Positions 1 to 64,000 of a stretch of DNA of 64,000 nucleotides are shown here, piece after piece; positions within the stretch are counted from its first letter, which is position 1; each line of letters starts with the position of its first letter. A program made the position numbers and the translations under genes. Where the stretch lies: contig NZ_JACCBV010000001.1 in assembly GCF_013409785.1 (NCBI RefSeq), positions 1,116,001-1,180,000 of the forward strand, given 5' to 3'. The DNA is from Microbacterium immunditiarum. GTDB taxonomy: Bacteria; Actinomycetota; Actinomycetes; Actinomycetales; Microbacteriaceae. The notes under the pieces are model-generated. The model was not told the origin of the DNA and did no database searches. It saw only the letters and a program-made list of their open reading frames with translations.

Positions 1-193
1 GATCGCGTCCACCTACCTGGGCACCGATCTGGTGAAGGACGAGTTCTTGGTCTCCGTCCGGAGGTCTGGACCGGCCGACGCGGATGCGCCCGACCGAATG
101 TCTCTCGAGATCTTCGGTGGGACGAGGCCAGGCCACTATTCCACAATCGGGAGCGCGATTGTCAGAAGGAACGGCTCATTCGCCGGACGTTGA
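1..193 (+). CDS. C-terminal end of an unidentified protein (partial)
   Basis: An open frame enters from the left edge and ends in TGA at 191-193, giving the last 63 residues of a protein whose start lies outside the window. The segment includes TYLGTDLVKDEF and ends VRRNGSFAGR. Codon choice is normal for a high-GC genome. I do not recognise the family. It lies 65 bp before the aldehyde dehydrogenase on the same strand, so it may belong to the same catabolic unit. The frame of the following gene is also open through this stretch, but it gives an implausible arginine-rich peptide. Confidence 0.5.
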   Translation, partial: IASTYLGTDLVKDEFLVSVRRSGPADADAPDRMSLEIFGGTRPGHYSTIGSAIVRRNGSFAGR

Positions 194-258
194 GAGAGGG
201 AGGCGCTGCGAGTGCGGTCAGGGTCCAGGTATTCGGTAACGAGATCGAACGGGGTGGA

Positions 259-1755
259 ATGTATATGAGAAGACGTGAATTCGACAGGGACTTGTTGCCG
301 CCTGGCGATGGGCAGACGCTGCTCGTCGACGGCGAGTGGAGGACGTCCCGAGAGCTCTTCGACGTCCATGATCCAGCGACTCTGGAGGTGATCGGCTCCG
401 CAGCCGATGGGACGGTCGATGAGGCCCGCGCGGCGGGAGAGAGTGCCGTCGCCGCCTTCGACGGATGGCGGGGACTGGCAGCGGAGGAGCGTTCCGCTCG
501 CCTCCGGCGCGGGTTGGACACGATCCGCGAGCGGTCGGAACCGCTTGCGCGCCTACTCTCCCTGGAGAACGGCAAGCCGTTCCGTGAAGCCCACGGCGAG
601 ATCCTGCGTGGCGCGGCGATGCTCGAGTGGGGCATCGAAGAGGGTCGGCGGGTGTACGGAAGGGTGACGCCGTCCTCGTCGGGCACGCGCGGCGTCGTGC
701 TGACGTCCCCCGTCGGGCCCGCGCTCGTGATCACGCCCTGGAACTTCCCCGCGAGCATGCTCATGCGGAAGATGGGTCTCTCGCTGTCGGCCGGCTCGCC
801 CGTCATTGCGAAGCCCGCCGAGCAAACCCCGCTCATCGCGGTCGCGATCGCGAAGATCCTGAACGAGTTCCTACCTGCCGGTGTGGTGAATGTCGTGACC
901 ACGTCGCAGCCGGGCGCGGTCGTCGACGAGCTGATGAAGAACCCGCGTATCCGCAAGGTGACTTTCACAGGGTCCACCGAGGTCGGCCTGCGGCTGTTGC
1001 GGACGCCGACCTCGATCCTGAAGAGGGTTTCCCTGGAGCTGGGCGGACACACCCCCGCGATCGTCTTTCCCGACGCGGACGTGGAGGCGGCCATCGACAG
1101 CATCATGACGGCGAAGTTCGCAAACGCCGGACAGAGTTGCATCTCGATCAACCGGTTGTTCGTGCACTCCGATGTGCGCGACGAAGTGGTCGCCGGGCTG
1201 CGTGAGCGGATCGGTCGTCTGCAGATCGGTCATGGGTTCGACGAGGAGACGTCGATCGGTCCTCTGATCGATGCCAACGGTCTGGAGAAGGTCGAGCGCC
1301 ACGTCGCCGACGCGCGGGAACGTGGCGCAGAGGTTCTCGCAGGGGGTTCGCGGTGGCATCCGGACGACGCCACGCTGCGCGGCGAATTCTTCGAGCCGAC
1401 GCTGCTGGCCGGAGTCGACGAGAGCATGATCATCAGCAAGGAAGAGACATTCGGTCCGGTGCTTCCGGTCTTCGAGTTCACCGACGACGACGACGTCATC
1501 GCGCAGGCGAACAACACGACATACGGCCTCTCGGCCTACGTCTTCGGTGCAGACTTCGATGTTCTCTGGGGCGCGATGGAGCGGCTCGAATTCGGCGTGA
1601 TCGGCGTCAACGAGGTCATGCCCAACCGACCCGAGCTGCCGTTCGGAGGATTCAAGAACAGCGGGCAAGGCCGTGAGGGCGGGAACGAAGGAATCGAGGA
1701 CTATGTGGAAACAAAGGCAGTCGCAATCAGGACAGGGCGTGGACGCATCATGTGA
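259..1755 (+). CDS. NAD(P)-dependent aldehyde dehydrogenase
   Basis: A 498-residue enzyme of the ALDH superfamily, which oxidises an aldehyde to the acid with NAD(P)+. The oxyanion Asn is N162 in TPWNFP, the general base is E260 in LELGG, and the catalytic thiol is C294 in GQSCI. It resembles succinate-semialdehyde dehydrogenases in layout. I chose ATG 259, preceded by GGGGTGG; an ATG six bases later is equally possible, and the frame stays open upstream to GTG 190 with poor protein sequence. It heads a co-directional set with an EthD-like protein, hydrolase, CoA-transferase and ThDP lyase. Inference: it removes the aldehyde released by the lyase. Confidence 0.9.
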   Translation: MYMRRREFDRDLLPPGDGQTLLVDGEWRTSRELFDVHDPATLEVIGSAADGTVDEARAAGESAVAAFDGWRGLAAEERSARLRRGLDTIRERSEPLARLLSLENGKPFREAHGEILRGAAMLEWGIEEGRRVYGRVTPSSSGTRGVVLTSPVGPALVITPWNFPASMLMRKMGLSLSAGSPVIAKPAEQTPLIAVAIAKILNEFLPAGVVNVVTTSQPGAVVDELMKNPRIRKVTFTGSTEVGLRLLRTPTSILKRVSLELGGHTPAIVFPDADVEAAIDSIMTAKFANAGQSCISINRLFVHSDVRDEVVAGLRERIGRLQIGHGFDEETSIGPLIDANGLEKVERHVADARERGAEVLAGGSRWHPDDATLRGEFFEPTLLAGVDESMIISKEETFGPVLPVFEFTDDDDVIAQANNTTYGLSAYVFGADFDVLWGAMERLEFGVIGVNEVMPNRPELPFGGFKNSGQGREGGNEGIEDYVETKAVAIRTGRGRIM

Positions 1756-1809
1756 TTCACGCCATCCCATCAGAACACATTTCCATTCAAGCAAGAATCA
1801 GGAGTTGAT

Positions 1810-2148
1810 ATGAGCACGAAGCCCAGAGCGATAATGGCCGTAACGATGGCGGTTGAGCCGGAGCACGACGAGGAGTTCAACCGCTGGTACAACGAAGAGC
1901 ATGTGCCTGAGCGACTCGAATGTCCCGGTTTTCTTGTCGCACGACGGTTCAAGGCGGTAGAGGGTGAGTTCGAGCACCAGGAAGCCCTGAACTATCTGGC
2001 GATCTATGAGCTTGAATCCCTTGACACGCTTAAGGGTGAGCTGTACACGACGCGCGCTGCAAATCACACGGAATGGACCAAGCGGATCGGCCGGTTGCGT
2101 TTGGGGGGCCAGCGTTATGTATACGAAGAGATACCCACCACGAGTTGA
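1810..2148 (+). CDS. EthD-like dimeric alpha/beta-barrel protein
   Basis: A 112-residue protein with the FNRWYNEEHVPERL signature of the small ferredoxin-like alpha/beta-barrel families (EthD, DUF4286 and relatives). These act as dimers and often bind or rearrange hydrophobic intermediates in degradation pathways; no reaction can be assigned here. The start ATG follows an AGGAG box at about eight bases. It lies 54 bp after the aldehyde dehydrogenase and 21 bp before the hydrolase, so it is probably part of that transcript. Confidence 0.75.
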   Translation: MSTKPRAIMAVTMAVEPEHDEEFNRWYNEEHVPERLECPGFLVARRFKAVEGEFEHQEALNYLAIYELESLDTLKGELYTTRAANHTEWTKRIGRLRLGGQRYVYEEIPTTS

Positions 2149-2169
2149 CCCCGACGAGAGGCCGTGCCG

Positions 2170-2898
2170 ATGACCGCGGAGCTTCTGCTTCTTCCCGGAG
2201 TCACGCAGGATGCTCTTGTGTGGCAATGGATGGATCTGCCGCCCGCGCGGGCCTGGGTATACCCGGGACACGGCGACCGCGGACGCGCCCAGGACGGATT
2301 GACGCTGGAAGGTGTGGCCGACGAAATATGGTCCGTCGTGCCGACACAAGTGGATGTCGTCGGCGTGGCATTCGGCGGAGTGATCGCCCAGTACCTCGCC
2401 TTGCGGCATCCCGAATCGGTCAGGTCGATGGTGCTTGCGTGCACGACCGCGGCGTCAGAGGACGGTCAGCGGATGAGATCGAACGCGGAGGAGATGCGCA
2501 CACGGGGAATGGGCCCGTACATCGAACCGGCGATCGGCCGATGGTTTCGCCGGAGCGCGCGAGAACGCGTGCCCGATGCCGTCGCACACATCGAGAACAC
2601 GATGCAGGAGTTCTCTGCGGATGCTTATGCGGACGTGATCGCTGCGATGTCGGAGCACGACACGCGGAGCCGATTATCACGTATCGATCGGCCGGTCACC
2701 CTCGTGAAGGGTGAGCAGGACCGAGTCGGCGAAGGAGCCATCGATGCGCTGCATGCCGAACTGCCCCACAGTCGCATGTTCAGTATTCCGGGAGCGCATA
2801 TGGTTCACGTCGATAATCCTGGCGGTTTCTCAGCGGTGATTCGTGACCATCTTGCGTGGGTGGACAATGGCGCACCCCTGGGAAAAAAGTTGGGATAG
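2170..2898 (+). CDS. Alpha/beta-hydrolase fold protein with Ala at the nucleophile position
   Basis: A 242-residue alpha/beta-hydrolase. Members normally use a Ser nucleophile in G-x-S-x-G. Here the elbow reads GVAFGG with Ala67 (codon GCA), while the acid region (KGEQDRV) and the His region (GAHMVH, H210 or H213) are kept. It could therefore be non-hydrolytic, for example a lyase-like or binding variant, or it could be inactivated. ATG 2170 is preferred over GTG 2164 because GAGAGG at 2157-2162 is well spaced only for the ATG. It lies between the EthD-like gene and the CoA-transferase. Confidence 0.85.
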   Translation: MTAELLLLPGVTQDALVWQWMDLPPARAWVYPGHGDRGRAQDGLTLEGVADEIWSVVPTQVDVVGVAFGGVIAQYLALRHPESVRSMVLACTTAASEDGQRMRSNAEEMRTRGMGPYIEPAIGRWFRRSARERVPDAVAHIENTMQEFSADAYADVIAAMSEHDTRSRLSRIDRPVTLVKGEQDRVGEGAIDALHAELPHSRMFSIPGAHMVHVDNPGGFSAVIRDHLAWVDNGAPLGKKLG

Positions 2899-3033
2899 AT
2901 GCCAGGTATTAGCTAGATCAGGCTTGGGCTGGGTTTGGTCTCGACGACCAGCGGTACTTGAGATCAGTTGGACGTCACAATCGAGTAGTGCAGCGCGTTG
3001 CGAGGAAGTGTCGCGCAGTCTTGAGCGGAGGAG

Positions 3034-4251
3034 ATGGATTTGTCACCCCTTTCTGGTATTCGGGTTGTTGATTTAACACAATATGAGGCAGGAACTTCGT
3101 GTACGCAGAGCCTGGCATGGCTCGGTGCGGAGGTCATCAAGATCGAGTCGCCTCGGTACGGAGAGCAGGGGCGCATATCCTCTCGCGATATCCCGGGCAT
3201 TGATTCGCCATACTTCTTGCTGCTGAACGCGAATAAGCAGAGTGTCGCCCTGGACCTGAAAAGCGAGCAGGGAAAGAAGATCATCAGGAAACTGATCGAG
3301 ACTGCCGACGTCTTTGTGGAGAACTTCGGACCAGGGTCGATTGAGCGCCTGGGGCTGAGCTACGACGATGTTGCGGCCATAAACCCTCGCATCATCTACG
3401 GCACCATCAAGGGCTACGACCCGGAGGGTCCTTATGGCACCTACCTTTCAATGGATCCGATCGGGCAGGCGATGGGCGGCTCCATCGCGATCACTGGTCT
3501 TCCGGACGGGACGCCGGTGCGTCCTGGACCGACTATGGCTGATACGGGAAGCGGTCTGCATCTCACGATCGGTATCCTCGCTGCCCTCAGAGAGCGGGAT
3601 ACCAGCGGGGAAGGCCAGAAGGTGTCGGTATCCATGCAGGAAGCGATGATCAACTTCTGTCGCATTTCGTATTCTCGGACGATATCGGCCGGTGATCGCC
3701 CTGTTGAACGCGCCGGCAGCGGTATGGGCCTGAAGGCGGCTCCGGCGCGTCTCTATGTCTGCAAGCCAGGTGGACCAAACGACTATATATACGTGTATGC
3801 GTCGAGGACGCCCCAGAGTCGGCATTGGGACCGCATTCTGGAGACTATCGGTCGAGAGGATCTGAAGGGCGACCCCCGCTTCGCGACGGCAGAGAGCCGC
3901 TGGGAACACAGGGAGATCGTCGATGGGATCATCTCGGAGTGGACTGGGCAGCGTACGAAGATCGAGGCAGTTCATGCTCTCGCGGGTGCGGGGGTTCCGG
4001 CCGGTGCTGTCATGAATCCTGCAGAACTCGCCGAAGATCCGCATCTGAACTCCAACGGCGCGTTCGTCAAGGTGTCCCGTCCGGACCGCGGCGAATACAA
4101 GATGCCCGGGTGGCCGGTGAAGATGTCTCGCTGGAAGCCCACGATCGTAGCCGCACCCACTCTGGGGGCTAATACTCGCGAGGTCCTGTCGACCCTCGTG
4201 GATGTCACCGACGCTGAGTTGGACCAGCTCGAATCCGACGGAGTGATCTAA
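3034..4251 (+). CDS. Class III (CaiB/BaiF) CoA-transferase
   Basis: A 405-residue family III CoA-transferase, related to formyl-CoA:oxalate CoA-transferase. These enzymes move CoA between carboxylic acids through an acyl-aspartate intermediate and work as interlocked dimers. The N-terminus GIRVVDLTQYEAGT and the catalytic Asp (D170 in MADTGSG, matching D169 of Frc) are present. A GGAGG box sits very close to the ATG. It is 84 bp before the ThDP lyase. The pairing suggests that it makes a 2-hydroxyacyl-CoA, possibly using formyl-CoA as donor. Codon usage is less GC-rich than in the later parts of the window. Confidence 0.9.
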   Translation: MDLSPLSGIRVVDLTQYEAGTSCTQSLAWLGAEVIKIESPRYGEQGRISSRDIPGIDSPYFLLLNANKQSVALDLKSEQGKKIIRKLIETADVFVENFGPGSIERLGLSYDDVAAINPRIIYGTIKGYDPEGPYGTYLSMDPIGQAMGGSIAITGLPDGTPVRPGPTMADTGSGLHLTIGILAALRERDTSGEGQKVSVSMQEAMINFCRISYSRTISAGDRPVERAGSGMGLKAAPARLYVCKPGGPNDYIYVYASRTPQSRHWDRILETIGREDLKGDPRFATAESRWEHREIVDGIISEWTGQRTKIEAVHALAGAGVPAGAVMNPAELAEDPHLNSNGAFVKVSRPDRGEYKMPGWPVKMSRWKPTIVAAPTLGANTREVLSTLVDVTDAELDQLESDGVI

Positions 4252-4335
4252 GGGCGGCTTCCACGCTGCCGAATGCCGTTCGGGACGCGAGCGGTTAGCG
4301 ATGCGTGCTGTGAGCGCGCGGAGACGAAGGTACTG

Positions 4336-5982
4336 ATGAGTGGTAATGACATGGTGAGCGGATACGAGCTGGTCGCTGAGACCGTTCGTGCATACGGTAT
4401 TGATGACTGCTACTTCTTGATGGGCGGCCCAACCATCGATCTCGCCAACGAGATGGAGCGGTTGGGCACACGTATGGTAGACGTCCGACACGAGCAGGCT
4501 GCGGTGATGATGGCACACTCGTCGGCGGTCCTCAGGCAACGGGTCGCATTGGCGATGTGCTGTTCAGGGCCCGGTTTCACGAACACGCTGACGGGCATTG
4601 CGAATGCGTATGCCGACGGCGTGCCCGTCGTCGTTCTCGGCGGATCATCGAGAATGTCGGACTACGGTCGCGGAGGCTTTCAAGAACTGGATCAAGTGAG
4701 ATTGGCCGAGCCGGTGACGACATGGTCTGTGAGGGTACAGGAAACGCGCCGGATCCCGGACATACTCACCAAGGCCTTTGCGCGCGCGCTGGGTCCATCG
4801 TCGGGACCCGTGTACGTGGATCTGCCGGGTGACGTGCTGTATGGAAAGGTGTCACGCGAAGACGTTCTCCCGGTGTCGGCGTATACAGTCGACGGTCCCC
4901 TGAGGTCATTGGCGGATGCTGACGCGGTGAGAGAGGCGGCCGAACTGATCGCCGCCGCGGAGCGTCCGGTCGTGATCGCCGGGAACGGAGCGCTCTGGTC
5001 CGAAGCGGGTGACGTGCTGCAGAAGTGGTTGAACGACACCGGCATCCCGGTATACGTGATGCCCCAGGCGCGCGGATTGATCCCTGAAGACCACGAACTC
5101 GCATTGCTCGAGGCCCGGTCCAGTGCGTTCAGGGAAGCTGATCTCGTCATCGTCGCCGGCGCACCGCTGAACTATGCGACGAGTCGGATACAGCCTCCGC
5201 GTTTCAAGCCTGATGTCAAGGTCGTGCAGATCGACAATTCTGCGAGCGAGCTTGGAAGCAGCCGTCACATCGATGTCCCGCTCTTGGGTGATGTGCGTTC
5301 GGTCATCTCGCAGCTCCACGACGCCTACCTCAGCGCCGGTAAGAATCCGAGGCATGAAGATTGGACGAATCGACTCAAGAGCGTCACCGAGGAGAAGCGT
5401 TCGCGGGCCGAGCAGGCCGATTTCGACTCCAGCCCGGCGATGCATCCGATCGAGCTGTGCCGGGTTGTTCGCGATTTTCTCGACAGAGATGCGATCTTGT
5501 GCGTGGACGGACAGGAGATTCTGACCTACGCGCGGCAGACGATCCCGACCTTCTATCCAGGTCACAGGCTCAACTCGGGGACTCTGGGCACGATGGGCGT
5601 CGGACTTCCGTTCGGGGTCGGCGCGAAGGCGACGCGCCCGGACAAGCAGGTCGTCGTGCTTCACGGTGATGGATCGTTCGGCATGAACGCCATGGAATTC
5701 GACACTGCAGTGCGGCACAACCTCCCGGTGATCACCGTCATCAGCAACAACGGCGGATGGACTGCAACGGATCGATACAAGGCTGGCCGAGAGCTCGGGT
5801 ACTCCCGATACGATCTGGTGGCCGAGGCGTTGGGTGGTCACGGTGAGTTCGTGGAGAAGATCGAAGACCTGCTTCCCGCCCTCACCCGAGCCGCGGAAAG
5901 CGGTGTGCCGTCGGTTGTGAACGTGGTCACCGATAAGACGGCACGGGCGGCGACTACACAGTTCACGCGAGACGCGACGTGA
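4336..5982 (+). CDS. ThDP-dependent oxalyl-CoA decarboxylase / 2-hydroxyacyl-CoA lyase family enzyme
   Basis: A 548-residue ThDP enzyme. The cofactor-activating Glu is E53 in VRHEQA, and the Mg/ThDP motif is GDGSFGMN from G444 with NN about 26 residues later. Length and order (Pyr, central, PP domains) match oxalyl-CoA decarboxylase and 2-hydroxyacyl-CoA lyase. The first releases CO2 and formyl-CoA from oxalyl-CoA; the second splits a 2-hydroxyacyl-CoA into formyl-CoA and an aldehyde or ketone. I chose ATG 4336 because GAAGG lies five bases upstream; the frame is open 21 codons further. The aldehyde dehydrogenase in the same set favours the lyase reading, but the two cannot be separated by eye. 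Confidence 0.85.
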   Translation: MSGNDMVSGYELVAETVRAYGIDDCYFLMGGPTIDLANEMERLGTRMVDVRHEQAAVMMAHSSAVLRQRVALAMCCSGPGFTNTLTGIANAYADGVPVVVLGGSSRMSDYGRGGFQELDQVRLAEPVTTWSVRVQETRRIPDILTKAFARALGPSSGPVYVDLPGDVLYGKVSREDVLPVSAYTVDGPLRSLADADAVREAAELIAAAERPVVIAGNGALWSEAGDVLQKWLNDTGIPVYVMPQARGLIPEDHELALLEARSSAFREADLVIVAGAPLNYATSRIQPPRFKPDVKVVQIDNSASELGSSRHIDVPLLGDVRSVISQLHDAYLSAGKNPRHEDWTNRLKSVTEEKRSRAEQADFDSSPAMHPIELCRVVRDFLDRDAILCVDGQEILTYARQTIPTFYPGHRLNSGTLGTMGVGLPFGVGAKATRPDKQVVVLHGDGSFGMNAMEFDTAVRHNLPVITVISNNGGWTATDRYKAGRELGYSRYDLVAEALGGHGEFVEKIEDLLPALTRAAESGVPSVVNVVTDKTARAATTQFTRDAT

Positions 5983-6129
5983 CCGTGACGGGCGCCATCC
6001 ATGACGATGTGAACGTCGTCCGTTCTGTGGGATGCAGCGCATCGCGCCGTTTGCGGGCGACTCCGCGCTTCCCGCGCGCAAAGGGAGCATTGCGGTCGTG
6101 TCCGCGAGATTCTGCGGCCACTCCTCGGG

Positions 6130-6456
6130 GTGTTCTGGCCGAGAGAGGACGAGCTCATCGCCCGCCGCCGGGCGCTCCTGAGGGAGCATCCCCCGTTGAT
6201 CCAGCGACAGTGGGCGAGGTTGATCGGCGTCGAGCAGCCCACCGCCGTGGTTGTGGCCGAACGGATGCGGACGTTGAGGACCTTCGACCGGCTCAAAGAC
6301 ATTGACGCCCCGCTCGCGTTCGTGGTCGTCGGCGACAGCGTGCTGCGCCTGAGTATCCGAAAGGGCGTCGAGTCGCACGGGGATCCGGCCGAGATCGATC
6401 CTCGGATCGAGGGCACGCTCCACACCCTCCGACAGGTCCTGCGGATACTTCCATGA
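6130..6456 (+). CDS. Small protein of unknown function upstream of the efflux pump
   Basis: A 108-codon frame from GTG 6130 whose stop overlaps the next start as ATGA (6453-6456), which suggests translational coupling. Codon third positions are GC-rich, as expected for coding sequence here. The middle part, QWARLIGVEQPTAVVVAERM, faintly recalls a MarR-type helix-turn-helix, and MarR genes often precede DHA2 pumps, but the rest does not fit that family. The frame stays open upstream of the GTG, so the true N-terminus is uncertain and it could be a decayed regulator. The stretch 5983-6129 before it shows nothing else. Confidence 0.45.
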   Translation: MFWPREDELIARRRALLREHPPLIQRQWARLIGVEQPTAVVVAERMRTLRTFDRLKDIDAPLAFVVVGDSVLRLSIRKGVESHGDPAEIDPRIEGTLHTLRQVLRILP

Positions 6457-8150
6457 CCGCCAGAGCAATCCGCAAGCAGTCTCACGCATCCCGTCGTGGC
6501 ATCTTCCTGCTGTTCTTCGGGCTCATTCTCGCGATGCTCCTCGCCGGGCTTAGTCAGACCGCGCTGAGCGCCGCTATGCCGACAATGGTCGGCGAGCTCG
6601 GTGGCGTAGACCAGATGCTCTGGGTCATGACGGCGTACATCCTGGCATCGACGATCATGATGCCGATCTACGGCAAGATGAGCGACCTCATCGGCCGCAA
6701 GGTCCCCCTTATCGCAGCGATCGTGCTCTTCATGGTGGGCTCGGTGATCGGCGCACTCGCCCCCGACATGGGCATCCTCATCGTGGGCCGCGTTGTGCAG
6801 GGCATCGGCGGCGGCGGCCTCATCATCCTGTCGCAAACCATCATCGCCGCCGTCGTCCCGGCGCGCGAGCGCGGCAAGTACATGGGCATCATGGGCGCGG
6901 TGTTCGCCGTGTCGTCCGTCGCGGGTCCGCTGCTGGGCGGGTGGCTCACAGAGCAGTTCGACTGGCGCTGGGCGTTCTGGATGAATGTACCGCTCGGCCT
7001 CCTCGCCCTCGCCGCGGCGATCTGGCTGCTGCATCTGCCGAAGGGCAGCAACTCCAAGCCGAAGATCGACGTGCTCGGCGTGATGACGATGGCCGGCGCC
7101 ACCACGTCCCTCATTCTGGTGGCGTCGTGGGGCGGCAACGACTACGCGTGGAACTCGCCGGTCATCCTGTGCCTCATCGCGACGACCGTGATCCTGGCGG
7201 CGCTGTTCGTGTTCGTCGAGCGCCGGGCCGCCGAGCCGATCATCCCGCCGGGGCTGTTCCACGACCGCAACTTCAACCTCACGACGGCAGCCGCGCTACT
7301 CGTGGGCGTGACGATGTTCGGCGTGAACGGATATCTCCCCACCTATCTGCAGATGACTCTCGGGGCGGATGCAACGATGGCCGGCATTCTCATGGTGCCG
7401 ATGATGGGCGCGATGCTCGTCTCGTCGGTCGGCAGCGGCTGGCTCGTGAGCGCGTACGGTCGCTACAAGTGGATGCCGATCGCGGGAACGGCGCTGATCG
7501 CGGGTGCGCTCGCACTGCTGCGCACGCTCACTCCCGAAACCCCGCTGTGGCTGTTTTGCAGCTACCTCGGAACGATGGGCATCGGGCTGGGTGTCAACAT
7601 GCAGATCCTCGTGCTCGTCGTGCAGAACTCGTTCACGGACCGGGTCGTGGGCACGGCGACGGCGGCCAACAACTTCTTCCGGCAGATCGGTGCTTCACTC
7701 GGCAGCGCTGTCATCGGAAGCCTGTTCGCGGTGCGGCTCGTCGCCATCATCGGCGAACGGCTTCCCGCCGGTGCATCGGCTCGGGTCGGCGATATCAGCT
7801 CCCTCACACCGCACAGCGTGCTCTCACTCCCTAACCGGCTGCACTCGATCGTCGCGCATGGCTACAACGACGCGCTCGCTCCGCTGTTCCTCGGGATGGT
7901 GCCGCTGGCAGTGATCGCGATGTTGCTCCTCTGCTTCGTCAAGGAGGTTCCGCTCAAGACCACAATCGAGCGCGACATCCTGCCCGATGCGATCAGCGAG
8001 GGTCAGCTCATTATCGAGCACAACGGGGGCGCGGGCGACGCCGACGTGCCTCGCCCTCCGGCCCGGCGATCGAGGCGGGTTACCGACAGTCGTGGATCTC
8101 GTCGCGCAGCCCCCAGCGGATGCCCGACCGGGTCGACGCCGGTGATCTGA
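6453..8150 (+). CDS. DHA2-family (EmrB/QacA-like) MFS drug:H+ antiporter
   Basis: A 565-residue membrane protein with the pattern of the 14-helix DHA2 family, which exports drugs or other toxic compounds using the proton gradient. Motif A appears as GKMSDLIGRK after the second helix, and the helix-5 antiporter motif as AVSSVAGPLLGGWL. The N-terminal LSQTALSAAMPTMVGELG is typical of the family. The last 30 or so residues are Arg/Ser/Pro rich and look like a soluble tail. Its ATG overlaps the stop of the small upstream gene. Confidence 0.92.
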   Translation: MTARAIRKQSHASRRGIFLLFFGLILAMLLAGLSQTALSAAMPTMVGELGGVDQMLWVMTAYILASTIMMPIYGKMSDLIGRKVPLIAAIVLFMVGSVIGALAPDMGILIVGRVVQGIGGGGLIILSQTIIAAVVPARERGKYMGIMGAVFAVSSVAGPLLGGWLTEQFDWRWAFWMNVPLGLLALAAAIWLLHLPKGSNSKPKIDVLGVMTMAGATTSLILVASWGGNDYAWNSPVILCLIATTVILAALFVFVERRAAEPIIPPGLFHDRNFNLTTAAALLVGVTMFGVNGYLPTYLQMTLGADATMAGILMVPMMGAMLVSSVGSGWLVSAYGRYKWMPIAGTALIAGALALLRTLTPETPLWLFCSYLGTMGIGLGVNMQILVLVVQNSFTDRVVGTATAANNFFRQIGASLGSAVIGSLFAVRLVAIIGERLPAGASARVGDISSLTPHSVLSLPNRLHSIVAHGYNDALAPLFLGMVPLAVIAMLLLCFVKEVPLKTTIERDILPDAISEGQLIIEHNGGAGDADVPRPPARRSRRVTDSRGSRRAAPSGCPTGSTPVI

Positions 8151-8573
8151 CACAGCTGTCACCCTTCTCGGTTCGCGTTGACCCGCTCGTCCGCGAGCCG
8201 GCCGCGAAGGACGCCCGATCAGTGTCTGGTCGCGGACGTGCGGGTGCTGGGCCTCCAACGTCAGAGCGCAAGCTCTCCTCTGCGCCATCAAGGGCGTGTT
8301 CTCCGGACGAATCGTGGGTCTCCATCAGCGATCGGATGAAGGCCGTCTGGTCCTCCAGGCGCTCGCGGACTGAGGCAAGCTTCCGTCGGTCTTCGGAACA
8401 CGGGGATCGCAGGCCGTAGCTCTGTCATACGGTCACGTGTTGCGTGCCGTCGGGCGGCCTTTTGACGCGAGTCTGCTTCTGCGGAGGCTCTCCCGCAGCT
8501 TCCCGCCACGGGTCTACAATCCGGTCGAGCGGCCTGGCGCTGGCCGGGGCCGCACGGTCGAAGGGGGTCAGAA
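8151..8573 (+). other. Intergenic stretch without a convincing gene
   Basis: The 423 bp between the efflux pump and the GH3 glucosidase contain no frame with good start signals. On the minus strand around 8280-8400 a short phrase (KLASVRERLEDQTAFIRSL) reads like real protein but is out of frame with the nearest ATG, so a decayed gene is possible. A TACAAT hexamer at 8514-8519 could be the -10 box of the GH3 gene. An AGGGGG ribosome-binding site precedes its ATG. Confidence 0.5.
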
Positions 8574-10739
8574 ATGACGACGACGATCGATGAGAAGGCG
8601 GCCGCCACGCCGGACGACGCCGACCGCAGAGCGCGCGAAGTCGAAGAACAGCTGACGGACGACGAGCGGTTCTCGCTGCTCATCAGCCTGCTCGGATACA
8701 TCCCCGACAGCGCCGTGGGTGGACGCGATCCACGCATCCCGGAGGACGTCACGAACATGAGCGCCGGGTACACGCCCGGCATCCCGCGGCTCGGGATTCC
8801 TGCGATCCAGAGCAGCGACGCCAGCATGGGCATCACCAATCCCGGCTATCGACCTGACGACGAGGGTGCGACGGCGTTTCCGGCTCTGGTCGCGTTGGGG
8901 TCGAGCTTCAATCCGCAGCTGGTGCGGGAGGGCGGTGTGGCGATCGCGCGGGAGGCGCGGAGCCGGGGCTTCAACGTGCAGCTGGCCGGCGGGTGCAATC
9001 TGGCGCGTGACCCGCGCAACGGCCGCAACTTCGAGTACTACTCCGAAGACCCGTACCTGAGCGCGGTGCTTGCCGCGGAGCAGGTCAACGGCATCCAGAG
9101 TCAGGGCGTGGTGTCCACCCTCAAGCACTTCACGCTGAACTGCAACGAGACGAACCGGCACTGGCTGGACGCGGTCATCGATCCGGATGCGCATCGCGAG
9201 TCCGATCTGCTGACATTCCAGATCGCGATCGAGCGGTCGCAGCCGGGTGCGATCATGAGCGGTTACAACAAGATCAACGGCGAGTATGCGGGCGGGAACG
9301 GTCACCTGCTGAACGAGGTGCTCAAGGGGGCGTGGGGTTATCGGGGCTATGTGATGTCCGACTGGGGTGCGACGCCCGAGTGGGACTTCGCGCTCAAGGG
9401 CCTCGATCAGGAGTCGGGTGCCCAGGCCGACACGATGCTGTGGGGCAAAGAGCCCTTCACGGACGAGCTGCGTGCGGCGCACGAGCGAGGGGATCTGCCC
9501 AAGGAACGCCTGTCCGACATGGTGCGGCGGATGCTGCGGGCACTGTTCACCGTAGCCGCCGACCAATGGGGGCCGACGCCCGAGGTCGACATGGCCAGGC
9601 ACGACGAGATCGCCCTCGAGGGCGCTCGCCAGGGGATCGTGCTCCTGAAGAACGACCGGGCCTTGCCGTTGCCGACCGACGAGCCGCTCAAGATCGCCGT
9701 CATCGGCGGCTACGCGCAGCAAGGGGTCATCAGCGGCACCGGCTCGGGTGCCGTCGCCCCGGTGGGCGGGTTCGCCGGCGTCATCAAGATCGGCGGCGCG
9801 GGCGTGATGGGCAAGCACCGCAATCTGTTCCTGTTCCAGCCGTCGCCGCTGGAGGAGCTGACGAAGGCGCTCCCGAACGCAACGTTCGACTTCGACCCCG
9901 GATACACGCCCGCAGAGGCGGCGCTGACGGCGAAGCGGTCCGATGTGGTGATCGCCTTCGGCATCCGCGTGGAAGGTGAAGGGTTCGACAGCGCCGACCT
10001 GTCGCTGCCCTGGGGCCAGGACGCGGTCATCGACGCGGTCGCGGATGCCAACCCGAACACCATCGTCGTGCTCGAGACCGGCAACCCGGCGTCCATGCCG
10101 TGGCGCGGCAAGGTGAAGGCGATCGTGGAAGCGTGGTACCCCGGGCAGGCCGGCGCACGCGCGATCGCCGAGGTGCTCAGCGGCGCGGTGAACCCGTCGG
10201 GACGCCTGCCGATCACGTTCCCGGAGAGCCTCGATCAGCACCCGCGGCCGGAGCTTCCCGGGTTGGGCACGCCGTGGGGCACCCCGGTCACGATCGAGTA
10301 CACGGAGGGTGCGGAGATCGGCTACCGTTGGCACGCGAAGACCGGCGCGAAGCCGATGTACGCGTTCGGTCACGGCCTGAGCTACACCGCGTTCGAGTAC
10401 AGCGACCTCGACGTCGATGGTGGTGACACGATCACCGCGACATTCACCGTCACCAACACCGGCGACCGAGCCGGCGCTGACGTTCCGCAGATCTACCTCA
10501 CCGAAGCCGCCGGCGATGAACGTCGTCGTCTGCTCGGGTTCGAACGCGTAGAGCTCGAGCCCGGAGAATCCCGGCAGGTGTCTCTCGCCGCCGACCCCCG
10601 GGTGCTCGCGCGGTTCGACGGCGCCGCCGGTCAGTGGCGAATCGACGATGGCACCTATCGGGTCGCCCTCGGCAGAAGCGCCGAAGACTTCGTGCTCGAA
10701 ACGGAGGTGGTCCTCGAGGGCCGGCAGTTCGGCCCCTGA
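8574..10739 (+). CDS. GH3 beta-glucosidase (or related beta-glycosidase)
   Basis: A 721-residue GH3 enzyme with no signal peptide, so probably cytoplasmic. It hydrolyses terminal beta-linked sugars by a retaining mechanism. The order is the N-terminal TIM barrel, the alpha/beta sandwich and a C-terminal fibronectin III-like domain (from about HGLSYTAFEYS). The nucleophile is D263 in VMSDWGA. Substrate motifs such as NFEYYSEDP and STLKHFTLN are intact. It stands alone with its own ribosome-binding site and is not near the LacI operators of the later glycan locus. Confidence 0.92.
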   Translation: MTTTIDEKAAATPDDADRRAREVEEQLTDDERFSLLISLLGYIPDSAVGGRDPRIPEDVTNMSAGYTPGIPRLGIPAIQSSDASMGITNPGYRPDDEGATAFPALVALGSSFNPQLVREGGVAIAREARSRGFNVQLAGGCNLARDPRNGRNFEYYSEDPYLSAVLAAEQVNGIQSQGVVSTLKHFTLNCNETNRHWLDAVIDPDAHRESDLLTFQIAIERSQPGAIMSGYNKINGEYAGGNGHLLNEVLKGAWGYRGYVMSDWGATPEWDFALKGLDQESGAQADTMLWGKEPFTDELRAAHERGDLPKERLSDMVRRMLRALFTVAADQWGPTPEVDMARHDEIALEGARQGIVLLKNDRALPLPTDEPLKIAVIGGYAQQGVISGTGSGAVAPVGGFAGVIKIGGAGVMGKHRNLFLFQPSPLEELTKALPNATFDFDPGYTPAEAALTAKRSDVVIAFGIRVEGEGFDSADLSLPWGQDAVIDAVADANPNTIVVLETGNPASMPWRGKVKAIVEAWYPGQAGARAIAEVLSGAVNPSGRLPITFPESLDQHPRPELPGLGTPWGTPVTIEYTEGAEIGYRWHAKTGAKPMYAFGHGLSYTAFEYSDLDVDGGDTITATFTVTNTGDRAGADVPQIYLTEAAGDERRRLLGFERVELEPGESRQVSLAADPRVLARFDGAAGQWRIDDGTYRVALGRSAEDFVLETEVVLEGRQFGP

Positions 10740-10757
10740 CCTCGTGGCGGTCACCCG

Positions 10758-11351
10758 TCAGCGAAGGGTGATCGCGACGGTTCCGCTGGACCCGTCCACC
10801 GTCAGGACCGCGGCGGCCCTCGCATTCCCAGCGAACACGGCGATGTGGAGCTCGTGGCGCGCGCCCACTGCGAGATCCGTCGTAAACGCCCGATCGAAGT
10901 CCGGATCCTCGAAGGTGGCGAGGTGCCACGCGCCATCGCTGTGACGCATGACGACGTTCAGATACTCCCGCTGACCCGGCCGCAGGTCGAGCGGCGCGAA
11001 GCCTCGGGAGCGGGGAACGCCCGCCCAGCGCAACTGCACCGGATCGACATCCGGGCGCAGCACGCCGTCCGTGTGCACCTCGCTGAGGCGGCCCACACAC
11101 CCCATCGCGGCAGTCTTCCCCACGTTCTCCACGCCCAGCCGGACCCACTCGCCGTCCACGCCATCCGGCCAGGCTTGTGTGACTTCGTCGATCACGGGGC
11201 CGGAGTAACGATGTGGTGGCTCGACTCGCACGGATGGGGCTTCGTGCGCTGCGCTAGAAGCGCTGGGATCGCAGGCGAAACCTCTCTCGTAGAGTTCGGG
11301 TTCGCGCAACGATCGCGCAAACCCGGGAGTCACAGCATCGCGGCAGATCAC
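10758..11351 (-). CDS. Conserved hypothetical protein, possibly N-terminally shortened
   Basis: A 197-codon frame on the minus strand, convergent with the GH3 gene. From about residue 50 the sequence (SGPVIDEVTQAWPDG onward) has balanced composition and alternating hydrophobic stretches expected of a beta-sandwich domain. The first 45 residues are poorer in character and the only start is a GTG right after an in-frame stop. Similar actinobacterial proteins often have a membrane anchor before this domain, so the N-terminus may be lost here. No function can be given. Confidence 0.6.
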   Translation of the reverse strand: MICRDAVTPGFARSLREPELYERGFACDPSASSAAHEAPSVRVEPPHRYSGPVIDEVTQAWPDGVDGEWVRLGVENVGKTAAMGCVGRLSEVHTDGVLRPDVDPVQLRWAGVPRSRGFAPLDLRPGQREYLNVVMRHSDGAWHLATFEDPDFDRAFTTDLAVGARHELHIAVFAGNARAAAVLTVDGSSGTVAITLR

Positions 11352-11421
11352 AGTCGTTCAGGCTGCTCTATCCGGGACTTTCGACCCTGCGACGAGCAGT
11401 TGTCAGACGCAAGGTCGATGC

Positions 11422-11913
11422 ATGACCACGAGAGAACCGAAGCATCGCGCGGGGTCGGCGGTCGGCCGTCGTATCGGCTATTCGGTCGCGGTCGTCGTCA
11501 ATGCGATTCTGCTCACGCTGGTCAATTGGTGGCCCGGATGGGAGGCGCTCCCCTTCGTGACGCGAGCAGCAGCATCCGTCGTCGTCTTCCTCAATGCCGC
11601 GCTCGTCGTCGGCGTGCTTGTCAACCTGGCGAACCTCGTCTTCGATCTTCGCTGGGTCCGTGCGCTCGGAGAGATCATCACGTCAACGGTGAGCCTCGTG
11701 TTCCTCACACAGCTATGGGGCGTGTTCCCCTTCGCCTTCGAGACCAGCCCCATCGACTGGGCCACAGTCGCGCGGGTGGTGACCGGGTTCGCCATTCTCG
11801 GGTGTGTCGTGGGCATCGTCGTGCAGTCCGTTCTGCTCGCGCGGATTCTTCTGGGGTTGAATGCGGAGAGCGAATCCTCCAGGGTGCCATCGCCCGGGTC
11901 GCCTCGGTCATGA
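11422..11913 (+). CDS. Small four-helix membrane protein
   Basis: A 163-residue protein with four predicted transmembrane segments: about 20-37 (IGYSVAVVVNAILLTLVNW), 48-70, 82-105 and 115-145. The C-terminal tail is short and Ser-rich. No catalytic motif is visible and the family is unknown to me. It ends 24 bp before the WS/DGAT acyltransferase on the same strand and may be co-transcribed. The ribosome-binding site is weak. Confidence 0.75.
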   Translation: MTTREPKHRAGSAVGRRIGYSVAVVVNAILLTLVNWWPGWEALPFVTRAAASVVVFLNAALVVGVLVNLANLVFDLRWVRALGEIITSTVSLVFLTQLWGVFPFAFETSPIDWATVARVVTGFAILGCVVGIVVQSVLLARILLGLNAESESSRVPSPGSPRS

Positions 11914-11937
11914 GTTCGCCCGTTTGACGGAGGACTC

Positions 11938-13200
11938 GTGCACCGGGACCGAGCATTGCGAGCGGTCGACGAGGCCAATCTGGTTCTCGACCATGCCGGG
12001 CAGGTCAACGTCTTCCTCGTCGCAGGGATGCTCACCTCAGGTGGCTTCGTCCGGCCAGGTGGACGGCTTGATCTGGACGCTGTTCGAACCGCCGTGGCAC
12101 GCCGAGTCGCCGACCTTCCGGCGCTGCGCCAGGTGCCATCCCGGGTGGGCCGATGGCACGAGTGGCGAGACCAGGACCCAGACATCGCACTCCACGTTCG
12201 AGCTCTTCCCGCAATCGACAGCCTGCATGATCTCGAGCGGCACTGTGGGAACCTGATGGCCGAACCGCTGCCCCGCACTCGACCGCTCTGGGAGCTTCTC
12301 GTGGCGCCGAGGCGGGGCGGCGGTGGCGCCATGATCCTCAGGATTCACCACGCCATCGCCGATGGCATGGCCGCAGCCGACCTGATCCGGCGGTTGCTGG
12401 AAGACGTCTCGGCACCTGCGGGCCCGGCGGCCACGCCGCCCACCGTGTGGCTCCCGCCAGAGCCGGTGGCGTCTCCTCCAGGGATTCGGCTCCGCCGCCT
12501 TCTGATCGGGATACGGCGGATCGCCACGACGCTCGCTGCCCACGGCCTGCCGGAGTCGGTTCTGCTGGGTGAGCGCAGCGACCGTCACGGCGTGATCTTC
12601 GTGGACGCCGACCTCGGTGTCATAGCAGAGCGAGCACACCGAGCATCCGCCACGGTGAACGACGTCGTGCTTGCCGTCGCCGCTGCGGGGTACCGAGCCG
12701 CGCTGAGCGCATCGGGCGGCTCCGTTCCCTCCCGACTGCCGGTATCGGTTCCGGTCGCGCTCCCGCGCAAGACCGGGACCCGCAACGAGGTCGGTGTGAT
12801 GCTGGTGCGGCTGCCGCTCACGGCCCCCTCGCCGGACGACGCGCTGACGTTGATCGCGGCCCAGACCCGGGTGCAGAAGGTCCAGGCGCGCCGGCAGGGC
12901 ACGCTCGAAATGATGCGCGGGCCCGTGGGCGCACGCATCATGGATCGCATCGCGATGAGCCAGCACCTGGTGGGCGGCTTCGTCACCAACGTGCCGGGAC
13001 CCGATCACCGCATCGGGCTGGCGGGCGCCGCGTTGTCGCAGATCTGGCCCGTCGCCGTGCTCGCGGCCAACGTGCGGTTGGGTGTGGCGGCCGTCTCCTA
13101 CGCCGGCCAGTTGTGCTGCGGCATCCACTTCGATGCGGAGTACATCGACGGCGAGGCCGTGGCTGCCGCGGTGCGCGGCGAATTCGACACGTTCACGTGA
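11938..13200 (+). CDS. WS/DGAT-type acyltransferase
   Basis: A 420-residue member of the wax ester synthase/diacylglycerol acyltransferase family, which joins acyl-CoA to long-chain alcohols or diacylglycerol. The catalytic HHxxxDG motif is HHAIADG at 137-143. The C-terminal half carries the NVPGPDH element also typical of the family. Start is GTG 11938, with GGAGG four bases upstream. Neighbours are a small membrane protein and a conserved 227-residue protein. The natural substrate cannot be read from sequence. Confidence 0.9.
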   Translation: MHRDRALRAVDEANLVLDHAGQVNVFLVAGMLTSGGFVRPGGRLDLDAVRTAVARRVADLPALRQVPSRVGRWHEWRDQDPDIALHVRALPAIDSLHDLERHCGNLMAEPLPRTRPLWELLVAPRRGGGGAMILRIHHAIADGMAAADLIRRLLEDVSAPAGPAATPPTVWLPPEPVASPPGIRLRRLLIGIRRIATTLAAHGLPESVLLGERSDRHGVIFVDADLGVIAERAHRASATVNDVVLAVAAAGYRAALSASGGSVPSRLPVSVPVALPRKTGTRNEVGVMLVRLPLTAPSPDDALTLIAAQTRVQKVQARRQGTLEMMRGPVGARIMDRIAMSQHLVGGFVTNVPGPDHRIGLAGAALSQIWPVAVLAANVRLGVAAVSYAGQLCCGIHFDAEYIDGEAVAAAVRGEFDTFT

Positions 13201-13416
13201 CGCCTTTCGCAATCAGACCGTCGGACGACTTGTGACGTGAGGTACTGATCGGCGATGGACACTCTCGCATAGCCAATCTGCACTCCGTTCATGGCGTCGA
13301 GGGCGCTGCCCGCAGCGCGCAGGCGGCACCCGGGGATGGGTCGGCTACGGACATCTGGCCGAGGCACTTGAACCACAGATGCAGCGGGCGCACAGTGGAC
13401 GGAGAGAGGAGATCCG

Positions 13417-14100
13417 ATGCACAACAGGATGCCTCATCCGGACGTGGTGCCGATCCTCTCCCCGGGCCGGCACCGCTCGCCTCGGCGCGGTGCGTGCTTC
13501 ATGGAGTTCGCGTCGTACCTCGCGGGAGAGCGTTGGAGCGACCATCCGGCGTGTACGCACGCCACCCTCGCTCACCTCGCACGGATGGTGAACGACCGCA
13601 CGAGCGAAGCCGGCCGTGCCCGGCTCACTGCGCTCATTCCCTCCGTCGTCGGCCTGACAAGTGACGACCCGCTGCTCGACGTCCTACTCGCCGTGCGAGC
13701 TGCCAGCGCGGCCCTACCCGTCGCCGCTGAGGAGCGCCAGCGTTCGCAGGCGGTGGGGCTGCGCGTCGCGCTCACGGCGCTCGCGGAACGGGACGACGAG
13801 CGTGCCGCGGAGTCGCGCGAACTCGCGGACGCCGCCCTCCGCACCGCCCCCGCCGCCGACGCCTGGGCCATTCAGTTCATCGCGAAAGTCGGTCGGGGTC
13901 GCCCCGGCATGACCGTGCGACAGTGCCGAGAAATCGTGAGCGGCGCCGTGGAGGGGATCGCGCGGGCCTGCGTCGGTGACCCAGACGAACGACTCGTCGC
14001 CCTGCTCATCGCCGCCGTGTCGGACACGGCGCGCTTTGTGGGCAGGCCGCTTGAGGCGGTGGACGTCCGCGCGAAGGTCGACGCTCCCGTCACCGTTTAG
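13417..14100 (+). CDS. Conserved actinobacterial hypothetical protein
   Basis: A 227-residue soluble protein. The N-terminal part holds HRSPRRGACFMEFASYLAGE followed by WSDHPACTH, a motif rich in Cys, His and acidic residues that could form a ligand- or metal-binding site. The rest is helical and Ala/Glu rich. I recall this N-terminal motif in unannotated actinobacterial proteins but know no function. ATG 13417 has GGAGAGAGGAG upstream. The 216 bp before it contain nothing I can identify. Confidence 0.8.
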   Translation: MHNRMPHPDVVPILSPGRHRSPRRGACFMEFASYLAGERWSDHPACTHATLAHLARMVNDRTSEAGRARLTALIPSVVGLTSDDPLLDVLLAVRAASAALPVAAEERQRSQAVGLRVALTALAERDDERAAESRELADAALRTAPAADAWAIQFIAKVGRGRPGMTVRQCREIVSGAVEGIARACVGDPDERLVALLIAAVSDTARFVGRPLEAVDVRAKVDAPVTV

Positions 14101-14296
14101 GCGCCAGCGACAAGAAGCTCGCCAGGTATCGGCGGACGAATCGCCTGACGGCGGAGAAGTACCGCCTGCGTCGGCTGGATCGGGCAGCGTGAGCGCCTGA
14201 CGTGCCGAACGAGGAAGTTGCGATCCACTGGAAGTGCGACGCGGGGTACACCGATCGGTGGATTCGACAACGGGGGCGTCTCACGAGACTTGACCC

Positions 14297-14920
14297 ATGT
14301 CCGGTTCAAGCATCGCGATCCGCCGCCCGCCGCTTGTGCCGGCTCTGATATCGCTGCTGCCGACGGCGGCATTCCTTGCCTTCGACGCGTGGCTGGGCCT
14401 CGTTCCGGCGATGATCGCGGCCAGCGTCCTCACGGTCGTCCTGATCGTCGTCCGCCGGATGGCGGGCCGCCGAACCGGGATCCTCCTGCCCCTGGGTCTC
14501 ACATACGTGGTGCTCAAGGCGGTCGCCGGCATCCTCACCCAGTCGCACGTGGTCTACTTCGGCGCAGGCGTGGCTCTCAGCGCGCTGATCGCGGTCGCGG
14601 TCGGGGCCACGGCCTTCACGCGCAGGCCTGTTGCCTCGTTCCTGATCCCACTCGTGACGCCGTATCGCCGGCTGACTCCCGACCACCCCGTCTACCGGCG
14701 CGTCGCAGCCCACGTCACCGCGGTGTGGGCCGTGGTCGAGCTCGGTATCGCCGGGTGGGAGGGGTGGCATCTCACGGTCGCCTCGGTATCCGAATTCGTG
14801 ATCATGCGGACGGTCGGTCCGTGGATGGCGATGGGCGTGCTCATCTTCTTCCTGATCTTCTACGTGCGCTTCCGGCTCGACCGGTACGAGTGGGCTCTGA
14901 CCCGTGAGGAGAGGGGTTAA
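14297..14920 (+). CDS. DUF3159-type membrane protein
   Basis: A 207-residue membrane protein with about five to six hydrophobic helices, starting at ALISLLPTAAFLAFDAWLG and ending with ILIFFLIFYVRFRLDRY. The layout matches the DUF3159 family of actinobacterial integral membrane proteins. The function is unknown. It ends 66 bp before the cytochrome b paralogue. The ribosome-binding site is weak. Confidence 0.75.
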   Translation: MSGSSIAIRRPPLVPALISLLPTAAFLAFDAWLGLVPAMIAASVLTVVLIVVRRMAGRRTGILLPLGLTYVVLKAVAGILTQSHVVYFGAGVALSALIAVAVGATAFTRRPVASFLIPLVTPYRRLTPDHPVYRRVAAHVTAVWAVVELGIAGWEGWHLTVASVSEFVIMRTVGPWMAMGVLIFFLIFYVRFRLDRYEWALTREERG

Positions 14921-14986
14921 GGGGGCGGATGCCTGTCACAGAACGGCACCGGGCGGTGTCTCACAGGTGAGGGCAGGAGGCACACA

Positions 14987-16579
14987 ATGCCAACGATTCT
15001 CGACCGGATGCCGCATCCGTCGTTCACCGACCGTCTCGAGCGCGTCGTCATCCACTCGGCCGCCGGGCGGTGGCTGCAAGCTCGCCGCACGAAGCTCGGG
15101 GCGCGGCGAGCACCGCTGCACTGGACGAACATGTTCGGCGTGATCGCACTCGCGTGCGTCTTCGTGCTGTTCGTAACCGGCGTCATCCTGATGTCCGCGT
15201 ACGCGCCGTCGAGTGGGGCCGTGACGTACCACGGCCCCTACGTGCCGCTGGCCGGGGCGGAGATGTCGAAGGCCCTCGAGTCGACGCTCTTCATCTCGTT
15301 CGAGATGCCCGGAGGGATCCTGCTGCGCCAGACGCACCACTGGGCCGCGCTGCTCCTGCCGGCCGCGATCATGCTGCAGCTGGTCGTCGCGTTCTTCACG
15401 GGCGCGTTCCGCCGGCCCCGCCGTCTGTCGTGGCTGCTGCTGTTCGGGCTCCTGATCGCCGCGCTCCTCGGCGGCTGGAGCGGCTACGCGCTGCCGGACG
15501 ACATGCTCTCCGGGACCGGACTGCGAATCGTCGAGGGCATCATGCTCGGCATCCCCGTGATCGGCACCTGGCTGTCGCGGCTGCTGTTCGGGGGTGAGTT
15601 CCCCGGGCAGATCATCGAGAACCTGTATCCGCTCCACCTCGGCGCGGGCGTGCTGCTCGTCGTGCTGCTGATCTGGCGGTGGCGAGACGCGTACGCCCAC
15701 GAGCCGGCGCAGTTCCCGGGGAACGACCGCACGGTCCCCGCCTGGCCGAACTTCGCCGTCCGTGCCGGCGGGCTCTTCGCCGCGACGACCGGTCTGCTCT
15801 TCCTCATCGGCGGCACCGTGACGATCGCTCCCGTGTGGCTGTACGGCCCGGCGTCTCCCGGCGACGCATCCGCCGGGAGCCAGCCGGACTGGTACACCGG
15901 GTTCCTCGATGGAGCACTGCGCCTGGTGCCACCGGGCTGGGAGTTCGAGTGGCTCGACCGCACCTGGACGCTCGCCGTCATCGTGCCGCTCCTCGTCGTC
16001 GGCGCATTCCTCTTCCTCGTGGCGGTGTATCCGTTCGTCGAGGAATGGGTGAGCGGCGACTCCCGTGAGCACCACACGCTGGATCGGCCGCGGAACGTGC
16101 CCATCCGCACGGGCATCGGAGTCGCAGGCATCGTCTTCTTCGGGGTGCTCTGGGGTGCGGGCGGTGCCGACGTGATCGCCACCCAGCTGAGCTTCCCGCT
16201 GGAGGGCGTGATCACCACCTTCCAGGTGCTCGTGCCCCTCGGGCCGATCGTCGCGTTCGACGTCACCCGTCGCGTGTGCGTCGCCCTCCAGAAGAAGGAG
16301 CGCGAGATGCTGCTGCACGGCTACGAGACCGGCCGGATCGTGCGGCTCCCGGGCGGCGGATACCTGGAAGTCCACCGCGAGCTGGACGCGCAGGACCGCG
16401 ATCGGCTCGTCGGTCCCGCACCGGTCGAGCCCTTCGTCGCCCGGCCCGACCGGGATGGCCGCGTGCACCTCGTGAGCCGCGTGCGAGCTCGCGCGTCGCG
16501 CTTCTTCCACCAGGACCGGCTGACTCCGCTGGGCGGACAGTCTCGGCCGGCGCTTCGCGCGGGCGAGCAGAGCCGCTGA
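14987..16579 (+). CDS. Stand-alone QcrB-like cytochrome b paralogue lacking bH heme ligands
   Basis: A 530-residue membrane protein of the actinobacterial bc1-type cytochrome b family (menaquinol oxidation). Kept are the first helix-B His (H117 in QTHHWAA), the first helix-D His (H217 in LYPLHLG), SGYALPDDMLSGTGLRI and the Qo-site PDWY in SQPDWYTGF. The partner histidines expected about 14 residues later are missing: Q131 replaces one, and R231/W232 sit where the other should be. Heme bL can therefore bind but bH probably cannot. No QcrA, QcrC or oxidase subunit is adjacent. An AGGAGG box precedes the ATG. The protein ends in an unusual basic tail. Confidence 0.85.
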   Translation: MPTILDRMPHPSFTDRLERVVIHSAAGRWLQARRTKLGARRAPLHWTNMFGVIALACVFVLFVTGVILMSAYAPSSGAVTYHGPYVPLAGAEMSKALESTLFISFEMPGGILLRQTHHWAALLLPAAIMLQLVVAFFTGAFRRPRRLSWLLLFGLLIAALLGGWSGYALPDDMLSGTGLRIVEGIMLGIPVIGTWLSRLLFGGEFPGQIIENLYPLHLGAGVLLVVLLIWRWRDAYAHEPAQFPGNDRTVPAWPNFAVRAGGLFAATTGLLFLIGGTVTIAPVWLYGPASPGDASAGSQPDWYTGFLDGALRLVPPGWEFEWLDRTWTLAVIVPLLVVGAFLFLVAVYPFVEEWVSGDSREHHTLDRPRNVPIRTGIGVAGIVFFGVLWGAGGADVIATQLSFPLEGVITTFQVLVPLGPIVAFDVTRRVCVALQKKEREMLLHGYETGRIVRLPGGGYLEVHRELDAQDRDRLVGPAPVEPFVARPDRDGRVHLVSRVRARASRFFHQDRLTPLGGQSRPALRAGEQSR

Positions 16580-16587
16580 TGCGGCCT

Positions 16588-16679
16588 GAGGGTGGTTCCC
16601 CGCGAGAAGGAGCGGAGGTTCGCGCCGACGCCGGGGCCGATCTCGACGACCTCACGCGGCAGGGCGGCGAAGATCCGCT
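16588..16679 (-). pseudogene. 92-bp remnant of a SAM methyltransferase gene
   Basis: This stretch aligns without gaps to 25756-25847, inside the intact methyltransferase gene, with 10 mismatches in 92 bases. Read on the minus strand it still encodes the SAM-binding motif I (PREVVEIGPGVGANLR). Similarity ends sharply on both sides, nine bases after the cytochrome b stop and well before the SDR gene. It is most simply a leftover of a lost paralogue or a small displaced copy. Bases 16680-16754 beyond it show no clear gene. Confidence 0.8.
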
Positions 16680-16754
16680 ACCGCCCCGAAGATGTCGCCC
16701 GCATCTACTCGGACCGGTGCTCGCTGCTGCAGGCGGCTGCGCGCGCGTGCGTGG

Positions 16755-17546
16755 CTACAGCATCGCGGTGAGAACGCCACCGTCAGCCCGGACCGCGGCG
16801 CCGTTGGTGGCGGATGCCAGAGGGCTGGCGAGATAGGTCACGATGTTCGCAATCTCAGATGGGGCGATGAACCGATGGAGCAGTGTGGTCGCGTTCTGTC
16901 CGATGATCGCCGCCTTCACGGCCTCGACGGGAGCGGACTGCGCGTGCGCGATGGACTCGACGGTCGCCGCGACGCCGTCGGAATAGGTGGGCCCACCCAG
17001 CACAGTGTTGACGGTGACGGCGCTGCCGCGAGTGAGCTTCGCGAGCCCGTTGCCGAGAGCGATCATCGCCGCCTTGGTCACGCCGTAGTGCACCATGTCC
17101 GCCGGTACATTGACCCCGGATTCGCTGCTGATCAACAGGATCCGTCCCCACCCGCGCTGCAGCATGCCGCCCACCACGTGTCTCGACAGGCGAACTGCGC
17201 TCATCAGGTTCACGTCGAGGTACCGGGCCCACTCGTCATCGGAGATGGATCCGAAGTCCGCCAGCCCGAAGAGCCCGACATTGTTCACGAGGATGTCGAC
17301 GTCACCCAGATCCTCCAACAGCCGTACCACCTCGTCGGGAGACGCGAAGTCGGCGACGAGCCCGAGGTGATCGACTCCGCGGTGAGCTTCGCGGAGTCTG
17401 GCCACGGCCGCGTCGACGCGACCCGAGGATCGCCCGTTCACGATCACCCGCACGCCTTCCGCGGCGAGCGCGGACGCGATGGCGAAGCCGATCCCCTGGG
17501 TCGATCCGCTCACAAACGCCGTCCTGCCCTGCAGCTGCAGTTCCAT
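16755..17546 (-). CDS. SDR-family oxidoreductase
   Basis: A 263-residue short-chain dehydrogenase/reductase. The nucleotide-binding GSTQGIG is at 14-20, NNVG at 88-91, and the Ser-Tyr-Lys set is S140/S141, Y154 and K158 in HYGVTK. These enzymes reduce or oxidise carbonyl/alcohol groups with NAD(P)H. The glycine motif starts with Gly-Ser instead of Thr-Gly. GAGGAGAGG precedes the ATG. It is divergent from a MarR regulator across twin palindromes, so it is probably that regulator's target. Confidence 0.9.
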   Translation of the reverse strand: MELQLQGRTAFVSGSTQGIGFAIASALAAEGVRVIVNGRSSGRVDAAVARLREAHRGVDHLGLVADFASPDEVVRLLEDLGDVDILVNNVGLFGLADFGSISDDEWARYLDVNLMSAVRLSRHVVGGMLQRGWGRILLISSESGVNVPADMVHYGVTKAAMIALGNGLAKLTRGSAVTVNTVLGGPTYSDGVAATVESIAHAQSAPVEAVKAAIIGQNATTLLHRFIAPSEIANIVTYLASPLASATNGAAVRADGGVLTAML

Positions 17547-17581
17547 GTGCCTCTCCTCTTCGATGCGACGCGCACCACGTT

Positions 17582-17601
17582 TACTTGCTTGGGCAAGTAA
17601 A
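17582..17601. promoter_or_regulatory. MarR-type palindromic operator, copy 1
   Basis: A 20-bp inverted repeat, TTACTTGC-TTGG-GCAAGTAA, with perfect 8-bp arms, between the divergent SDR and MarR genes. It shares the core ACTTGCTT..GCAAGT with copy 2, 33 bp away centre to centre (about three helical turns). Confidence 0.8.
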
Positions 17602-17615
17602 TTTAGACACGGTTC

Positions 17616-17633
17616 ACTTGCTTGAGCAAGTGT
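17616..17633. promoter_or_regulatory. MarR-type palindromic operator, copy 2
   Basis: An 18-bp inverted repeat, CACTTGC-TTGA-GCAAGTG, with perfect 7-bp arms, 48 bp before the MarR start. The same-face spacing to copy 1 suggests two repressor dimers controlling both divergent genes. Confidence 0.8.
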
Positions 17634-17681
17634 CTTGGCGTGGCGTGACTGACGTTCTCGGCCGTGTCATAGCCTCATTCC

Positions 17682-18185
17682 GTGACGACACCCTCTACGC
17701 CATCCGGTCTCACCGAGGCCCAGCTCGAGGTGTGGGCATCCCTCGCGACGCTCCTCGTGCGACTCCCCGCAGCACTGGACGCGCAGCTCCAGCGCGACAG
17801 CGGCCTGACCCACTTCGAGCACGGCCTGCTCTTCGCGCTCGACGCGGCTCCTGATCACACGCTGCGCTTGAGTACCCTGGCCGGCTACGCGAGCAGCACG
17901 CTTTCTCGGCTTTCCCGCGCGACCTCACGATTGGAGCAGAAGGGATGGGTTCGTCGCGAGATCGATCCCGCCGACGGCAGAGTGACGCTCGCCGTGCTCA
18001 CCGACTCCGGACGCGATCTGGTGGCCCGGTCGACGCCGGCGCACCACGCGCTCGTCCGGCAGCTCGTGTTCGAACCGCTCACCGATCACCAGGCCCGCCA
18101 ACTCGGCGCCATCAGTCACCGCATCGCCCAGGCCGTGGACCCCGCAGCGACATGGACCCCCGCCCGCCCCACACAATCGCCATAG
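17682..18185 (+). CDS. MarR-family transcriptional regulator
   Basis: A 167-residue winged-helix regulator. The recognition region is STLAGYASSTLSRLSRATSR and the wing follows as KGWVRREIDPADGR, both standard for MarR proteins, which usually repress nearby genes until a small phenolic or lipophilic ligand binds. Start is GTG 17682 with no good ribosome-binding site, so a short or leaderless message is possible. The divergent SDR gene and the twin palindromes are the likely targets. Confidence 0.9.
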   Translation: MTTPSTPSGLTEAQLEVWASLATLLVRLPAALDAQLQRDSGLTHFEHGLLFALDAAPDHTLRLSTLAGYASSTLSRLSRATSRLEQKGWVRREIDPADGRVTLAVLTDSGRDLVARSTPAHHALVRQLVFEPLTDHQARQLGAISHRIAQAVDPAATWTPARPTQSP

Positions 18186-18217
18186 CCGCTCACCCCAAGA
18201 CCCGCTGACGGTCGAGG

Positions 18218-19126
18218 TCAGTACCGCTCGCTCCCGCTCCGTGCCTCCGCGCGGTCTTCGAGGCGCAGCACGGGCTCGCTCGCCTGCACGGCTGTGCGGA
18301 AAGCCGTGACCAGCGGAGAGTCGTCCCGGGGCCGCGATGCGACGGCAACCACGGCGTCCGGTCCGGACATCGGCACGTAGCGCACGTCGGGGTGCGGGAA
18401 GTATCGCGATGCCTGCTCTCCGTGCACGCCGATATGGCCGGTCACGGCGACCGCGGCTGGCAGGCTGCTCGGAGTGCGAACCTGCACGTCGCCCCTCCGC
18501 GGTGGACCGCCTCCCCAGGCGGCGAGGCCCACGTGGCCGACGAGCCGCACGCGCGGCCGATCGTCCAACTCCGATTCGTCCAGGGTCTCCGCTTCGGCAA
18601 GCTCCGACTCGCGCGGCACGACGGCGACGAGGGGCGACAGCAGCGCCGGTTCGATACGGAGCCCGTCCGCGCCGCCCACGTCGTGCACGATGGCGACGTC
18701 GACATCGCCGGTGCGGACGAGTTCGTACTGGTTCTGCCAATCCAGTTCGACGAACGCGAGCCTTACGCCCGGATGCTGCATCTCCAGCACGCCGCGGACC
18801 GTCCGCCACCGGTCTGCGAGGCCGAACCCCAGGACTCCGACGCGCAGTGTGCCGCTATCCCGAGCGTCGATGCGCTGTCCGCCGAGCGCCTCGAGGGCAT
18901 CCAGGTCAGCGAGCACCCGCCGTGCACGCAGCAGAAATCTCTCCCCCGCGACCGTGAGGGTGACGCGCCTGCTCGTGCGATCGAAAAGGCGCGTCCCCAG
19001 GTCGCGTTCGAGGTCCTGGATCCTTCGGCCGAACGGCTGAGCGGCTATGAAGTGGCGGCTGGCTGCGCGACCGAAGTGGAGTTCGTCGGCAAGCGTGATC
19101 GCGTACCGCAACGCACGGACATCCAT
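18218..19126 (-). CDS. LysR-family transcriptional regulator
   Basis: A 302-residue LysR regulator. The N-terminal helix-turn-helix begins MDVRALRYAITLADELHFGR and runs to the conserved TVAGERFL region, followed by a co-inducer-binding domain from about residue 90. I chose the internal ATG because it matches the usual LysR N-terminus; a GTG three codons upstream is possible. It is divergent from the amidohydrolase operon starting at 19258, the classic arrangement for a LysR activator and its target. It converges on the MarR gene with a 32-bp gap. Confidence 0.9.
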   Translation of the reverse strand: MDVRALRYAITLADELHFGRAASRHFIAAQPFGRRIQDLERDLGTRLFDRTSRRVTLTVAGERFLLRARRVLADLDALEALGGQRIDARDSGTLRVGVLGFGLADRWRTVRGVLEMQHPGVRLAFVELDWQNQYELVRTGDVDVAIVHDVGGADGLRIEPALLSPLVAVVPRESELAEAETLDESELDDRPRVRLVGHVGLAAWGGGPPRRGDVQVRTPSSLPAAVAVTGHIGVHGEQASRYFPHPDVRYVPMSGPDAVVAVASRPRDDSPLVTAFRTAVQASEPVLRLEDRAEARSGSERY

Positions 19127-19257
19127 GTCCACCACCTCGCAAGTGATGCGTTCATGCTAGCCCCGGGCTCGCGGTTCATCGCAACCGAATCCGCTGATGA
19201 TCAGCCGCTCTTCGACCGGCAGCTTAGTGGGAGGCAATCGCACCAACGGAGGTGGAA

Positions 19258-20721
19258 ATGAGCGCACATCGCACGGTCGTCCACGGCGGCCACGTGCTGA
19301 CGATGGATCCGGACATCGGGGATCTTCCTGTCGGCGACGTTCTGATCGAGGACGGCCGCATCGCCGCAGTGGGCCGCGATCTCGGAGTGACCGACGCCGA
19401 GGTCATCGACGCGTCGGGACACTTCGTGCTGCCAGGGTTGATCGACACCCATCGGCACACGTGGCAATCGCTCGTCCGCGGCATCTGCGCCGACTGGACC
19501 TTGGCGGACTACTGGTTCGGCATGAGGTTGGGCATCTCTCCCGAGTACACCCCGGAAGACGTGCGGTTGGGCAACTTCGTCGGGGCCACCGAAGCGCTCA
19601 GCGCCGGCGTCACCACGATCCTCGACTTCTCCCACTGCAACAACACGCCGGCCCACGCTGACGGAGCAGTGGCCGGCCTTCGTGATGCGGGCATCCGCGC
19701 AGTGTTCGGCTACGGGTTCTTCGAAAGCTCTCCGGGCAGCAGCCGTTTCGGCGACCACGCCGCTCGCATCGCCGACTTCCATCGAGTCGCGGACACCTAC
19801 TTCGCCGATGAGGGGCTTCTCACGCTCGGCGTCGCCCTGGCGGAGGTCTTCGGGCAGCCCTGGGCGATGACGGTCGCAGAGCTGGAAGCAGCTCGTGCAC
19901 GCGGGGCCCTGCTGGTCAATCACACCGGGTGCGTCTTCGGGGGCGTCATCGTGCGGGGGGTCGAGGAGATGGACGCCCTCGGCCTGCTCGGTCCCGACAT
20001 CGTGCATGTGCACTGCACCGACCTCGGCGATGCGGACTGGGAACGTCTTGCCCGCAGCGGCGGAAAGGTCTCCATCTCGGTGCAGACGGAGATGAACATG
20101 GGCTTCGGGCGCCCCGTGTTCGACCAATGCCGTCGCCACGGAATCGCGCCGACGATGTCGACCGACATCACATCGCTCAACAGCGGGGACATCTGGCACG
20201 AGCTGCGATTCGGGCTGGCCTGCGCGCGCGCCGATGCCTTCGACCCCATCCTCGACTCGGCGGCCATGCCCGAATCCGTTCCCGTAACGGCGCGAGAGGC
20301 CATGGACTGGGCCACAGTGAACGCGGCGGCCGCGCTCGGTATGAGCGACCGGATCGGATCCCTCACGCCGGGGAAGCGTGCGGACCTGCAGCTCGTCGGC
20401 GGCCCCGCGCTGGAGCAGCATCCGCATATTGATCCCTACGGGACGTTGCTGTTCCAGACGACCACCGCGGATGTGCGCACCGTGCTCGTCGATGGTCGCG
20501 TCGTGAAACGTGACGGTCGACTCCTCACCGCGGATCTGACTGACGTGACGCGGCGAGCGGATGCGGCGGCCCAGCGCATCCTCGACCGCGTGCGCGCCGC
20601 CGGGCGCACTCTGCCGGGTACGCCGCCGGGCGCTCTGGCGGCCGTCGAGCCGCTCGCGCAGCCGTTCTATCAGCAGGCCGTGGCAGCGGCTCAGGCCGCG
20701 CTCGCCGGTGCCGGCCGATGA
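19258..20721 (+). CDS. Amidohydrolase (ATZ/TRZ, cytosine-deaminase-like)
   Basis: A 487-residue metal-dependent amidohydrolase of the chlorohydrolase/deaminase type, which removes amino, chloro or similar groups from N-heterocycles and purine-like compounds. The HxH metal motif is in LIDTHRHTW, later metal/acid residues sit in VHVHCTD and TMSTDITS, and the C-terminal beta-sandwich closes with DVRTVLVDGRVV. ATG 19258 is well placed after ACGGAGG; a GTG two codons earlier is too close. It is the first gene of a four-gene operon and divergent from the LysR gene. Confidence 0.85.
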   Translation: MSAHRTVVHGGHVLTMDPDIGDLPVGDVLIEDGRIAAVGRDLGVTDAEVIDASGHFVLPGLIDTHRHTWQSLVRGICADWTLADYWFGMRLGISPEYTPEDVRLGNFVGATEALSAGVTTILDFSHCNNTPAHADGAVAGLRDAGIRAVFGYGFFESSPGSSRFGDHAARIADFHRVADTYFADEGLLTLGVALAEVFGQPWAMTVAELEAARARGALLVNHTGCVFGGVIVRGVEEMDALGLLGPDIVHVHCTDLGDADWERLARSGGKVSISVQTEMNMGFGRPVFDQCRRHGIAPTMSTDITSLNSGDIWHELRFGLACARADAFDPILDSAAMPESVPVTAREAMDWATVNAAAALGMSDRIGSLTPGKRADLQLVGGPALEQHPHIDPYGTLLFQTTTADVRTVLVDGRVVKRDGRLLTADLTDVTRRADAAAQRILDRVRAAGRTLPGTPPGALAAVEPLAQPFYQQAVAAAQAALAGAGR

Positions 20722-20764
20722 GTGCGTTCGCTGAGCGGTCGCTCAACCCGGGAGAGGTGCGCTG

Positions 20765-21706
20765 ATGCGGTGGGTGACGTATGACGGCGGTGACGGTGTC
20801 CGCACCGGCATCGTCGACGAGGACTCCATTCGAGGACTCGGCCCCGGCGTGGACCTGCTGAGTCTGGTCGAGCTCGGTGCGTCGGGGCTCGCCGAGGCCG
20901 GGGCGTCGGCGCGGCGGTCTCCGCACGAGGTCCGCCGCCTCGAGGACGTTCGTCTGCTTGCGCCGTTGCCGAGGCCCACGTCTATGCGTGACGGTCTCTG
21001 CTTCCTCGATCACCTCCGGAACGCGCGGCGTGCTCTGCGGATGCCCGGTGACATCGATCCCGCGTGGCTGGACGGGCCGGGGTTCTACTTCACCAACGCC
21101 GGAGCGGTGCTCGGGCCGTATGACGATGTCGCCATCGCCGCCGGAAGCCGGATGTTCGACCTGGAGCTCGAGGTGGGTGCGGTCATCGGCGCCGGTGGCC
21201 GCGATCTTCACCCCGCCCGTGCTGAGAAGCACATCATCGGCTACACGCTGTTCAACGACTGGACCGCGCGTGATCACCAGATGCGCGATTTCGCGCTCGG
21301 CATCGGCATGGGCAAGAGCAAGGACGCGGCCACGACGCTCGGACCCGCTCTGATCACGGCCGACGAGCTCGAACCACTCCGCGACGGTGACGGCCGGCTC
21401 TCGATCGAGCTCGCGGCATCCGTCAACGGTCGGGAGCTCACGCGCGGAAATCTCGCTCTCATGGACTGGACTTTCGGTGAGCTCCTCGCGTACATCTCGC
21501 GCGGGGTCGACCTGGCTCCGGGCGACGTCATCGGTTCGGGTACGGTGCCCGGTGGTTGCCTGCTGGAGCATGTCGACGGCGCGGATCCCGCCGAGTTCAC
21601 CTGGCTGTCGCCCGGCGATGTCGTGAGCCTGTGGGGCGGGGTGCTGGGCGAAACGAGACAGACGGTGGTCCCCGGCGTCGACGTCACCCCCCTGCGACTG
21701 ACGTGA
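20765..21706 (+). CDS. Fumarylacetoacetate hydrolase (FAH) family protein
   Basis: A 313-residue FAH-family enzyme. Members cleave C-C bonds in 1,3-diketo acids or decarboxylate and hydrate related ring-fission products. The metal-binding ExE is in FDLELEV, and the later FNDWTARDHQ and GKSKDAATTLGP segments are standard. The substrate is not evident. GAGAGG precedes the ATG. Its stop overlaps the start of the ligase gene. Confidence 0.88.
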   Translation: MRWVTYDGGDGVRTGIVDEDSIRGLGPGVDLLSLVELGASGLAEAGASARRSPHEVRRLEDVRLLAPLPRPTSMRDGLCFLDHLRNARRALRMPGDIDPAWLDGPGFYFTNAGAVLGPYDDVAIAAGSRMFDLELEVGAVIGAGGRDLHPARAEKHIIGYTLFNDWTARDHQMRDFALGIGMGKSKDAATTLGPALITADELEPLRDGDGRLSIELAASVNGRELTRGNLALMDWTFGELLAYISRGVDLAPGDVIGSGTVPGGCLLEHVDGADPAEFTWLSPGDVVSLWGGVLGETRQTVVPGVDVTPLRLT

Positions 21707-23304
21707 CGTTCTCCAGCCCATTCCCCCATCCCGAGATCCCCTGTGTGGCTCTCCAGGAGCTTCTCCTGGGCGACTTGGCGGAAGCCGACATCGCCCGGCC
21801 GGCCATCGTGGACGGCGGGACGGGCGCAGTCCTGTCGTACGGCGAGCTGGTGGAGAGAATCGCCGCGGCGGCGAGGGCGCTGACAGATCGGGGAGTGGCC
21901 GCCGGTGACGTGGTCGCGCTCCACGCGTCCAACTCACCGCGGTTCGTCATCGCCTTCCACGCGATAGGCGCGATCGGAGCGACGGCAACGCCCATCCCCG
22001 TGCTGGCGACCGAGCAGGACGTCAGTCGCCAGCTGGTCGCAGCGGGAGCGGAGTTCCTGATCAGCGATCCCGATCTGCTCGACAGAGGACGGGCGGCGGG
22101 TCGGGATGCAGGAGTACGCGAAGCGCACGTGATCGATGTGACCGAGTTGGCCGCAGCGCCGGTGGAAGGCCCGACATCGTGGGCGCCGCCGCTGCACGAT
22201 GTCGTCCTCCCGTTCTCTTCGGGCACCACCGGGTATCCGAAAGGGGTGCGATTGAGTCACCGCAATCTGGTTGCCAACGTCGTCCAGATCGAGGACCGGA
22301 TGGGAATCGAGCGCGACGACGTCGTGATGGGAGTCCTTCCGTTCTTCCACATCTACGGCCTGACGATGCTCGTCAGCCTGGTGCTCCGCCGGCGCGCGAC
22401 GCTCGTCACCATGGCGCGGTTCGACCTCGACAAGTTCTTGCGCCTCATTGAGAGCCGGCGCGCGACGTTCGCGTTCATCGCTCCTCCGATAGCGCTGCTG
22501 CTCGCGAAACATCCTTCCGTCGACGGAGCCGATCTCTCGACCTTGCGCGAGCTCTTCTCGGGCGCCGCCCCCCTGGACGAGAAGCTGAGCGCTGCCCTCG
22601 AACGCCGGCTGGGCGTCCGGGTTCGGCAGGGATACGGGATGAGCGAGATGAGCCCCGTCTCCCACTTCGCCGGACATGGGGAGGGCGCACCCCGCGGGAG
22701 CGTCGGCCCACCCGTACCCGGTACCGAGAATCGGATCGTCGGGCTCGACGGCAGCCTCATCCAGCCGCCCGACACAGGCCTCAGCGAGGTCGGTGAGTTG
22801 TGGGTGCGTGGGCCCAACGTCATGAGCGGGTACCTCGACAACCCGCGGGCCACGGCCGAGACCATCGACAGCGAGGGCTTTCTTCACACCGGCGACCTCG
22901 TCGCCGTCGACTCCGACCTCAACGTCTACGTTCTGGATCGGCTCAAGGAGCTCATCAAGTACAAGGGCTATCCAGTGCCACCGGCTGAGCTGGAGGCGCT
23001 CCTGATCTCGCATCCGCTCGTGGCGGACGCGGCCGTCGTCGGACAAGTGCACCCCGATGCCGGTGAGATCCCCGTCGCGTTCGTCGTTCCCCGCGGCGAC
23101 GACGTGCCGGACGCCGGCGAGCTCATGTCGTTCGTCGCCGCCCGCGTCAGCCCCTACAAGCGCATCCGCCGGGTGGAGTTCTGCGAGTCCATACCCAAGT
23201 CGACCGCCGGGAAGATCCTGCGCCGGGAGCTGCGGATGCGGGTGAATGCGCAGATGCCCTCCACCGGACCCTCACAACCGCCGCACGAGAAGGAGAGCGA
23301 ATGA
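21703..23304 (+). CDS. 4-coumarate-CoA ligase-like acyl-CoA synthetase
   Basis: A 533-residue adenylate-forming ligase that activates a carboxylic acid to its CoA thioester with ATP. The P-loop is SSGTTGYPKG, A5 is GYGMSE, A7 is HTGDL and the C-terminal lysine motif is PKSTAGKILRREL. The N-terminus (SSPFPHPEIP) closely follows plant-type 4CL and actinobacterial relatives. Start is GTG 21703, overlapping the FAH stop by four bases; the frame is open 49 codons upstream but antisense-like. It is the third gene of the LysR-linked operon. Confidence 0.9.
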   Translation: MTFSSPFPHPEIPCVALQELLLGDLAEADIARPAIVDGGTGAVLSYGELVERIAAAARALTDRGVAAGDVVALHASNSPRFVIAFHAIGAIGATATPIPVLATEQDVSRQLVAAGAEFLISDPDLLDRGRAAGRDAGVREAHVIDVTELAAAPVEGPTSWAPPLHDVVLPFSSGTTGYPKGVRLSHRNLVANVVQIEDRMGIERDDVVMGVLPFFHIYGLTMLVSLVLRRRATLVTMARFDLDKFLRLIESRRATFAFIAPPIALLLAKHPSVDGADLSTLRELFSGAAPLDEKLSAALERRLGVRVRQGYGMSEMSPVSHFAGHGEGAPRGSVGPPVPGTENRIVGLDGSLIQPPDTGLSEVGELWVRGPNVMSGYLDNPRATAETIDSEGFLHTGDLVAVDSDLNVYVLDRLKELIKYKGYPVPPAELEALLISHPLVADAAVVGQVHPDAGEIPVAFVVPRGDDVPDAGELMSFVAARVSPYKRIRRVEFCESIPKSTAGKILRRELRMRVNAQMPSTGPSQPPHEKESE

Positions 23305-24254
23305 ACGAGAACAGCAACGACGTCATGGCGGTCGGACTTGCCGATTATGGGGGGCCTGAAGTGCTCCAGGTCGTGCGCCTTCGACCGGAGTCGCTCGAGC
23401 CCGGCCATGTCAGGCTGCGCGTGCTTGCAGCGGCGGTGAATCCAACCGACGTGGTGGTGCGTACCGGTGGGCGGGCGCAGTCGGATCGTCCCATCACGAT
23501 CGATGTCCCGGGGATGGATGCTGCGGGCGTCGTGACCGAGATCGCCCCCGACGTCACATCGGTCGCCGTGGGCGATCGGGTCATCGCACTCGTGATCCCC
23601 TCGGGAGAGCACGGTGCTTACCGCACGGACGTCGTCGTTCCGGAGGCCACGGTGACCGCGGCGCCGCGTGGGCTCACTCATGCGGAGGCGGCGACCCTTC
23701 CGCTCAATGGCATGACGGGGTGGCTCGCCCTGCGCGCCCTCGCGCTGAATGCAGGAGATGTCCTCGCGGTCACAGGTGCGGCGGGCGCGCTCGGCGGCTA
23801 CGTCGTGCAGCTGGCGAAGCACGCCGGCCTCACCGTGGTCGCCGACGCGTCCGCCGAGGACCGCGCGCTCGTCTCCCGACTCGGAGCCGACGTCGTCGTG
23901 CCGCGGGGTCCCGGGTTCGCCGCTGCCGTCCGGGAGGTCTATCCCGACGGCGTCGCCGGTCTCGTGGATGCCTCGGTACAGGGTGCGGAGGTGCTGCCTG
24001 CTGTACGCGACGGCGGCGCCGTCGTGACGGTACGCGGATACCGGGGGGACGGCACCGACCGCGTCCGAGTCACGCCAATCATCTCGATCGAGGCCATCGG
24101 GAGCGGCGCGCTCGACGAGATCCGCCAGCTGGCTGAGGAGCGCGTCCTCGATCCGCGTGTCGCCGACGTCGTCCCCGCCTCCGAGGCTCAGCAGGCTCAT
24201 CGCAGGTTGCAGGCCGGGGGACTCCGCGGCAGGATCGTCCTCGACCTCTCCTGA
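23301..24254 (+). CDS. Zinc-independent MDR quinone/enoyl oxidoreductase
   Basis: A 317-residue medium-chain dehydrogenase/reductase of the quinone-oxidoreductase type (NADPH-dependent reduction of quinones or enones). VLAAAVNPTDVVVR is in the catalytic domain and the nucleotide-binding GAAGALGGYVVQLAK is central. Zinc-binding Cys/His residues are absent, as in zeta-crystallin relatives. The start overlaps the ligase stop as ATGA. It is last in the operon and converges on the MBL gene with a 4-bp gap. Confidence 0.88.
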   Translation: MNENSNDVMAVGLADYGGPEVLQVVRLRPESLEPGHVRLRVLAAAVNPTDVVVRTGGRAQSDRPITIDVPGMDAAGVVTEIAPDVTSVAVGDRVIALVIPSGEHGAYRTDVVVPEATVTAAPRGLTHAEAATLPLNGMTGWLALRALALNAGDVLAVTGAAGALGGYVVQLAKHAGLTVVADASAEDRALVSRLGADVVVPRGPGFAAAVREVYPDGVAGLVDASVQGAEVLPAVRDGGAVVTVRGYRGDGTDRVRVTPIISIEAIGSGALDEIRQLAEERVLDPRVADVVPASEAQQAHRRLQAGGLRGRIVLDLS

Positions 24255-24258
24255 AGCA

Positions 24259-25191
24259 TCAGAGCGACGTGTGAAGCGGGCCGCCGTTGAACAGCACCGC
24301 ATCGGCCATCGCGGCTCGAAGATCCACCGCAGACCCCTGCAGATCGGCGTAGGCCTTGTGCAAGTTCAAGACCAGACGCTCTGAGTCGGGCAGCGCTGCG
24401 AACTCCCCGAGTTGGCAGCGCTGCGCTGCTTCCAGAGGAGTGCACCCGTTCGCCCAGTTCTCTGCCGCAGTCGTGGCGATGAATCGGAAGTAGCGGTCGT
24501 GGTCGTCGAGTACGCGATCGAGTTCGGCGGCGCCGATGACCGGTCCGTGCCCGGGGACGACGTGTTCGGCTCCCAGGGATGAGATCCATTCGAGCGACCT
24601 CCGTGCGCCGTCGAGCGACCCCATGAGGAGCATCGGAGTCAGACCGTTGAAGAGGAGATCCCCGGCGAACAGCGTGTGCCGATCCGGGATGAAGACGACG
24701 ACGTCGCCGTCGGTGTGGGCGGCGAAGCCCGGGTGCCGCACCTCGACCGCGAGATCCCCGAGGAAGATCGTGCAGTCTTCGTCGATGGTGAGGTCGGGCA
24801 GCCGGATGGCGTCGATGGCTCCCCATTGGGGGGTCGGGCTCCAATACGGGGGGCAGGCGTCGAAGATGAAGTCCTCACGAAGTCCGTCGCGCATCCTCGT
24901 GTGGCCGACGAGCACGGTGGACGCAGGCAGGAGGGCGTTGCCGTACGCGTGGTCGCCGTGGTGGTGCGTGTTCACCGCCCACCGAGGCGACGCCCCGTCG
25001 GTCGCCCCGGCGACTGCGTCGAGGAATGCTCGAGTCCTTCGCTCGCTGGCGCAGGTGTCGACGACGAGCACCGCACCGTCGTGGTGGAGCGCTCCGGCGT
25101 TGTTGAGCCACCAGGTGCCGTCCGTCTGGACCCAGGCGAGGACTCCGTCGGCCACATCTACGAGCTCACTCTGGCCTGATTCCGATGCCAT
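24259..25191 (-). CDS. MBL-fold metallo-hydrolase
   Basis: A 310-residue metallo-beta-lactamase-fold protein. The HxHxDH metal motif is THHHGDHAYGN, later ligands are GHGPVIG and the DRHTLFAGDLLF region. These are broad hydrolases of thioesters, lactones or esters. ATG 25191 follows AGGAG at a good distance; an upstream alternative adds 18 poor residues. It converges on the quinone oxidoreductase operon, so a shared pathway is possible but unproved. Confidence 0.88.
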   Translation of the reverse strand: MASESGQSELVDVADGVLAWVQTDGTWWLNNAGALHHDGAVLVVDTCASERRTRAFLDAVAGATDGASPRWAVNTHHHGDHAYGNALLPASTVLVGHTRMRDGLREDFIFDACPPYWSPTPQWGAIDAIRLPDLTIDEDCTIFLGDLAVEVRHPGFAAHTDGDVVVFIPDRHTLFAGDLLFNGLTPMLLMGSLDGARRSLEWISSLGAEHVVPGHGPVIGAAELDRVLDDHDRYFRFIATTAAENWANGCTPLEAAQRCQLGEFAALPDSERLVLNLHKAYADLQGSAVDLRAAMADAVLFNGGPLHTSL

Positions 25192-25311
25192 TGTCGTTTC
25201 TCCTCGATGAGCTGCGCGGATGCCGGTAGGTCCGCAGTCAACCATCGAGATGGCGTCCGATCATCAATGTGATTCGTTCCGATCGAGTGCCTGCCCCCGC
25301 GCCGTTGAGCC

Positions 25312-25977
25312 CTACGCCCAGGCCATCCCCACGATCTGCGTGTTGAACGGCACGAACGGGGAGTGCACGCGGTAGGGCTCGATCCAGACGTTCTCGAAAC
25401 CCGCATCGCGGATCGCCTGCGCGAGGTCGCGCTCGCACGAGCAGCCCTCGAACGTCCAGGCCCAGGGGCGGCGGAGCATCCGCTGCGCCTGTCGCGCCAG
25501 CGTGCCCTCGGGTGCGACGACGTGCTCGAGGAACCGGAACGTGCCGCCCGGATGCAGCACCCGCCGCACCTCGGCGAGTACGGCCGCCGGATCCTGCACC
25601 GAGCAGAGCACGAGCGACGAGATCACGCAGTCCACGCTGTCGTCCGCCAGGCCGGTGGCCTCTGCCCGGCGCGTGCGGAGGTCGAGGTCGACGCCGTGGC
25701 GGCGGGCGGCCTCCTTCAGCGGGCCGTGCATGGAGGGGTTGGGCTCGATGGCGACGAGGGTGGTTCCCGGCGACAGGTAGCGGAGGTTGGCACCGACGCC
25801 GGGGCCGATCTCGACGACCTCACGGGGCAGGTTTGCGAAGATCCGCTGCTTGCGACGGCGGAGGGTCCACTCGATGTACGGGCCCATCGCTGTGAAGAAC
25901 GCGGCGTTGAAACGTCCGCGAAGGGCGTGCCGCTCGAACTCCATCTCGAACGGGCGGCCGGTCACGATATCGGTCAT
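25312..25977 (-). CDS. Class I SAM-dependent methyltransferase
   Basis: A 221-residue Rossmann methyltransferase. Motif I is VEIGPGVGAN, motif II/III region VAIEPN, and the substrate side has CVISSLVLCSVQD and LHPGGTFRFLEH. The N-terminal FNAAFFTAMGPYIEW resembles METTL7-like lipid or thiol methyltransferases. AGGAG lies five bases before ATG 25977. A 92-bp copy of its motif I region survives at 16588-16679. It lies next to the hydrolase-LuxR gene on the same strand. Confidence 0.88.
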   Translation of the reverse strand: MTDIVTGRPFEMEFERHALRGRFNAAFFTAMGPYIEWTLRRRKQRIFANLPREVVEIGPGVGANLRYLSPGTTLVAIEPNPSMHGPLKEAARRHGVDLDLRTRRAEATGLADDSVDCVISSLVLCSVQDPAAVLAEVRRVLHPGGTFRFLEHVVAPEGTLARQAQRMLRRPWAWTFEGCSCERDLAQAIRDAGFENVWIEPYRVHSPFVPFNTQIVGMAWA

Positions 25978-26050
25978 GTCGACTCCTGAGTGTGTGGGTG
26001 TCGACATCAGCGTGCTCGGCTTCTTCCACGGAATCAGGCGTGGAACTACC

Positions 26051-27082
26051 TCACTTCGGCGGCGATGGCTCGGCGTGCTGCGCGGCGTACCAGGCGGCGA
26101 TCTGCGCTCGGGAAGAGAAGCCGAGCCGCACCCGGATCCGCTCGACGTGTCCCTCGGCCGAGCGCTCGTCGATGCCCAGCCGGGTCGCGATCTCGCGGTT
26201 CGTGGCTCCTTCGCTGACGAGCGCGGCGACCTCGGTCTGGCGGGGCGTCAGCGTCCGGGGCCCACGCCGCAGCGGGCGCAGGCCGAGGAACTTCCGGATC
26301 GGCACCACGAGGCTGTGCACGTCGCCCGCGAAGGCGAGATGGGAGCGGCCGGGCACGACGTGGAGCTCCGCGTTCCGGATGCCGGCGGCCAATGCCTCCG
26401 CCTGCGTGACGGGAGCCGCCCGGTCTTCGGCCCGGTGCAGCACGAGCGTCTTCGCCTCGACGCGCGGGAGGAGGTCGCTCACGTCCAGGTCGTAGCTCAT
26501 CGCCAGCAGGGACCGAGCCGTCTCGGCGGTCGAGGACGCTCGCTGGTACCGCGCGACCTGCCGCCGCATGGCAGCGGTCGCATCGGGGGCGAAGATGTCG
26601 GTCAGCACGTCGGACCCGAGCCCCCAGTGCGACTCGACCAGACCGAGCAGGTGCGCGCGGACGTCCGGCTCGGCGATGGTCGGGCCCGACACCCAGCCGC
26701 CGTAAAGCACGAGACGACGAACCGATCCCGGATGCTCCGCCGCCCACGCGACCGCGACGAGTGCGCCCATCGAGGAGCCGATCACATCGAACGGCTCGGG
26801 GCCGAGCGTGGCCGTCACCGCGGACAGCTGCTCGAGCTCGTACGCGAGCGAGGGCGATCGCCCGGATGCCGGCGACAGCCCGCATCCGGCCCGGTCATAC
26901 CGCACGAGCCGGCACCCGTCCGCGATGCTCTCGTAGAACGCGCGCTCCTCGGGCAGCTCCCAGCTGAGCTGCAAGTGGCTGAGCCACCCGCTGACGTACA
27001 CCACCGGGCGCCCCTCACCGACCGAGGCGTACGCGATCTCGGTTCCGTCGGTCGTGGCCACGCGCCCCAGGCGTTGCTGCAC
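26051..27082 (-). CDS. Alpha/beta-hydrolase fused to a LuxR-type DNA-binding domain
   Basis: A 343-residue two-domain protein. Residues about 5-275 form an alpha/beta-hydrolase with nucleophile motif GSSMG, an Asp in HRAEDRAAP and a His in GRSHLAFAG. Residues about 285-340 form a LuxR helix-turn-helix (LTPRQTEVAALVSEGATNRE). Such proteins are thought to sense or hydrolyse a ligand and change transcription. GTG 27082 is the most likely start; the frame is open 69 codons upstream but with poor content. The divergent tandem hydrolase gene begins 128 bp away and is a possible target. Confidence 0.88.
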   Translation of the reverse strand: MQQRLGRVATTDGTEIAYASVGEGRPVVYVSGWLSHLQLSWELPEERAFYESIADGCRLVRYDRAGCGLSPASGRSPSLAYELEQLSAVTATLGPEPFDVIGSSMGALVAVAWAAEHPGSVRRLVLYGGWVSGPTIAEPDVRAHLLGLVESHWGLGSDVLTDIFAPDATAAMRRQVARYQRASSTAETARSLLAMSYDLDVSDLLPRVEAKTLVLHRAEDRAAPVTQAEALAAGIRNAELHVVPGRSHLAFAGDVHSLVVPIRKFLGLRPLRRGPRTLTPRQTEVAALVSEGATNREIATRLGIDERSAEGHVERIRVRLGFSSRAQIAAWYAAQHAEPSPPK

Positions 27083-27209
27083 GTGCCCATTATGGCCGCG
27101 CCGCCCGCAGATGCCCGCGACCCGAAATGGGCAGAACTGCCGATGCGGCCGCGGATGCTTCGGCGAAGGCTGGCCTCGTTGCGATCGGAGCCGAGCGAAG
27201 GAGCGGACC

Positions 27210-28803
27210 ATGTCGACCACGCGACCGAGATCGCCGGCGGGTGTCGAGCTCGTCAGCGTCAACGGCGTGCGCCTCGCCTGCACCGACACCGGCGGTGACG
27301 GCCCCGCGATCGTGCTGGTGCACGGGTCTTGGGGCTCTCACCGCAACTGGGACCCCGTCGTCTCGGGACTCGCCGAGCACTTCCGCGTGATCACCTACGA
27401 CCGTCGAGGTCACAGCGACAGCGAGCATCCGCCGGGGCAGGGTCGCTTCTCCGAAGACGCGGCCGACCTCGCCGCCCTCATCGAGCATTTCGGCATCGCG
27501 CCGTCGTGGGTTGCCGGCAACTCCGCGGGCGCTGTCATCACGCTCCAGCTCGCGGCGTCGCGCCCCGAGCTCGTGCGCGGCATCGTGATCCATGAACCGC
27601 CGATGTTCGGGGTGCTCGACCCGGCCACGCCGGCCGCTGTCGCGTTCGCGGCGATTGCGGACGGCCCGCTCGCGGACGTCGGTCGTCGCATAGGGGCGGG
27701 CGACAGCGCCGGTGCGGCGGAGCAGTTCGTCGATGAGGTCGCCTTCGGACCGGGCAACTGGGTGCGGATGCCCGAGCCGACGCGCGCGACGATGATCGCC
27801 AACGCGCCGAGCTTCCTCGACGAGCTGCGCGACCCCGAGGCCTCCGTCGTCGATGCAGCAGGGCTCGCCCGCTACCGCGGCCCGGTTCTGCTCACCTCGG
27901 GCGACCGGAGTCCGCCGATCTACCGTCCGGTGACGGAGTGGCTCTCCGAGCTGCTGCCGCAGGCGCGCCGACTGACGTACGAAGGCGCCGGCCACCTCCC
28001 GCACGCGACGCACCCGGATCGGTACGTCTCCGAGGTGGTGGCCTTCGTCGAGGCCGCAGGCCACGAGTCGTTCCGGGTGCACTCGCCGGACGGCATCCGC
28101 CTCGCGGTGTGGGTCGAAGGGCATGGTCCGCCGATCGTCCTGGTGCACGGGTCCATCCAGGACCACACCGTGTCGGCGGACTTCGTCCGGTGCCTGAGCC
28201 GAGACTTCACGACTTACTCGATGGACCGCCGGGGCTTCGGGGCCAGCGGCGACGGGCGCGAGTACACGCTCGACCGCGAGTTCGCCGACGTCGCGGCGGT
28301 CGTCGACGCGGTGGCTGCGCGCGCTGGTGGCCCGGTGGTGCTGTTCGGGCACTCCTTCGGCGCCGGCTGCGCGCTGGGGGCGAGCGCGCTCACGCGGAGC
28401 ATCCGTCATCTCGTGCTGTACGAGCCCGGGCTCGGCCTCGCGTATCCCGCCGGCTGGATCGACGAGGTCGAGCGGGTCCTGGCCGAAGGACACGACGAAG
28501 CGGCGGTGGTCATGGTGCTGCGCGATCTGCTCGCGTTCGACGACGACGCGATCGACGATCGCCCGTGAGGCGCGCGCGGAGCAGTCGTGGCGCTATTCGG
28601 ACTGGGTGCACGGACCGGTCGCGGTCCCGACGCTGATGCTGTCGGGTTCCGAGAGCACGCCCGAGATCAGACAGGCGACGGATGCCGCGCACGCCGCTCT
28701 CCCGGAGGCGACGGTGAGGGTGCTCGACGGCCACGCGCACATTGCGCATCGGACGCATCCGGAGCTGGTCGCGGCGATCGTGCGCGAGTTCGTCAGCGGC
28801 TGA
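27210..28803 (+). pseudogene. Tandem alpha/beta-hydrolase gene with a frame break
   Basis: From ATG 27210 (GAAGGAG upstream) the frame encodes a complete alpha/beta-hydrolase (nucleophile in GNSAG, Asp in TSGDRSP, His in EGAGHLPH), then a second one starting near GIRLAVWVEGHGPPIVLVHG with nucleophile GHSFG. It stops at 28566-28568. The missing end of the second domain (TIAREARAEQSWRYSDW through VREFVSG) continues one base out of frame to 28803. Compared with typical relatives, some 15 residues before TIAREARAEQ also look lost, so a deletion not divisible by three is likely. Domain 1 may still be functional. Confidence 0.8.
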
Positions 28804-30397
28804 CGAGGTCGTGCTCGAGCGCGAACAGGATGGCGGCGGCGCGAGTGGAACGTCCGATCTTCGCGTAGATGTGCTGGACGTGATGCTCGGCCGTGCGGCG
28901 TGAGATCACGAGTTGCTTCGCGATCTGCGCGTTCGTGAGCCCGCGGCACACCAGGCGCAGGACGTCTACCTCGCGATCGCTGAGGCCCGCCGGCCAATCG
29001 CGACGATACCGCGGTGGACGCTGACCGGATGCCTCGACCACCGCGGCGACGCAATCGGCGTCGAGCCGACCGGCCCGCGCCTCGGACACCACGAGCTCGG
29101 CGGCCTGATCCACGGTCAGCGCGGTTCGGTGGGCCCGGTCCTGCGTCGCCGCCTGGAAGCAGTCCGCGGCGGCCAGCACCCGCGCTGCGAGGGGGATCGC
29201 ATCGGCCGAGAGCCGGTGGGGGTATCCGCTGCCGTCGAGCCGCTCGTGGTGCATGCCCGCCGTCCGTGCGAGCGGGTCGAGGGCGCGCGAGCCGGCGAGG
29301 ATCCGCTCGGTGTGATACGGATGCAGCCGCACGAGCTCCCACTCGCTGTGGGTGAGTGCTCCGGGCTTCTCCCAGATCGCGCTCGAGATCGCCACGCGGC
29401 CGAGGTCGTGGAGGAGGGCGGCGCGACGCAGTGCGGCGACCTCGTCCTCCGGGAGTCCGAGCATGCGGCCGGCGGATTCGGAGAGGGAGGCGACTTCGAC
29501 GGAGTGGCCGTGCGTGTATGGGGACTTCACGTCGGCGAAGTCGGCGAAGCACCGGGCGATGCGGTCGAGGTCGGCGTCTGCGATGTATGCGATCGGTGCG
29601 GGTTCCCGATCGAGGATCGCCCGCCACGGATCGGCGCTCTCGAGGTCGCTCAGCAGCCCCCGCCCCGCACGCTGGAAGACGTCGGCGACTCCGGGGTCGA
29701 ACCACGTGCCGGCGCGCGCGTCGACCATTTCTTGCACCGCGTCGTAGCCGTCGGGCGCGAACAGCACGGCCTGCGTCGCGACGTCCATGATGCGGGCGGG
29801 CAGCGGGACGCCGTCGTGCGCGATGCCCAGTGGGCCCGTGCCGTCCCATCGCTCGAACTGCTGCGACAGGGCCGCCTCCACACTGGGGCCGAGCCGGAGT
29901 CGAGCAGCGAGCATGGACGCCGCGTCGCACACCGACAGGACGATGTCACGACCGTGCCGCAGATCGCCGACGATCGTGCGCGCCGTGCGCCATGGGCGCT
30001 GAGCCCCGGTGCCGCGGCTCGACGCCAGGGCGAGTGCGAGCATCTCGCGTCGATCGCCGAAGTCTGCGGGCTGGGCGGCCCGGCGAGACTCCAGTTCGTC
30101 GCCGTACAGCCGGGCCTCGGCGGCGGCCGTCGCCGTGCAGCCGATGTGGCGCAGCAGCGTGCTGAGGCACGTGGCGCGCACGTCGTCGTCGGGCAGCTCC
30201 ATGGCTCGAGCGATACCGGTCGCGAGCACACACGATCGGAGCGCCGTCTCCGCGGGCTGGCCCATCCCGAGGTCGGTCGCCACCGAGAGCGCCGCCAGCA
30301 GTTCGATGAGCCGCGGGCGATCGTCTTGCGCGGGGCCGCGCTCGCGCGGCTGGACCGTCATGCCTTCAGCGTCCCGCAGCGGTGGAACACGCGCCAC
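28793..30397 (-). CDS. Double HD-GYP protein with LuxR-type DNA-binding domain
   Basis: A protein of about 534 residues. The second HD-GYP (about 270-455) is intact: LLHDLGRVAIS, HPYHTERIL, HHERLDGSGYP. The first (about 30-250) is degenerate: HD is replaced by HI in LLRHIGC and the GYP motif reads DGTGPLG. The C-terminus is a LuxR helix-turn-helix (LSDREVDVLRLVCRGLTNAQ). HD-GYP domains hydrolyse cyclic di-GMP or other nucleotides, so this may be a one-protein nucleotide-signalling transcription factor. Start is GTG 30397 or ATG 30361; the evidence is even. It overlaps the hydrolase end by 11 bp, tail to tail. Confidence 0.88.
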   Translation of the reverse strand: MARVPPLRDAEGMTVQPRERGPAQDDRPRLIELLAALSVATDLGMGQPAETALRSCVLATGIARAMELPDDDVRATCLSTLLRHIGCTATAAAEARLYGDELESRRAAQPADFGDRREMLALALASSRGTGAQRPWRTARTIVGDLRHGRDIVLSVCDAASMLAARLRLGPSVEAALSQQFERWDGTGPLGIAHDGVPLPARIMDVATQAVLFAPDGYDAVQEMVDARAGTWFDPGVADVFQRAGRGLLSDLESADPWRAILDREPAPIAYIADADLDRIARCFADFADVKSPYTHGHSVEVASLSESAGRMLGLPEDEVAALRRAALLHDLGRVAISSAIWEKPGALTHSEWELVRLHPYHTERILAGSRALDPLARTAGMHHERLDGSGYPHRLSADAIPLAARVLAAADCFQAATQDRAHRTALTVDQAAELVVSEARAGRLDADCVAAVVEASGQRPPRYRRDWPAGLSDREVDVLRLVCRGLTNAQIAKQLVISRRTAEHHVQHIYAKIGRSTRAAAILFALEHDLVSR

Positions 30398-30502
30398 CGC
30401 ATCCGTTCACGCGAACCCGGCGCAGATCGTGAGAACATGCATCCGGCAAGGGTGCCGACGTGTTCCACGCTGGGGCTGTGACCGTCGAGACGGGCAGGAG
30501 AA

Positions 30503-31111
30503 ATGGACGAGACGACACTCATCACCGCCGGCGTCGCGCTGTTCACGATCTGCAATCCGATCGGCACGATCCCCGTGTTCCTGAGCGTCACCGCGAACGT
30601 GGACCCCGCCAAGCAGCGGCGCATCGCGCTCGTCACGGGTCTCGGGGTGTTCGCGGTTCTCACGCTGTCGCTCATCCTCGGCGCCGTGATCCTGCAGTTC
30701 TTCGGCATCAGCGTCCCGGCGCTGAAGATCGCCGGCTTCCTGTTCGTCGCCACCATCGCGTGGGCGATGCTCACGAGGACGGGATCGATCCTCCCGACGC
30801 AGAACCAGGGGTCGCCCGCGATCGTCCCGCTGGCGATGCCGGTCGTGGCGGGTCCCGGTGCGATCGCCCTCGTGATCGCGTTCGGCAAGGACAATCCGGG
30901 CCTCGTGGACTACCTGTGGGGCGTCCTCATCATCGCGCTCTCTGCGATCGCCACCGCGGTCATCTTCTTCTTCGCCCCGTACCTCGCGAGGGTGCTGGGT
31001 CCGGCGGGCATGGAGATCTTCCAGAAGCTGTTCGGCCTCATCCTGCTCGCCATCTGCGTGGAGCAGATCCTCACGGCGATGCCGCACATCTGGCCGGGGC
31101 TCGCGGGCTGA
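30503..31111 (+). CDS. MarC-family integral membrane protein
   Basis: A 202-residue protein with six hydrophobic helices. The N-terminal LFTICNPIGTIPVFLS and the central PLAMPVVAGPGAIALVIA are hallmark segments of the MarC/UPF0056 family. The function is unsettled; family members are sometimes treated as transporters. GGCAGGAG precedes the ATG. It is divergent from the HD-GYP gene. Confidence 0.92.
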   Translation: MDETTLITAGVALFTICNPIGTIPVFLSVTANVDPAKQRRIALVTGLGVFAVLTLSLILGAVILQFFGISVPALKIAGFLFVATIAWAMLTRTGSILPTQNQGSPAIVPLAMPVVAGPGAIALVIAFGKDNPGLVDYLWGVLIIALSAIATAVIFFFAPYLARVLGPAGMEIFQKLFGLILLAICVEQILTAMPHIWPGLAG

Positions 31112-31164
31112 CGCGTGTCGGCGCCCCCGAGTACCGTGAAGCGGCATCGAGCGAAGGAGCTCCC

Positions 31165-31836
31165 ATGGCCGAAGCAACCAACGGATCCGGACTGATCACG
31201 GGGGCGGAGTTCCTCAGCGCACCCGGCGTGTCCGACTGGCGCGGCACCGGAACCGGTCCGCAGGTCGTCTACAGGGCGGATTCGATAGCGGATGCCGCGC
31301 GACTCGTGCCCGCGATCGTCGACGCGGCCGAGAGGTTCGGCGTCCTCCCCGATGTCGACCTCCGCCCGGAGGGAATCGTCGTGCGCGTGCCGTATCGCGA
31401 TCCCGAGGGCCTCCCGGCCGCCGCGCCTCAGTTCGCGGCCGCCGTGTCGCGCGCCGCGGCCGAGCTGCCGCTGACGCCCGACTCGTCGCGCGTTCAGTCC
31501 GTCGGCATCTACGTCGCCCAGCACTCGCAGACGGATGCCCGGCCGTTCTTCGTCGCAGCCCTGGGCTACGAGGACTTCGGCGACACGGATGCCGTCGACC
31601 CGCTGCGGTGCGGACCGCAGCTCGCGTTCAACCCGATCTCCGGCGACGCCTCCGGCAGAGGCCGCACGCACTTCGACGTGTACGTGCCGGCCGATCAGGC
31701 TCGGGCACGCGTGGACGCCGCGCTCGCCGCCGGGGGGCGGCTCGTCGACGACTCGCGCGCACCCCTGTGGTGGTCGCTCGCGTCGCCCGACAACCACGGC
31801 GTCGACATCGCGGCGCATCCGGACCTGCACGACTGA
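31165..31836 (+). CDS. Pterin-dehydratase-like and glyoxalase-like fusion protein
   Basis: A 223-residue protein. Residues about 10-105 resemble 4a-hydroxytetrahydrobiopterin dehydratase (AERFGVLPDVDLRPEGIVVR), but the catalytic HHP triplet reads LPD, so that domain is probably not an active dehydratase. The second half (VQSVGIYVAQHSQTDARPFF onward) is a VOC/glyoxalase-like domain. The combination is known in actinobacteria without a firm role. GAAGGAG lies upstream of ATG 31165. It converges on the AraC gene with a 2-bp gap. Confidence 0.8.
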   Translation: MAEATNGSGLITGAEFLSAPGVSDWRGTGTGPQVVYRADSIADAARLVPAIVDAAERFGVLPDVDLRPEGIVVRVPYRDPEGLPAAAPQFAAAVSRAAAELPLTPDSSRVQSVGIYVAQHSQTDARPFFVAALGYEDFGDTDAVDPLRCGPQLAFNPISGDASGRGRTHFDVYVPADQARARVDAALAAGGRLVDDSRAPLWWSLASPDNHGVDIAAHPDLHD

Positions 31837-31838
31837 GC

Positions 31839-32807
31839 TCAGCCCGCCCCGTCCCGCCACACGCTGGGCGGGACGCCGACCGCGCGCTTGAAGGCCCGGC
31901 TCAGCGCCGATTCGGACTGGTAGCCCACCTCGGCGGCGATCTGGGCGACTCCCATCGACGTGGTGCGCATCAGTCGCGCAGCGACCTGCATCCGCCATTG
32001 CGCCAGATATGTCATCGGCGGGATCCCGACGAACTCCGTGAAGCGGCCGGCGAAGGAGGTCCGCGACATCGCGGTGGCCCGCGCAAGCCGGTCGAGCGTC
32101 CACGGCTGGGCGTACTCGCCGTGGATGAGCCGCAGCGCGTGACCGACCTGAGGATCGCGGAGCCCCGACATCCAGCTCCGGGTCTCGGGCGGCAGGGAGG
32201 CGACGTGGGCGCGCAGCGCCTCGAGGAACATCAGCTCGGACAGCTTCGTGAGCATCGCCTCCTGGCCCGGGGACTCATCGACCCGCTCGTGGACGGCCTG
32301 GTCCAGCAGTGCGGTCATCCAGCGCCAGCTCTCCTCTGAGACGGGCACGTGGACGAGCGGGGGAAGCGAGTTCAGGAGCGGGTTGAACGGGCGCGTGTCG
32401 CAGCCGAAGAACCCGCACACCATCCGGCAGTGCTCGCCGTCGGACCGGCGATTGAGCACGACCGGGAACGGCAGCGTTCGGTCGGGCGGGTCGTAGTAGA
32501 GCGCGGGGTTCGCGCGGGCGCGCAGCCCTGGCTCCGACGACAGGACGTTGGCGTCGCCTGCAGGGTAGATGACGATCTCTCCACGGCGCATCCGCACCGG
32601 CGGCTGGTCGCCTTCGGCCGGATACGCCCAGCAGGAGCCCTCCGCCACGACGTGGAAGGCGATGAGGTGCTCCGAGTCCGCCTTCACGCTCCCGGCGATC
32701 GCCTGAGGGGGCGGGCTCTCGGTGACGAACGGCGCCCGGGCGTCGACGTCGAAGAACACCGCGCCGCTCAGCCGCACCGCGTTCAGCACATCGGAGAGGA
32801 CATCCAC
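31839..32807 (-). CDS. AraC-family regulator with cupin domain
   Basis: A 322-residue regulator. The N-terminal cupin-type sensor includes HLIAFHVVAEGSCW and MRRGEIVIYPAGD. The C-terminal double helix-turn-helix runs from WTLDRLARATAMSRTSFAGR to GYQSESALSRAFKRAVGVPP. Start is GTG 32807 with a GAAGG box seven bases upstream; that box touches a 25-bp palindrome. It is divergent from the FAD oxidase gene, which is the likely target. Confidence 0.9.
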   Translation of the reverse strand: MDVLSDVLNAVRLSGAVFFDVDARAPFVTESPPPQAIAGSVKADSEHLIAFHVVAEGSCWAYPAEGDQPPVRMRRGEIVIYPAGDANVLSSEPGLRARANPALYYDPPDRTLPFPVVLNRRSDGEHCRMVCGFFGCDTRPFNPLLNSLPPLVHVPVSEESWRWMTALLDQAVHERVDESPGQEAMLTKLSELMFLEALRAHVASLPPETRSWMSGLRDPQVGHALRLIHGEYAQPWTLDRLARATAMSRTSFAGRFTEFVGIPPMTYLAQWRMQVAARLMRTTSMGVAQIAAEVGYQSESALSRAFKRAVGVPPSVWRDGAG

Positions 32808-32815
32808 GAGAACAC

Positions 32816-32840
32816 CTTCGGACGCTCGGAGCGTCCGAAG
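32816..32840. promoter_or_regulatory. 25-bp perfect palindrome upstream of the AraC gene
   Basis: Two perfect 12-base arms, CTTCGGACGCTC and GAGCGTCCGAAG, around a single G. The last AAG of the AraC-strand arm overlaps the gene's ribosome-binding site. It could be an operator shared with the divergent oxidase gene, or an RNA hairpin limiting AraC translation. Confidence 0.7.
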
Positions 32841-32976
32841 TGAGGTGGCTCATCCGCTGCGGGAGAGATTCCGGACGGACGGACATGAGAACCGGTGGAA
32901 TGGTCATTCCCCGCCCCGCATCCGCTTCGTAGCGTCTGAACGGTCATCTTTCCACCGGGCATGAAGGAGAACAACA

Positions 32977-34416
32977 ATGTCCATCGACACACGGTCCGCG
33001 GCGACGACAGTCGAGGCGGATGCAGCCATCAACGACCTCCGCACCCGCGTGCGAGGCACCGTCGTCGGTCCCGCCGACCCCGAGTACGACGCCGCGCGCC
33101 GCGTCTACAACGGCGCAGTGGACCGGCGTCCGCGCGCGGTCGTCCGCGTCGTGGACGTCGCGGACGTCATCGCGTGCGTGGAGACCGCTCGCGACGCGGG
33201 GATCACGCTCGCCGTCCGAGGCGGCGGACACCACGGCGCGGGCTTCGGGGTGTGGGACGATGCGCTCGTCATCGACTTCTCGGCGCTGCGGTCGACGACC
33301 GTCGATCCCGTCGCCCGCACGGTCCGCGTCGATGCCGGATGCACGTGGGCCGACGTCGACCATGCCACCGGGGCCTTCGGCCTCGCGACGCCATCCGGAT
33401 TCGTCTCCAGCACCGGTGTCGCGGGACTCGCGCTCGGCGGGGGAGTCGGCTACCTCACGCGCAGATACGGCATGACGGTCGACAACCTCGTCTCGGCCGA
33501 CGTCGTCCTGGCGGACGGGCGGTTCGTGACCGCGGATGCGGACCACCACCCCGACCTGTTCTGGGCGCTGCGAGGGGGCGGCGGCAACTTCGGCGTCGTC
33601 ACGTCGTTCGTCTTCCGCTGCCACCCCGTGGGCGAGGACGGGGTGGTGTTCGCGGGTCCGGTCCTCTACGACATCGCGGATGCCGAGGAGGTGTTCCGCT
33701 GGTACGGCGACCTGGTCCCGTCGCTCCCCGACGAGCTGAACGGCTGGATCGGCGTCATGCAGGTGCCGTCGGCCGCGCCCTTCCCGGAGGAGCTGTGGGC
33801 GAAGAAGGTGTGCGCGATCGTGTGGTGCTGCAGCGGATCTGACGAGGACGCCGAGGTGCTCCGCATCGCCGTGAGCGAGTTCGGGTCGCCGTTGCTCGTC
33901 GGCCTGCAGCCGATGCCGTTCCCCGCGCTGCAATCGGCGTTCGACGGACTGCTCCCCTCGGGGCTGCAGTGGCACTGGAAGGCCGACGTCTACGAGCAGA
34001 TCACGGACGACGCGCTGGCGATCCACAAGCGCTTCGGGGAGTCCATCCCGTCACCGCTGTCGACGATGCACATGTACCCCATCAGCGGCGCCGCCACCCG
34101 GACCACCTCGGATGCCACGGCGTTCCCGTTCCGCAACGGGGGGTGGGTGTGCGTCATCGCGGGCATCGACCCCGATCCCGCGAACCTGCCCGAGATCTCG
34201 AGCTGGGCCGACGCGTACTGGCGCGAGCTGCGCGCGGGCTCCGCCGCCGGCACCTACGTGAACATGATCATGGACGAGGGGAACGACCGCGTACGCGCTG
34301 CGTACCGCGGCAACTACGACCGTCTCGCGGAGATCAAGCACGACTACGACCCCGCCAACCTCTTCCACATCAATCAGAACGTCCCGCCGATCGCGCCCCC
34401 GGTCATCCGTGCGTGA
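32977..34416 (+). CDS. FAD-binding oxidoreductase (berberine-bridge-enzyme-like)
   Basis: A 479-residue BBE/PCMH-type flavoprotein that oxidises sugars, alkaloids or other alcohols with O2. The FAD-linking His is H85 in GGGHHGAG, the usual GGGVGYLTRRYG segment is present, and the C-terminal NLFHINQNV is standard. The position that carries a second FAD-linking Cys in bicovalent members reads Val in GMTVDNLV, so FAD is probably bound through His only. No signal peptide is evident. AAGGAG precedes the ATG. It is divergent from the AraC regulator. Confidence 0.9.
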   Translation: MSIDTRSAATTVEADAAINDLRTRVRGTVVGPADPEYDAARRVYNGAVDRRPRAVVRVVDVADVIACVETARDAGITLAVRGGGHHGAGFGVWDDALVIDFSALRSTTVDPVARTVRVDAGCTWADVDHATGAFGLATPSGFVSSTGVAGLALGGGVGYLTRRYGMTVDNLVSADVVLADGRFVTADADHHPDLFWALRGGGGNFGVVTSFVFRCHPVGEDGVVFAGPVLYDIADAEEVFRWYGDLVPSLPDELNGWIGVMQVPSAAPFPEELWAKKVCAIVWCCSGSDEDAEVLRIAVSEFGSPLLVGLQPMPFPALQSAFDGLLPSGLQWHWKADVYEQITDDALAIHKRFGESIPSPLSTMHMYPISGAATRTTSDATAFPFRNGGWVCVIAGIDPDPANLPEISSWADAYWRELRAGSAAGTYVNMIMDEGNDRVRAAYRGNYDRLAEIKHDYDPANLFHINQNVPPIAPPVIRA

Positions 34417-34825
34417 ACAGCGCGCTGTACGCGTTCAGCGCGGGCTGGCCGCCGAGGTGGGCGAACAGCACCGTGCTGTCACGCGGGATCTCGCGGCTCG
34501 TGACGAGATCGATCAGGCCGGCCATCGACTTGCCCTCGTAGACGGTGTCGAGGATCACACCCTCGAGCCGACCGGTGAGCCGGATCGCGTCGATCGTCGA
34601 GTCGACCGGGATGCCGTAGCGGTCGCCGGCCCACTCGCCGAGAAGCGTGATCTCGTCGTCGCGCAGCGGGCGCTCGACACCGATCAGGTCGGCGGTGGCG
34701 CGAGCGATGCGCGTGACCTGGTCGCGCGTCTCGTCGATCTTGGCGCTCGCGTCGATGCCGATCACGCGGCGCGGGCGACCGCCTGCATCCTCGAGCGCGG
34801 CGAAACCGGCGATCATGCCTGCGCC
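34403..34825 (-). pseudogene. C-terminal remnant of ACC deaminase / D-cysteine desulfhydrase-type gene
   Basis: The minus-strand frame encodes about 140 residues that follow the C-terminal part of PLP-dependent ACC deaminase: MIAGFAAL, RVIGIDASAKID, VYEGKSMAGLIDLV and LFAHLGGQPALNAYS at the end. Everything upstream, including the PLP-lysine region, is missing; the open frame beyond 34825 runs antisense to the GntR gene and is not similar. It is therefore a truncated, presumably inactive gene. Its stop overlaps the oxidase stop by 14 bp. The 240 bp up to the GntR start contain no other gene, but a 9-bp inverted repeat (GCGAGTGCA, 34876-34884 and 34947-34955) lies there. Confidence 0.85.
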
Positions 34826-35030
34826 TGACGCTCGTGTCCCGTCGCCCGTCCCCGTCTTCGGCACCCCGGCGTTCAGCGAGTGCATGACTTGTCGCCGAAT
34901 GCACGCCGACCAGACGCCGCCAGGTCGTGCCCTCGGCGGAAAGCCGTGCACTCGCGGGAGGGGTAGGGAAGCTGGGATGAGCGGGCGGATGCTGCGACCC
35001 GGCTCCGCGTGAGAATCACGGCGGGGTGGC

Positions 35031-35059
35031 TTGACTGGACGAAGGTATCGGCATGCAAT
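35031..35059 (+). promoter_or_regulatory. Putative promoter of a leaderless GntR message
   Basis: TTGACT (35031-35036), a 17-bp spacer and TGCAAT (35054-35059). A start about eight bases later falls on the A of the GntR ATG at 35067, so the message may have no leader. The -10 box lies inside the left arm of the large palindrome. Confidence 0.55.
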
Positions 35060-35084
35060 ACATTGCATGCCGATACCTTCGTCC
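35037..35084. repeat. 48-bp perfect palindrome spanning the GntR start codon
   Basis: Two 23-base arms (35037-35059 and 35062-35084) pair perfectly around the dinucleotide AC. The core is GCATGCAATACATTGCATGC (35051-35070). The right arm contains the GntR start codon and the next codons; the left arm carries the same bases inverted. It is far longer than a usual GntR operator and could also form a cruciform or hairpin. Confidence 0.9.
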
Positions 35085-35726
35085 TCGCCGTCGAAAGCTC
35101 GCACGCTCCTTCGCGACGACGTGTACCGCCAGCTGCGGGATGCGATCGTCGACGGCACGCTCGCGCCGGGGGAGAGCCTCCGCGACGGTGAGCTGGCCGA
35201 GTGGCTCGGTGTCAGCAGGACCCCCGTGCGCGAAGCCCTCCTTCGGCTGGGCGAAAGCGGGCTCGTGGTCGCACGGCCGGGCCGGTCGACGACGGTCGCC
35301 GTCGTCGACGAGGACTCCGTTCGCAACGCGCGCGACGTCGTCGCCGCGATGCACGCCCTCGCCGCGCGGATCGGCGTGCCCCTGCTCACGGACGACCAGC
35401 TCGAGGGGATGCGCCAGGCGAACGCGCGCTTCACCGCGGCGATCGAGGCCGAGGACGCAGAGGCGGCGCTCGCCGCGGACGACGCCTTCCACGACGTGCT
35501 CGTCGTCGGCGCGCAGAGTCCCGCGATCGCCTCCGTGCTCGAGCAGTACACGCCCGTGCTCCGCCGCGCGGAGACCCTGCGCTTCCTGTCCATCGATCGA
35601 TTCGCGTCGGCGGAACGTCACGCCCAGCTCATCGACCTGTGCGCGGCCGGCGATGCGGAGGGCGCCTCCCGGCTTGCGTTCCACATGTGGCACAGTCTTC
35701 CGGTGGGCGACCCCCTGACCGAGTGA
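35067..35726 (+). CDS. GntR-family (FCD-type) transcriptional regulator
   Basis: A 219-residue GntR regulator. The winged helix spans about 15-75 (LRDAIVDGTLAPGESLRDGE, then SRTPVREALLRL), followed by a helical FCD-type ligand domain with the usual Asp/His positions (DDAFHDVLV, ERHAQLIDL). I chose ATG 35067, which has no ribosome-binding site but fits a leaderless message from the promoter at 35031. The gene's start lies within its own putative operator, and a related site sits before the convergent hydrolase gene. Confidence 0.88.
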   Translation: MPIPSSSPSKARTLLRDDVYRQLRDAIVDGTLAPGESLRDGELAEWLGVSRTPVREALLRLGESGLVVARPGRSTTVAVVDEDSVRNARDVVAAMHALAARIGVPLLTDDQLEGMRQANARFTAAIEAEDAEAALAADDAFHDVLVVGAQSPAIASVLEQYTPVLRRAETLRFLSIDRFASAERHAQLIDLCAAGDAEGASRLAFHMWHSLPVGDPLTE

Positions 35727-35731
35727 CACGA

Positions 35732-35765
35732 GGCGGGCCGGCCCGATGGCTCGAGCCGCCCCGCC
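35732..35765. terminator. Possible bidirectional terminator hairpin
   Basis: GGCGGGCCGGC (35732-35742) pairs with GCCGCCCCGCC (35755-35765) with two mismatches and a 12-base loop, between the convergent GntR and hydrolase genes. There is no T-run, so intrinsic termination is uncertain. Confidence 0.4.
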
Positions 35766-35777
35766 GGGTGTTGTGGG

Positions 35778-36488
35778 TCAGCGGGCGCCGACGAGCGCGT
35801 TCTCCGCGGCCTTGACGATGACGTCGGCGACGGCCTCGGACTGCGAGATGTACAGCGCGTGGCTCGCACCCGGGACCACGGTGATCTCGGCGCCCGCGCG
35901 CTCAGCCATGTGCAGCAGCATCGCCTGGTCGAACGACTGGTCGTCGCCGGCGATCACGGCCCAGGTCGGCTTGTCGCGCCAGGCGGCGGTCTTCACGGGC
36001 GTGGCGAACACCGACATGTTGATCGGCACCTGCGAGTCGCGCAGGAACGCGGCATCCGCATCGCTCAGGTCGGCGGCGAAGCCGATGTGGAACTTCTCGA
36101 GGTTCAGGAACCCGAAGCCGTCCTCGACGGTGTCGATCGGGAAGTTGGGCGTCGGGGCGAAGCCCTCGTACTGCTGCGCGGTCGTCTGGCCTTCGTCAGG
36201 GACGAGCGCCGAGACGTAGACGAGCCCCGCGACCTTGGGGTGCGTGCCCGCCTCGGTGATGACGGTGCCGGCCCACGAGTGGCCGACGAGGATGGTCGGG
36301 CCGTCCTGCAGGTCGAGCACGCGCTTGGTCGCCGCGACGTCGTCCTCGAGCGAGGTCAGAGGGTTCTGGACGATCGAGACCCGGTAGCCGCGGCCGGTGA
36401 GGTTGTCGTACACCCGACGCCACCCGGAGCCGTCGGCGAATGCGCCGTGAACCAGCACGACGTTCGTGATGCCCTGGTCGTTGCTCAT
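35778..36488 (-). CDS. Alpha/beta-hydrolase (esterase EstC-like)
   Basis: A 236-residue alpha/beta-hydrolase. The N-terminal VVLVHGAFADGSGWR forms the oxyanion region, the nucleophile Ser is in GHSWAG, the acid is near IAGDDQS, and the His is in GASHALYIS. It resembles small esterases and haloperoxidase-like hydrolases often regulated by local repressors. ATG 36488 follows GAGAGAAG. A site related to the GntR palindrome lies 76 bp upstream, so the convergent GntR protein is a likely regulator. Confidence 0.88.
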   Translation of the reverse strand: MSNDQGITNVVLVHGAFADGSGWRRVYDNLTGRGYRVSIVQNPLTSLEDDVAATKRVLDLQDGPTILVGHSWAGTVITEAGTHPKVAGLVYVSALVPDEGQTTAQQYEGFAPTPNFPIDTVEDGFGFLNLEKFHIGFAADLSDADAAFLRDSQVPINMSVFATPVKTAAWRDKPTWAVIAGDDQSFDQAMLLHMAERAGAEITVVPGASHALYISQSEAVADVIVKAAENALVGAR

Positions 36489-36563
36489 GTTCTTCTCTCT
36501 TCCGATCACTGGTTGATGCCTGAACGAAGCGGGCCGATCCGATGGGCTGGCTCCGCCTGCTTG

Positions 36564-36579
36564 GCAATATATTGCATGC
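36564..36579. promoter_or_regulatory. Second copy of the GntR palindrome core
   Basis: GCAATATATTGCATGC matches 15 of 16 bases of GCAATACATTGCATGC at 35055-35070. It lies between the hydrolase start (36488, minus) and the small gene at 36643. The shared sequence suggests that the GntR protein controls the hydrolase as well as itself. Confidence 0.7.
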
Positions 36580-36642
36580 AGAACCCGGGGACGATACGCG
36601 GTATTCCCGTGCCTGCACAGGCGCGTACGGCATCATCGACTC

Positions 36643-36852
36643 ATGGCCACCCCACCCGACGGCTTCGACTTCTCGGTGCGCGGCGACAGCATCGAGATCC
36701 GCCACCACGGGCGGGTCGCCGCGACACTGCGTAAGGCGGCGGCGCAGAAGTTCCTCGCCGACGTCGAGCGCCAGGATCCTCAGCTCGTGATGGCGCGCGT
36801 CACGGGCAATTACAAGCGCGGGAACGAACGCCCGGCCTCGCGCCGCCGGTAG
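36643..36852 (+). CDS. Small conserved hypothetical protein
   Basis: A 69-residue basic protein (FSVRGDSIEIRHHGRVAATL, then VMARVTGNYKRGNER). Composition and codon use fit a real gene, and I recall similar short actinobacterial proteins, but no function is known. The Arg/Lys-rich tail suggests nucleic-acid or ribosome contact, which is only a guess. It converges on the VWA gene with a 6-bp gap. There is no clear ribosome-binding site. Confidence 0.65.
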   Translation: MATPPDGFDFSVRGDSIEIRHHGRVAATLRKAAAQKFLADVERQDPQLVMARVTGNYKRGNERPASRRR

Positions 36853-36858
36853 TCCGAG

Positions 36859-38901
36859 TCACCACCACCAGGAGCGGCCGCGGAGCATGTCGCCGAACTC
36901 CTCCGGAGTCCCGCGTCCGGTGTGCCGCGCGCCGAGGTAGCTGTCGACGACCGCCCGCCCGAGGTCGTTGAGCTCGGGCGCGACGACCTGGCCGCCAGCA
37001 CGCCGAGCGAGCGCGTCGATGAAGCGCGCCAGCCCCGGGTCGTCGCCCAGGCGGAAGAACGTGGTCTGCGCGCCGAGCCGCTGCACCGTGTCGAGCTCGC
37101 GGACGGTCGCTGCGACCGTGCGGGGAGACGGCGGGTACGCGAAGTGCGCGTTCCCCTCCTGATCGAGGTGCGAGGTCGGCTCGCCGTCGGTCACGATCAG
37201 CAGGACAGGCTGCGCGATCGGATGCTTCCTGAAGTGGCGCCCCGCGAGCATCAGCGCATGGTGGAGGTTGGTTCCCTTGTCCCACACCGCGTCCTTCGCG
37301 GTCAGCTGCTCGATGTCGATGACCTCGGCGTAGCGCGCGAACGAGATGAGCTGCAGCGTGTCGCCGCGGAAGCGCGTCGAGATGAGGTGGTGCAGCGCGA
37401 GCGCCGTGCGCTTCATGGGCACCCACCGGCCGTCCATCGCCATCGAGAACGACGTGTCGACGAGCAGCGCGACCGCGGCCTGCGTGCGCTGCTCGGTCTC
37501 GACGACCTCGACGTCGCTCGTGTCGAGGCGCACTCCACCCGAGGGGTCGCCGCGGTCGGCGACGGTCCGCAGCACGGCGTTCGAGATCGTCCGGGGGATG
37601 TCCCACGGCTCGGTGTCGCCGAACGCCCACTCGCGCGTCGCGCCCGTGCGGTCGCCCGCGGCGCCCGCGTTCCGGGTCTCGCGGCGGCCGGAGCGTCCCG
37701 TGCTGCGGGTCGCGACGTCGCGGAGCAGCGCGCGGCCGAGTTGGCGCATCGCGCGCGGCGTCAGGCGGAGCGACCCGTCAGACGCGCGCTGCAACATGCC
37801 GGTGTCCTTCAGCTCCTGCTCGAGGTCGCGCAGCGTACGCGCGTCGACGGCCGCCTGCTCGCCGATGAGTCGCTCGAGCGCATCGAGGTCGATGTCGTCC
37901 ATGCGCGCGCCGGGGTACGACTGGCTCAACTGGTCGGTGAGGGAGTCCAGATCCGACAGATCCTGCATGATACCGGTGGCCTCGCCGAGGCCGGTCGGCT
38001 CGTCGCCGGAGAACGAGGCCGATCCGGTCCAGTCCTCGCCCGGGCGCAGCGACTGCAGGTTGTCGTCGAGTCGCGCGAGCGAGCGCATGAGCTCGGGGGA
38101 GCCGAACGCCTGCTGCGAGAGGTTCATGAGCTCCTCTCGCTGCTCCGGCGTCATCGAGTTGAGCATGCGCTGCGCGGCCGCGGACCGCTCGGCGAGCGTG
38201 TCGAGCAGCTGATCGAGATTCTGCGGATGCTCCGGGAACTGGTCCCCGTGCTTCCGCATGAACTCGTCGAAGTCCTTTTGCGTGTCTTCGCCGAGCCGAC
38301 GCTTCTCGAGCAGATCGTTGAGGTCGTTCAGCATGTCGCGGATCGCCTGGCGGTCGGCATCCGTCGCGTTCTCGAGCGCGTTCTTGAGACCTGCGAATCG
38401 CTGGTCCAACAGCTCACGACCGAGCAGATCGCGGATGCGGTCGTAGTCGGCGCGCGCGCTCGGGCTCTGCCAGTCGTAGTCGGAGAGCTCGTTCACGGCC
38501 GCCGCCGTGCTCGCGGGCAGGTTCTCGAGCCGCAGCTCGGAGAACGCGCGAACATCGTCCTCGAGGTCGACGTCCTTGACGAGGTGCTTGCGCTCCTCGA
38601 GCACCGCCCGGTCGAGCAGCTTGCGGACCTCGTCGAGTGTGCCGTCGAGCCGATGCCGCCGCACGAGCTCCGCGCGTCGCTCGCGCACGCGACGTGCGAG
38701 GTCGTCGAGCCCCTGGAGATCGCGGCTTCCGCGTCGCAGGTACTCGCGCACCGCGTGCTCGGCCGACGTGCCCGACATGACGTCCTGGCCGATCGCCTCG
38801 AGCGCCTCGCGCACGCGCACCGGGGGAGCGAGCGGATCGCCGCCCGCGTATCGCCCGTACCGCGCGGTGTGCGCGGGCACGCGGTGGAAGCTCCGGACCA
38901 T
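36859..38901 (-). CDS. VWA-domain protein, partner of the MoxR-like ATPase
   Basis: A 680-residue protein. The N-terminal 400 or so residues are highly charged and helical (RELLDQRFAGLKNALENATD and similar), and the C-terminal part is a von Willebrand A domain with a MIDAS motif DTSFSM and later VTDGEP. In MoxR/VWA systems, ATPase and VWA proteins act together like chelatase subunits to insert metals or remodel protein complexes. The gene starts 39 bp after the ATPase gene. There is no signal peptide, so it is cytoplasmic. Confidence 0.88.
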   Translation of the reverse strand: MVRSFHRVPAHTARYGRYAGGDPLAPPVRVREALEAIGQDVMSGTSAEHAVREYLRRGSRDLQGLDDLARRVRERRAELVRRHRLDGTLDEVRKLLDRAVLEERKHLVKDVDLEDDVRAFSELRLENLPASTAAAVNELSDYDWQSPSARADYDRIRDLLGRELLDQRFAGLKNALENATDADRQAIRDMLNDLNDLLEKRRLGEDTQKDFDEFMRKHGDQFPEHPQNLDQLLDTLAERSAAAQRMLNSMTPEQREELMNLSQQAFGSPELMRSLARLDDNLQSLRPGEDWTGSASFSGDEPTGLGEATGIMQDLSDLDSLTDQLSQSYPGARMDDIDLDALERLIGEQAAVDARTLRDLEQELKDTGMLQRASDGSLRLTPRAMRQLGRALLRDVATRSTGRSGRRETRNAGAAGDRTGATREWAFGDTEPWDIPRTISNAVLRTVADRGDPSGGVRLDTSDVEVVETEQRTQAAVALLVDTSFSMAMDGRWVPMKRTALALHHLISTRFRGDTLQLISFARYAEVIDIEQLTAKDAVWDKGTNLHHALMLAGRHFRKHPIAQPVLLIVTDGEPTSHLDQEGNAHFAYPPSPRTVAATVRELDTVQRLGAQTTFFRLGDDPGLARFIDALARRAGGQVVAPELNDLGRAVVDSYLGARHTGRGTPEEFGDMLRGRSWWW

Positions 38902-38940
38902 CAGCGGAGCCTTCCGAGGCGCGCGGCGCGCGGCATCCGG

Positions 38941-40329
38941 TCATCCATACACGGTCTCTCCTGCGACGGTGTCCTTGCCGATGCGGCGCTCGAGGTAGAG
39001 CGACTCGAGCAGCAGCTCCATCGCGCCGGCGCGCTCGCTCGGTGTCTTCGCATCGAGTCGCCGTGCGGCCTCGTCGTACAGGTCGGACTCGCCGAGCACG
39101 GGCATCGCCGTCAGCACGTCCGCTGCCGAGACCTGCTCGCCCGTCATGACGGTCACGCCCTCGCGCAGCGCCTCGACGAGCACCGTGGAGTCGAGCCCGC
39201 GGAAGTAGGAGCGGGCGGTGTCGGCGACGGCGGTGCGCAGCAGGTGCTCGAGGATCGCGTGCTCGCGGCCCTCCTCACCGGTCTCGAACTCGATCTTGCC
39301 GCCGAGGACGTCGACGGCGGTCTCGAGGTCGACCGGACGCGCGACGGCGACCTCTTCGCGCTGCCGGGTCGCGCGGTGCAGCGCGGAGGCCGCGATGGTC
39401 TCGGCGCCCGCGATCGCGAACCGCGCGGACACGCCGGCCCGCTGGTCGACGGCCTCGGACTCGCGGAGGTTGCGGGTGAACCGGGCCAGCACCTCGAGCA
39501 GGTACCCGGGCACCTCGGCGACGAGATCGGCCTCCTGCCGGATCACCGCGATCTCCTCGGCGATCGTCAGCGGGTAATGCGTGCGGATCTCCGCGCCGAA
39601 GCGGTCCTGCAGCGGGGTGATGATGCGCCCGCGGTTCGTGTAGTCCTCGGGGTTCGCCGTGGCCACGACGAGCACGTCGAGGTCGAGGCGCAGGAGATAC
39701 CCGCGGATCTGGATGTCGCGCTCTTCCATGACGTTCAGCAGCGACACCTGGATGCGCTCGGCCAGGTCGGGCAGCTCGTTGATCGCGACGATGCCGCGGT
39801 GGCTGCGCGGAACGAGCCCGTAGTGGATGGTCTCCGGGTCGCCGAGCGACCGCCCCTCGGCGACCTTGATCGGATCGATGTCGCCGATGAGGTCGGCGAC
39901 GGACGTGTCGGGCGTCGCGAGCTTCTCGGCGTACCGCTCCGACCGATGCCGCCACGCGACCGGGAGGTCGTCGCCGAGCTCGGCGGCCCGACGGATCGAG
40001 ACGGGGGTTATGGGGTGGAACGGATGCTCCCCGAGCTCCGACCCCTCGATGACGGGCGACCACTCGTCGAGCAGCCCGACGAGGCTGCGCAGCAGCCGCG
40101 TCTTGCCCTGCCCGCGCTCACCGAGGAGCACGATGTCGTGCCCCGCGAGGATCGCGCGCTCGAGCTGCGGGATGACGGTCGTGTCGAAGCCGTGGATGCC
40201 CGGCCACGGGTCGCGGCCCTCGGCCAGCGCGGCCAGCAGGTTCTCGCGCAGCTCCTCGCGCAACGGGCGGAACGTGTGCCCTGACTCGCGCAGCTGTCCG
40301 GTCGTCGTGATCGCGGAAGGCGACGTCAT
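38941..40329 (-). CDS. MoxR/magnesium-chelatase-like AAA+ ATPase
   Basis: A 462-residue AAA+ ATPase. Walker A is GERGQGKT, Walker B is IVAINELPDL (Asn where Asp is common), and sensor 1 is VVATANPEDYT. The C-terminal domain is helical. It resembles the ChlI/BchI branch paired with VWA proteins. It forms a two-gene operon with the downstream VWA gene. The substrate of the pair cannot be told from this window. Confidence 0.9.
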   Translation of the reverse strand: MTSPSAITTTGQLRESGHTFRPLREELRENLLAALAEGRDPWPGIHGFDTTVIPQLERAILAGHDIVLLGERGQGKTRLLRSLVGLLDEWSPVIEGSELGEHPFHPITPVSIRRAAELGDDLPVAWRHRSERYAEKLATPDTSVADLIGDIDPIKVAEGRSLGDPETIHYGLVPRSHRGIVAINELPDLAERIQVSLLNVMEERDIQIRGYLLRLDLDVLVVATANPEDYTNRGRIITPLQDRFGAEIRTHYPLTIAEEIAVIRQEADLVAEVPGYLLEVLARFTRNLRESEAVDQRAGVSARFAIAGAETIAASALHRATRQREEVAVARPVDLETAVDVLGGKIEFETGEEGREHAILEHLLRTAVADTARSYFRGLDSTVLVEALREGVTVMTGEQVSAADVLTAMPVLGESDLYDEAARRLDAKTPSERAGAMELLLESLYLERRIGKDTVAGETVYG

Positions 40330-40416
40330 GACCAGAGATTAGGTCGACTGGGGGACATGAGGGGCCGGATAGGGGAAATCCTCATGATGGGATCGGTCGG
40401 CCGAGCGATCCCGTCG

Positions 40417-40448
40417 GGGGCGGAGACACCTGCCGGGGCCTCCGCCCC
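40417..40448 (-). terminator. Stem-loop after the GH16 gene
   Basis: Nine-base perfect arms, GGGGCGGAG (40417-40425) and CTCCGCCCC (40440-40448), around a 14-base loop, start five bases beyond the GH16 stop. No T-run follows, so it may mark the 3' end rather than act as a classic intrinsic terminator. Confidence 0.6.
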
Positions 40449-40453
40449 AGCGG

Positions 40454-42106
40454 TCACGGAATCGGCGTCAACTGGTCGGCAGTCGTGGCCGGCAGCTCGT
40501 AGACCCGAAGGTGGTCGATGTCGAACGATGCCGGCAGCTTGTCGGTCTCCTCGCCGTTGTGGCCGCCCCAGCGCCCGCCGAAGGCGTGGTTCAGCATGAG
40601 TGCGGCGGGGTTCGCGAGTGGACCGTCTGCGCCGGTTCCCGGAAGGCCCCAGCGGTAGCTCGCGCAGGCGAACCTCTCGCCCTCGACGTAGAAGCACACG
40701 CGGTCGGGGTACCACGCGGCGCCGACCTCGATCCACTGCGCCGTGATCGGGTCGGCGGCGTGCCAGTCGTGCCACTGCGTGTCGAATCCGACCGTGTCGT
40801 CGGGCGTCTCGCCGAGGACGTCTCCGTAGTCGAACCACGTGATCGGTCCGCACGCGTCCTCGCACAGGTAGTCGACGAGTCCCACGTGGAATTGACTGTC
40901 GAACTGCCCACCCGTCGGGAACGAGCCGTCGTTGTTGTACGGCCCTTCGTAGATGTCGATCTCCGGCGGCCAGCCGACCGGCGTGGTGCCGTCGCCGAAT
41001 CCGTTGATGAGCCAGAACGCGGGGAAGGTGCCGAGCACCTCGGGCGCCCGCACGCGCGCGGTCAGGTAGAGCGGCGCGTCCCACGTCGGCAGGAACTCCT
41101 GCTGCGAGCGGATCATCGCCGACTCGTACTGGAGCACGGGCGCCTCCTGGCGCGTGTGCGTCGCGAGCATCGACAGGTGGCCGCCGCTGACGACATGGGT
41201 CGGGTCGCCCTCGCTGTTGACGTCGCGGTAGACCTGCTCCTCCTGCGGAAGCTCCCACTCCGGCGCTCCGGGCGCGGGGCGGATGTCCCACCCGCCGAGC
41301 GTGTCGTGGAAGCCGTACGCGGGGTCGTAGGCGTTCGAGAAGTCGTACGTGTCGTCGCCGTTGTCGGCGACACCGGTGTTGGCCGAGATCTCGCCGATGC
41401 GCGTCTCGTACCAGGAGGCGATGTCGGACTCGCCCGCCGCGGCCGCCTTCTCGGCCTCGGACTTGTACTGGTTGAGCACACTCGTCGTCTTGTCCATCTC
41501 GACCTGCGTGAGCGGGGTGATGCGGTAGCACGCGGGATCGGCTGCAGCGAGCTCCTCCTGGGAGGGCTGCGACGTCGGTTCCCAGTACTGGTACCGGGTG
41601 CACCACCGGTCTCGGTCGAGCTCGTTGCCGGAGAACTCCTCGGCGAAGACGAGCGACGCCCCGTCGGGTGCACTGTCCGCGCCCTTGTTCGCGATCTTCA
41701 AGGTGAACGCTTCGACCGCGGCGGGAGGTCGCCCGGATGCGCCCCAGCCGCGCGCGACGAACGCGCGGGCGCCGTCGCGGAAGCCGGTCGTGTCGATCGT
41801 CACGGTCGCGGACCTTCCGTCGGCCGAGGCCGCGACCCTCGCGACCTCCCTGCCCTGTGAGGAGACCGTCACGCTCGCGAGGTTCTCGCCGGAGAAGACG
41901 AGGTCGGTCGAGCCCCACACCTTCGTGCGGGCTTCCGGGGATTCCAGCTCGAGCGTGACGCGCTCCTTGGGGCGGTGGGTTGCGGTGGCTGCGGATGCGA
42001 TCGCCGGTGTCGCCATCAGGATCGTCAGCGCGCCCGCGGCAGCGAGCGCGATGGTCCGGATGCGGCGACGACGATGGCGCCTGGTGTGAACCGGTTCAGT
42101 TTCCAT
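40454..42106 (-). CDS. Secreted GH16 endo-glycosidase
   Basis: A 550-residue secreted enzyme. After a basic N-terminus a signal peptide spans about residues 17-41 (LAAAGALTILMATPAIASAA). Residues about 45-140 form a beta-sandwich module and the GH16 domain follows, with catalytic E382-I-D384-I-Y-E387 (ExDxxE form) and FPAFWLINGFGDG before it. GH16 enzymes cut beta-1,3/1,4-glucans or galactans; the specificity is not readable. A large insertion (about 200-290) is unusual. A LacI operator overlaps the first codons, so the gene is under the locus repressor. Confidence 0.9.
   Translation of the reverse strand: METEPVHTRRHRRRRIRTIALAAAGALTILMATPAIASAATATHRPKERVTLELESPEARTKVWGSTDLVFSGENLASVTVSSQGREVARVAASADGRSATVTIDTTGFRDGARAFVARGWGASGRPPAAVEAFTLKIANKGADSAPDGASLVFAEEFSGNELDRDRWCTRYQYWEPTSQPSQEELAAADPACYRITPLTQVEMDKTTSVLNQYKSEAEKAAAAGESDIASWYETRIGEISANTGVADNGDDTYDFSNAYDPAYGFHDTLGGWDIRPAPGAPEWELPQEEQVYRDVNSEGDPTHVVSGGHLSMLATHTRQEAPVLQYESAMIRSQQEFLPTWDAPLYLTARVRAPEVLGTFPAFWLINGFGDGTTPVGWPPEIDIYEGPYNNDGSFPTGGQFDSQFHVGLVDYLCEDACGPITWFDYGDVLGETPDDTVGFDTQWHDWHAADPITAQWIEVGAAWYPDRVCFYVEGERFACASYRWGLPGTGADGPLANPAALMLNHAFGGRWGGHNGEETDKLPASFDIDHLRVYELPATTADQLTPIP
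42087..42098. promoter_or_regulatory. LacI operator 1 (within the GH16 start)
   Basis: TGAACCGGTTCA, a perfect 12-bp palindrome lying in codons 3-7 of the GH16 gene. Bound repressor would block initiation or elongation of that gene. Confidence 0.85.
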
Positions 42107-42157
42107 GCCACAGTTCGTACCACGCGGAGACCCTTGGGCGAGGAAGATGAGAGAACC

Positions 42158-42169
42158 TTAACCGGTTCA
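42158..42169. promoter_or_regulatory. LacI operator 2
   Basis: TTAACCGGTTCA differs from the locus consensus at one base. It lies midway between GH16 and the mannosidase start, probably at the GH16 promoter. Confidence 0.8.
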
Positions 42170-42212
42170 ACTTGATTGCGATGCGCGGTCCTGAGATCGG
42201 GGTCGTGCAATG

Positions 42213-42224
42213 TGAACCGGTTCA
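42213..42224. promoter_or_regulatory. LacI operator 3 and mannosidase promoter
   Basis: TGAACCGGTTCA sits just before a TATACT -10 box (42229-42234), inside the promoter of the GH2 operon. This is the standard place for a repressor to exclude RNA polymerase. Confidence 0.85.
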
Positions 42225-42264
42225 GTTCTATACTGTCGCGGACGCGCCGAGCACAGGAGCACGC

Positions 42265-44745
42265 ATGACGACACGAACCTCCATCCACGACGGCTGGCAG
42301 CTTCGGCTGGCGGACGACACGTCCGTCGAGCTCATTCCGGATGCCGTGCGGGCGGCGCTGCCCATCCCCGCCACGGTTCCCGGCACGGTGCACACGGATC
42401 TGCTGGCGGCGGGGCTCATTCCGGATCCGTACCTCGACCGCAACGAAGAGCTCGTGCAGTGGATCGGGCGGGTCGACTGGGTGTACGAGCGCACGCTCGA
42501 GCGCATGCCCGTCCCCGCCACCATCCTCTTCGACGGGCTCGACACCGTGGCGACCGTCACCCTCGACGACGAGATCCTGCTCGAGTCCCGGAACCAGCAC
42601 CGCCGCTACGAGGTCGACCTCGGCAGTCGCCTTGGCGCGGGGCCGGCGGTGCTCGGTATCCGGTTCGCGTCGGCCATGGTGTTCGGCGAAGCCGAGCGCA
42701 CCCGCCTCGGCGACTACCCGAGCCAGTACCCTCATCCGTTCAACTACCTGCGCAAGTCGGCGTGCAACTTCGGCTGGGACTGGGGGCCGACGCTCGTCAC
42801 CGCCGGGATCTGGCGCCCCGTCACCCTCGTGACGGGGGAGGGACAACGCATCGCGGAGGTGCTGCCGACGCTGACCGTCACGGGGTCGACGGGCCGTGCG
42901 GAGTTCGGCATCCGGCTCGCCGGGTCCGGCCGATGCAGTGCCGTGCGGGTGCGGGTGCGGGTCGGCCGCGAGGAGGTCGTGGCCGACGTCCCCGCCGGCG
43001 CGGACCGAGTCGACGTGGCCGTCGATGTCCCAGACGTCGAGCGCTGGTGGCCCATCGGCTTCGGCGAGCCGACCCTCCACTCCGCGGCGGTCGAGCTGAT
43101 CGACGACGGAACGGTCGTCGACGCGTGGCACGAGCGGGTCGGGTTCCGGGACATCCGGCTCGACACGATGCCCGATGCGGGCGGCTCGGAGTTCGTGATC
43201 GTCGTCAACGATGTGCGGATGCCCGTGCGCGGCGTCAACTGGATCCCCGACGACTGCTTCGTGCCGAGAGTCACCCCCGAGCGCATCGCGGAGCGGCTCG
43301 ACCAAGCGGTCGACGCGAACGTCAACCTCGTGCGGGTGTGGGGAGGAGGCGTCTATGAGAGCGCCGAGTTCTATCGCGCGTGCGATGAGCGCGGACTGCT
43401 CGTGTGGCAGGACTTCCTGTTCGCGTGCGCGACCTATCCCGAGGAAGAGCGGCTCGCGACCGAGATCGAGCACGAGGCGCGCGACAACGTGGCGCGGCTG
43501 ATGCCGCATCCGTCGCTCGTGCTGTGGAACGGCAACAACGAGAACTTCTGGGGTGTCCTCGACTGGGACTGGGGAGGCATCGGCGACAAGCCGTGGGGGC
43601 GGACCTACTACCTCGAGACCCTTCCGCGCGCTGTGGCCGACGTCGACCCCACGCGGCCGTACTGGCCCGGGAGCCCGTACGCGGGGAGCCCGGACCGGCA
43701 CCCGAACGACGAGGACCACGGACCGAGCCACATCTGGGACGTGTGGAACGAGCTCGACTACCCCGCGTACGCCGACCACCGGCCGCGGTTCGCCGGCGAG
43801 TTCGGGTGGCAGGGCCCGCCCACGTGGTCGACGCTCACACGCGCGATCCCGGCCCACCAGCAGTCGCTGGATTCGCCCGCGATGGCCTCGCACCAGAAGG
43901 CGAACGACGGCGCCGGCAAGCTCCTCCGCGGAGTCGAGCCGCACCTGCCCGCGCCGCAGACGCTCGAGGACTGGCATCTCGCGTCGCAGGTCGTTCAGGC
44001 GCGCGCGGCGGCGTTCGGCGTCGAGCACTTCCGCGCGCTGCGCCCCCGCTGCACCGGGACGATCGTGTGGCAGCTGAACGACTGCTGGCCGGTCGTGAGC
44101 TGGGCGGCGGTCGACGGCGACGGTCGCAAGAAGCCGTTGTGGTTCGCCCTGCGCGACGCGTACTCGCCGCGACTGCTCACCTTCCAGCCCGCAGGAGACG
44201 GTGTCGAGCTCGTCCTCCTCAACGACGAACCGGATGCGTGGACGCCGACGATCCGCGTCCGCCGCCTCGACTTCGACGGCGAGGTGCTCGCGGCGGGGGT
44301 CTGGTCCGCGCGTGTCGACGCGCTCGGAGCCTGGCGGATCAGCCTGCCCGAGGAGCTCGCCGTGGCCCGCGATCGCTCACGAGAGGTGCTCGTCGCCGAG
44401 GTCGGCACGGGAGGATCGGCTCCGCGGGCCTTGCGCTTCTTCGCCGAGGACCGCGACCTCGCGCTGCGGGACGACGCCCTCGACGCGCGTATCGTGAGCG
44501 CCGACGCCGACCGGGTCGTCGTCGAGCTGCAGGCCGACCGCCTCGTACGGGCGGCGTGCCTCTTCCCCGATCGGATCGCGCCGGAGGCCGAGGTCGACGA
44601 CGCCGTCGTGACGCTGCTCCCCGGCGAGACCCGCCGCATCACGGTTCGCGGCGTCCCGCCCGAGCGCGCGGGGGAGCTCGCCCGTCACCCCGTGCTGCAG
44701 ACGGTCGACGCGTTCGTGCGGCGGTCGGTCGGGGTCACGGCGTGA
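42265..44745 (+). CDS. GH2 beta-mannosidase
   Basis: An 826-residue cytoplasmic GH2 enzyme with beta-mannosidase features. Segments FGWDWGPTLVTAGIWRPV, RGVNWIPDDCF and VRVWGGGVYE are characteristic. The acid/base is E426 in WNGNNENFW and the nucleophile E512 in FAGEFGWQG. It removes terminal beta-mannose (or a related sugar) from oligosaccharides. ATG 42265 follows ACAGGAG. It heads a five-gene, mostly overlapping operon (aldolase, GH42, reductase, TIM-barrel protein). Confidence 0.93.
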   Translation: MTTRTSIHDGWQLRLADDTSVELIPDAVRAALPIPATVPGTVHTDLLAAGLIPDPYLDRNEELVQWIGRVDWVYERTLERMPVPATILFDGLDTVATVTLDDEILLESRNQHRRYEVDLGSRLGAGPAVLGIRFASAMVFGEAERTRLGDYPSQYPHPFNYLRKSACNFGWDWGPTLVTAGIWRPVTLVTGEGQRIAEVLPTLTVTGSTGRAEFGIRLAGSGRCSAVRVRVRVGREEVVADVPAGADRVDVAVDVPDVERWWPIGFGEPTLHSAAVELIDDGTVVDAWHERVGFRDIRLDTMPDAGGSEFVIVVNDVRMPVRGVNWIPDDCFVPRVTPERIAERLDQAVDANVNLVRVWGGGVYESAEFYRACDERGLLVWQDFLFACATYPEEERLATEIEHEARDNVARLMPHPSLVLWNGNNENFWGVLDWDWGGIGDKPWGRTYYLETLPRAVADVDPTRPYWPGSPYAGSPDRHPNDEDHGPSHIWDVWNELDYPAYADHRPRFAGEFGWQGPPTWSTLTRAIPAHQQSLDSPAMASHQKANDGAGKLLRGVEPHLPAPQTLEDWHLASQVVQARAAAFGVEHFRALRPRCTGTIVWQLNDCWPVVSWAAVDGDGRKKPLWFALRDAYSPRLLTFQPAGDGVELVLLNDEPDAWTPTIRVRRLDFDGEVLAAGVWSARVDALGAWRISLPEELAVARDRSREVLVAEVGTGGSAPRALRFFAEDRDLALRDDALDARIVSADADRVVVELQADRLVRAACLFPDRIAPEAEVDDAVVTLLPGETRRITVRGVPPERAGELARHPVLQTVDAFVRRSVGVTA

Positions 44746-45389
44746 TGCCGGCCTCGATCCCCCATGCGTTCGCCGCCGAGTCGAACGCCTGGTTCGAGCG
44801 CGCCTTCGCGTCGCGGCGTGTCGTGGTCATCGCGCGGGGCCTCGGCGTCGACGCGACCCTCGCGCTCGCGGAGCGCGCGTGGGACGCCGGCGTCGCGCTC
44901 GTCGAGGTGCCGATCCAGACGGCAGCGGATGTCGCGGCGCTCACCGCCCTCGCCGAGCGGGCGGCCGAGCGTGGACTCGCGGTCGGCGCCGGCACGGTCG
45001 TCGAGGCGGACCAGGTGGCCCTTGCGCGCGACGCCGGAGCGACGTTCACGGTGAGCCCGGGCTGCGATGACGATGTCGTCACGGCGAGCCTTGACGCGGG
45101 GCTCCCGACCCTCCCGGGGGTGGCCACGGCGACCGACGTGCACCGTGCGCGCCGTCACGGGCTGCGGTGGCTGAAGGCCTTCCCCGCGAGCGTGCTCGGA
45201 CCCGAGTGGCCGCGCGCCCTGCACGGGCCGTTCCCCGACGCGCGGTTCGTCGCGACCGGGGGCATCACAGCCGAGAACGCCCTCGCGTTCCTCGAAGGAG
45301 GAGCGCGAGCCGTGGCAGTGGGCTCGGGGCTGGCCGGCGAGCGCGCCCTCGGCGCTCTCGCGGCGCTCGGCGGGGCGGAAGTGCGGTGA
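44745..45389 (+). CDS. KDPG/KDPGal-type 2-keto-3-deoxy sugar acid aldolase
   Basis: A 214-residue class I aldolase of the Eda/DgoA family, which splits 2-keto-3-deoxy-6-phospho-(gluco/galacto)nate to pyruvate and glyceraldehyde 3-phosphate. VEVPIQ, AGTVVEADQ, VSPGCDDDVV and the Schiff-base Lys K144 in LKAFPA are present. ATG overlaps the mannosidase stop by one base (a GTG three bases earlier is possible). With the galactonate-dehydratase-like gene further along it completes a De Ley-Doudoroff-like route, but no kinase is visible in the window. Confidence 0.88.
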   Translation: MPASIPHAFAAESNAWFERAFASRRVVVIARGLGVDATLALAERAWDAGVALVEVPIQTAADVAALTALAERAAERGLAVGAGTVVEADQVALARDAGATFTVSPGCDDDVVTASLDAGLPTLPGVATATDVHRARRHGLRWLKAFPASVLGPEWPRALHGPFPDARFVATGGITAENALAFLEGGARAVAVGSGLAGERALGALAALGGAEVR

Positions 45390-47407
45390 GCGCCGCGAGA
45401 GCGGGCTGGTCGTCGCCGACCCGCATCCGCTTCGGCGGGGACTACAACCCCGAGCAGCACCCGGAGCGCGTGTGGGTGGAAGACGTGCGGCTCATGCGCG
45501 AGGCGCGCGTCGACCTCGTGAACGTCGGCGTGTTCGCGTGGTCGTGGCTCGAGCCCGCGGACGGCGAGTTCGACTTCTCGGGGATGGACCGTGTGCTCGA
45601 CCTCCTGCACGCCGCCGGCATCGGCGTGGGGCTTGGCACCGCGACGGCCTCGCCGCCGCCGTGGCTCACGCACGCGCATCCCGAGATCCTGCCGCGCACT
45701 GCCGATGGCACCGTGCTCGGGCCCGGCAGCCGCCAGCACTACGCGCCCAGTTCGCCGGTGTTCCGCCGGTATGCGGCGAGGCTGACCGGTGCCGTCGCCG
45801 AGCGCTACGCGCGGCATCCCGCCGTCCGCCTGTGGCACGTCGGCAACGAATACGGATGCCACGTTCCCATCGACTGCTCGGATGCCGCCGCATCCGCCTT
45901 TCGCGTGTGGCTCGAGGAGCGATACACGTCGGTCGACGCGCTCAACGAGGCATGGGGCACGATGTTCTGGTCGCACAGATACCGGTCGTTCGATGAGGTG
46001 CAGCCGCCGGCACGGATGCCGCACATCCCGAACCCGGGACACCTCCTCGACTTCCGCCGCTTCAGCTCGGACGCGCTTCTCGAGTGCTTCCTCATGGAGA
46101 AGCGGATCATCCGCGCGGCGGGCGGGGAGCAGCCGGTCACGACGAACCTCATCGGGCCGTTCCCGACGATCGACTTCTGGCGGTGGGCGCCGCACCTCGA
46201 CATCGTCAGCGTCGACTGCTACCCCGATCTCGGGCACCCGGACGGGTTCCGCGAAGCCGCGTTCCACTGCGATCTCGCCCGATCGCTCGCCGGCGACAAG
46301 CCGTGGCTGCGCATGGAGGCCTCGCCCGAGCCGGCCGCCGGGAGGGCGGCCATCGGCCCACGAGATCGCGGTCTCGCGAGCGCGCTCGCGTGGCAGGCCG
46401 TCGGGCGCGGAGCCGACGGGATCCAGTTCTTCCAATGGCGCCAGAGCTCCGCAGGGGCCGAGCGCTTCCATCCGGCGATGGTGCCGCACGCCGGCACCGA
46501 CACGCACACGTGGGCCGAGATGACGCGACTCGGTGCGGAACTGGCGTCGTTCGCGCCCCCCGTGGGGTCGGACGCCGACGGCGCGCGCGTCGCGGTCGTC
46601 CTCGACGTGGAGAACTGGTGGGCGCTCGAGGCGCCCGACCTCCCGGTGCGGGTCGACTTCTCGCACGTCGTGCAGCGCTGGTATCGAGCCCTTCACGCCG
46701 CGCACATCGCGGTCGACCTCGTGCCGTCGACCGCGGACCTCTCGTCGTACCGCCTCGTGATCGCGCCGCAGCTGTTCCTGTTGTCGGACAGCGCCGCCGA
46801 AGGCCTGCGGCGGTTCGCCGAGGCCGGGGGCGTGCTCTTCGTGGGGGCGTACAGCGATGTCGTCGACGAGTCGGGCCGCATCCGCGACGGCGGACACCTC
46901 CGGGGGCTGGGTGAGACGCTCGGCGTCGGTGTCGCCGGCCATTTCGCGCTCGCACTTCGGGATGCGGCTGCTTCCGTCCCCGTCGAGGGATCCGTGGCGT
47001 TCGCGGGCGAGTCCCTCGTCGAGGATGTCCGCCCGATGAGCGGCACCGAAGTCGTGTCGCGGTTCGGGGGCGGGCGATTCGTCGACAGGCCCGCCCTCAC
47101 GCGCGTCGCGGTCGGTGAGGGATCGGCGTGGTACGCGGCCACGATCCCGGATGCCGCGGGCACTGCCACGCTCGTGGCGCGAATGCTCGCCGACGCGCGA
47201 GTCTCGGCCGAGGTGCCCGGGCTCCCGGCATCCGTCGAGTTCATGCGCCGCGGTGAGCTGGTCACCCTCATCGCCCACGGCGAGCAGGTGACCGTCGACC
47301 TGCGCGGCTGGGAGACGCTCGACGGCCGGCGGCTGGCCGATCGTGAGCTCGTAGCGCTCGACGTGCTGCACATGCGCCGCGCGGCGGTCGCCGGGGGAGA
47401 GCGATGA
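45386..47407 (+). CDS. GH42 beta-galactosidase
   Basis: A 673-residue GH42 enzyme without a signal peptide. The N-terminal FGGDYNPEQHPERVW is diagnostic. The acid/base is E155 in GNEYGCH and the nucleophile E311 in RMEASPEP. The TIM barrel is followed by the trimer and small C-terminal domains. It releases terminal beta-galactose from imported oligosaccharides. Start is GTG 45386, overlapping the aldolase stop. Confidence 0.93.
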   Translation: MSAARAGWSSPTRIRFGGDYNPEQHPERVWVEDVRLMREARVDLVNVGVFAWSWLEPADGEFDFSGMDRVLDLLHAAGIGVGLGTATASPPPWLTHAHPEILPRTADGTVLGPGSRQHYAPSSPVFRRYAARLTGAVAERYARHPAVRLWHVGNEYGCHVPIDCSDAAASAFRVWLEERYTSVDALNEAWGTMFWSHRYRSFDEVQPPARMPHIPNPGHLLDFRRFSSDALLECFLMEKRIIRAAGGEQPVTTNLIGPFPTIDFWRWAPHLDIVSVDCYPDLGHPDGFREAAFHCDLARSLAGDKPWLRMEASPEPAAGRAAIGPRDRGLASALAWQAVGRGADGIQFFQWRQSSAGAERFHPAMVPHAGTDTHTWAEMTRLGAELASFAPPVGSDADGARVAVVLDVENWWALEAPDLPVRVDFSHVVQRWYRALHAAHIAVDLVPSTADLSSYRLVIAPQLFLLSDSAAEGLRRFAEAGGVLFVGAYSDVVDESGRIRDGGHLRGLGETLGVGVAGHFALALRDAAASVPVEGSVAFAGESLVEDVRPMSGTEVVSRFGGGRFVDRPALTRVAVGEGSAWYAATIPDAAGTATLVARMLADARVSAEVPGLPASVEFMRRGELVTLIAHGEQVTVDLRGWETLDGRRLADRELVALDVLHMRRAAVAGGER

Positions 47408-48366
47408 CGGATGCCCCACCCGGCCTCGCGCTCGGCACGATGCTCTTCGGCACGAAGACCCCCGAGCCCGTCGCGTTCGCGCTCCTCGACAGGTTCGTCG
47501 AGCGCGGAGGGATGTGGATCGACACGGCCGACTGCTATGCCTTCTGGCTCAGCGAATCGGGTCGCGGCGACGACAGTGAGCGCGTGATCGGGAGATGGCT
47601 GGCCGCTCGGCCGGGCCTCCGGGACTCCGTCCGCATCTCGACGAAGGTGGGTGCCGAGCCGGCCGATGACCGCTCGTGGCGCGGCTGGCCGGGCAACCGC
47701 GAAGGGTTGTCGAAGGTGGCCGTGCTCCGCGCCGTCGAGGCCTCGCTCGCGCGTCTCGGCGTGGACCGCGTGGATCTGCTGTGGCTTCATCAGGAGGACC
47801 GCTCCGTTCCGATCGAGGAGACCGCGGATGCCGCTGACGAGCTCGTCCGCGAGGGCGCCGTCGACCGCATCGGGGCGTCCAACCACCCCGCGTGGCGCGT
47901 CGAGCGGGCTCGTGCACACGCGCTCGCCCGGGGAGCTCGCCCGATCGACGCCGTCCAGCTCGCCGCGACGTACCTGCGGCCTCGGCCCGGAGCGACGATC
48001 CCCGGCAACGACCACCTGTTCGGGCAGTTGAGCGACGAGCAGCTCGACCACGCTCGCGAGACCGGCATGGAGGTGTGGGCGTACACGCCGCTTCTCCGCG
48101 GCGCGTATGACGACCCGGCCCGCGCGATACCCGACGCCTTCCGACACGAAGGGAGCGACCGGCGGCTCGCTGCCCTGAATCGAGTCGCCGCCAGACACCG
48201 CGCGACCGCGGGCCAGATCGTCCTCGCGTGGCTCATGCACAGGGAGCCCGGCATGCGCCCCATCGTCGGCGCCTCGAGCCTTGCGCAGCTCGACCACGCG
48301 CTCGACTCCGCTGACATTCTTCTGTCGGCGGACGACCTCGCCGAACTGGACGGTGTCGACGGGTGA
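47404..48366 (+). CDS. Aldo/keto reductase
   Basis: A 320-residue AKR. The catalytic set is Asp and Tyr in DTADCY, Lys in ISTKVG and His in LLWLHQED; the NADP pocket is near RPIVGASSLAQ. Enzymes of this kind interconvert sugars and alditols or oxidise sugars to lactones, so a hexose dehydrogenase role is possible here. Its ATG overlaps the GH42 stop as ATGA. Confidence 0.88.
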   Translation: MTDAPPGLALGTMLFGTKTPEPVAFALLDRFVERGGMWIDTADCYAFWLSESGRGDDSERVIGRWLAARPGLRDSVRISTKVGAEPADDRSWRGWPGNREGLSKVAVLRAVEASLARLGVDRVDLLWLHQEDRSVPIEETADAADELVREGAVDRIGASNHPAWRVERARAHALARGARPIDAVQLAATYLRPRPGATIPGNDHLFGQLSDEQLDHARETGMEVWAYTPLLRGAYDDPARAIPDAFRHEGSDRRLAALNRVAARHRATAGQIVLAWLMHREPGMRPIVGASSLAQLDHALDSADILLSADDLAELDGVDG

Positions 48367-49751
48367 GCCGCACGCGCGGCCCGTTGCGCCGCTGCCGTGA
48401 CAATCCGCGCTACTTCGAAGACGCGGACGGGCGGTTCGTTTGGCTCACGGGATCGCACACGTGGGCGAATCTCGCGACCGACCAGGGCAACGCCGCCTTC
48501 GACTTCACGTCGTACGTGCGCTGGGCGGCGCGCCTCGGGCACACGATGATCCGCGGCTGGAACTGGGATCTTCCGCACTCGCGGCAGGGGTGGAACGGCG
48601 GCCCGTTCGACTTCGCGCCCTCGCCGTTCGCTCGAGCCGGGCCCGGCTTGGCGACCGACGGTCGCCCGAGGTTCGACCTGACGCGCCCCGAGCCGGCGTT
48701 CTTCGACCGGCTGCGTGACCGCGTTCTCGAGGCGGGTGAGAGCGGGCTCTATGTGTCGATCATGCTGTTCCAGGGCTTCGCGTGGCAGTTCAACCGGGCG
48801 GATGACGACGGCATGCCGTACGACGGCCGCAACAACGTCAACGGCGTGGACGCCGGACGGGCCGGTGCCGCCGCGACCCTCGGAGACCCCGCAGTTCTCG
48901 CGGCGCAGGAGCGCTATGTGCGGTGGGTCGTCGACGCGGTCGGCGATCTCGACAACGTCCTGTACGAGATCGCCAACGAAGCCGCGCCCTCGTCGACGAC
49001 GTGGCAGCATCACCTGATCGGGGTGCTCCGCACCGAGCAGGAGCGTCGGGGGATGCGGCATCCGATCGGCATGACGCACCAGTTCGACGGTGGGTCGCTC
49101 GACGCCCTGCGAACCAGCGGCGCGGATTGGATCTCGCCGGACTGCGACGAGCCGACACGCAGGGCGCCGCCGCCCGCCGAGGGGGAGCAGGTGGTCGTGT
49201 ACGACTCCGACCACGGATACGACTGGCGGACGCTGCGCTCGCAGCCTGCTTCCGAGCAGCGCGCGTGGGTATGGCGCTGCCTCTTGCGGGGAGCGGGCGG
49301 GGTGCTCTTCATGGATCCGTTCCTGGCTCGGATCGAGATCGACGGCGTCGTGCGCAACGCGCCGAGGGGACGGAACCCCGGCGACCCGGCCTTCGGCGTC
49401 GCGCTCGACCCGTTCTGGAACCCGCTGCGCGAGGCACTCGGCCACGCGCGCCGCTTCGCCGACGCGCTCGACCTCCGCACGATGTTGCCGCGGCCCGGGC
49501 TCGCCGACGGCGGGTGGTGCCTCGCGGACCCGGGGCGGTCGTACGCGGTCTTCGTCCCGACCGGCGCGGCGGCGCGGATCCGCCTCGAGCCCGGCGTCTA
49601 CGACGTGCGCCGGTTCGATCCGGCGACCGGCTCGTGGCACTCGGTAGAAGAGGTCACCGGTGTTGGCACCGCGATGTGGCTCGAACGCCGCATCGCTGGA
49701 GACGCCGCCTTCGTCGTGACCCGACGCGGAGTCAGCACACCTCGATGGTGA
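48363..49751 (+). CDS. TIM-barrel glycoside-hydrolase-like protein (GH5/GH140-like)
   Basis: A 462-residue protein with no signal peptide. NPRYFEDADGRFVWLTGSHT at the N-terminus is typical of the DUF4038/apiosidase-like and GH5-like barrel families. A probable acid/base Glu is in VLYEIANEA, and the C-terminal beta domain includes YAVFVPTGAAARIRLEPG. The substrate is unknown. GTG start overlaps the reductase stop. It overlaps the convergent GH3 gene by 20 bp. Confidence 0.75.
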   Translation: MSRTRGPLRRCRDNPRYFEDADGRFVWLTGSHTWANLATDQGNAAFDFTSYVRWAARLGHTMIRGWNWDLPHSRQGWNGGPFDFAPSPFARAGPGLATDGRPRFDLTRPEPAFFDRLRDRVLEAGESGLYVSIMLFQGFAWQFNRADDDGMPYDGRNNVNGVDAGRAGAAATLGDPAVLAAQERYVRWVVDAVGDLDNVLYEIANEAAPSSTTWQHHLIGVLRTEQERRGMRHPIGMTHQFDGGSLDALRTSGADWISPDCDEPTRRAPPPAEGEQVVVYDSDHGYDWRTLRSQPASEQRAWVWRCLLRGAGGVLFMDPFLARIEIDGVVRNAPRGRNPGDPAFGVALDPFWNPLREALGHARRFADALDLRTMLPRPGLADGGWCLADPGRSYAVFVPTGAAARIRLEPGVYDVRRFDPATGSWHSVEEVTGVGTAMWLERRIAGDAAFVVTRRGVSTPRW

Positions 49752-51963
49752 TGGCGTCGACGGGCTCTCCGGCCCCCGTGGTCGAGAACCACAGATCGAG
49801 CAGGCCCGAGGCCCCCTCTTCGAATCCCGTGCGCGCATCACGATCGATCGTCATCTCGGCCCGACGGGTCGAACCCGGCTCGATCCGCTCATGTGCGAAA
49901 CCGACGAGGACTGCGCGCCTGGGGAGGATCCCCGGAACGCGGGCGCGGGCGTAGAGCTGCACGAGGACGTCGGCCGCACGCGCGCCGTCGTTGCGCACCC
50001 TCACGGACACGACCGTGCCGGGGAGCTCACGCCACGCCACCCGCAGAGGACCGCGTGGGTCGGACAGGCGGATTCGGTCGTCGCGCGCGCCCGCCCCGAA
50101 GCTCACCACCGCGGCCGCGTCACCGTCGACGTAGCGGAGCGTCGTCTCGAGGCGCTCGTTGTATGTCACAGGGAGGCTGCCGCTCGAGCGCGGCAGCGAC
50201 ACGGGAAGGCGACCCGTCCAGTCGCGCTGTGAGAACAGCGCTCCGGCGACGGCCTGGCCGCCCTGTGGTCCGGGATACCACGCGTAGATCGTCGCGTCGC
50301 ACCGGTCGAGCACCTCCTCGACGCCGAGCGGGCGGCCCGACACGATGACGGCGACGGTCGGCACGCCCGCGCCGGTGACCGCCTCGACGAGGTCGCGCTG
50401 CGCGCGGGGAAGGCGCACTTCGGCGACGTCGAACCCCTCTCCGGTCGTCGCGCCGGGCGGACGGCCGCCGAGTGCCGCCGCGCCGTTCGCCTGGAAGTCG
50501 TCGTCGTAGGAGCGGCCGCTGCTGGAGCCGAGCACCAGGACGACGGCATCCGACTCGCGTGCAACGGCGGCGGCGCGCTCCAGACCGCCGTCGATCGGCT
50601 CGGTCAGGGCGCACCCCGCCTCGAACGGGGGATCGATGCCGCCGATGCGGCCGATGGCTTCGCGGATGCTCGACGCGACGCCCGGTGGGAGCGGCGGGAC
50701 GTAGTCGCCGAGCAGCGCCTCGACGTCGTCCGCGTTCGGGCCGACGATCGCGACGCGCGCCTCCCGCGGGAGGGGGAGCACGCCGCGCTCGTCGCGCAGG
50801 AGCACCAGGGAGGCCGAGGCGATCGCCTCGGCGATGTCGGGCGTCGGTGAAGGGAACGCGACGCGCGGCGGATCCCCGTCGAGGAGCCCGAGTCGCACCT
50901 TGAGCTCGAGCACGCGCGCGCACGCCACGTCGACGTCGGCTTCGGTGAGGAGTCCGCGCTCGACGGCGAGCTCGAGCTCGGTGAACGAGAGGTCGCACAT
51001 GCTGAGGTCCACACCGGCGCGCAGCGCGACGGCACCCGCGTGCGCGGCATCCGTCGTCGCCCTCATGAGCCGGTCGACGGCGAACATGTCGGCCATCACG
51101 ATGCCCTCGAACCCCCAGTCGTCGCGCAGCGTGTCGGTGAGCAGGGTCCGGTCGGCGACGCACGGGACGCCGTCGATGTCGTTGTAGGCCGCCATGACGC
51201 CGACGGCGCCCTCGTCGATGCCGGCGCGCGCCGCGGGGAAGTGGATCTCGGCAAGCTCGCGCGGACCGAGCGGCGCCCCGGAGCTGTTGCGCCCGCCGAT
51301 GCCCGCGCCTTGCCCCGCGAAGTGCTTGAGCACGGCGCCGATGCCCGCCTGACGCTGCAGGCCGCGGACGAGCGCCCGCGTGAAATGCGCGGCGAGGAGC
51401 GGATCCTCGCCGAAGGTCTCTTCGGCGCGCCCCCACCGCGGGTCGCGGAGGATGTCGAGTCCCGAGACGAGCGCGAGGTGCGCGCCTCGTGCGGCGAGCT
51501 CCGCGCCGACGTGCGCCGCCGCCTCTTCGAGCAGCTCCGGCCGCCACGTCGCCGCGGCGGCGAGGTTGACCGGCAGCAGCTGCGACCCGAGGGCCTGGTG
51601 CCCGTGCGGCGCCTCCTCGACGAACAGCGCGGGGATGCCCCACCGGGACGCGGCGCGCACGCGCTGCTGGATCGCGGCGGCCACGTCCGCCGACCGCGCC
51701 GGATCCGCGCCGGTCTCCCAGTCCCGCCCGGACCATGCGTCGGCGCGGAGCATGCCGTACAGGGCGCCGAGCCCGCCCCAACGGGCCAGCTCGTCGTCGA
51801 GCTCGCTCGTGAGCGAGATGCCTTCGCCGTCGCGGCGCCATGCGCGCCAGCCGAGCAGGCGCTGATTGAGCTGCCCGATCTTCTCGCGCAGCGACATGCG
51901 ACGCAGCAGGTCGTCCACGCGCTCACGCGGAGTGAGCGTCGGGTCGCGGAACGGCTCGTACAT
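49732..51963 (-). CDS. GH3 beta-glycosidase
   Basis: A 743-residue cytoplasmic GH3 enzyme, likely a beta-glucosidase or beta-xylosidase type exo-enzyme. The N-terminal barrel contains ALFVEEAPHGHQALG, DPRWGRAEETFGEDP and KHFAGQGAG; the nucleophile is D292 in VMADMFAV. The second domain and a fibronectin III-like end are present. ATG 51963 follows CCGGAGG. It is divergent from the DUF4038 gene across a LacI operator, so both are probably repressed together. Confidence 0.92.
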   Translation of the reverse strand: MYEPFRDPTLTPRERVDDLLRRMSLREKIGQLNQRLLGWRAWRRDGEGISLTSELDDELARWGGLGALYGMLRADAWSGRDWETGADPARSADVAAAIQQRVRAASRWGIPALFVEEAPHGHQALGSQLLPVNLAAAATWRPELLEEAAAHVGAELAARGAHLALVSGLDILRDPRWGRAEETFGEDPLLAAHFTRALVRGLQRQAGIGAVLKHFAGQGAGIGGRNSSGAPLGPRELAEIHFPAARAGIDEGAVGVMAAYNDIDGVPCVADRTLLTDTLRDDWGFEGIVMADMFAVDRLMRATTDAAHAGAVALRAGVDLSMCDLSFTELELAVERGLLTEADVDVACARVLELKVRLGLLDGDPPRVAFPSPTPDIAEAIASASLVLLRDERGVLPLPREARVAIVGPNADDVEALLGDYVPPLPPGVASSIREAIGRIGGIDPPFEAGCALTEPIDGGLERAAAVARESDAVVLVLGSSSGRSYDDDFQANGAAALGGRPPGATTGEGFDVAEVRLPRAQRDLVEAVTGAGVPTVAVIVSGRPLGVEEVLDRCDATIYAWYPGPQGGQAVAGALFSQRDWTGRLPVSLPRSSGSLPVTYNERLETTLRYVDGDAAAVVSFGAGARDDRIRLSDPRGPLRVAWRELPGTVVSVRVRNDGARAADVLVQLYARARVPGILPRRAVLVGFAHERIEPGSTRRAEMTIDRDARTGFEEGASGLLDLWFSTTGAGEPVDAITIEVC

Positions 51964-52011
51964 CGTCAAGTCCTCCGGGGGTGGTGGCGCCTTCGACGGC
52001 GAAGGCACGAC

Positions 52012-52033
52012 TACACTAGTTTGAACCGGTTCA
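52012..52033 (+). promoter_or_regulatory. LacI operator 4 with -10 box
   Basis: A TACACT -10 box (52012-52017) is followed by TGAACCGGTTCA (52022-52033, extended to the 14-bp palindrome 52021-52034) between the divergent GH3 and DUF4038 genes. Confidence 0.85.
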
Positions 52034-52052
52034 AGATGCCAACGGAGGCACC

Positions 52053-53372
52053 ATGTCGCACAGCCACACACCGCCCGGATCGCCCCTCGGGGGCGGCCTG
52101 CGAGTCGGCGGGTCCGGCCGGCATCTCGTCGACCGCGAGGGTCTGTTCGTCCCGCTCATCATCGACACGGCGTGGAGTGCGTTCTCCGACACGACCGAAG
52201 ACGAGTGGCGCGTCTACCTCGCGACGCGCCGCAGGCAGGGATTCACGGCGGTGCTCGTGGCGACCACGCCGATCCTGCACGACCGGATGACCCGGCCCGA
52301 CTCCCTGGAGTCGTACGAGCGCCGCGCGGACGGGTTCCCCGACTTCGACCGGCCGCGCGCCGAGTTCTGGCAGCGCGCGCGCGACTTCACGCGGATCGCC
52401 CACGGGGAGTTCGGGATCACGCTGCTCGTCACGGTGCTGTGGAACAACTATCTTCCGGGCACGTGGGGTGCGGCGGCGACACCCGGGGTCGTCATGCCGG
52501 ACGGCGTGCGGCGCGACTTCGTCCGCGCGGTGGCGGACGCCCTGGCCGACCTCGAGCCGGCATTCGTCGTGGGCGGCGACGACCACTATGACGTGCCCGA
52601 CGCCAACGCGGGCTATCTCGAGGCGATCGAACTCCTGCGCGAGCGCGCGCCGTCGAGCCTGCTGACCACGCACACCGCGCCGCGCGCCGTGCTGCCGGCG
52701 CAGATCGCCGAGCGCCTCGACTTCTTCCTGCACCAGTCGGGGCACAACGTCGAGAACGTCGACCTGACGTGGCAGCAGCCCGCGCAGTACCTCGCGCTCA
52801 GCCCGCGCAAGCCCCTCGTCAACTCCGAGCCGCCCTACGAGCTGCACGGAAAGGTCGGCGGACGAGCCCGTCGGTCCCGCGCCGAGGTGCGGGCTGCGAG
52901 CTGGGCGAGCGTCCTCTCCGGCTCGAGCGCCGGCATCGGCTACGGAGCGCACGGCGTCTGGATGTGGGCGACGACGCATGGGAGCTTCGAGGCGGGCGAC
53001 TCGTCGCTCGACCCCTTCCTGTGGGCCGACGCGCTCCGGCTTCCCGGCGCGCTCGACATCTCGCTCCTCGCGCGACTCTTCCGAGACCACCGGCTCGACC
53101 GCCTCGATCCGGCGCAGGAGCTGCTCGGGCCCGGGCTCGATCCCGTTCTCCGAGCCGCGGCCGATCCACAGCGCGACATCGTCGCGGTGCATCTGCCCTA
53201 CGCTTCCGCCGTGACCATCGACCACGACCTGTCCGGCCATGACATCCGGATGTGGGATCTGCACGAGCGCACCCCGATCGTGCCCGTCGTCCGACACTCG
53301 TCGGGCCGCACGATCATCGAGCAGGCGTTCGGCGAGGCGGACCAGCTGATCATCGCGGAACACGGCCGATGA
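52053..53372 (+). CDS. DUF4038 / apiosidase-like TIM-barrel protein
   Basis: A 439-residue protein resembling the DUF4038 family (GH140 apiosidase and relatives): GRHLVDREGLFVPLIIDTAW, then QGFTAVLVATTPIL and FVVGGDDHYDVPD. A second barrel of this broad type lies at 48363. No signal peptide is visible. GGAGG precedes the ATG, and a LacI operator covers the promoter. It starts a three-gene unit with the SDR and the enolase-superfamily gene. Confidence 0.8.
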   Translation: MSHSHTPPGSPLGGGLRVGGSGRHLVDREGLFVPLIIDTAWSAFSDTTEDEWRVYLATRRRQGFTAVLVATTPILHDRMTRPDSLESYERRADGFPDFDRPRAEFWQRARDFTRIAHGEFGITLLVTVLWNNYLPGTWGAAATPGVVMPDGVRRDFVRAVADALADLEPAFVVGGDDHYDVPDANAGYLEAIELLRERAPSSLLTTHTAPRAVLPAQIAERLDFFLHQSGHNVENVDLTWQQPAQYLALSPRKPLVNSEPPYELHGKVGGRARRSRAEVRAASWASVLSGSSAGIGYGAHGVWMWATTHGSFEAGDSSLDPFLWADALRLPGALDISLLARLFRDHRLDRLDPAQELLGPGLDPVLRAAADPQRDIVAVHLPYASAVTIDHDLSGHDIRMWDLHERTPIVPVVRHSSGRTIIEQAFGEADQLIIAEHGR

Positions 53373-54241
53373 ATGCGGATGTCCTGCCCCGCGTCCTGGT
53401 GACGGGAGCCGAAGGTCTTGTCGGCACGGCCGTCGTCACCGCCCTCGTGTCGCACGGCCACCCCGTGACGACGCTCTCCAGGCCGGACGCAGCCGCCCAC
53501 GACGACGTGCGCGTCGTTCGCGGCGACGCGACCGACCCCGATGCCGTCCGGGAGGCGGTCGACGGATGCGACGCCGTCGTGCACCTCGCCGCGTACCCGA
53601 ACCCGTGGGATCACCCGGCGGCCGAAGTGTTCGGCAACAACACGCTCGCGACCTTCGCGACCCTGTGGACCGCCGCGGAGGCCGGCGTCCGCCGGTTCGC
53701 CGTGGCGGGCAGCGTGAACGCGACCGGTCTGCTCATGCACCCTCGCAAGCCGCTCCCCGAACGCCTGCCGATCGACGAGCGCACGCCGGCGCGCATCGCC
53801 GACCCGTACTCGCTGTCCAAGCGCGTCGACGAGGAGACGCTGCGTGCCGTGTGCGAGCGGTTCGACGCATCCGGTGTCATCTTCCGGCTTCCGCTGGTTG
53901 TCCCGCCCGACCGGGCGGAGGGACTGCGCGCGTGGGTCGCGGAGCGCGTGGCCGACGGCCCCGCCGAGGGCTGGGGGTGGATCGACTCGCGGGACGCGGC
54001 AGAGGCCTTCCGGCTCGCGATCACCGTCCCGGTCGAGGGAGCGCACGTGGTCCAGCTCGCGGCCCTCACGACGATGCACGACGAGCCGACCGAGGAGCTC
54101 ATCGTCCGGCACGCACCGGGCGTCGAGCGCGCGCGAGAGTTCGCCGGCACGGATGCTGCGGTGGATGTGCGTCGCGCCCGCGAGCTCCTCGGCTTCGTGC
54201 CGCGGTTCGATCGCCCGGGCATCGTCGAGGAGGAGGACTGA
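53369..54241 (+). CDS. NAD-dependent epimerase/dehydratase-type SDR (uronate-dehydrogenase-like)
   Basis: A 290-residue extended SDR. The nucleotide motif is VTGAEGLVG (GxxGxxG), and the catalytic Tyr/Lys are in DPYSLSK. The size and the sugar-acid setting resemble uronate dehydrogenase or a hexose dehydrogenase, oxidising a sugar to its lactone before the dehydratase next door. ATGA overlap with the DUF4038 gene. Confidence 0.82.
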   Translation: MNADVLPRVLVTGAEGLVGTAVVTALVSHGHPVTTLSRPDAAAHDDVRVVRGDATDPDAVREAVDGCDAVVHLAAYPNPWDHPAAEVFGNNTLATFATLWTAAEAGVRRFAVAGSVNATGLLMHPRKPLPERLPIDERTPARIADPYSLSKRVDEETLRAVCERFDASGVIFRLPLVVPPDRAEGLRAWVAERVADGPAEGWGWIDSRDAAEAFRLAITVPVEGAHVVQLAALTTMHDEPTEELIVRHAPGVERAREFAGTDAAVDVRRARELLGFVPRFDRPGIVEEED

Positions 54242-54242
54242 C

Positions 54243-55394
54243 ATGCGGGTGACACGCGTGGAGACCTTCGTCCTCGACGAGCGTCAAGTCCTCGTGCGGA
54301 TCGAAGCCGAAACGGGGGTGGTCGGGTGGGGCGACGCCTCGCTCGAGCACCGGCCGGCGACGATCGCCGCGGCGGTGAGGGAGCTGTCCGCGCACCTGAT
54401 CGGCGAAGACCCCCTGCCGGTGACGCGACACTGGCAGCGTCTGTCGCGCGGCGGGTTCTACCGCGGCGGGCCGGTGCTCGCATCCGCCGTCGCGGGGATC
54501 GACCAGGCCCTGTGGGACCTGCGAGGCCACCATTTCGACGCGCCGGTCCATGTTCTGCTCGGCGGCCCGTGTCGCGACCGCATCCGCCTCTACACGCACA
54601 CGTGGGGGACCCCCGGGCACACCGGTGACCCGGCGCGCGCCGCGATGCTCGTGGGGGCCGGGTACACGCTCGTGAAGGCGTCGATCGCGGGTCCTGTCGA
54701 CTTCCTCGACGCCCCGGAAGGCGTTGAGCGCTTCCGGGCGGACCTGGAGGCCCTGCGCGAGGCGATCGGCCCGGCCGCCGACTTCGGCATCGACCTGCAC
54801 GGCCGTGTGTCGCTCCCGCACGCCCGGCGGCTCGCCGAGGCGGTCGCGCACACGCGACCGGCCTTCCTCGAAGAGCCCCTTCGGCCGGAGCACACGCGGC
54901 ACCTCGCACGCATCACCGCGTCCACGACGATCCCCATCGCCGTGGGCGAGCGGCTGTACAGTCGCGAGGAGATGCTTCCCGCCCTCGAGGCGGGCATCGC
55001 GATCGCGCAGCCCGACGTGTCGCACGCGGGCGGAATCACCGAGGCGTTCCGCATCGCGACGCTGGCGGAGTCGTTCGATGTTCAGATCGCGCCGCATTGC
55101 CCGCTGGGCCCGGTCGCGCTGGCCGCCTGCGTCCAGCTCGACCTCGCGATCCCGAACTTCTACGCGCAGGAGCACGTGATCGATCTCACCTCGGCCGCGT
55201 CACCCGACCTCGCGATCCTGCGCGATCCGAGTGTGCTCGTCGCCGTGGACGGCGCGATCCTTCGCCCGGAGGGCCCGGGCCTGGGAATCGAGATCGACGA
55301 GGACGTCGTGCGCAGCCGGCATCGCGACGACCTGGCCGATCCGGTGGGAAACCCGCAGTGGACGTACGCTGATGGCGGGTACGCGGAATGGTGA
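54243..55394 (+). CDS. Enolase-superfamily sugar-acid dehydratase (D-galactonate-dehydratase-like)
   Basis: A 383-residue enolase-superfamily enzyme, the length of E. coli DgoD. Metal ligands are D184, E210 and E236, and the catalytic pair H186 (DLHG) and H285 (APHCPLGP) matches the DgoD/ManD pattern. It would dehydrate an aldonate to a 2-keto-3-deoxy sugar acid, the substrate type of the aldolase at 44745 after phosphorylation. Other acid-sugar dehydratases share the pattern, so galactonate is only the favoured guess. It starts one base after the SDR stop. Confidence 0.85.
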   Translation: MRVTRVETFVLDERQVLVRIEAETGVVGWGDASLEHRPATIAAAVRELSAHLIGEDPLPVTRHWQRLSRGGFYRGGPVLASAVAGIDQALWDLRGHHFDAPVHVLLGGPCRDRIRLYTHTWGTPGHTGDPARAAMLVGAGYTLVKASIAGPVDFLDAPEGVERFRADLEALREAIGPAADFGIDLHGRVSLPHARRLAEAVAHTRPAFLEEPLRPEHTRHLARITASTTIPIAVGERLYSREEMLPALEAGIAIAQPDVSHAGGITEAFRIATLAESFDVQIAPHCPLGPVALAACVQLDLAIPNFYAQEHVIDLTSAASPDLAILRDPSVLVAVDGAILRPEGPGLGIEIDEDVVRSRHRDDLADPVGNPQWTYADGGYAEW

Positions 55395-55467
55395 GTCGTC
55401 GCGGGAGACGCCGAGCGCGTCATGGCATCGTGGGATTCCGAGCGCGAAGGATCATGGAGAGCGCGGC

Positions 55468-56514
55468 ATGAGCGAGACCACAGGGCGCCGGCAGAGCGTC
55501 CGCATCAGCGATGTGGCGGCTGCCGCCGGCGTGAGCAAGGCGCTCGTGTCGTATGCGCTCAACGATCGCCCCGGCGTCAAGGAGTCCACGCGCGCGCACA
55601 TCGTCTCGGTCGCCCGCAGCATGGGTTGGACGCCGAGCCTGCGTGGCCGTGCGCTGTCGTCGTCGCGCGCCTACGCGATCGGGCTCGTCTTCGAGACGCT
55701 GCCCGAGACGCTCGCGGGCGACCAGTACTTCACGAGCCTCATGGCGGGTCTGCAGAGCGTGCTGTCCACGTCGCAGTACTCCCTGGTGACGGAGGTCGTG
55801 CACGAGCCGGGGGCGGAGGTCGCGGCGTACCGCCGCCTCGCGAGCGAGGGCAGGGTCGACGGAATGGTGCTCGTCGACCTGCACCGCGACGGCGACCCGC
55901 GGTTCGACATCCTCGTCGAGCACGAGCTCGCGTTCGTGTCGCTGGGGCGCCCACCGGCGGCGACCGACATGCCCGTCATGCTCTACGACGAGTCGGATGC
56001 GATCAGCGACGTCATCGAGCACCTGGCGTCACTCGGCCACAAGCGGATCGCGCAGGTCGTCGGTCCGCAGGCGGGCGTGTCCGCGCGCGTGCGGCGCGAG
56101 CTGTACCAGCGCGAGCTGCGCGAGCGCGGCCTGGACGACTCGTGGTGGGTCGAGAGCGACTACACCGCGATCGGCGGTCGCGCGGCGACCGAGCGCCTTC
56201 TCGCGCACGAGGATCCTCCGACGGCGATCATCTACTCCAACGACCTCATGGCGGTCGCGGGCATGGGCACCGCGTTCCAGTCCGGCCTGCGGATCCCCGA
56301 AGACCTGTCGGTGGTCGGGTGGGACGACATCACGGTCGCGCAGTATCTCCATCCCGCGCTGTCGACGGTCACCCAGCATCCGTTCGAGGACGGACGGCTG
56401 GCCGCGGCGCTGCTGCTCGAGGCCGTCGACGGTCGCCGGTTCTCGGAGCCGGTGTGGACGCAGAACCCGCGGTTCGTGCCGCGGGAATCGACCGGTCCGG
56501 TCTCGTTCCGGTAA
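55468..56514 (+). CDS. LacI-family repressor of the glycan locus
   Basis: A 348-residue LacI/GalR regulator. The helix-turn-helix is RISDVAAAAGVSKALVSYAL with the hinge helix near SLRGRALSSSR; the periplasmic-binding-like domain follows. GGAGAG precedes the ATG. It sits between the enolase gene and the importer genes. Five TGAACCGGTTCA-like sites before the GH16, GH2, GH3/DUF4038 and importer genes are its likely operators; the inducer is probably an imported sugar. Confidence 0.92.
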   Translation: MSETTGRRQSVRISDVAAAAGVSKALVSYALNDRPGVKESTRAHIVSVARSMGWTPSLRGRALSSSRAYAIGLVFETLPETLAGDQYFTSLMAGLQSVLSTSQYSLVTEVVHEPGAEVAAYRRLASEGRVDGMVLVDLHRDGDPRFDILVEHELAFVSLGRPPAATDMPVMLYDESDAISDVIEHLASLGHKRIAQVVGPQAGVSARVRRELYQRELRERGLDDSWWVESDYTAIGGRAATERLLAHEDPPTAIIYSNDLMAVAGMGTAFQSGLRIPEDLSVVGWDDITVAQYLHPALSTVTQHPFEDGRLAAALLLEAVDGRRFSEPVWTQNPRFVPRESTGPVSFR

Positions 56515-56530
56515 AGCCCAACCGTTCCGC

Positions 56531-56573
56531 TTGACATTTCCTCACGGCGCGTGTGACGATGTGAACCGGTTCA
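56531..56573 (+). promoter_or_regulatory. Importer promoter with LacI operator 5
   Basis: TTGACA (56531-56536) and GACGAT (56555-56560) with an 18-bp spacer form a probable promoter. TGAACCGGTTCA (56562-56573) lies at the expected transcription start. Confidence 0.8.
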
Positions 56574-56642
56574 GAAACGCACCCAACGGCGGGCCGAACC
56601 ACTCGACCACTACAGAGCTGTAGAAGAAGGAGTGTCCATCAC

Positions 56643-57932
56643 ATGGCGCACACAGCACCGAGCGGAAAGCGGATCGCTGCGATCCTCGGCACCGCCGTCA
56701 TCGCCGCCGGGGGCCTCACGGCTTGCGCCGGCGGCGGGGGCGGAGAGTCCGCGGACCAGACGATCACGATCCTCTCCTCGTGGACCACGGGCAACGCGAC
56801 CGGTGACCAGCTGGCGAAGAACATCGAGGCCTTCACGGAGGAGACGGGCATCGAGGTCCAGGTGGAGGAGGTGAACAACGACGACGTCGACGAGGCATTC
56901 GAGGCATCCGCTCTCGCCGGCGAACAGGCCGACATCGTGATCCTGAATCTGACGCCCGCGAGCGCCGACTGGCTGCCTGACGGACTCGTCGTCGACGTGG
57001 GCGACTACATGCAGGACTGGGGCATCGCCGACAAGCTGCAGCAGGGCGCGATCGACTTCTGGACGAACGACAACGGCGTCAACGGCTTCCCGTTCATCGG
57101 CTTCAACTGGCCCATCTGGTACAACACCGAGCTGCTCGCGCAGGCGGGCGTCGACGAGATCCCCGCGACGTTCGACGACCTGCTCGACGCTTCGAAGAAG
57201 CTGCGCGCGGCCGGCATCCAGCCGTTCGCCCTCGGCGGCAAGGACTGGACGGCGCAGAACTTCATCACCTGGCTCGGCCAGCAGTACGTCGATCCGGAGA
57301 AGATGGCGACCGTCTTCAGCGAGGGCGGCTGGTGCGACCCCGACGTCGTGGAGGGTCTCGACCTGCTTGCGACGATGCGCGACGAGGGCGTCTTCGTCGA
57401 CAACGTCGCCGGGTACGACGGCGACCAGATGACGAACGCCTACTTCACGGGGGCCGCCGCGATGATGCCGTCCGGCTCGTGGGCCTACACGAACGAGGGC
57501 GGCAAGGACATCTGGGATGTCACGCAGCTCGCGGGCTTCCCCGTTCCCGACGGCGGCCACTACTCGCTTCCCACGGCGTACAACGGTCACTCGGCAGGCT
57601 TCTTCATCACGCCCAACGCCGAAGACAACATCGACGCGGTCCAGCAGTTCTTCGAGTACATCTACTCGGACGACGTCCTGAAGGGCTGGGTGAGCGAGGC
57701 CAGCCAGATCCTCGACGCCACGCCCGAGATCGTCGCCGGCGCCGACTCGAGCGCTCCGCTCGTGGTCGCGGGCGGTGCCCTCGGCGAAGACAACACCGAC
57801 TGGCTGCTGCTGCCCGACGCGTACCTTCCTGCGGGCACCGACTGGGGCCCGACCATCGCGAGCGAGTTCCTGGGTCAGAGCGGCACGACGGGGGCCGACC
57901 TCTGCCAGAAGCTGGACGCAGAGTACGAGTAG
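56643..57932 (+). CDS. Sugar ABC transporter substrate-binding lipoprotein
   Basis: A 429-residue CUT1-type binding protein. The N-terminal signal ends in a lipobox LTAC with lipidated C28, so it is anchored to the outer face of the membrane. The rest is a two-lobe binding fold (DQTITILSSWTTGNATG, FPFIGFNWPIWYNTELL, GSWAYTNEG). It captures the oligosaccharide made by the secreted GH16 enzyme. It is controlled by LacI operator 5 and followed by a very stable hairpin before the permease genes. Confidence 0.92.
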   Translation: MAHTAPSGKRIAAILGTAVIAAGGLTACAGGGGGESADQTITILSSWTTGNATGDQLAKNIEAFTEETGIEVQVEEVNNDDVDEAFEASALAGEQADIVILNLTPASADWLPDGLVVDVGDYMQDWGIADKLQQGAIDFWTNDNGVNGFPFIGFNWPIWYNTELLAQAGVDEIPATFDDLLDASKKLRAAGIQPFALGGKDWTAQNFITWLGQQYVDPEKMATVFSEGGWCDPDVVEGLDLLATMRDEGVFVDNVAGYDGDQMTNAYFTGAAAMMPSGSWAYTNEGGKDIWDVTQLAGFPVPDGGHYSLPTAYNGHSAGFFITPNAEDNIDAVQQFFEYIYSDDVLKGWVSEASQILDATPEIVAGADSSAPLVVAGGALGEDNTDWLLLPDAYLPAGTDWGPTIASEFLGQSGTTGADLCQKLDAEYE

Positions 57933-57948
57933 CCGCATCGCGTGCTGC

Positions 57949-57979
57949 GCGGGCCCGGCGCCGACGGCGCCGGGCCCGC
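57949..57979 (+). terminator. Intra-operon hairpin between binding-protein and permease genes
   Basis: Perfect 14-base arms GCGGGCCCGGCGCC and GGCGCCGGGCCCGC around a GAC loop, 17 bases after the binding-protein stop and 20 bases before the permease ATG. There is no T-run. It probably stabilises the upstream message or partly stops transcription so that binding protein is made in excess. Confidence 0.8.
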
Positions 57980-57998
57980 CACACGGAAGGAACGAGAC

Positions 57999-58913
57999 AT
58001 GACCACAACGGAGACGCTGGTCGCGCCGTCCTCGGCGCGCGGGCGCCGGCGCAATCGGGACCGGGGACTCATCCTCCTCGCCGCGCCGTCGACGATCTGG
58101 TACCTGATCTTCACGATCGGGCCGCTCTTCGCGATGTTCTACATCGCGTTCCTCGACTGGGAGGGTCTCGCGGCGAAGCCGACGTGGGCGGGCTGGGCGA
58201 ACTTCGAGCGGATGTTCACGGATGACCGGATCCTCAACGCATCCGTCAACACCGCCATCCACCTGTTCGCGACGCTGCCGATCATGATGCTGCTGTCGTT
58301 CATGCTCGGGTACTTCCTCAACCTGCGCCTGCCCGGACACCGCATCCTCCGAGTGATCCTGTTCATCCCGGCACTCATCTCGATCTCGGCACTCGGCATG
58401 CTGTTCGTCGCGGTGCTGGGGCCGGTCGGCCTCGTGAACGGGTTCCTGACGTCGGCCGGCCTCCCCGAGTTGGCGCGGGCGTGGCTCGCGGATCCGTCGA
58501 CGGCGATGATCTGTCTGATCGTCGTCACGATCTGGTCGGGCACGGGGTTCAACGCGATCCTCTTCTCGGCCCGCCTGTCGGGCATCGACGAGGACATCTA
58601 CGCCGCAGCCGACCTTGACGGCGCAGGTCACTGGCAGAAGATGTGGGGGATCACCTTCCCCATCGCGCTGGACTACTTCGGCGTTCTCACGATGCTGCAG
58701 TTCCTGTGGACGTTCTTCGGCACCGCGGGTCTCATCCTCATCCTGACCCAGGGGGGTCCGGGCCGGGCGACCGAGACGCTGTCGTGGCTCGTGTTCCGGT
58801 TCGGCTACGAGGACGCCGATGTCGGATACAGCCAGGCCATCGGCATCCTTCTGTTCGTCGTCGGTGTGATCGGCCTGCTGGTCATCCGCCGCTTCCTTCG
58901 TGCGAGGTACTGA
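57999..58913 (+). CDS. Sugar ABC transporter permease 1 (MalF-like)
   Basis: A 304-residue membrane protein with six helices. The first is ILLAAPSTIWYLIFTIGPLF, and the ATPase-contact EAA-type loop is YAAADLDGAGHWQKMWGITF. It forms the transport channel with permease 2. GGAAGG precedes ATG 57999; the frame is open 19 codons upstream but with hairpin-derived sequence. No ATPase gene is in the operon, so a shared MsiK-type ATPase is likely. Confidence 0.93.
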   Translation: MTTTETLVAPSSARGRRRNRDRGLILLAAPSTIWYLIFTIGPLFAMFYIAFLDWEGLAAKPTWAGWANFERMFTDDRILNASVNTAIHLFATLPIMMLLSFMLGYFLNLRLPGHRILRVILFIPALISISALGMLFVAVLGPVGLVNGFLTSAGLPELARAWLADPSTAMICLIVVTIWSGTGFNAILFSARLSGIDEDIYAAADLDGAGHWQKMWGITFPIALDYFGVLTMLQFLWTFFGTAGLILILTQGGPGRATETLSWLVFRFGYEDADVGYSQAIGILLFVVGVIGLLVIRRFLRARY

Positions 58914-58914
58914 C

Positions 58915-59835
58915 GTGTCGATCGTGTCGCAAGCCGCCGCCCCGGTCGCAGAGGAGGCGATGGGCATCGAGCTCGGCCGTCGTCGCCGCGCCGGTCGCCG
59001 CCCCACCCGGTTCACGCCCGGCATCGTCGTCTCGTACGTGCTCGTCGTCGCGTACGCGCTGCTGCTGGCGCTTCCCCTGTACTGGCTCTTCATCTCGGCG
59101 TTCAAACCGCGCGTCGAGATCCTCGGGCAGCCGTTCACACCGACCTTCACATCGGGCTTCGACAACATCGTCGAGGTGTGGGAGCGGCTGAACATCCCTG
59201 CCGCCCTGTTCAACTCGGCCTACATCACGGTCGCGTCGCTGCTTCTGACGATCGTCCTCGCGGTGCCCGCCGCGTACGCGCTGGCCCGGTCGACCGGCCG
59301 GCTGGGGCGATTCGTGGAACGGCTCTACGCGCTGGGCTTCCTCATCCCCGGCTTCGCATCGCTGATCCCGACGCTGCTGCTCGCCATCCAGATCGGGCTG
59401 TACGCCGACCGCGAGTTCATGATCCTCTACCTCCCGGCATCCGCACAGCCGCTCGCGGTGATCCTGCTCACGCAGTTCATGCGCACCGTCCCGCCCGAGC
59501 TCGAGGAGAGCGCGCGCATCGACGGCGCCGGCCGCCTGCGGATCCTGTGGAGCGTCTACGTGCCCCTCGTGCGCCCGGGCATCGCGACCGTCGCGATCCT
59601 GAACTTCATCGGGTTCTGGAACGAGTACATCTACTCGCTCGTCATCGTGGGCGCCAACCAGTACAAGCGAACGATTCAGGTCGCGTTGCCGACGCTTCAG
59701 GGCAACCAGGGGATCACGGACTACGCACTCGTCTGCGCAGGCACACTCATCTCGATCATCCCCGTGTTCATCGTGTACATCATCCTCAACAGGCGAATGG
59801 AAGAGGCGCTCGTGCAGGGCGCGCTCAAGGGCTGA
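58915..59835 (+). CDS. Sugar ABC transporter permease 2 (MalG-like)
   Basis: A 306-residue membrane protein. After a soluble start the first helix is IVVSYVLVVAYALLLALPLY, and the EAA loop is LEESARIDGAGRLRILWSVY. Start is GTG 58915, one base after the permease 1 stop; an ATG at 58960 is an alternative. It pairs with permease 1 in a CUT1 importer. Confidence 0.93.
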   Translation: MSIVSQAAAPVAEEAMGIELGRRRRAGRRPTRFTPGIVVSYVLVVAYALLLALPLYWLFISAFKPRVEILGQPFTPTFTSGFDNIVEVWERLNIPAALFNSAYITVASLLLTIVLAVPAAYALARSTGRLGRFVERLYALGFLIPGFASLIPTLLLAIQIGLYADREFMILYLPASAQPLAVILLTQFMRTVPPELEESARIDGAGRLRILWSVYVPLVRPGIATVAILNFIGFWNEYIYSLVIVGANQYKRTIQVALPTLQGNQGITDYALVCAGTLISIIPVFIVYIILNRRMEEALVQGALKG

Positions 59836-59836
59836 C

Positions 59837-61237
59837 GTGGAGTGGTCACATTGGTCCACGCGAACGGATCGCGAGGACGGGTTCGACGCGCGCCACATCT
59901 CCTTCGATGGGACGGAGATCGTCGACAGGGTCTTCTTCGCCGTCCGCGACCCGCTGTGGCGAACGGTTCCGCTTCGCATGACGGATGCTCGCGAGCAGAC
60001 GTTCGCGGACCGCTTCGTGCGGACGGTGACGGCGACCACGGACGGTCCGCAGGGTGTCGATGTCGAGCTCACGTGGGAGGTCACGCCCCAGACACTGCGT
60101 ATCGGCGCGCGTGCGCGCGCTCTGCGTGACTTCTCGTACGCCCGCATCGGACTGTGCGTGCTGCTGTCGAGCACGGACTATGCGGGCCGGCCCGCCGATA
60201 TGACCGACGGAGACGAGGCGTGGACGGTCGACCTGCCGGACGCGATCGCCACGCGGTCGGATGATCAGCCTGCGCGGTCGCGTGCGTTCCATCGGCCGTT
60301 CCGCGTGCTCCGCACCTCGCCGGCGACGGGTGCCGAGGTCGTGATCCGGTTCGACGGCGCGCCCTTCGAGTTCGAGGATCAGCGGAACTGGACGGATCGC
60401 TCGTTCAAGGCGTACTCCGTCTCGGACGGATGGCCTTTCGACGCCGTCGCGGGGGAGGTGTTCGAGCAGTTCGTCAGGATCGAAGCGGATGCCGCGGCAG
60501 CGGCGGATGCGGCATCCGGGATCCCGCGGGTCGAGGCCTTGTCGCCCGCCGGCCGGCTGTGCGAGGTCGCGGTGTCGGCCGCTCGGTTCGCCGATGACGA
60601 GCTCGCGCCTCCGGGCGGCCTCGCCGACCTGCTCGCCCGTCCCCTCCCGGCCGTCCCGTCGTCGGTGCGGCTGGCGGTGAACGGCGCCGTCCACGCCGCG
60701 GACGCGGAGTCCGTCGCCGAGACCTCGCTCGTGCACGGCGAGGTGCTCCAGGCGGCGAGGACCAGAGCACCCGATGCGCGCATCGTGCTCGACCCGATCG
60801 CCTTCCTCGACACGGCGGGGGACTGGCGCGACGAGATCGGCCACTACATGGCGTGCGTGCCGGCCGACGGCCCGCGCGAGCGGTGGGACTCGCAACTCGC
60901 CGCGGCGTGGGTCGTGGCGAGCGTGGCATCTGCGGCCCCTCACGCACCGTCGGCGCTGCGGTATTTCGGCCCAGAGCTCGGGATGTCGTCGCCCGCGCGG
61001 GATGTGATCGAGCGATTCGCGCGACGCCGCGGATGGTCGGTGTGGCGAACGAACGCGGTCGCGCCCATCGCAGCCGTCGCGCTCGTTTCGCCGAGCGGAG
61101 CGGAGGCCGAGCTCGTAGTCGCGAACATGGACCTCGATCCGGTCGATGTGCGCGTGCACGGTCGACAGATCGGGCTCCCCGCATTCGGGACGGCGTGGGT
61201 GCGAGTGCCTTCGCCGGCTCACGCGCCCGTGCACTGA
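59837..61237 (+). CDS. Apionate-lactonase-like sugar-acid protein (short form)
   Basis: A 466-residue protein starting at GTG 59837, one base after permease 2. EFEDQRNWTDRSFKAYS and AVNGAVHAADAESVAET recall motifs I associate with D-apionate lactonase and unannotated relatives. Those proteins are longer (about 600 residues), so part of the central barrel seems absent here. It has no signal peptide. Its place at the end of the importer operon suggests work on an imported sugar or sugar acid. The assignment rests on recalled motifs only and is tentative. Confidence 0.5.
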   Translation: MEWSHWSTRTDREDGFDARHISFDGTEIVDRVFFAVRDPLWRTVPLRMTDAREQTFADRFVRTVTATTDGPQGVDVELTWEVTPQTLRIGARARALRDFSYARIGLCVLLSSTDYAGRPADMTDGDEAWTVDLPDAIATRSDDQPARSRAFHRPFRVLRTSPATGAEVVIRFDGAPFEFEDQRNWTDRSFKAYSVSDGWPFDAVAGEVFEQFVRIEADAAAAADAASGIPRVEALSPAGRLCEVAVSAARFADDELAPPGGLADLLARPLPAVPSSVRLAVNGAVHAADAESVAETSLVHGEVLQAARTRAPDARIVLDPIAFLDTAGDWRDEIGHYMACVPADGPRERWDSQLAAAWVVASVASAAPHAPSALRYFGPELGMSSPARDVIERFARRRGWSVWRTNAVAPIAAVALVSPSGAEAELVVANMDLDPVDVRVHGRQIGLPAFGTAWVRVPSPAHAPVH

Positions 61238-61238
61238 G

Positions 61239-61568
61239 TCAGGAGACGCGGACCAGCCCCGCCTCGTCCATCCATGCGTCGACGTCGACGGTCAGCCCGG
61301 CGGAGGAATTGGCCTGGTTGACGAACTCCTGCAGGGCGGATGCCCGCAGCTGCTCAGGTTCGGGCGACTCGAACACGAATCGGAGCGGGATCGAGTGCTG
61401 CAGCCAGATCGCCGATCGGCCGGGCTGTGTGATCCCTTCGTGGCGCCACGCGAGAGTGAAGCTCTCACTGCGGCGCAGCTTCGTCGTGATGACGACCTTC
61501 AGGTGGGCGAGGAGGCTGTCGGGGATCTCGATGGGCTCGGTGCTGGTGCCGTAATACAGGTGCCCCAT
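61239..61568 (-). CDS. DUF7882-type actinobacterial protein
   Basis: A 109-residue protein. GHLYYGTSTEPIEIPDSLLA and VVITTKLRRSESFTLAW are typical of short Microbacteriaceae proteins of the DUF7882 type, function unknown. ATG 61568 follows AAGGAG; a GTG two codons upstream overlaps that box. It is divergent from a MarR gene across an AT-rich region with a palindrome, and may be its target. It converges on the importer operon with a 1-bp gap. Confidence 0.75.
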   Translation of the reverse strand: MGHLYYGTSTEPIEIPDSLLAHLKVVITTKLRRSESFTLAWRHEGITQPGRSAIWLQHSIPLRFVFESPEPEQLRASALQEFVNQANSSAGLTVDVDAWMDEAGLVRVS

Positions 61569-61650
61569 GTCCACTCCTTGATCGGCCTGAATGCGATGGG
61601 GCGACGCCGTGTGCGTCGATCTCGTCCAGGAATGTTCACTCTAGCAGGTA

Positions 61651-61669
61651 TTTCACTAATTTAGGTAAA
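61651..61669. promoter_or_regulatory. Palindromic operator candidate for the MarR gene
   Basis: TTTCACTAATTTAGGTAAA has the symmetry TTTnnCTAAnTTAGnnAAA in an otherwise GC-rich genome. It lies in the AT-rich gap between the divergent DUF7882 and MarR genes. Confidence 0.65.
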
Positions 61670-61739
61670 GCAGCGAAATATTCACCGATCTAACTCGGGA
61701 GGCGCTACGCTGGGGGCAGCCGATGCTGAGGAGCTTTCC

Positions 61740-62234
61740 GTGACGAACGGACGAACGGGGCAATCGAGCGTGCGCCAAGCGCTTCTGGCGTACGTGCGCG
61801 CACGCTCGGAGGCCCTCGCGCAGGCGCGCAAGCAGCTGGGTATCGGCGAAGGCGATGCGAATGCGCTCTTGCACATCGCCGCACATCCCGGTATCCGCCC
61901 CTCGCAGCTCCGTGAGCATCTGGGCATCACCTCGCCGGGTGTCACCGCGCTCATCGACCGGCTCGTCAGCAGGGGGATCGTGCGGCGGGATCTCGACCCG
62001 AGCGACCGTCGCGTCAACCGGATCAGCGTGACCGTCGACCTCGGAGATGAGCCGTGGGCTCAGCTCACCCGGTTCGACAGCGCGTTCGACGACGCGGTGC
62101 TCGCGGGCGAGGAGGCCGACGCGGCTCGATTCGCGGAGCTGCTCGAATCGTGGACGACGTCGACGAACGACTACGGCGCCGGACGAGGCCCGGCCAGCGG
62201 GTCAGGGCGCGTCGACCCCCACGAACGAGGATGA
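61740..62234 (+). CDS. MarR-family transcriptional regulator
   Basis: A 164-residue winged-helix regulator. The recognition part is PSQLREHLGITSPGVTALID, with the wing RGIVRRDLDPSDRRVNRISV. Start is GTG 61740. A palindrome at 61651-61669 is its likely operator, so it may control itself and the divergent DUF7882 gene. Its end overlaps the convergent small gene by 33 bp. Confidence 0.88.
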   Translation: MTNGRTGQSSVRQALLAYVRARSEALAQARKQLGIGEGDANALLHIAAHPGIRPSQLREHLGITSPGVTALIDRLVSRGIVRRDLDPSDRRVNRISVTVDLGDEPWAQLTRFDSAFDDAVLAGEEADAARFAELLESWTTSTNDYGAGRGPASGSGRVDPHERG

Positions 62235-62546
62235 CTTCGCCTGCAGGAAGGCGCACAGCGCGGACAGGACGGACAGCTCCGCCGCGAGCCGCATCACTTC
62301 CGCAGCGTCGAGGCTGATCGTCTCGGCTCGCGCCTCCATCGTCACCACCCACCGCTCCGAGTAGGGCGCCTCGGGATGGACGTACATCACGGTCGAGGCG
62401 TGGGCCAGCTCGACCCCGACCAGACCGGTGTTCGCGCCGTCCTCGCCGTCCTGCTGCATGACCTTGAACGCGCCCGCGACCGGATAATCCAGCGAGTTGA
62501 ACTCTGCAAGCCACCCCTCGAGGGTCTCTCTGCTCCGGAACGGCAT
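62202..62546 (-). CDS. Small conserved hypothetical protein
   Basis: A 114-residue protein starting at ATG 62546 after GAGAAGG. Segments PVAGAFKVMQQDGEDG and MYVHPEAPYSERWVVTMEA look like a beta-rich domain and a helical end (LDAAEVMRLAAELSVLSALC) follows. I do not know the family. It overlaps the MarR gene tail by 33 bp. Confidence 0.65.
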   Translation of the reverse strand: MPFRSRETLEGWLAEFNSLDYPVAGAFKVMQQDGEDGANTGLVGVELAHASTVMYVHPEAPYSERWVVTMEARAETISLDAAEVMRLAAELSVLSALCAFLQAKSSSFVGVDAP

Positions 62547-62772
62547 CGATGGTGCGCCTTCTCGACGGTGCGGGCGACCGTCCTGAGCCAAATGTAAGCG
62601 TTCGCGCGAGATTCTCATACCATCGCGTCACTCGTGACGAACGAGCGGCGTCGCCAGGTCCGGCATCCCGATCCGCGATGGATCGGGCCACTTGTCGGTG
62701 CGTGCGATCCTCGTGGGTGGCGGCGCCGTCCCGCCGGACCGATCCAGGCGACGCGAACGTCGCAGGGAGCTG

Positions 62773-62787
62773 AGATAATACGTCTAA
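62773..62787. promoter_or_regulatory. Shared regulatory motif, copy 1
   Basis: AGATAATACGTCTAA lies 28 bp before the GntR/HutC start. It matches 12 of 15 bases of copy 2 before the BNR_4-like gene (consensus AGATAAnnCGTCTnA), so it is a candidate site for this regulator. Confidence 0.6.
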
Positions 62788-62815
62788 TGCATCACCTTCG
62801 CCGAGGAGTCGCCGA

Positions 62816-63571
62816 TTGAGCAAGCCAATGAGATCCCGTCCACTACTCGCCGACGTCGTCCGTGCCGGGCTCCGAGAGGCCATCGTGCGCGGTGAGTTTC
62901 CGCCCGGGTCGAAGCTGCCGAACGAGGACGATCTGCGCGAGCGCTTCGATGTCAGCCGGATCACGCTGCGCGAGGCGGTCAGCGGGCTCATCGAGGACGG
63001 CTACGTCGTACGCCGTCAGGGATCGGGCACCTATGTCACCTTCCGTCCGGCCCTGCGGAACTCGCTCGACACCAACTTCAGCTACTCCGAGTACCTCGAG
63101 AGCGCAGGCAGCACCGCGCGCAAGCGCATTCTGAGCGCGAAACTCGTCCCCGCGGACGATGAGACCGCCGAGGGACTTCAGGTCGAGCCGCGGTCCGAGG
63201 TGGTCGAGCTCCGCCGGCTCCGGGTGGCGGGCGAGCGACCGGCGATCTTCTCGATCGACTATCTGCCACCCGGTGTGGTCGACGTCGAGCGCGATCTGAA
63301 GGCCTTCCACGGTTCGCTCTATCGGATGCTCTCGGAGCGGCGCCGGCCAGTGGAGCATGGCGAGGCGATCGTCACCCCCGTCATCGCGGACAGGAGACTC
63401 GCTCAACTGCTCGAGGTCTCCGAGGGAAGCCCACTCCAGTACATCGAGCAGATCGACTTCGATCCGCTCGGCGTGCCGGTGCTGCGTTCGCTCGAGTGGC
63501 ACGTGCCGTCGGTGATCGAGCTGCGGGTGTATCGTCGCGGTCCCGGCCCGATCTCCGCCGAGCCGGAATAG
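62816..63571 (+). CDS. GntR-family (HutC/UTRA) transcriptional regulator
   Basis: A 251-residue regulator. The winged helix runs from ADVVRAGLREAIVRGEFPPG through SRITLREAVSGLIEDGYVVR, and the C-terminal UTRA-like ligand domain starts near KRILSAKLVP. Start TTG 62816 has GAGGAG seven bases upstream; an ATG four codons in is badly spaced. It precedes a BNR_4-like gene with a shared upstream motif, so it probably represses that gene. Confidence 0.88.
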   Translation: MSKPMRSRPLLADVVRAGLREAIVRGEFPPGSKLPNEDDLRERFDVSRITLREAVSGLIEDGYVVRRQGSGTYVTFRPALRNSLDTNFSYSEYLESAGSTARKRILSAKLVPADDETAEGLQVEPRSEVVELRRLRVAGERPAIFSIDYLPPGVVDVERDLKAFHGSLYRMLSERRRPVEHGEAIVTPVIADRRLAQLLEVSEGSPLQYIEQIDFDPLGVPVLRSLEWHVPSVIELRVYRRGPGPISAEPE

Positions 63572-63638
63572 GGGCCGGCCCAGCGCCGGCTCCGCACCCT
63601 CCTGGGGTGGACGACGAGATGCACAGTCCGATACCGTA

Positions 63639-63653
63639 GATAAGTCGTCTTAC
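63639..63653. promoter_or_regulatory. Shared regulatory motif, copy 2
   Basis: AGATAAGTCGTCTTA lies 14 bp before the BNR_4-like start. Its core TAAGTCGTCTTA is nearly symmetric. Together with copy 1 it suggests that the GntR/HutC protein controls both genes. Confidence 0.6.
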
Positions 63654-63667
63654 TACTTGGGGGTACC

Positions 63668-64000
63668 GTGGATGGGTTCTCTTCTCGCCTCCTCGCGGAC
63701 GGTGCGTGGTGCTGGTGGACCAAGCCTCGGGCAACCGCCGTCGACGGCGACCTCTACGTGGGTGTCATCGACGAGGTCGGTCAGATCGTCGTGGCCGCGA
63801 TCGAGCCGGACGGGAACACGCGGTCCCGGACCGTCCTCGCCCGGATCGAGGACGACGACCACAACAACCCGGCCCTCCTCGTCCACCGCGAGCGCCCGCC
63901 GCTGTGTGCCTACGCGCGCCACGACGAGGAGCCGTTCGTACGCCTCCGGGTCGGCCGCCGCCCGCTCGACGTGACGGCGTGGGAGCCGGAGCGGCGCATC
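63668..64000 (+). CDS. BNR_4-like repeat protein (partial, runs off the window)
   Basis: An open frame of 111 codons from GTG 63668 that runs off the right edge. A GGGGG box lies five bases upstream. The start (ADGAWCWWTKPRA, then LYVGVIDEVGQIVVA, and DDDHNNPALLV) follows the BNR_4 family of beta-propeller proteins found in polysaccharide-degradation loci, where they act on or bind oligosaccharides. The C-terminal part is unseen. The adjacent GntR/HutC gene and shared motif suggest a new regulated unit beginning here. Confidence 0.75.
   Translation, partial: MDGFSSRLLADGAWCWWTKPRATAVDGDLYVGVIDEVGQIVVAAIEPDGNTRSRTVLARIEDDDHNNPALLVHRERPPLCAYARHDEEPFVRLRVGRRPLDVTAWEPERRI

Follow-up and report, generated by a model that had tools for sequence, protein, structure and literature searches.

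Cytochrome b is taken as a two-heme transmembrane wire, and this wire is the basis of the Q cycle. In the window, by which we mean the whole stretch of 64,000 nucleotides of Microbacterium immunditiarum DNA that was analysed, a gene at 14987..16579 (+) encodes a QcrB-like protein of 530 amino acids that seems to have kept only the half of this wire around heme bL. This raises the questions whether the loss of the bH site is genuine, whether it is shared with other proteins, and what such a protein may do in the respiratory chain.

The gene is preceded by a Shine-Dalgarno sequence (AGGAGG at 14975..14980, +), read from the sequence 6 nt 5' of the start codon. The product has the cytochrome b fold of the actinobacterial type and scores 493.6 bits with the NCBIfam model NF050120 (QcrB), below the curated cut-off of 500. 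A canonical QcrB predicted as a single chain for control reached a pLDDT of 73.4 from a 23-row alignment, and this control model was weaker than the model of the window protein.

Loss of the bH ligands as a family trait

The preliminary description had noted that H117, H217 and the PDWY motif are present and that both bH ligands are replaced. The bL ligands by alignment, H117 in helix B (15335..15337, +) and H217 in helix D (15635..15637, +), and the PDWY Qo motif at residues 300-303 (15884..15895, +) are intact in the window copy, and all three were found in 120/120 of the homologues in our alignment, which consisted of the best 120 of 7598 database matches. The alignment places Q131 (15377..15379, +) and R231 (15677..15679, +) at the bH-ligand positions of helices B and D, respectively, with a one-residue deletion just before R231 in the window copy. 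Among the same 120 homologues, Q131 was conserved in 120/120 and R231 in 116/120 (the others being 2 K, 1 Q and 1 W). At the level of sequence, the observation of the lost bH ligands is confirmed and extends from one gene to a family, and the orthologue search found the same losses as a conserved trait in several actinobacterial families. The loss of both ligands also supports the earlier statement that electrons could not take the standard route between bL and bH.

The homologue alignment ruled out a misalignment and also a histidine in helix B or D that might rescue bH binding, as neither another histidine nor a gapped placement restores the bH ligands. In the 41 rows of the clade defined below, the stretches 123-137 and 223-239 contain no histidine apart from residues 236-238 (238 in 22 rows), and these histidines are located at or just beyond the end of helix D.

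We designated the window gene and its homologues with Q131/R231-type bH-ligand positions as the QR clade. Among the best 80 genome-contig loci, 36 carry Q131, of which 35 carry R231 and one (L035) carries W. Hosts named in the records include Agromyces, Leifsonia, Microbacterium, Okibacterium, Humibacter, Pseudolysinimonas, Promicromonospora, Isoptericola, Myceligenerans, Antribacter, Pseudactinotalea, Microlunatus and Nocardioides. In a tree of 89 rows, a single branch (SH-aLRT 100) separates 44 QR rows from 45 canonical rows. A clearly QR-like match by score was found in 11/150 genomes of the window's family, Microbacteriaceae, including that of the window, and the ligands were read in eight of the 11. 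In a sample of 394 genomes of the class, the 30 best matches comprised 5 QR genes (one of them that of the window) and 25 canonical ones; 5/394 is a lower bound, because it covers the best 30 matches and the cut-off missed the second clade described below. A second QcrB with a canonical score was present in 28/28 host genomes tested, and it had all four histidines (HHHH) in 12/12 cases read.

The dN/dS ratio of QR genes in nine genome pairs, some of which share a genome and none of which includes the window, was 0.20-0.43, and the canonical QcrB genes from these genomes gave 0.07-0.20. The value of QR was higher in 9/9 pairs, about 1.3 to 5 times. These ratios clearly point to purifying selection on the QR genes, with weaker constraint than on canonical QcrB. 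A lone mutation, a sequencing error and a pseudogene were ruled out by the family-wide pattern together with dN/dS. The raised dN/dS and the patchy distribution (at least 5/394 class genomes among the best 30 matches read) would suit a decaying, functionless duplicate of QcrB, which we nevertheless regard as extremely unlikely, because the Q/R pair is fixed, position 152 is fixed as Leu or Trp (see below), dN/dS stays well under 1, and the clade sits on one branch and is accompanied by a co-inherited clade of the type II NADH dehydrogenase (NADH:quinone oxidoreductase) NDH-2.

A second clade without bH ligands

In nine multi-copy genomes, 28 QcrB copies were read: 26 were HHHH, including all those of the family f26, and 2 were divergent copies of the pattern H/Q/H/R. 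Relatives of these two copies, collected from 345 genomes of that order, constitute what we call the S clade, of which 50 loci were read; the closer ones were grouped as S1 (31 loci) and the rest as S2 (19 loci). H117 and H217 are conserved in 50/50 of the S loci, Q131 in 46/50 (three H and one L) and R231 in 49/50 (one L). When both ligand columns were masked, 19 QR and 2 S rows were placed together against 32 canonical rows with support of 91/94, suggesting that QR and S likely had one origin. With regard to NF050120, an S1 member scored 474.6 bits, also below 500, and two S2 members scored 529.4 and 576.4 bits, above it.

In S2 (L243-L261), PGWY replaces PDWY in 13/19 rows, so that the Qo acid is lost, which may represent a further step away from quinol oxidation. 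Three S2 loci (L245, L247 and L257) keep H131 and have R231. One further bH-less locus among the best 80, L016:9890-11479 from a MAG, shows the pattern H/H/H/Y, that is H131/Y231, with A51 and V152, and a canonical qcrCAB is located some 7 kb off. These four loci are possible intermediates or alternative routes of bH loss.

The bH and bL pockets

Judging from position, we take the glycines at 51 and 152 to be on the bH side and those at 65 and 166 on the bL side. In cytochrome b6, the hemes are packed against conserved glycines on ligand-free helices, a packing described as crucial (PMC5730185). At position 152, all 96 canonical rows have Gly, all 41 QR rows Leu and all 50 S rows Trp; by alignment, L152 of the window protein (15440..15442, +) replaces the bH-side packing glycine of helix C. 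The other bH-side position, G51 in helix A (15137..15139, +), is Gly in 41/41 QR rows, and Ala is found there in 30/31 S1 and 6/19 S2 rows. Accordingly, the bH-side packing glycines of helices A and C that belong to a di-heme QcrB are not both in place in the window protein. On the other hand, the bL set of a di-heme QcrB, the two bL histidines and the bL-side glycines, is complete: G65 in helix A (15179..15181, +) and G166 in helix C (15482..15484, +) are Gly in 91/91 bH-less rows (41 QR and 50 S). The bL ligands and bL glycines are invariant in the compared rows, and PDWY is invariant in QR and S1. R134 and H240, which are invariant in canonical rows, are both lost in QR, and R134 is kept in S (50/50).

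The divergence of QR from canonical QcrB was compared by segment identity, with helix and loop borders drawn by hand. On the outer side, QR-versus-canonical identity was 0.70 for the outer half of helix B, 0.58 for the CD loop and 0.56 for the EF loop, compared with 0.79, 0.67 and 0.64 among canonical proteins themselves. The inner halves of helices B, C, D and E showed 0.28, 0.19, 0.22 and 0.36, compared with 0.65, 0.48, 0.49 and 0.84 among canonical ones. This contrast between outer and inner segments is not total: some outer segments also diverged in QR (AB loop, 0.46 vs 0.62; outer half of helix E, 0.38 vs 0.54), the inner FG loop diverged little (0.61 vs 0.71), and in S1 the inner half of helix C stays near canonical (0.43 vs 0.49). 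The two Qo-side loops, CD and EF, show stronger conservation within QR (0.73 and 0.76) than among canonical proteins (0.67 and 0.64). From the sequences, the bH pocket looks closed or filled and the bL pocket kept.

Since both bH ligands and the bH packing glycine are lost in a fixed manner, and the bL ligands and glycines, PDWY and the CD and EF loops are retained, a bL-only, single-heme architecture is very likely. What this family is for is a more tentative matter. Our best explanation, held at a little under even confidence, is that these proteins are bL-only paralogues of QcrB, in which the outer half with the Qo site would be kept and the bH site and the inner quinone site would be dismantled and filled, and that they act as membrane partners of NDH-2 and probably pair with the canonical bcc complex.

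Among the three roles proposed in the preliminary description, the single-heme oxidoreductase fares best. The menaquinol sensor and the assembly factor explain less, because conservation of the Qo-side loops is higher in QR than in canonical proteins, and no positive evidence was found for an assembly factor.

Genomic neighbours

The earlier remark that no bc1 partners are encoded nearby holds for the window, where qcrC and qcrA are not beside the gene. Both genes are found nearby in 40/43 canonical loci, in 1/46 QR loci (L016, some 7 kb away) and in 0/50 S loci, 29 of which have flanks of only about 1.5 kb. A second Rieske protein that serves the bH-less QcrB was considered and rejected: the genome has four Rieske domains, of which one is in the qcr operon and none is in the window.

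The 46 QR loci consist of 36 of the best 80, L016, eight further genome stretches and the window, after the duplicates L157 and L158 were dropped. An NDH-2 gene is located directly upstream on the same strand in 19/46 of them (L033 is one of the QR loci with NDH-2), and at most 191 bp separate both matches of such a pair. The corresponding count is 0/44 for canonical loci, of which 36/44 have at least 1.6 kb on each side. This partner is a Pyr_redox_2 flavoprotein according to domain searches in the other genomes, and the QR-linked copies inspected retain a C-terminal region of their own. In a tree, 17 distinct QR-adjacent NDH-2s group as a single clade (98/92), separate from 15 other NDH-2s of Microbacteriaceae, and five Microbacteriaceae genomes with the gene pair carry both kinds. 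Nocardioides terrae has a sister NDH-2 about 12 kb from the bH-less cytochrome b. The NDH-2 neighbour is absent in 27/46 QR loci and none is beside the window gene; the only NDH-2 match in the window genome is at 2.00 Mb, 870 kb away.

Similarly, an NDH-2-like flavoprotein is encoded directly downstream in 15/31 S1 loci, where one locus (L238) ends 394 bp past the bH-less gene, so that a downstream NDH-2 could not show there. This flavoprotein is about 31% identical to the QR-linked NDH-2, matches the NDH-2 of C. thermarum over 352 residues (125.8 bits), and stops before the C-terminal membrane anchor in 11/11 read of the 15. An example is L210:6559-7617 (-), and the homologues are about 353-369 amino acids long. 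In the same locus, the bH-less QcrB (7617-9005, -) and a canonical QcrB (10808-12325, -) share a strand and lie some 1.8 kb from each other. An FAD monooxygenase-like gene separates the two, and sigma-factor-like genes occur nearby; this is a candidate locus for a mixed dimer, as discussed below. No consistent neighbour gene was found in S2.

Among 396 genomes of the window's order, seven match the QR-linked NDH-2 at E <= 1e-185. Four of the seven (L263-L266) have canonical QcrB as their only QcrB, which argues against strict pairing. In L266, genes for an ECF sigma factor and an NmrA-like protein adjoin the NDH-2 relative, both named by sequence reading alone.

Regulatory genes also recur. 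A cluster with a SigJ-type sigma factor was found in 13/38 QR loci, weak SnoaL-like proteins and NmrA-like ones (the latter by sequence reading alone) recur near QR loci, and similar sigma factors and SnoaL- or NmrA-like genes, named by reading alone, are seen near S1. These neighbours, together with the stand-alone gene and the second QcrB in every host genome tested, would be compatible with a menaquinol redox sensor or a regulatory decoy subunit of the bcc complex. We consider such a role quite improbable, as domain searches found no signalling domain in the window protein, no regulator is consistently linked to the bH-less loci, and the commonest gene directly adjacent to the QR loci is an oxidoreductase.

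Within the window, the gene 66 nt upstream of the cytochrome b gene (14297..14920, +) encodes a 207-amino-acid protein with weak similarity to VC0807 (46.2 bits; cut-off 65) and DUF3159 (24 bits; cut-off 34.2). A gene of this kind was undetected in the 45 other QR loci and in the 50 S loci (29 of these S flanks being about 1.5 kb), and its product is probably not a partner of the bH-less QcrB. Further upstream, positions 11938-13200, three genes from the cytochrome b, encode a wax ester synthase/DGAT-like acyltransferase with WS_DGAT domains. At 3034-5982, a CoA-transferase family III gene is followed 21 nt on by one for a TPP enzyme of three domains; the pair may encode formyl-CoA transferase and oxalyl-CoA decarboxylase for the use of oxalate.

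A possible link between NDH-2 and the bcc complex

The separate links to NDH-2 in QR (upstream) and in S1 (downstream) support our best explanation, and we lean towards a redox role of the bH-less QcrB together with NDH-2. More tentatively, the protein might be an adaptor that forms a mixed dimer with canonical QcrB and plugs NDH-2 into the bcc-aa3 supercomplex. NDH-2 would dock at the rebuilt cytoplasmic face of the bH-less QcrB and make menaquinol there. This menaquinol would be oxidised at the Qo site, with one electron passing to the Rieske centre of the host QcrA and the other to bL. Because no bH is present, the bL electron would have to leave sideways, most likely to the bL of the canonical QcrB in the mixed dimer, and from there it would reach the bH and the quinone site of the canonical partner. 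In genomes where the two genes are not paired, including that of the window, the partner would have to be an NDH-2 from another locus.

Engineered proteins give some precedent for these steps. According to PMC4330944, the bH-ligand mutant H212N, which lacks bH, still reduces bL, and asymmetric dimers transfer electrons from bL to bL. The paper also states that no fused dimer carrying H212N in both halves was obtained, which we count against the best explanation. In Streptomyces coelicolor, the orphan paralogue QcrB3 co-purifies with Nar1 and components of bcc-aa3, according to PMC7931247; the passage concerned does not demonstrate that QcrB3 takes the place of QcrB, and this too is counted against it.

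Our own data also weaken the best explanation at several points: the window copy and 27/46 QR loci are without the NDH-2 neighbour, four of the seven genomes with a high-scoring relative of the QR-linked NDH-2 have canonical QcrB alone, the contrast between outer and inner segments is incomplete, dN/dS is above canonical in all nine pairs, and S2 combines a mostly PGWY motif with the lack of a consistent neighbour. Moreover, helices A and E, which make up much of the dimer interface of cytochrome b, are strongly diverged in QR (0.34-0.38), and this divergence disfavours a mixed dimer.

If no canonical partner is involved, the bH-less QcrB may be a self-contained carrier from NADH to the outside, in which NDH-2 would reduce menaquinone held in the remodelled inner half and the electrons would go directly to bL and be handed over at the Qo face to an outside acceptor such as QcrA or a c-type cytochrome, with no Q cycle. 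The pairing with NDH-2 in two clades with opposite gene order would fit such a carrier, the Gln and Arg conserved in what was the bH pocket could bind the quinone, and the anchor-less NDH-2 of S1 would need a membrane partner. The pocket, however, looks filled by Leu or Trp in place of the packing glycine, and no dedicated electron-acceptor gene is conserved near the bH-less loci; we therefore consider this carrier unlikely.

The gene-pair link and the anchor-less S1 flavoprotein could also be explained if the protein were a membrane anchor of NDH-2 or a platform for menaquinol channelling, with bL and the Qo site being mainly structural and no net redox role. Faster evolution than that of canonical QcrB and the loss of the Qo acid in 13/19 S2 rows point in the same direction. 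We judge this role improbable, because the bL ligands, the bL glycines and PDWY (in QR and S1) are invariant in the compared rows, the EF loop is better conserved within QR (0.76) than among canonical proteins (0.64), and the QR-linked NDH-2s inspected retain their own C-terminal region.

Relation to known systems

One of the closest known systems is QcrB of the bcc-aa3 supercomplex (C. glutamicum, 7qhm; M. smegmatis, 6adq), in which, however, both bH ligands and the packing glycine are intact; the bH-less family differs from it also in the diverged inner half and in its position outside the qcrCAB operon and often beside NDH-2. The H212N mutants of R. capsulatus and R. sphaeroides (PMC4330944) resemble the family in that bH is lacking and bL and the Qo site are kept, but these are laboratory single mutants, whereas the natural family lost both ligands and the packing glycine and shows the linkage to NDH-2. 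Similarly, QcrB2 and QcrB3 of S. coelicolor are stand-alone QcrB paralogues beside a canonical complex (PMC7931247), but unlike the family they are not known to be without bH.

In the usual description, NDH-2 works alone. The flavoprotein adjacent to the bH-less gene belongs to the NDH-2 family (C. thermarum, 4nwz) but, unlike these, is genetically tied to a cytochrome b, and its S1 form is cut before the membrane anchor. Among the papers listed, the closest described system is the Kuenenia Rieske/cytochrome b complex with an NAD(P) reductase (PMC12954380), where cytochrome b is likewise tied to a cytoplasmic NAD(P)H-handling flavoprotein. The Kuenenia complexes keep both b hemes, bN and bP, and have further hemes and FeS-containing reductases, whereas the partner of the bH-less family is a simple NDH-2; neither the bN heme nor an FeS-containing NAD(P) reductase is a feature of this family. 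Among the matches listed, titles and abstract openings in the open-licence PMC literature contained no description of a natural cytochrome b without a bH site.

Finally, these proteins might constitute, as a cautious proposal, a natural class of single-heme Rieske-type cytochrome b in Actinomycetes, that is, a half Q-cycle module paired in two clades with an NDH-2, which has a membrane anchor of its own in one clade and lacks it in the other. This module would couple NADH oxidation to the Qo/bL side without a bH or inner quinone site of its own, either via a mixed dimer or as a separate carrier from NADH to the outside. A conserved one-heme family, rather than an accident in a single strain, would show that the Qo half is reusable alone. 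It would also provide a natural test of Qo/bL chemistry without bH, such as short circuits, radical formation and bL-to-bL transfer, for which engineered mutants have been used so far. The family, which occurs in several groups of soil bacteria, suggests that NDH-2 and the bcc complex may be linked, and these bacteria seem to possess a cut-down form of part of the textbook respiratory chain.
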